From Polaribacter sp. (lineage in GTDB: Bacteria; Bacteroidota; Bacteroidia; Flavobacteriales; Flavobacteriaceae): a DNA stretch of 16,628 nucleotides. The first letter of the stretch is position 1. Each line of letters begins with the position of its first letter. The position numbers were made by a program, and so were the translations under genes. Of this stretch, positions 1 to 16,628 are shown one piece after another. The DNA is taken from positions 548 to 17,175 of the forward strand of contig DPRC01000171.1 of NCBI GenBank assembly GCA_003537695.1, given 5' to 3'. The notes below the pieces were generated by a model that worked only from the letters and a program-made list of their open reading frames with translations, was not told the DNA's origin and did no database searches.

Positions 1-2
1 AT

Positions 3-845
3 TTAATTCATTTTGATAAATTTAGAAGGGCTCTTTTTTTTAATAGCTTTAAACTGTCGGTTAAAATTAGAAAGGTTGTTAAATCCAGAATGATGTGCAA
101 TTTCTGAAATTGACAGCTCATTTTTTTTAAGTAATAATTTACAGGCATATTCAATTCGCAATTCTGCTAAAAATTTAAAGTACGTTTTATTAGTACGTTT
201 TTTAAAATATTTACAAAAAGCATTTTTGGTCATATTGGCAACGGAAGCAATTATTTTTAATGAAATGTTTTTTTGAAAATATTTCATAGTATACTCAAAT
301 ACGTCTTGCATTCTTTTTCCTTCAACATCTGTATATTTTTTTTTATAAATAAAAGAAGAGAGACTTTTATAACTCGCTTTCGAGCCAATCTGTAAGAGTT
401 CTAAAAGTGTTGTGAATACCTTGAGCTTTGGAGCTGTTTTTAATTTAAAAAATAAATTAAAAATTATTTTTTTAGACGAAATTATTTTGAATCCGTGTTG
501 CGAGCGAATGAAAAAAGGTTGTAGTACTTGCAATTCTTCTAGTTCAAAAAAAGAAGTTCCAAAGGAATTTTTTGAGAAGAAAAGACTTTGCATATGAGAA
601 TTCGAACTCTCTTCCAAATCACTTTTAAAAACATGTGGAATATTGCTTCCAATAACTAAAACATCTCCTTTGTTATAATAATTGACTGTATCCCCTACAA
701 TCAAGGTTCCTTTGCCTTCAATAATTATACTTAATTGAATTTCTTCATGCTGATGCAGTTTGTCATAAAAGTAAATTTCTACATCTTCCTGATACACGAT
801 AGCACTGTTTTCTGGTTTCGGTATTTTAAATGGAAGTACTCTCAT
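3..845 (-). CDS. AraC-family transcriptional regulator with N-terminal cupin domain
   Basis: A 280-residue regulator. Residues about 28-75 form a cupin-like effector domain, with HQHEEIQ at 31-37, a glycine-rich turn (EGKGTLIVGD) at 43-52 and NIPHVF at 68-73. The C-terminal 100 residues form the double helix-turn-helix DNA-binding domain: first helix pair about 195-216, second about 244-266 (SISEIAHHSGFNNLSNFNRQF), followed by the usual KSPSKF ending. Length and domain order are normal for the family, and the reading frame is complete, with its stop at the very edge of the window. It is divergent from the hydroxyproline operon that begins 142 bases away, so it is inferred to be that operon's local activator, responding to hydroxyproline, a pathway intermediate or a Hyp peptide. 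The effector cannot be read from the sequence. The gene is rich in long T runs on the plus strand (poly-Lys/Phe codons on its own strand). Confidence 0.9.
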   Translation of the reverse strand: MRVLPFKIPKPENSAIVYQEDVEIYFYDKLHQHEEIQLSIIIEGKGTLIVGDTVNYYNKGDVLVIGSNIPHVFKSDLEESSNSHMQSLFFSKNSFGTSFFELEELQVLQPFFIRSQHGFKIISSKKIIFNLFFKLKTAPKLKVFTTLLELLQIGSKASYKSLSSFIYKKKYTDVEGKRMQDVFEYTMKYFQKNISLKIIASVANMTKNAFCKYFKKRTNKTYFKFLAELRIEYACKLLLKKNELSISEIAHHSGFNNLSNFNRQFKAIKKKSPSKFIKMN

Positions 846-986
846 TACTTCAAAAATACATAAATAATATTCATTTATTTGACTTTAATGTAATATGTGG
901 ATTGTATTATATTATATGTTGATAAAATCTCATTAATTTGTGGTGAATGGGTTTAGTAAATTTACCAAGAAACTAAAACGATAATT
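846..986. promoter_or_regulatory. Divergent intergenic region between the AraC gene and the hydroxyproline operon
   Basis: This 141-base A+T-rich spacer must hold the promoters for both directions. On the plus strand, TTTG at 937-940 followed after 16 bases by TAAATTTA at 957-964 resembles the Bacteroidota -33/-7 pair (TTG, TAnnTTTG); the spacer is one base shorter than usual and the last base differs. The -7 candidate is embedded in a perfect 10-bp palindrome, GTAAATTTAC at 956-965, a plausible operator. On the minus strand, TATTTTTG (plus bases 851-858) matches TAnnTTTG exactly but sits only 5 bases before the AraC start codon and lacks a good -33 element, so an AraC transcript from it would be almost leaderless. 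All promoter calls here are pattern-based. Confidence 0.45.
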
Positions 987-1904
987 ATGAGTATTGAATG
1001 GAGTGGTGTGATGCCAGCAGTAACAACCAAATTTACAGAAAAGGATACATTAGACATGCACATGTTTGAAATAAATATTCAAGCACAGTTGGATGCGGGT
1101 GTCCATGGTATTGTTTTGGGTGGTACTTTGGGCGAGGCTAGTACTTTGACAGATAGTGAAAAGCGAACACTAACAAGAGAAACAGTAGCTATGGTTGCCA
1201 GTAAAGTTCCTGTTTTGATGAATATAGCTGAACAAACTACTACAGGTGCAATAGCAGCAGCGAAGATAGCAGAAGATGATGGTGCGAAAGGTTTGATGAT
1301 GCTTCCTCCAATGAGATATAAGGCAGGAGACCGAGAAACAGTTGCCTATTTTAAAGCAGTTGCAGATAGTACCGCACTCCCTATTATGGTGTATAACAAT
1401 CCAATAGATTATAAGGTAGAGGTTTCTTTAGACATGTTCGAGGAACTGATTGCTTCTTGTCCAAATATTCAAGCAGTAAAAGAGTCAACAAGAGATATTT
1501 CTAATGTAACAAGAATAAAAAATAGATTTGGTTCTCGTTTAAAGATCATGACTGGGGTTGATACGTTGGCGCTCGAAAGTTTACTGATGGGAGCAGATGG
1601 TTGGGTTGCCGGATTGGTTTGTGCATTTCCAGCAGAAACAGTTGCGATATACGAATTGCAAAAGGCAGGAAGAATTAAAGAAGCGATTGAAATCTATCGT
1701 TGGTTTTTACCTTTGCTAGAGTTAGATATAAACCCTAAATTAGTTCAAAACATTAAGTTGGCAGAAGTCTATACAAAAATTGGAACAGAAAATGTGCGTG
1801 CACCTCGTTTGCCGCTGCATGGCGAAGAGCGTTTGCACGTATTGCACATTATTGAAGAAGGAATGAGAAAAAGACCAACTTTACCAACTTATAAAAATTT
1901 ATAA
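987..1904 (+). CDS. DapA-family protein, probable pyrroline-4-hydroxy-2-carboxylate deaminase
   Basis: A 305-residue class I aldolase-fold protein of the dihydrodipicolinate synthase/N-acetylneuraminate lyase family. Visible family residues are the GGTLGEAST loop at 45-53 (the GTTGE-type substrate loop), the catalytic Tyr136 in VYNNP, and the Schiff-base lysine Lys165 in AVKEST. In the hydroxyproline pathway this family member converts 1-pyrroline-4-hydroxy-2-carboxylate to alpha-ketoglutarate semialdehyde and ammonia. That role is inferred from context: the next gene is the dehydrogenase for the product, and an epimerase and a D-amino acid oxidoreductase follow. True DapA is less likely because no lysine genes are nearby. 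L-2-keto-3-deoxyarabonate dehydratase, a sister activity giving the same product, is the main alternative, but no sugar genes accompany it. It is the first gene of the operon; its stop codon abuts the next ATG directly. The start has no evident Shine-Dalgarno sequence. Confidence 0.85.
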   Translation: MSIEWSGVMPAVTTKFTEKDTLDMHMFEINIQAQLDAGVHGIVLGGTLGEASTLTDSEKRTLTRETVAMVASKVPVLMNIAEQTTTGAIAAAKIAEDDGAKGLMMLPPMRYKAGDRETVAYFKAVADSTALPIMVYNNPIDYKVEVSLDMFEELIASCPNIQAVKESTRDISNVTRIKNRFGSRLKIMTGVDTLALESLLMGADGWVAGLVCAFPAETVAIYELQKAGRIKEAIEIYRWFLPLLELDINPKLVQNIKLAEVYTKIGTENVRAPRLPLHGEERLHVLHIIEEGMRKRPTLPTYKNL

Positions 1905-3488
1905 ATGATTACAGGAAAAAATTATATTGGAAACATACGCTCCTCTGAAGGAACAAAAACATTCACAACGTTTAACCCACAAGAAAATAAAAGAAATACT
2001 TCCGTTATTACAGAGGCGTCTATAGAGGAAATTGACAAAGCTGTAGCATTAGCAGCCAACGCATTTCAAGTATATTCTAATAAAACTGGTTTAGAAAAGG
2101 CTTGTTTTCTAAGAGCTATTGCAGACGAAATAGAAGCCCTAGGAACTGCATTGATTGAAGTATATACCTCAGAATCTGGACTAGCAGCTGCAAGAGCAAT
2201 GGGAGAGAGAGGAAGAACAGTTGGGCAGTTAAGAGCTTTTGCTCTGCATATAGAGGAGGGAACTTGGGTAGCAGCAAGCATAGACACTGCACAACCAGAG
2301 CGTCAGCCAGTGGCAAAAATAGATTTACGTAAAATGAATATCGCTTTAGGACCAATTGTTGTTTTTGGAGCTTCAAACTTTCCTTTTGCATTTTCTACTG
2401 CGGGTGGTGATACTGCAGCAGCTTTAGCAGCAGGTTGTCCTGTAATTGTAAAATCTCATCCAATGCATGCGGGTACGGGGGAACTAGTTGCATCAGCAAT
2501 TATTAAAGCAGCACAGAAAACAGGAATGCCTAACGGCGTTTTTTCCAATTTAAATAGTAGTGGAATTGAAGTTGGGCAAGCTTTAGTGAAGCATCCAAGT
2601 ATAAAAGGAGTAGGTTTTACAGGAAGTATTCGGGCAGGAAGAGCATTATTTGATCTTGCGGCAAAAAGACCAGAGCCAATTCCAGTTTTTGCAGAAATGG
2701 GATCTGTAAATCCTGTTATTTTCTTACCAGAGGCGTTAAACGAAAAAGCAGTTGATTGGGCAAAAATTTACGCAGGTTCTATTACTTTAGGGGCAGGACA
2801 GTTTTGTACTAATCCCGGTTTGCTGCTCGGTATCGCAGGAGAAGGATTGAACCAATTCGGACTAACATTAGCCGAAGAAATTATAAAAATAGCTCCTACT
2901 TGCATGTTGCATCCCACTATTTGTGACGCCTACGAAAGTAACAAAGCAAAAGTTGTTTCTCAAGAAGGAGTGTCAGTACTAGTAGATTATGAGGATACTT
3001 CTCAAAATAACTATGGCCGTCAGATAGTATCTAAAGTGTCAGGAGCAGTATTTTTAGAAAATCCAACATTACATCTTGAAGTTTTTGGGCCCTCTTCTTT
3101 GCTTGTTATTTGTAAGGATGCAGCGCAGTTAGTTCAGATAGTAAATAATTTAGAAGGGCAGCTAACGGGAACAATCATCGCTACAGATTCAGAAATAGCT
3201 GCAAATCCTAGTATTGTTTCAGCATTGCAAAATAGAGTAGGAAGAATTATTTTCAATGGGGTTCCAACTGGAGTAGAGGTTTGTCCTTCCATGCAGCACG
3301 GAGGACCATATCCAGCATCTACAGATGCAAGATTTACAGCTGTAGGGGTGGATTCCATTAAGAGATGGGTGCGGCCTTTTAGTTTTCAAGCGTGGCCAAA
3401 TAATTTATTGCCAGCAGCTTTGAAAAATGAAAACCCATTAGCTATTTTAAGAACTGTTGATGGTGTAAAAACAAGGAACAAAATTTAG
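1905..3488 (+). CDS. Alpha-ketoglutarate semialdehyde dehydrogenase (2,5-dioxovalerate dehydrogenase)
   Basis: A 527-residue aldehyde dehydrogenase superfamily enzyme, expected to be cytosolic, oxidising alpha-ketoglutarate semialdehyde to alpha-ketoglutarate as the last step of hydroxyproline breakdown. The cofactor-binding segment GASNFPFAFS begins at 155 and contains Asn158. Lys183 lies in VKSHPMH, Glu264 (general base) in FAEMGS, and the catalytic Cys301 in GQFCTNPG. The SHPMH after the lysine, the FGASNFPFAFSTAGGDT block and the length above 500 residues resemble the NADP-type KGSADH group associated with hydroxyproline and sugar-acid pathways rather than betaine- or succinate-semialdehyde dehydrogenases. 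Cofactor choice is inferred, not shown. The ATG follows the preceding stop codon with no gap, which suggests translational coupling, and only 4 bases separate it from the next gene. Confidence 0.9.
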   Translation: MITGKNYIGNIRSSEGTKTFTTFNPQENKRNTSVITEASIEEIDKAVALAANAFQVYSNKTGLEKACFLRAIADEIEALGTALIEVYTSESGLAAARAMGERGRTVGQLRAFALHIEEGTWVAASIDTAQPERQPVAKIDLRKMNIALGPIVVFGASNFPFAFSTAGGDTAAALAAGCPVIVKSHPMHAGTGELVASAIIKAAQKTGMPNGVFSNLNSSGIEVGQALVKHPSIKGVGFTGSIRAGRALFDLAAKRPEPIPVFAEMGSVNPVIFLPEALNEKAVDWAKIYAGSITLGAGQFCTNPGLLLGIAGEGLNQFGLTLAEEIIKIAPTCMLHPTICDAYESNKAKVVSQEGVSVLVDYEDTSQNNYGRQIVSKVSGAVFLENPTLHLEVFGPSSLLVICKDAAQLVQIVNNLEGQLTGTIIATDSEIAANPSIVSALQNRVGRIIFNGVPTGVEVCPSMQHGGPYPASTDARFTAVGVDSIKRWVRPFSFQAWPNNLLPAALKNENPLAILRTVDGVKTRNKI

Positions 3489-3492
3489 TGAA

Positions 3493-5217
3493 ATGAAGCA
3501 CACGAAACTTTTTCTCTTTTTCGGACTTTTATTAAGTTTTGTAGCGTGTAAAAATACTTCGTCTAGCGAAGAATTGTATGCTTTAATTGCGCGCTATGAA
3601 AATTCTAAAGTGTTTGATTCGAATAGTGAAGCTTCTTTAGAAATTACGATAGCGCATTACGCAGCGGCGGCAAGGCTTTCAAAAGAGCTGAAAATTGAAT
3701 TAGAAGCACTTTCAATGGATAATGTGCTGGAAACAGATAAAATTTCGTACCAGTTATTGTTATTTGTTTTACAAGATAAAATAGACCAACATGCGTTTAA
3801 AATGTACTTGAATCCGATTACCAATGAAACTGCTTTTCATTTGAATTTAAGTCAAATGGGGCAGCGTGAATTCAAGAGCAGCAAAGAAGCAAAAGCCTAT
3901 TTAACGGAACTAGAAAACTTACCCACACAAATTGACTATCATCTTTCAATATTAAAGGCAGGAGTGGAAGCAGGAATTTCTCAACCCCAGGCTGTATTTT
4001 ATGAATATGACAAAACCTACAACAATCATATTGTTGAAGCGGTAACAGAAAGTGCGTTTTACAGACCTTTTTTGAACTTGCCAGTAGGGTTTTCTGCAAG
4101 CTTTAAAGATTCTATTATTTCCGTAGCAAAAGCTAGTGTTCAAAATAACTGCATAAAGCAATACAAGAAAATAAAAACATTTTTTGAGACGGAATACTTT
4201 CCAAATACGCGGAAGGAAATAGGCGTTTCATCAGTTCCTAATGGAAAAGAATTCTATCAAAATAGAATTAACTTTTATACTACAAGTAAAAAATATACAG
4301 CAGAAGACATTCATAATATTGGTTTAGAAGAGGTGGCGAGAATCAAGCTTGATATGATGAAAATTATTACGGAATTAAACTTCAAAGGTTCGTTTGCAGA
4401 TTTTCTAAAGTTTTTAAGAACGGCACCCCAGTTTTACCCGAAGACAGCCGAAGAATTGCTAATGTTTGCAAGAGATGTTTCCAAGAGAATAGATGCAGAA
4501 TTACCAAAGTTCTTTAAAACGCTGCCAAGAAAACCATATGGAGTCGTCCCTGTTCCAGCTGCAATTGCTCCAAATTACACATCGGGAAGATATTCAGTTT
4601 CTGAAAATGAGACGACTGCTGGATTCTATTGGGTAAATACTTATAATTTACCAAGTAGAACTTTATATACAATTCCCGCTTTAACAGCGCATGAAGCCGT
4701 TCCGGGACACCACTTACAAATTTCACTAAACAATGAATTGCCAAAAACAATTCCTGTTTTTAGAAGAGAATTATACCTGTCTGCTTTTGGAGAAGGTTGG
4801 GGATTATATGCTGAAACTTTGGCAGCTGAAATGGGCATTTATACAACACCTTATGAGAAATTTGGAAAGCTAACTTATGAAATGTGGAGAGCATGCAGGT
4901 TGGTAGTAGATACAGGGGTGCACGCTTTAGGTTGGACACGTCAGCAAGTATTAGAGTATATGACCTCAAACACGGCACTTTCATTGCATGAAGTTAGAAC
5001 AGAAACAGATCGATATATTTCTTGGCCAGGTCAAGCTTTATCCTATAAAATAGGAGAAATAAAAATAAGACAACTGCGTGCAGAAGCAGAAAAAGCTTTG
5101 GGAATTGCATTTGATATTCGTGATTTTCACGAAGTTATTTTAAATCAAGGAACGGTGACACTGTCAATTTTAGAAAAAAGAGTACAGCGGTATATAGCGA
5201 AAAAAAAGGATGAGTAA
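3493..5217 (+). CDS. DUF885-family putative zinc metallopeptidase, lipoprotein
   Basis: A 574-residue protein with a lipoprotein signal: a basic start (MKHTK), a hydrophobic core, and FVAC with the lipidated Cys at 19, so it should be anchored on the periplasmic side of a membrane. The residues after Cys (KNTSSSEE) are not the strongly acidic type usually linked to surface export in this phylum, so periplasmic placement is somewhat favoured. The family hallmark is HEAVPGHHLQ at 400-409 (His400, Glu401, His406/407), with a probable third ligand in EGWGLYAE at 434-441; together these form a gluzincin-like site. DUF885 proteins are predicted peptidases with little defined specificity. Placement between the dehydrogenase and the epimerase, in an operon with two M24 peptidases, suggests it trims Pro/Hyp-containing peptides outside the cytoplasm. 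Its end overlaps the next gene by 8 bases (ATGAGTAA). Confidence 0.85.
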   Translation: MKHTKLFLFFGLLLSFVACKNTSSSEELYALIARYENSKVFDSNSEASLEITIAHYAAAARLSKELKIELEALSMDNVLETDKISYQLLLFVLQDKIDQHAFKMYLNPITNETAFHLNLSQMGQREFKSSKEAKAYLTELENLPTQIDYHLSILKAGVEAGISQPQAVFYEYDKTYNNHIVEAVTESAFYRPFLNLPVGFSASFKDSIISVAKASVQNNCIKQYKKIKTFFETEYFPNTRKEIGVSSVPNGKEFYQNRINFYTTSKKYTAEDIHNIGLEEVARIKLDMMKIITELNFKGSFADFLKFLRTAPQFYPKTAEELLMFARDVSKRIDAELPKFFKTLPRKPYGVVPVPAAIAPNYTSGRYSVSENETTAGFYWVNTYNLPSRTLYTIPALTAHEAVPGHHLQISLNNELPKTIPVFRRELYLSAFGEGWGLYAETLAAEMGIYTTPYEKFGKLTYEMWRACRLVVDTGVHALGWTRQQVLEYMTSNTALSLHEVRTETDRYISWPGQALSYKIGEIKIRQLRAEAEKALGIAFDIRDFHEVILNQGTVTLSILEKRVQRYIAKKKDE

Positions 5218-6220
5218 AAAAACATTTTTTTGTATTGATGCCCATACCTGTGGCAACCCAGTGCGTGTTATTGCAGGCGGCGGACCAAATTTGGTTGGTG
5301 ATACAATTCGAGAGAAGCGCCAGCATTTTTTAAAAGAGTTCGATTGGATTCGCAAAGGATTAATGTTTGAACCACGTGGGCATGATATGATGAGTGGGAG
5401 TATATTATTTCCGCCGCAGTGCATAGAAAACGATTTTGCAATTTTATTTATAGAGACTTCAGGTTGTTTGCCAATGTGCGGTCATGGAACCATCGGTACG
5501 GTTACGATTGCCATAGAAGAGGGCTTAATTACTCCAAAAATTCCAGGTAAAATAAAAATGGAGACTCCAGCAGGTTTGGTGCATATTGAATATCATCAAA
5601 CGGGCAATAAGGTAGATTGGGTAAAATTAATCAATGTAAAAAGTTACTTAGCAGCAGAAAATTTGACAATAGATTGTCCGGAACTCGGGGAAATTACTTT
5701 TGATGTTGCTTATGGGGGAAATTATTATGCAATTGTTGATCCACAGGAAAATTATAAAGGACTGCAGGATTTTTCCGCAACTAAAATTATTCAATATTCA
5801 CAGGTTGTCCGTGACCGTATCAATGATAAATATCCAGCGCTATTTATTCATCCTGAAGATGATACGATTAGAAATGTCACACATATGTTATGGACTGGTA
5901 GTCCGATAGCGCCAACATCATCCGGTAGAAATGCTGTTTTTTACGGTGCCAAAGCAATTGATAGAAGTCCTTGTGGTACAGGTACTTCTGCTAGACTTGC
6001 ACAGTTATATGCAAAAGGAAAATTAAAATTAGCAGAACAATTTATTCATGAAAGTTTTATTGGAAGTACATTTATCGGTTGTGTCGAAGAAGAAACCACT
6101 TTAGCCGGCATTCCTGCAGTAGTTCCAAGTATTCAAGGATGGGCAAAAGTCTTTGGATACAACACGATTAGTATAGATGCAGAAGATGATCCTTATGCAC
6201 ACGGGTTTCAGGTGATTTAA
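5210..6220 (+). CDS. 4-hydroxyproline 2-epimerase (proline racemase family)
   Basis: A 336-residue member of the proline racemase superfamily. Both catalytic positions are cysteine: Cys90 in MCGHGTIG and Cys255 in DRSPCGTGTSAR. The Cys/Cys pair indicates a racemase/epimerase, since trans-3-hydroxyproline dehydratases carry Ser or Thr at the first site. It should interconvert trans-4-hydroxy-L-proline and cis-4-hydroxy-D-proline without cofactor in the cytosol, the first step of the pathway whose other enzymes surround it. Proline racemase itself is an alternative, but the deaminase, semialdehyde dehydrogenase and D-amino acid oxidoreductase genes make the 4-hydroxyproline role more likely. 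The start at 5210 is supported by the immediate family motif (FFCIDAHTCGNPVRV at 6-20). The gene overlaps the preceding stop by 8 bases and ends 21 bases before the next start. Equivalent genes are called hypE or lhpA in other bacteria. Confidence 0.92.
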   Translation: MSKKTFFCIDAHTCGNPVRVIAGGGPNLVGDTIREKRQHFLKEFDWIRKGLMFEPRGHDMMSGSILFPPQCIENDFAILFIETSGCLPMCGHGTIGTVTIAIEEGLITPKIPGKIKMETPAGLVHIEYHQTGNKVDWVKLINVKSYLAAENLTIDCPELGEITFDVAYGGNYYAIVDPQENYKGLQDFSATKIIQYSQVVRDRINDKYPALFIHPEDDTIRNVTHMLWTGSPIAPTSSGRNAVFYGAKAIDRSPCGTGTSARLAQLYAKGKLKLAEQFIHESFIGSTFIGCVEEETTLAGIPAVVPSIQGWAKVFGYNTISIDAEDDPYAHGFQVI

Positions 6221-6241
6221 TAAAGGGTTTAAAGAAGAAAA

Positions 6242-7492
6242 ATGAGTAAAAATATAATTGTAGTCGGAGGTGGGATTATTGGATTAAGTACTGCCTATTA
6301 TTTGCAAAAAGAAGGACATCAAGTTACGGTCATAGATAAGTCAGATTTTAGAACGGGAGCATCGTACGTAAATGCTGGTTATATTACACCCAGTCATATT
6401 ATTTCATTAGCATCTCCAGGAATTATTACACAAGGGCTTAAATGGATGTTTGACTCAAGCAGTCCTTTTTATGTAAAACCAAGACTCGATATCGACTTTT
6501 TAAAATGGAGTTGGGCATTTAAAAAATCAGCAAACGCAAAAAAAGTAGCCACTTCAATTCCCGTAATTAAAGAGATTAATTTACTGAGTAGAGATTTATA
6601 TGAGGAGATAAAAGCGTCTAATGATTTTAATTTTCAATACGAACGCAAAGGTTTAATGATGTACTATCAAACAGATAAAGTTGGAGAGCATGAGTGGAAC
6701 TTAGGTAAAATGGCTTTGAAGGAAGGATTGCATGTGACACATTTAACAACGATGGACGCAATTAAAAAGTACGAGCCCAATGCAAAATTAAATGTAAAAG
6801 GGGCTGTTTATTTTGACTGTGATGCGCACATGACACCGGGTAATTTCATGCAGGAAATGATTGCGTATCTAAAGTATAAAGAGGTACAGATTCTTGCCAA
6901 TGAAACAGTGATTGATATTGCTGTTTCAAATCAAAAAATAACAGAAGTAATAACAAATAGGGGTTCCTACAAATGCGACGAAGTTGTAATGGCTGCTGGA
7001 AGTTGGAGTCCACTATTAACTAAGAAACTCGGAATTAAAATTCCAATTCAAGCGGGTAAAGGGTATGCTATCGATGTAGAAAGAGAAACTGATATAACCA
7101 TCCCATCTATTTTATGTGAAGCTAAAGTTGCGGTAACACCTATGAAAGGTTTTACCCGTTTTGCCGGAACGATGGAGATTGATAAGATTAATCATTGTGT
7201 AAATCCTAAAAGAGTAGACGCTATTGCAAATGCTGCAAAGAAATTCTACAGTGGCTTGGAGATTAATCAGGCTGAAAAAGATGCAGCAGCATCCGGTTTG
7301 CGCCCTTGTTCTCCGGATGGATTGCCATACATTGGAAAGTCATCAAAATGCAAAAATTTAACAATTGCTGCAGGACATGCAATGATGGGGTGGAGTTTAG
7401 GCCCGGTCACAGGTAAACTTGTAACAGAGATAATTTCGAATAAAAAACCTTCCTTGGATTTAAAACCATTTAGTCCAGACAGAAAATTTTAA
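6242..7492 (+). CDS. FAD-dependent D-amino acid dehydrogenase, probable cis-4-hydroxy-D-proline dehydrogenase
   Basis: A 416-residue DAO/DadA-superfamily flavoprotein. The FAD dinucleotide-binding motif GGGIIG is at 9-14, with Asp32 at the end of the second strand (VID) as the probable ribose ligand. A second FAD segment, AAGSWSP, is at 251-257, and the C-terminal signatures are GLRPCSPDGLPYIG at 352-365 and GHAMMGWSLGP at 378-388. No signal peptide is present, so it is expected to act at the cytoplasmic side, perhaps passing electrons to the respiratory chain. In this operon it should oxidise cis-4-hydroxy-D-proline to 1-pyrroline-4-hydroxy-2-carboxylate, the substrate of the DapA-family enzyme. 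A single-subunit DadA-like enzyme thus replaces the multi-subunit dehydrogenase used by some proteobacteria. Whether it is a dehydrogenase or an H2O2-forming oxidase cannot be decided here. It lies 21 bases after the epimerase gene and 2 bases before the next gene. Confidence 0.87.
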   Translation: MSKNIIVVGGGIIGLSTAYYLQKEGHQVTVIDKSDFRTGASYVNAGYITPSHIISLASPGIITQGLKWMFDSSSPFYVKPRLDIDFLKWSWAFKKSANAKKVATSIPVIKEINLLSRDLYEEIKASNDFNFQYERKGLMMYYQTDKVGEHEWNLGKMALKEGLHVTHLTTMDAIKKYEPNAKLNVKGAVYFDCDAHMTPGNFMQEMIAYLKYKEVQILANETVIDIAVSNQKITEVITNRGSYKCDEVVMAAGSWSPLLTKKLGIKIPIQAGKGYAIDVERETDITIPSILCEAKVAVTPMKGFTRFAGTMEIDKINHCVNPKRVDAIANAAKKFYSGLEINQAEKDAAASGLRPCSPDGLPYIGKSSKCKNLTIAAGHAMMGWSLGPVTGKLVTEIISNKKPSLDLKPFSPDRKF

Positions 7493-7494
7493 GA

Positions 7495-8796
7495 ATGAGA
7501 TACGAATCAATTCCGAATACATTATTTATTAAAAATAGAAGCAATTTTATTGCCCAGATGAAACCGAACACTATCGCTATTTTGACAGCAAATGATGTTA
7601 AACACAACAACGCAGACGATGTGATGGGTTTTGTGCAAAACAACGATTTATTTTATCTGTCCGGTGTAGATCAAGAAGAAACAATTTTAGTCTTGTATCC
7701 AGATGCTTTAAAAGAGAAAAATAAAGCGATGGTTTTTATAAAAGAAACCAACGCACATATTAAAATATGGGATGGAGAAAAACTAACTAAAGAACAAGCG
7801 GCACTCATCTCTGGTATTGAAAGAGTAGAGCACGTTCAAGATTTTGAAATGGTATTGCAATACATGGCCTTTGAAGCAGATGGATTTTATTTAGGTCATA
7901 ATGAGCATTTAAAACGAGTTACTAAAGATCAAGAAACGCAGCAAGATAGAATGATCAAGTGGTGCAAAGAAAAATATCCTCTGCACGAATATTACAGAGC
8001 TGCAAAAATTACAAGAGATTTGCGTCCTGTCAAATCGATAGAAGAAATCAAGCTACTCCAAAAAGCAGCGGATATTAGTGTTAGTTCTTTTATTAGGGTA
8101 TTAAAAGCTTGCAAACCAATGATGAAAGAGTATGAGTTGGAAGCAGAGTTGACTTATAACTTAGTGAAGTCAGGGGCTGCACACCATGCATTCCAACCGA
8201 TTGTTGCTTCTGGGAAAAATGCATGTGCGCTTCATTATAATACTAATGACGACCGTTGTAACAATGGTGAAATGATTTTATTAGATTTTGGTGTTTGTTA
8301 TGCAAATTACAACAGCGATACAACACGTTGCATTCCAGTAAACGGGAAGTTCTCTAAAAGACAAAAGGAAGTTTATAGCGCTGTTTTACGCTGTTTAAAA
8401 GAAGGTAGCAAATTTTTAATTCCTGGTATTCTGCCTTCAGATTACGAAGCTAAAATGGTGTGTTTGGTAGAGGAAGAATTGATACATTTAGGCTTGTTAA
8501 ACGCAGATGCGATTGCCGTCCAAGATCCTAAAAATCCGTTGTATAAAAAATATTTTATGCACGGTACAGCGCATTATATTGGGTTGGATGTGCATGATGT
8601 GGGGCTGTATTCTAGAAAGATAGAAGCAGGGATGGTTTTTACTTGTGAGCCAGGGATATATATACCAGAGGAGGGAATTGGTTGTCGGCTTGAGAACGAT
8701 TACCTAATCAATGCAAAAGGGAACGTTAACTTAACGGCAGCAATGCCAATTGAGATTGAAGAGATTGAAAGATTAATGAATACTAAAAAAATATAG
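7495..8796 (+). CDS. pepP: Xaa-Pro aminopeptidase (aminopeptidase P, M24B) with AMP_N domain
   Basis: A 433-residue dimetal aminopeptidase. Residues about 1-130 match the aminopeptidase P N-terminal domain (FVQNNDLFYLSGVDQEE at 46-62), and about 175-425 form the pita-bread catalytic domain. Metal ligands are visible: Asp264 (LLDFG), Asp275 (NSDTTR), His360 (GTAHYIGLDVHD), Glu385 (CEPGIY) and Glu400 (RLEND). His247 (GKNACALHYNTN) corresponds to a conserved catalytic-site histidine of PepP. The family removes the N-terminal residue from peptides with proline in second position. No signal peptide is present, so it is cytosolic. In this operon the natural substrates may be peptides with hydroxyproline at P1', which is inference. 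It starts 2 bases after the flavoprotein gene and directly abuts the next gene. Length is typical. Confidence 0.9.
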   Translation: MRYESIPNTLFIKNRSNFIAQMKPNTIAILTANDVKHNNADDVMGFVQNNDLFYLSGVDQEETILVLYPDALKEKNKAMVFIKETNAHIKIWDGEKLTKEQAALISGIERVEHVQDFEMVLQYMAFEADGFYLGHNEHLKRVTKDQETQQDRMIKWCKEKYPLHEYYRAAKITRDLRPVKSIEEIKLLQKAADISVSSFIRVLKACKPMMKEYELEAELTYNLVKSGAAHHAFQPIVASGKNACALHYNTNDDRCNNGEMILLDFGVCYANYNSDTTRCIPVNGKFSKRQKEVYSAVLRCLKEGSKFLIPGILPSDYEAKMVCLVEEELIHLGLLNADAIAVQDPKNPLYKKYFMHGTAHYIGLDVHDVGLYSRKIEAGMVFTCEPGIYIPEEGIGCRLENDYLINAKGNVNLTAAMPIEIEEIERLMNTKKI

Positions 8797-10005
8797 ATGA
8801 AAGGAATTGGAGGGTCGACAATAGCTGCAGAATTAAACGCAATTCAGCCCACTGCGCATTTAGTGGAGCCAATAGGGGAGAAAGAATTTGACCACAGAAT
8901 AGCGCGCGCTTGTCAATTAATGCAAGAGCAGCAGGTACCTGCATTATATCTTCATGCTGGAATAAACTTATACTACTTTACGGGTATGAAATGGAATTCG
9001 AGTGAGCGCATGGTTGGCGCTTTGTTGTTTCCGAACGGGACCCTATTATATATTGCTCCAGAATTTGAAAAGGGTACTATCTTTGACTTTATGTTGATCC
9101 CAGGTGCCGTTCACGGTTGGGAGGAACATGAATCTCCATACCTATTATTTGTAAATCTTTTAAAGGAAAATGGAGTCGCTTCAGGGAACATATCTATCGA
9201 TGAGGCAACTCCTTTTTTTATATTTGATGGCATTAAAAATTGTCAAAATTCCTATAATTTTGTGAACGCAAAACCAATTACAGCGGGCTGCAGAATGATT
9301 AAATCTCCTGCTGAAATCTCGATTATGCAGCATGCTATGAACATCACATTAGAGGTTCAGAAAGCAGTAGCAAGGATTTTAAGAGTTGGAATTTCTGCCA
9401 AAGAAATCACTGATTTTATTAATGAGGCACATGTAAAGTATGGCGCTCATTCTGGCTCGTATTTTTGTATTGTGCTATTTGGAGTGGATACTTCTTTTCC
9501 GCACGGTGTTAAAGCACCAAAACATTTAGAAGAAAATGAAGTGGTATTAATCGATACTGGTTGTAGCATCCATGATTATATTTCAGACATTACAAGAACT
9601 TATGTCTTTGGAACTCCAAATGAGGAACAAATACGAATTTGGAATATTGAAAAGGAAACACAACTTGCAGTATTTGATGCTGCTCAACTGGGAAACACTT
9701 GCGCAGCTATGGATGCTGTGGCTAGAAATATATTGGAGGGTCGAGGATTAGGACCCGCATATGAATTACCAGGTTTGCCACATAGAACTGGTCATGGTAT
9801 CGGTTTAGAGATACATGAATGGCCTTATGTTGTTCAGAATGACACCACGGTATTAAAACCGGGAATGACTTTTAGCAATGAACCCATGATTTGTATACGA
9901 GGTAAATTCGGAATACGACATGAAGATCATATCTATATGACAGATGAAGGGCCAAAATGGTTCACAAAACCGATGCACTCCTTAGAGAATCCGTTCGGTA
10001 TTTAA
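8797..10005 (+). CDS. M24-family Xaa-Pro dipeptidase/aminopeptidase (prolidase- or creatinase-like)
   Basis: A 402-residue second M24 enzyme, clearly distinct from its neighbour. Residues about 30-165 resemble a creatinase-type N-terminal domain (HAGINLYYFTGMKW at 53-66) and about 170-390 form the catalytic domain. All five metal ligands are present: Asp253 (LIDTG), Asp264 (ISDITR), His333 (RTGHGIGLEIHE), Glu362 (SNEPM) and Glu376 (IRHEDH). An intact metal site favours peptidase over creatinase activity. It has no signal peptide. Together with the aminopeptidase P upstream it could complete cytosolic cleavage, for example of Xaa-Pro/Xaa-Hyp dipeptides, to free hydroxyproline for the epimerase. 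Substrate preference is inferred. Its ATG follows the previous TAG directly, and it is the last gene of the operon. The 30 N-terminal residues before the domain are Gly/Ala/Pro-containing and show no signal character. Confidence 0.88.
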   Translation: MKGIGGSTIAAELNAIQPTAHLVEPIGEKEFDHRIARACQLMQEQQVPALYLHAGINLYYFTGMKWNSSERMVGALLFPNGTLLYIAPEFEKGTIFDFMLIPGAVHGWEEHESPYLLFVNLLKENGVASGNISIDEATPFFIFDGIKNCQNSYNFVNAKPITAGCRMIKSPAEISIMQHAMNITLEVQKAVARILRVGISAKEITDFINEAHVKYGAHSGSYFCIVLFGVDTSFPHGVKAPKHLEENEVVLIDTGCSIHDYISDITRTYVFGTPNEEQIRIWNIEKETQLAVFDAAQLGNTCAAMDAVARNILEGRGLGPAYELPGLPHRTGHGIGLEIHEWPYVVQNDTTVLKPGMTFSNEPMICIRGKFGIRHEDHIYMTDEGPKWFTKPMHSLENPFGI

Positions 10006-10090
10006 ACAGTCTAATCAATTATATAGATCTATAGAGGCATGTATACTTGAGAACGACTTAATTTACAAAAAAATAGTCTTTATGGTTTTT

Positions 10091-10117
10091 TTGAAATCAA
10101 TTCTATTTTTAGTTTTG
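10091..10117 (+). promoter_or_regulatory. Candidate Bacteroidota-type promoter for the DoxX gene
   Basis: TAGTTTTG at 10110-10117 matches the -7 consensus TAnnTTTG exactly. TTG at 10091-10093 serves as a possible -33 element with a 16-base spacer, slightly shorter than the 17-23 bases usual for flavobacteria. Transcription would begin near 10123, giving a leader of about 70 bases that contains the hairpin at 10139-10160. Confidence 0.4.
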
Positions 10118-10138
10118 TGAACTTGTGTCTTTAGAGAT

Positions 10139-10160
10139 GCGTACTCAGTTTTTGGTACGC
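10139..10160 (+). repeat. Hairpin in the presumed DoxX leader
   Basis: GCGTAC (10139-10144) and GTACGC (10155-10160) form a perfect 6-bp stem, four of its pairs G-C in total across the two ends, around a 10-base loop rich in T. It is unusually G+C-rich for this intergenic region. It is not followed by a clean T run (CACTTTTATTAG), so it is a weak terminator at best; it may instead be a leader structure or a protein-binding site. Confidence 0.4.
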
Positions 10161-10191
10161 CACTTTTATTAGTATTTTAAATTTTACAAGT

Positions 10192-10569
10192 ATGAGAAGT
10201 AAAATATGGATTGCATTAAAATTTTTGTTGGCATTGTTTTTAATTTTTGGAGGCGTGCAACATTTTCTAAAACCGGAGGCCTATGTTCCTTTTGTCCCTG
10301 TGTTTTTACCCGGTACTATGGCAATCATATATGCATCTGGACTATTAGAAATTGTACTTGGGATTGCTTTGTTTTTTAAAAAGTGGGCGTATATGGGGGC
10401 TACAGGAATTCTGATTTTAATGCTACTCTTTTTACCAATCCATATATGGGATGTCTTTTCTGATACACCAGCAATAGGAAGTCAAACAGCAGCTTTGATT
10501 CGATTACCACTGCAGTTTTTACTTATAGGGGCCGCTTGGAAAGTAAAAAACAAGATTTTAAGGAGGTAA
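10192..10569 (+). CDS. DoxX-family small membrane protein
   Basis: A 125-residue integral membrane protein with four predicted membrane segments at about 5-22, 42-60, 66-84 and 98-115, and a strongly basic C-terminus (KVKNKILRR). The motif GGVQHFLKPEAYVPF at 21-35, just after the first helix, and the GLLEIVLGIALF segment at 50-61 are typical of DoxX/DoxX-like proteins. Family members have been linked to quinone-dependent or redox-stress functions in other organisms, but the role of this short form is not established. It stands alone: 186 bases after the hydroxyproline operon and convergent with the HAD phosphatase gene. It has its own promoter candidate, so it is probably not part of the catabolic unit. 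Confidence 0.8.
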   Translation: MRSKIWIALKFLLALFLIFGGVQHFLKPEAYVPFVPVFLPGTMAIIYASGLLEIVLGIALFFKKWAYMGATGILILMLLFLPIHIWDVFSDTPAIGSQTAALIRLPLQFLLIGAAWKVKNKILRR

Positions 10570-10734
10570 ATAAATTTTTAAATTAGTAGCGTTTCGGTGT
10601 CTCTAATTTAGGAATTACGAATCCTATAAAAAGGAGCTTTGGTATTTTACCTCTAGTTGTGAATCCATTTATGTATAATTTTTTTTTATGTATATCATTA
10701 AAAGTATAAATGCAAATAGATGTTAGAGATACTT

Positions 10735-10742
10735 TAGATTTG
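10735..10742 (+). promoter_or_regulatory. Isolated TAnnTTTG match upstream of the terminator
   Basis: TAGATTTG matches the Bacteroidota -7 consensus exactly, but no TTG is found 17-23 bases upstream. If active, it would give a transcript of about 55 bases ending at the terminator at 10777-10802, i.e. a possible small RNA. The remainder of 10570-10776 is A+T-rich with no gene visible. Confidence 0.2.
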
Positions 10743-10776
10743 TATTATTAAAATGTAGCTTGGAAAAAGAAAAAAC

Positions 10777-10802
10777 AAGTCTGAGAAATCAGGCTTTTTT
10801 TT
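10777..10802. terminator. Rho-independent terminator, probably bidirectional
   Basis: AAGTCTGA (10777-10784) pairs with TCAGGCTT (10789-10796) through a GAAA tetraloop, giving an 8-bp stem with one G-T pair. It is followed on the plus strand by a run of eight T (10795-10802), which ends the DoxX transcript. On the minus strand the bases past the stem read GTTTTTTCTTTTT, so the same stem can stop the convergent lacI-HAD transcript, whose last codon is only 7 bases from the T run. Confidence 0.85.
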
Positions 10803-10808
10803 ATGGAC

Positions 10809-11624
10809 TTAAGTTTTAATATTGGCTTGCAGTAGCTTTTCTAATACTTCCTCCACACCAAATTCCGAATTGCTTTTGGTACTGTAGTTTGCTCTTTTTT
10901 TAAGTGTTTTGTGGGCGTTTTGCATGGCAAAGCTAAAAGTTGCCTCTTCGAACATTTCTAAATCATTGAGGTAATCACCAAATACCATGGTTTCTGCTTT
11001 CGAAATATTTAAAAGTCGCTGTATCTCTTTTAGTGCATTCCCTTTATGTACACCATGGGAAGAAATATCCAACCAGTTTTGGCCAGAAATTTTCAGTAAA
11101 TAGTCACTTTCTAAGTGCTGTAACGCTGGATATATAAAAATTTCTGAAGAAGAAAAATGATACGTTGCTATCTTTAGTATCGGAGTTGTTTCTGCAACAG
11201 TAGTAAGATCATCTACAACACTATAGTTGTGATAGTATTCTTGAAATAACTTGATAAATGCAGCATCTTTACTTTCTATAAATGCTGTTTCTTGGGTACA
11301 TAAAACAATATGGGTATCCTTTATATTTCTTAATACAGGCAATATTTCCTGAACTTTTGAAGCTGCGATTGCTTTTAAGAGCAACACTTCATTTCCCTTT
11401 TTAGCAACTCCTCCATTTTCTGCAATGATATAGATGGCTTCTTTAATAGGAGCAAGTTTGTCGACAATGCTATTGTATTGGCGCCCACTAGCAGCGCAAA
11501 AAAGAAGCTGTTGTTTTTGCAGTTTTTTAAAAAGTGTAAAAAATCTTTGACTTACCTGGCCCGCTGGGTTTAGGAGTGTGCCATCCATATCAAAAACGAC
11601 TAATTTTACCTTCGTTAAATCCAT
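10809..11624 (-). CDS. Cof-type HAD-superfamily phosphatase
   Basis: A 271-residue HAD hydrolase of the Cof/YidA type (type IIB cap). Motif I is DMDGTLL, with the nucleophile Asp12 and the acid/base Asp14. Motif II is Ser46 in AASGR, motif III is Lys194 in HKGNAL, and motif IV is GDYLND at 216-221 with Asp217 and Asp221 for magnesium. The cap domain lies between motifs II and III (about 85-190). Such enzymes dephosphorylate sugar phosphates, nucleotides or flavin intermediates; the substrate cannot be read from sequence. The gene starts 3 bases after the stop of a LacI-family regulator, so the two are co-transcribed. This pairing hints at a sugar-phosphate substrate whose level the regulator may follow. 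It ends against the shared terminator of the convergent DoxX gene. Length is typical. Confidence 0.88.
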   Translation of the reverse strand: MDLTKVKLVVFDMDGTLLNPAGQVSQRFFTLFKKLQKQQLLFCAASGRQYNSIVDKLAPIKEAIYIIAENGGVAKKGNEVLLLKAIAASKVQEILPVLRNIKDTHIVLCTQETAFIESKDAAFIKLFQEYYHNYSVVDDLTTVAETTPILKIATYHFSSSEIFIYPALQHLESDYLLKISGQNWLDISSHGVHKGNALKEIQRLLNISKAETMVFGDYLNDLEMFEEATFSFAMQNAHKTLKKRANYSTKSNSEFGVEEVLEKLLQANIKT

Positions 11625-11627
11625 GGG

Positions 11628-12656
11628 TTACGACTTCTTGGTCGAATTTCGCTCTACTAAATCCGTTTTGATAATTACTGTTTTTGGTGCTTCTTTTTCT
11701 TCTGACTTATTCTCCAATCTGTCAATCAATAATTTGGCGGCAGTAGCTCCCATCTTTTCTCCGTGCTGACTTACAGTGGTCATTTTAGGTTGTGAGTGCC
11801 TTGCAAGAATACCATTAGAAAAACAGACTACTGCGAAATTCTCAGGTACTTTATGTCCCTTTTTTTGAGCCACTTTCATAGCTGCAATTGCAGAAGATTC
11901 ATCTGTTGCTATCACTGCATCAATGTCATTTTCGGCAAATATTGGCGCTAAAATATTCTCATATTCTTTGTAGTCGTCTGCAGTAATATTTATAATGAGA
12001 TTGTTATTGACCGATAATCCTGCTTTTTCTAAACCTTTTAAATATCCTTGGTGTCTTTTTTTACCCACCTCTAAATTACTAATCGTAGAGATAAAGGCAA
12101 TATTTTTACTACCAGATTTTGTTAGGTATTTTACAGCTTTAGAAGCCCCTTTAAAGTCGTCTGTAATTACTTTGTCACATTTTATAGGTTCTGCAATTCT
12201 ATCAAACATTACAATAGGAGTTCCATTTTCTAAGATTTCTTCAAAATGTTTAAAGTCCCCTTTTAAAACGGTTTCTTCCGCTAAAGAAAGAATAAAACCA
12301 TCAATGCTTCCATTAGATAGCATTTCCATTGTTTCGGTCTCTTTTTTATAAGACTCGTTAGAAATACAAGAAATTATTTTATATCCTTTTTCATTCGCTA
12401 CTTTTTCAATACCGTTAAATACTTGGGCAAAAAAGTAGTTTAGCATGTTTGGAATGATGATTCCAATCGTTTTTGTCTGCCTATTTTTTAAACTTAATGC
12501 GTTAAAATTTGGCTTATAATTGTGCGCTTTGGCGTATTTTTTTATTTTTTCTTTGGTGCTTACGCTGATTTCATAGCTGTCGTTTAGGGCCTTAGAAACG
12601 GTAGATATAGAAACACTAAATTCTTTCGCAATGTCTTTTATGGTAAGTCTTTTCAT
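11628..12656 (-). CDS. LacI/GalR-family transcriptional regulator
   Basis: A 342-residue repressor-type regulator. The N-terminal helix-turn-helix (TIKDIAKEFSVSISTVSKAL at 5-24) is a textbook LacI motif, followed by YKPNFNALSLKNRQT at 47-61, the hinge-helix region that contacts the minor groove. Residues 62-335 form the periplasmic-binding-protein-like effector domain, beginning TKTIGIIIPN at 62-70 and containing SNGSIDGFIL near 114-123, GTPIVMFDR at 145-153, RHQGYLKGL at 201-209 and DAVIATDES at 246-254. Effectors of the family are usually sugars or sugar derivatives. No transporter or glycosidase accompanies it; the only co-transcribed gene is the HAD phosphatase. A perfect 17-bp inverted repeat lies 41 bases upstream of its start, so autoregulation is likely. 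Confidence 0.93.
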   Translation of the reverse strand: MKRLTIKDIAKEFSVSISTVSKALNDSYEISVSTKEKIKKYAKAHNYKPNFNALSLKNRQTKTIGIIIPNMLNYFFAQVFNGIEKVANEKGYKIISCISNESYKKETETMEMLSNGSIDGFILSLAEETVLKGDFKHFEEILENGTPIVMFDRIAEPIKCDKVITDDFKGASKAVKYLTKSGSKNIAFISTISNLEVGKKRHQGYLKGLEKAGLSVNNNLIINITADDYKEYENILAPIFAENDIDAVIATDESSAIAAMKVAQKKGHKVPENFAVVCFSNGILARHSQPKMTTVSQHGEKMGATAAKLLIDRLENKSEEKEAPKTVIIKTDLVERNSTKKS

Positions 12657-12696
12657 AGAATGTAGAAAATAAAATTACAAAATACAAAATTTCCTG

Positions 12697-12713
12697 TTCT
12701 TGTAATACAAGAA
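12697..12713. promoter_or_regulatory. 17-bp perfect inverted repeat, candidate LacI-type operator
   Basis: TTCTTGTA and TACAAGAA flank a single central A (12705), making a perfect 8-1-8 inverted repeat in the 67-base gap between the lacI-type gene and the end of the GT-C gene. Read on the minus strand it contains a TTG (plus 12708-12710) about 23 bases before TATTTTG (plus 12678-12684), an imperfect -33/-7 pair for the lacI-type gene, so bound repressor would cover the -33 element. A one-base spacer and the lack of a T tract on the minus strand argue against a terminator. Confidence 0.55.
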
Positions 12714-12723
12714 ACGCATTATT

Positions 12724-14088
12724 TTAAATTTTTTGTAGTTTCGATTTGCTGCGAATTTCATAGACAAGAAAAGAAAATAGAAGAAGATACTCCACCCAAA
12801 CGAACCATAAATTTTCTTTCCAAATTGTATTTGTATAGCTTTCATAGGATAAGAAAATCAAGAAAGACCAGACTACAGAAAATTTATAAGTGCTAAAAAC
12901 ACCAAGAATTAAGGGAGTTGCAATATACCAAGGATGCACGGTTGTGGCTGTAAAATAGTAAAAGCTAATTCCAAACAATAGCGAGGTATATAAGGGAATT
13001 CCTTTTATGGCTTTTTTAAATAAGGAGCGATATAATAGATATGCAATCGTTAGGGAAGCTGTAATTTTACTTATAATAGCAATTTCATTATATCCTCGAA
13101 AAGCATACCCTATTTCTCTAAAAACATAGTAAAAGCTCGCGTTGAACTCAAATTTCCCAAACCATAAACCTACAGATCTAGAATAGTTTTCAATAAGAGA
13201 GGCAGTATAAAAGGGAAGAAATAATAAGAGGGTAGTTCCTACTATAAGGGTATAAAAACAAATAAGTTTTCCGATTTTTCGGTTTCTTGAGGCGATGGAG
13301 TTGTTATCATTCTTTACGAACCATTGAAAGAATAAAGGCAAAAACAACAATGGTATTAATTTAACAGCAATAGAACATCCAACCAGTATCGCTGCCCACA
13401 CCCATTTTTGTTGCTGTAATTTATAAAATGCCAAGACTAGAAAAAAGAGCATAACAGGTTCAAAATGTAAGTTCCCCGTCATTTCTATGATGATAAAAGG
13501 GTTTAAAAAATACCAAAAAATATTTTTCACGGGTATCTTTAAATGCGCCAATACTTTTTTTCCATAATATAGAATTCCGATATCGGCCAATATAACAAAC
13601 ATTCTGAGTACGATGGTTGCACCAAAAATACTTTTACTAGCAAATAGTGCGGCAATAAAAAAACACAATTGATTTAGCGGTGGATAGTTTGTATAATGGC
13701 TGCCATTTAAGACCCCCATTCCTTTGTACAATACTTCTGCTTGCGCAATAGGTTGCAGTGCTTGTTGTACCAAGTTTTCTGGTAAATAAAGATACGGATT
13801 GTAACCATTAAAAAGCATGCGACCATCCCAGATAAAGCGGTAAAAATCCTGTGATAAATTTGGAGTAGAAAATAAAAAAATTAAACGAAATAAGATGGCA
13901 ATCACCGCCAATGCCAAAAAAGTAGTATTTTTTTGTTGGAGGAGCATATAGAAACCTGCAAACAATGCACACCACAAAAAACAGAAAGTGTTAAATGCTG
14001 TTCTTTCTAAAAAGTAGGCAAAGACAAAATATAAAAGAGCACTGATGATAACAATACATAACGTCTTATATTTTTCTAAGAACAGCAT
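12724..14088 (-). CDS. GT-C-fold multispanning glycosyltransferase (GT87/mannosyltransferase-like)
   Basis: A 454-residue polytopic membrane protein with roughly ten to twelve hydrophobic segments along its length. The segment TPNLSQDFYRFIWDGRML at 75-92, after the second or third helix, followed by GYNPY at 95-99, matches the acidic first-loop signature of GT-C enzymes that use polyprenyl-phosphate-linked sugars (DxxRxxWDGR...G.NPY). NYPPLNQL at 134-141 is a second conserved loop. Such enzymes transfer mannose or a related sugar on the outer face of the cytoplasmic membrane. It is the last of three co-transcribed glycosyltransferase genes; its start codon overlaps the previous stop (TAATG), and the DPM1-like enzyme of the same operon could supply its donor. 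The sugar and acceptor are not deducible. The extreme C-terminus is basic (EIRSKSKLQKI). Confidence 0.75.
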   Translation of the reverse strand: MLFLEKYKTLCIVIISALLYFVFAYFLERTAFNTFCFLWCALFAGFYMLLQQKNTTFLALAVIAILFRLIFLFSTPNLSQDFYRFIWDGRMLFNGYNPYLYLPENLVQQALQPIAQAEVLYKGMGVLNGSHYTNYPPLNQLCFFIAALFASKSIFGATIVLRMFVILADIGILYYGKKVLAHLKIPVKNIFWYFLNPFIIIEMTGNLHFEPVMLFFLVLAFYKLQQQKWVWAAILVGCSIAVKLIPLLFLPLFFQWFVKNDNNSIASRNRKIGKLICFYTLIVGTTLLLFLPFYTASLIENYSRSVGLWFGKFEFNASFYYVFREIGYAFRGYNEIAIISKITASLTIAYLLYRSLFKKAIKGIPLYTSLLFGISFYYFTATTVHPWYIATPLILGVFSTYKFSVVWSFLIFLSYESYTNTIWKENLWFVWVEYLLLFSFLVYEIRSKSKLQKI

Positions 14089-15578
14089 TACGCTTTTGAG
14101 AATACAGATTTAAAGAATACATAACTAAATCCAATAGTAAGCATAAAGTGAAAAGGGAATAGACCAAAATCTCCTCCTTGATTACCTACAATAAAAGCAC
14201 TGTACATTCCAAAGATAAAATAAAGGACTAAAAGACCTTCTAAAATAACATGAACAGAGGGTTTGTTGGTGATGTATTTATTTTTTTTCCAGCCATCTTT
14301 TGCTGTTTTGATATTGAATTTTGGTGTTCTTACAAATTCACTTTTCTTACCGAAATGACCTTCTAATACTGCAATGGTGTTGTGCAGTGAGAACCCCATT
14401 GCAATGGAGAAAAACGTGAAAAAGGCAGCAATGTATTTAAAGAAATTTTTGAGGCCACCACCGTAGCTGTTTTTATACATATACCAATAGCAAATAAAGA
14501 AAATAAGAGAGCTAACTACAAAGAAGCTCATTACATAGAAGTATACTTTTAAGTGTGCAAATTCGTTTTTAATATACAACATAGGAATACTTAAAACAGC
14601 AACTAAAAAAATACAGGTAAACATAGAGCTATTTAGAAGGTGCAGTATGCTGTGTATTTTTGTTTTCAAAGACACATTTTTACTTCGAAGAACTCGTTTC
14701 ATCATTTTTTGAAAATTCTCTGCTCCTCCTTTGTTCCAACGAAACTGTTGTGATCTAGCCGCACTGATGATTACTGGTAATTCCGCAGGTGTTTCTACAT
14801 GTTCCAAGTATTTAAATTTCCAGTTTTTTAACTGTGCTCTGTAACTTAAGTCTAAATCCTCGGTAAGGGTATCTCCTTCCCAATTTCCTGCATCGTAAAT
14901 ACATTCTTTGCGCCAAAGACCTGCCGTTCCATTAAAGTTAATAAAATGTCCTTGGCTATTTCTACCTACTTGCTCTAATGTAAAATGTGCATCTAAAGCA
15001 AAAGCTTGAATTTTTGTCAGCGTAGAGTATGATCTATTAATATGACCCCAGCGCGTTTGCACTACACCAATCTCTTCATTTTTAAAATAAGGAACTGTTT
15101 CTAGTAACCATTCTTTTTGTGGCAAAAAATCAGCATCAAAAATAGCGATGAAGTCTCCTTTTGCCGTCTTTAGGCCTTCTTTTAGCGCACCTGCTTTAAA
15201 CCCTTGTCTGTTATCTCTTCTAATGTGCTGAATGTCAATTCCTTTTTCTTGAATTTCTTTGACATATTTTGCGGTTATTGCAACGGATTCATCTGTAGAG
15301 TCGTCCAGTACTTGAATTTCTAATTTATCGATCGGATACGAGATTTTTGCAATGTTTTTAAGCAAGCGCTTCATTACATACAATTCGTTATATACCGGCA
15401 ATTGAATGGTTACAAAAGGAATTTCTTCTGGATTGGTAAAGTCATATTTTTCTGAAGTATCCGCTGTTTTTCTTGCTTTCAAATAATTGAAAAGCAGATT
15501 TAGTTGTGCCAATGCGTACATGAAAATAAGCAACAGGGCGATAGAATAAATGAGTATGATACTATATTCTAAAATCAT
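14088..15578 (-). CDS. Processive-type family 2 glycosyltransferase, membrane bound
   Basis: A 496-residue glycosyltransferase with an N-terminal membrane helix (about 5-28), a cytosolic GT2 domain (about 55-290) and about four to five C-terminal helices (about 310-495). The four processive-GT2 signatures are all present: Asp92/Asp93 (VLDDSTDES), DAD at 148-150, TED at 239-241 followed by LDLSYRAQLKNW, and QxxRW as QQFRW at 277-281. These resemble cellulose-synthase-like and glucomannan/curdlan-type enzymes using UDP- or GDP-sugars. There is no PilZ domain and no accessory BcsB-type gene beside it, so cellulose itself is unlikely. It may make a short or single-sugar lipid-linked product. It is the middle gene of three, joined to both neighbours by TAATG overlaps that imply translational coupling. 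Confidence 0.85.
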   Translation of the reverse strand: MILEYSIILIYSIALLLIFMYALAQLNLLFNYLKARKTADTSEKYDFTNPEEIPFVTIQLPVYNELYVMKRLLKNIAKISYPIDKLEIQVLDDSTDESVAITAKYVKEIQEKGIDIQHIRRDNRQGFKAGALKEGLKTAKGDFIAIFDADFLPQKEWLLETVPYFKNEEIGVVQTRWGHINRSYSTLTKIQAFALDAHFTLEQVGRNSQGHFINFNGTAGLWRKECIYDAGNWEGDTLTEDLDLSYRAQLKNWKFKYLEHVETPAELPVIISAARSQQFRWNKGGAENFQKMMKRVLRSKNVSLKTKIHSILHLLNSSMFTCIFLVAVLSIPMLYIKNEFAHLKVYFYVMSFFVVSSLIFFICYWYMYKNSYGGGLKNFFKYIAAFFTFFSIAMGFSLHNTIAVLEGHFGKKSEFVRTPKFNIKTAKDGWKKNKYITNKPSVHVILEGLLVLYFIFGMYSAFIVGNQGGDFGLFPFHFMLTIGFSYVFFKSVFSKA

Positions 15579-16273
15579 TATTTAAAACTATATTTAAAGA
15601 TCCAACCTAAAATTTTTATTCCCGCTAATATACTACCTTTTATCGTTCCTGAAACTTTAGAGACACCTATTCTGTTTCTATATTTCATTGGTACTTCTGT
15701 ATATGATCGTTTTTGTTTTAGTATTTTTAGTTGCATTTCAACCGTCCACCCGTAGGTTGTGTCTTCCATTTCTAAATCCAATAGGGTGTTATATTTAATA
15801 GCTCTAAAAGGGCCTAAGTCGGTGAATTTTGATTGAAAAAAAATGGTCATTAAAAAGGTGGCCAGCCAGTTACCAAAAATCTGTTGTGGAGTCATGGCAC
15901 CAGTTTCCCGGAATTCTTTTACGCGAGCACCTACAACAAAGTCTAAATTATCTATTAATATTGGAGCAATGAGGGTTGTTAATTGCTCTGGGTGATCGGA
16001 GTAATCACCGTCTAAAAAAACAACAATTTCTGTTTTTTTATTTTCCTTTTTGAGATAGTCTATTCCTTTTAAGCAGGCGTATCCATATCCTTTTCGAAGT
16101 TCTTTTAAAACAGTGGCACCTGCATTTTTAGCATTTATTGCTGTGGTATCGGTAGAATTATTATCAACAACAATAATTTCAGCTACAATTTCAGGAATGG
16201 CATGTATCACATTTGCAATGGCATCTTGCTCATTGTAAGCAGGGATAATAACTTTTATAATTGGGTTTACCAT
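15578..16273 (-). CDS. DPM1-like family 2 glycosyltransferase (polyprenyl-phosphate mannosyl/glucosyl transferase type)
   Basis: A 231-residue soluble GT-A glycosyltransferase. The nucleotide-sugar site is seen as PAYNEQDAI at 11-19, VVDNNSTD at 35-42 (Asp37) and DGD at 88-90, with the product-side motif YRNRIGVSKVSG at 198-209, where SK.SG is characteristic of dolichol- or undecaprenyl-phosphate sugar synthases. There are no C-terminal membrane segments, as in the short DPM1 and Ppm-type forms; a hydrophobic end (IKILGWIFKYSF at 219-230) may give peripheral membrane contact. The likely reaction is transfer of mannose or glucose from GDP/UDP-sugar to a polyprenyl phosphate, giving the donor for the GT-C enzyme two genes downstream. 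It is the first gene of the operon, preceded by a long structured region. Confidence 0.85.
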   Translation of the reverse strand: MVNPIIKVIIPAYNEQDAIANVIHAIPEIVAEIIVVDNNSTDTTAINAKNAGATVLKELRKGYGYACLKGIDYLKKENKKTEIVVFLDGDYSDHPEQLTTLIAPILIDNLDFVVGARVKEFRETGAMTPQQIFGNWLATFLMTIFFQSKFTDLGPFRAIKYNTLLDLEMEDTTYGWTVEMQLKILKQKRSYTEVPMKYRNRIGVSKVSGTIKGSILAGIKILGWIFKYSFK

Positions 16274-16628
16274 TTTAGAACATTTGGAGCGAATGAAATT
16301 TTACAATTAATAGTGTTTCAGTGACTTTAATACAACTACTTTGTATTTTCACAAGCACGTAATACCACTATTAGCTGCTACTAAAAAAACAAGATTCTTT
16401 TAAGCTTTCAAAAGTACCAATATTTTCGATCTAAACTGCATTTACACGCACCTTCTTAACATGTTAGCAGGCATACTCCTATTCTCTCATTAAATAGTTT
16501 GGCCTTCCTGTTAATAAATGGCAAGTATTTTTTTTAAGTAAACGAATAGCATCCAACAAAATCTGCGTTTATAAAACAGCAACAGAACTCTAAAAAAGAA
16601 GTACAAGTGGAGGCTGTAGTTTGTAATT
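16274..16628. other. Gene-free region upstream of the glycosyltransferase operon
   Basis: I see no protein gene or tRNA in these 355 bases on either strand. On the minus strand TACTTTTG (plus bases 16409-16416) matches TAnnTTTG exactly and could be the -7 element of the glycosyltransferase operon, though no TTG stands at the right distance. It would leave a leader of about 130 bases that contains the nested inverted repeat at 16308-16373. The 200 bases at the window edge show no clear signal. Confidence 0.4.
16308..16373 (-). repeat. Nested inverted repeat in the presumed leader of the glycosyltransferase operon
   Basis: TAATAGTG (16308-16315) is perfectly complementary to CACTATTA (16366-16373). 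Inside, GTGA (16321-16324) pairs with TCAC (16349-16352), and within that AATACAA (16329-16335) pairs perfectly with TTGTATT (16341-16347) around a 5-base loop CTACT. The three stems are nested in register, so the minus-strand RNA could fold into one long interrupted stem-loop 35 bases before the first start codon. No T tract follows on the minus strand, so it is not a simple terminator. Confidence 0.45.

Follow-up and report, generated by a model that had tools for sequence, protein, structure and literature searches.

Gene content and layout of the locus

The window (the whole 16,628-nucleotide stretch of a Polaribacter sp. contig that was analyzed) carries seven co-directional ORFs on the forward strand (987-10005), with successive gaps of 0, 4, -8, 21, 2 and 0 nt, and a divergent araC-family gene on the reverse strand (3-845). 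In 5' to 3' order, the seven genes are assigned to a deaminase, a semialdehyde dehydrogenase, a DUF885 lipoprotein, an epimerase, a D-amino-acid oxidoreductase and two M24 peptidases. The operon of seven tightly spaced genes described in the first-pass annotation is borne out by the ORFs, the Pfam/NCBIfam profiles and the gaps of -8 to +21 nt. The term 'fused' that was applied to it holds for the operon but not for the genes, which remain separate ORFs, and the start given there, 846, is the first base past the divergent araC, whereas the first gene of the operon begins at 987.

The most specific assignment is that of the 4-hydroxyproline epimerase (trans-4-L to cis-4-D; 5210-6220, forward strand), which scores 574 bits against the NF010578 cut-off of 376 and contains Cys90 and Cys255. 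The other three steps are assigned at the family level only, with no listed NCBIfam equivalog at or above its cut-off for any of the three proteins: a putative D-hydroxyproline oxidoreductase of the DAO family (6242-7492, forward; PF01266), which is D-amino acid dehydrogenase-like; a putative deaminase (987-1904, forward; PF00701) with a Lys165 motif; and a putative alpha-ketoglutaric semialdehyde (KGSA) dehydrogenase (1905-3488, forward; PF00171) with Glu264 and Cys301 motifs, the best solved relative of which is the aldehyde dehydrogenase 3v4c. We take the motif residues of the epimerase, the dehydrogenase and the deaminase to be catalytic. The co-occurrence of an NF010578 epimerase and the families of the three other steps in one operon supports the predicted four-step trans-4-hydroxyproline pathway.

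The DUF885 protein (3493-5217, forward; PF05960, 494.5 bits versus 32.4) is a putative zinc peptidase with an HExxPGH motif; residues H400, E401, P404, G405, H406 and E434 are invariant in 21 sequences, and the fold resembles that of solved DUF885 proteins, the likeness to M32, M3 and M2 peptidases being more distant. Both M24 proteins contain the motifs with what are presumably the five metal-ligand residues. One (7495-8796, forward; AMP_N and M24 domains) resembles aminopeptidase P, its best solved relatives being Xaa-Pro aminopeptidases, and the other (8797-10005, forward; Creatinase_N and M24 domains) is prolidase-like (best solved relative 5cik/4r60, proline dipeptidase, E-value 9.6e-112). 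By a crude signal rule, the DUF885 N-terminus is lipoprotein-like and neither M24 protein has an export signal; because the oxidoreductase and many deaminases are picked up by this rule as well, the localization of these proteins is a guess.

The divergent gene encodes a putative regulator of the operon, an AraC-family protein with a cupin-type N-terminus (HTH_18, HTH_AraC, Cupin_2). Upstream of the operon lies a putative AraC operator (899-925, forward), a degenerate direct repeat GGATT..TGATA with 21-bp spacing, inside the segment 894-925 that ranks highest among 33,194 positions of the window under a matrix built without the window, although its absolute score is low (4.7). A loose pattern written from this repeat matches only the operon's own site in the source assembly. 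An octamer at 957-964 (forward), picked out by eye only, is a possible Bacteroidota-type -7 element under the consensus that we assume for it. Past the last gene, a terminator-like hairpin (10139-10160, forward; 7 pairs, 4 of them G-C) is weak evidence, because the region contains 11 such sites compared to 7.2 +/- 2.8 in shuffled sequences. A Pfam scan detected no SusC/SusD, S9, GH127 or M9 collagenase match among the 14 window ORFs that it covered. The source assembly contains matches to PTR2 peptide transporters; the GH127 type of the relatives was not found in this assembly, which is 70% complete, with at most four candidates scored per genome.

A conserved catabolic core with exchangeable peptidases

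Related loci came from a set of 343 confirmed stretches, of which the best 80 were kept, with the result that near relatives prevail, and from 80 further regions hand-picked for spread. Among the carriers is Flavobacterium johnsoniae, strain CI04 of which has locus L079. Two loci (L152 and L171), in which the simple ORF caller missed the epimerase, were dropped, and removal of loci with short flanks (11 of 122 and 2 of 37) left 111 Flavobacteriaceae-type loci and 35 from outside the family, which are related and not independent. The four-gene catabolic core is complete in 101 of the 111 family loci with sufficient flanks, and therefore the arrangement seen in the window is not due to chance. 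A match to the deaminase profile is present in 110 family loci (on the same strand in 104), and an AraC homolog lies within 10 kb in 100, on the strand of the epimerase in 3 of these.

The peptidases are far more variable. At least one of six peptidase types is encoded on the same strand in 77 of the 111 family loci and at least two in 48, whereas none is found in the remaining 34, nor in 30 of the 35 loci outside the family, where the peptidase figure is biased low because the profiles were built from family sequences. The exact seven-gene set of the window recurs in only 3 of the 111. Thus, of the synteny expected in relatives, the core and the presence of some peptidase hold up but the particular combination does not: the peptidases are an exchangeable set around a conserved catabolic core.

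The 21-bp repeat in related genomes

The direct repeat was first seen by eye in araC-operon promoters, where it reaches a log-likelihood of 1137, compared to 65-95 in five shuffles; the best run started from random sequence and the shuffled controls only from the by-eye seed. The matrix was learned solely from these promoters (103 regions, 2 of 105 being too short), and 87 of the 103 training regions contain a site scoring at least 12. Outside the training set, among genes with an upstream gap, a site of at least 10 precedes 10 of 15 S9 genes, 9 of 10 SusC2 genes (8 of these 9 from Flavobacterium) and 5 of 10 SusC1 genes; the same holds for 5 of 703 unclassified ORFs, 2 of which are DUF6055 genes. 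None of the 21 M24 and DUF885 genes with an upstream gap of their own has such a site.

In a pattern search, 34 of 69 genomes gave no site, those of the window and G131 among them. Eleven pattern sites are unlinked to the operon, and about 5 of these precede fitting genes, the remainder not. Unlinked sites stand before ALDH-M24a-M24b in G153, before SusCD and S9-GH127 in G030, and before SusCD and GH127 in G075. In the last genome, the operon itself has a site (18.9) and no araC occurs within the 20 kb examined, which suggests control in trans. SusC/SusD genes are present in relatives L231-L235, and some of the repeat-preceded genes share a module with a putative beta-L-arabinofuranosidase of the GH127 type; members of GH127 also act on other sugars. 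In G144 and G154, GH127 is not linked to the operon, and the stretch examined has no site of at least 10. The best solved relative of the GH127-type enzyme is 5opj, and Bifidobacterium-type entries score lower, given the source organisms that we presume for these solved entries. For DUF5695, the only match among solved sequences is not significant (E-value 0.22), and the structure model is poor (mean pLDDT of 46.8, 4 sequences).

Possible substrates and relation to known systems

The co-location of peptidase genes with the epimerase was counted in 199 family genomes (105 epimerase-positive and 94 others), leaving out 22 of 127 rows (a type with 31-35% identity; in 3 cases the sole match in the genome) and DUF885 rows below 51% identity. 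The DUF885 subfamily so delimited (at least 51% identity) occurs in 53 of the 105 epimerase-positive genomes versus 10 of the 94 others (P = 6e-10); in 48 of the 53, it is encoded within 10 kb of the epimerase, and in 44 of those 48 the gaps are between -4 and +45 bp. M24b is within 10 kb of the epimerase in 10 of 18 genomes and elsewhere in 8, and occurs without an epimerase in 4 more. DPP4-like S9 lies within 10 kb in 13 of the 15 cases detected, a hand count that is not exhaustive, given that the scan scored at most five candidates per genome and missed the S9 copies in G061, G094, G100, G117, G127 and G143. These figures, those for DUF885 and S9 in particular, support a non-random tie between the pathway and proline-type peptidases. 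That the operon serves free hydroxyproline, with the peptidases as chance neighbors, thus appears highly improbable: the 34 family loci lacking a same-strand peptidase and the SSF-type transporter near some loci would fit, but DUF885, S9 and M24b co-locate far above chance and the repeat precedes SusC and S9 genes. We reject this reading on the strength of the co-location counts.

The dedicated route that was originally suggested is not supported in the strict sense, because the peptidase genes persist in genomes without an epimerase, several of them between the same flanking genes: 6 of 10 epimerase-less DUF885 loci and 2 of 4 such M24b loci keep the flanks of the operon's usual chromosomal place. 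General scavenging, in which the peptidases serve all proline peptides and share the operon because both use proline-rich protein food, accordingly has an appreciable chance, if one short of even. It is favored by these loci, by the M24b genes away from the operon, and by the Xaa-Pro peptidases that are the closest solved enzymes of the M24 proteins in the window. Against it, DUF885 adjoins the epimerase in nearly all genomes that have both, and neither an araC adjoining the peptidase nor a repeat site of at least 13 was found in 9 epimerase-less DUF885 loci and 4 epimerase-less M24b loci; in G062, the remaining DUF885 locus, an araC and a site are present, but the contig stops in DUF885, so that the epimerase may merely be unassembled. 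In L223-L225, L227 and L228, where M24b and S9 copies are unlinked to the operon, the neighbors are mixed and no site scores 13 or higher.

Collagen, which is rich in hydroxyproline, or gelatin would be an obvious substrate, as in the Colwellia cluster, but we consider it unlikely to be the true one here. The combination of the core with proline-specific peptidases does resemble the Colwellia cluster, as described in the available sections of PMC7883544, and an M43 peptidase is encoded downstream in some Flavobacterium loci. Conversely, the window has no collagenase match among its 14 scanned ORFs, and GH127 is present in some relatives. The M9 profile matched nothing in six genomes (the source and five related ones), but the control also matched nowhere, so this negative does not speak for absence.

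We consider it likely that Flavobacteriaceae have a hydroxyproline regulon under AraC control and that the window contains its unit for peptide processing and catabolism. The DUF885 lipoprotein would trim hydroxyproline-containing peptides at the envelope, a general peptide transporter would carry the products into the cytoplasm, and the two M24 enzymes would cleave Xaa-Pro/Xaa-Hyp bonds, releasing free hydroxyproline for conversion to alpha-ketoglutarate by the epimerase, D-oxidoreductase, deaminase and semialdehyde dehydrogenase. The divergent AraC protein is predicted to act at the 21-bp direct repeat, perhaps sensing hydroxyproline or an intermediate. In relatives, where the same repeat precedes SusC/SusD, DPP4-like S9, DUF6055 and GH127 modules, these may form whole loci for the utilization of hydroxyproline-rich (glyco)proteins, of which the window would be a lean version. 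The neighbors in some relatives point to arabinosylated hydroxyproline-rich glycoproteins as food. More tentatively, and with a probability that we place just under even, there could be a dedicated Flavobacteriaceae system for such glycoproteins under one AraC operator, comprising SusCD, DPP4-like S9, a GH127-type beta-L-arabinofuranosidase, two kinds of DUF885 metallopeptidase, DUF5695 and DUF6055 enzymes, M24 peptidases acting on Xaa-Hyp and the pathway down to alpha-ketoglutarate, with the window as its peptide-only form. If so, DUF885, DUF5695 and DUF6055 would gain testable functions. Proteins rich in hydroxyproline abound in algae, plants and animals, and we found little on their use by Bacteroidota; a conserved operon with a readable putative operator predicts which peptidases, importers and glycosidases work together and on which substrates carriers might be grown.

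The coupling of hydroxyproline catabolism to proline peptidases is already known from the Proteobacterial HypR regulons and from Colwellia, in the portions of PMC5343134 and PMC7883544 considered here, so the contrast with Proteobacteria drawn in the first-pass annotation was overdrawn; the search of open-licence PMC literature yielded no description of the Bacteroidota form, the putative operator or the S9/GH127 link. HypR regulons share the four catabolic steps with the window and include proline (di)peptidases along with a di/tripeptide permease, a TonB-dependent transporter and collagenases; in the window, the M24 genes lie in the operon and may be under common control with the pathway. 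The HypR regulator is of the GntR type rather than the AraC/cupin type, and DUF885, DPP4-like S9, SusD and GH127 are not named for the regulon in the accessible text (PMC5343134). The Colwellia cluster, as far as its partial description goes, shares 4HypE, D-Hyp dehydrogenase, deaminase and KGSA dehydrogenase together with PepQ and YpdF peptidases; it has an M9 collagenase, transporters, isomerases and PutR, which the window lacks, whereas the window has DUF885 and the AraC regulator (PMC7883544). The Bifidobacterium GH127 beta-L-arabinofuranosidase acts on extensin, according to the excerpt of PMC5698469, and the GH127-type enzyme of the relatives, which is absent from the window, belongs to the same Pfam family and could strip arabinose from hydroxyproline. 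In the passages of PMC4113996 on genome neighborhoods of the proline racemase superfamily, 4HypE goes with transport systems, and the single mention of peptidases concerns a t3HypD cluster; as in the window, 4HypE is found there beside the DAAO, DHDPS and aldehyde dehydrogenase families.

The hydroxyproline operon and its counterparts

The window (C178:548-17175, from an assembly of 1.85 Mb and 70% completeness) carries seven forward-strand genes at 987-10005 with intergenic gaps of 0, 4, -8, 21, 2 and 0 nt, which bears out the claim of the first-pass annotation that they form a single operon. The operon faces an AraC-family gene in the opposite orientation (3-845) and is followed by a terminator-like hairpin (10139-10160). 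The epimerase scores 574 bits against a cut-off of 376 for curated 4-hydroxyproline epimerases; the assignment of the deaminase, the aldehyde dehydrogenase and the oxidoreductase is at family level, with all three falling short of the equivalog cut-offs. The solved enzymes that match the two M24 proteins are of the aminopeptidase P type for one (M24a) and of the prolidase type for the other (M24b); the third putative peptidase is a DUF885 lipoprotein. The opposite strand downstream encodes a HAD hydrolase, a LacI-type regulator, two family 2 glycosyltransferases and a 454-aa protein with no match in Pfam. A 125-aa protein encoded after the hairpin (10192-10569), with a weak, below cut-off MauE-like match, probably lies outside the operon.

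Excerpts of the literature describe gammaproteobacterial HypR regulons in which proline peptidases and collagenases occur alongside a peptide permease and a TonB-dependent transporter (PMC5343134), and a Colwellia collagen cluster that joins PepQ and YpdF to the same catabolic core as in the window (PMC7883544); the window is therefore a version of a system already known. Latescibacteria have been proposed, in a source likewise seen in excerpt, to degrade hydroxyproline-rich glycoproteins (PMC4454575). The window by itself is of moderate interest; the putative regulon that it opens is more so, and is directly testable. In the open-licence papers searched, we found no report of a Bacteroidota AraC-type repeat or of its link to S9, SusCD and GH127.

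Conserved core, exchanged peptidases

Among 199 genomes of Flavobacteriaceae-type relatives (the family), 108 have an epimerase match at E 1e-30 or better and 105 have the type of at least 56% identity used in the counts below; across the phylum, 79 of 392 genomes exceed the curated cut-off. Gene layouts were compared across 80 named loci (the top 80 among 343) and a further 80 unnamed regions hand-picked for spread, giving 111 family loci with enough flank and 35 loci outside the family. The four-gene pathway is entire within 10 kb in 101 of the 111 family loci and an AraC homologue was found in 100, but the peptidase set of the window (DUF885, M24a and M24b) recurs in only 3, the window included. 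At least one same-strand peptidase of the six types counted is present in 77 family loci, at least two in 48 and at least three in 10; outside the family, any of the six occurs in 5 of 35. Thus, it is the peptidases (DPP4-like S9, S37, a long aminopeptidase P form in L115, two M24 kinds and DUF885) that are swapped between loci around a fixed core. In L042, L055, L061, L065, L077, L078, L088 and L093, the deaminase beside the operon is 30-32% identical to that of the window, compared to 70-87% in most other loci, and has likely been replaced by a different branch of the DHDPS family.

The proposed route dedicated to hydroxyproline-rich peptides, the interpretive part of an otherwise confirmed observation, is supported in part. 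The DUF885 subfamily of the window is present in 63 of the 199 genomes, and in 48 of 53 epimerase-positive carriers it lies within 10 kb of the epimerase, mostly touching it. S9 was detected in 16 genomes, 15 of them with the epimerase, which it adjoins in 13 (hand count); this detection missed at least 6 copies (G061, G094, G100, G117, G127 and G143), likewise near the core. M24b occurs in 22 genomes, of which 18 have the epimerase, within 10 kb in 10 and elsewhere in 8. Against dedication, DUF885 persists in 10 genomes, and M24b in 4, that lack the epimerase. At least two flanking genes known beside the operon elsewhere are found in 6 of the 10 DUF885 and 2 of the 4 M24b loci (38 of 120 family loci have two or more); these loci look as though the operon had decayed stepwise, with catabolic genes disappearing and peptidases retained. 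These flanks comprise HemN-like, cyclase, YjbR, PhnA, DUF4407 and M20 genes. In one of the ten DUF885 genomes (G062), the absence of the epimerase may not be a real loss, because the contig breaks off within the locus, where araC and the deaminase and dehydrogenase genes are all present. DUF885 or M24 genes with operon-type flanks and no epimerase were seen in L192, L194, L195, L196, L198, L199, L207 and L208.

A putative AraC operator and the genes behind it

Expectation-maximisation over 103 promoter regions (araC to first operon gene) yielded a 21-bp direct repeat, initially spotted by eye, of about GGATAATATAGTAT-n7-GGATAA, with a log-likelihood of 1137 versus 65-95 in five shuffles; its position suggests binding by AraC. 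In 320,727 bp from 17 other loci, a score of at least 10 occurred once and of at least 13 never. With a matrix built without the window, the top of the window's 33,194 positions is 894, in the araC-operon gap, at a low score of 4.7 (runner-up, 1.5).

When the count is restricted to ORFs that have an upstream gap, 10 of 15 S9, 9 of 10 SusC2 and 5 of 10 SusC1 genes are preceded by a site scoring at least 10, compared to 5 of 703 unclassified ORFs (Fisher P of 9e-16, 2e-16 and 4e-8, respectively, values that overstate the significance because the loci are related). Counting against a common regulon, none of 21 M24 or DUF885 genes with their own gap, and 1 of 3 such GH127 genes, has a site. Two of the five site-bearing unclassified ORFs encode DUF6055 proteins; such proteins lie behind the operator in three genomes (L226:4355-6580, L116:16539-17969 and L038:6436-7896), the one in L226 with a type IX secretion tail, and are candidate secreted enzymes.

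Searching 69 genomes with a pattern returned 42 matches, spread over 35 of them, versus 3 for the reversed control; the other 34, including the window's own assembly and the same-genus G131, had none. Of these matches, 30 are no more than 10 kb from the epimerase and 11 are unlinked; a twelfth that had seemed unlinked, in G066, is the gap between araC and the deaminase gene on a fragmented contig. About 5 of the 11 have fitting downstream genes, namely ALDH-M24a-M24b (L212), SusCD (L214), SusCD and GH127 with two sites (L220), and an ornithine-cyclodeaminase family gene adjoining araC (L215:8953-9909), possibly an additional proline or hydroxyproline enzyme; the rest show no clear fit. In G075, the operon has a site and the 20 kb retrieved contain no araC; an araC lies within the unlinked SusCD-GH127 locus.

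Larger loci with S9, GH127 and DUF5695

Six genomes (G061, G094, G100, G117, G127 and G143) have genes for S9, a GH127-type enzyme and DUF5695 after the core; five of the six also have a second kind of DUF885 (DUF885b), and five have SusC/SusD. The S9 gene is preceded by a site in all six (scores 11.9-16.9). S9-GH127 modules likewise occur in named loci of Muricauda/Allomuricauda, Tamlana and Confluentibacter. Of the 199 family genomes, 10 have this GH127 type, each together with the epimerase (P 0.0014): six copies lie no further than 10 kb from the epimerase by a hand count, two are unlinked with sites, and those in G144 and G154 are unlinked with no site. Its closest solved relative is 5opj. 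Judging from context, arabinosylated hydroxyproline would be its substrate; GH127 enzymes can, according to excerpts of two sources, also act on other sugars and carrageenan (PMC5698469, PMC8163846).

In G127, the co-directional run extends over about 26 kb, continuing to GH42, GH43, M24b and GH36 and then to a further site with DUF6055. M24b is here found amid GH36, GH43, GH42, DUF5695 and DUF885b, continuous with the hydroxyproline core (L226:4355-19001, L235), which suggests use of an arabinogalactan-type glycoprotein. The predicted model of DUF5695 was of too low quality for a fold search; this protein of about 900 aa accompanies GH127 and often DUF885b (L056:7372-10080, L220:16406-19108, L226:14551-17241).
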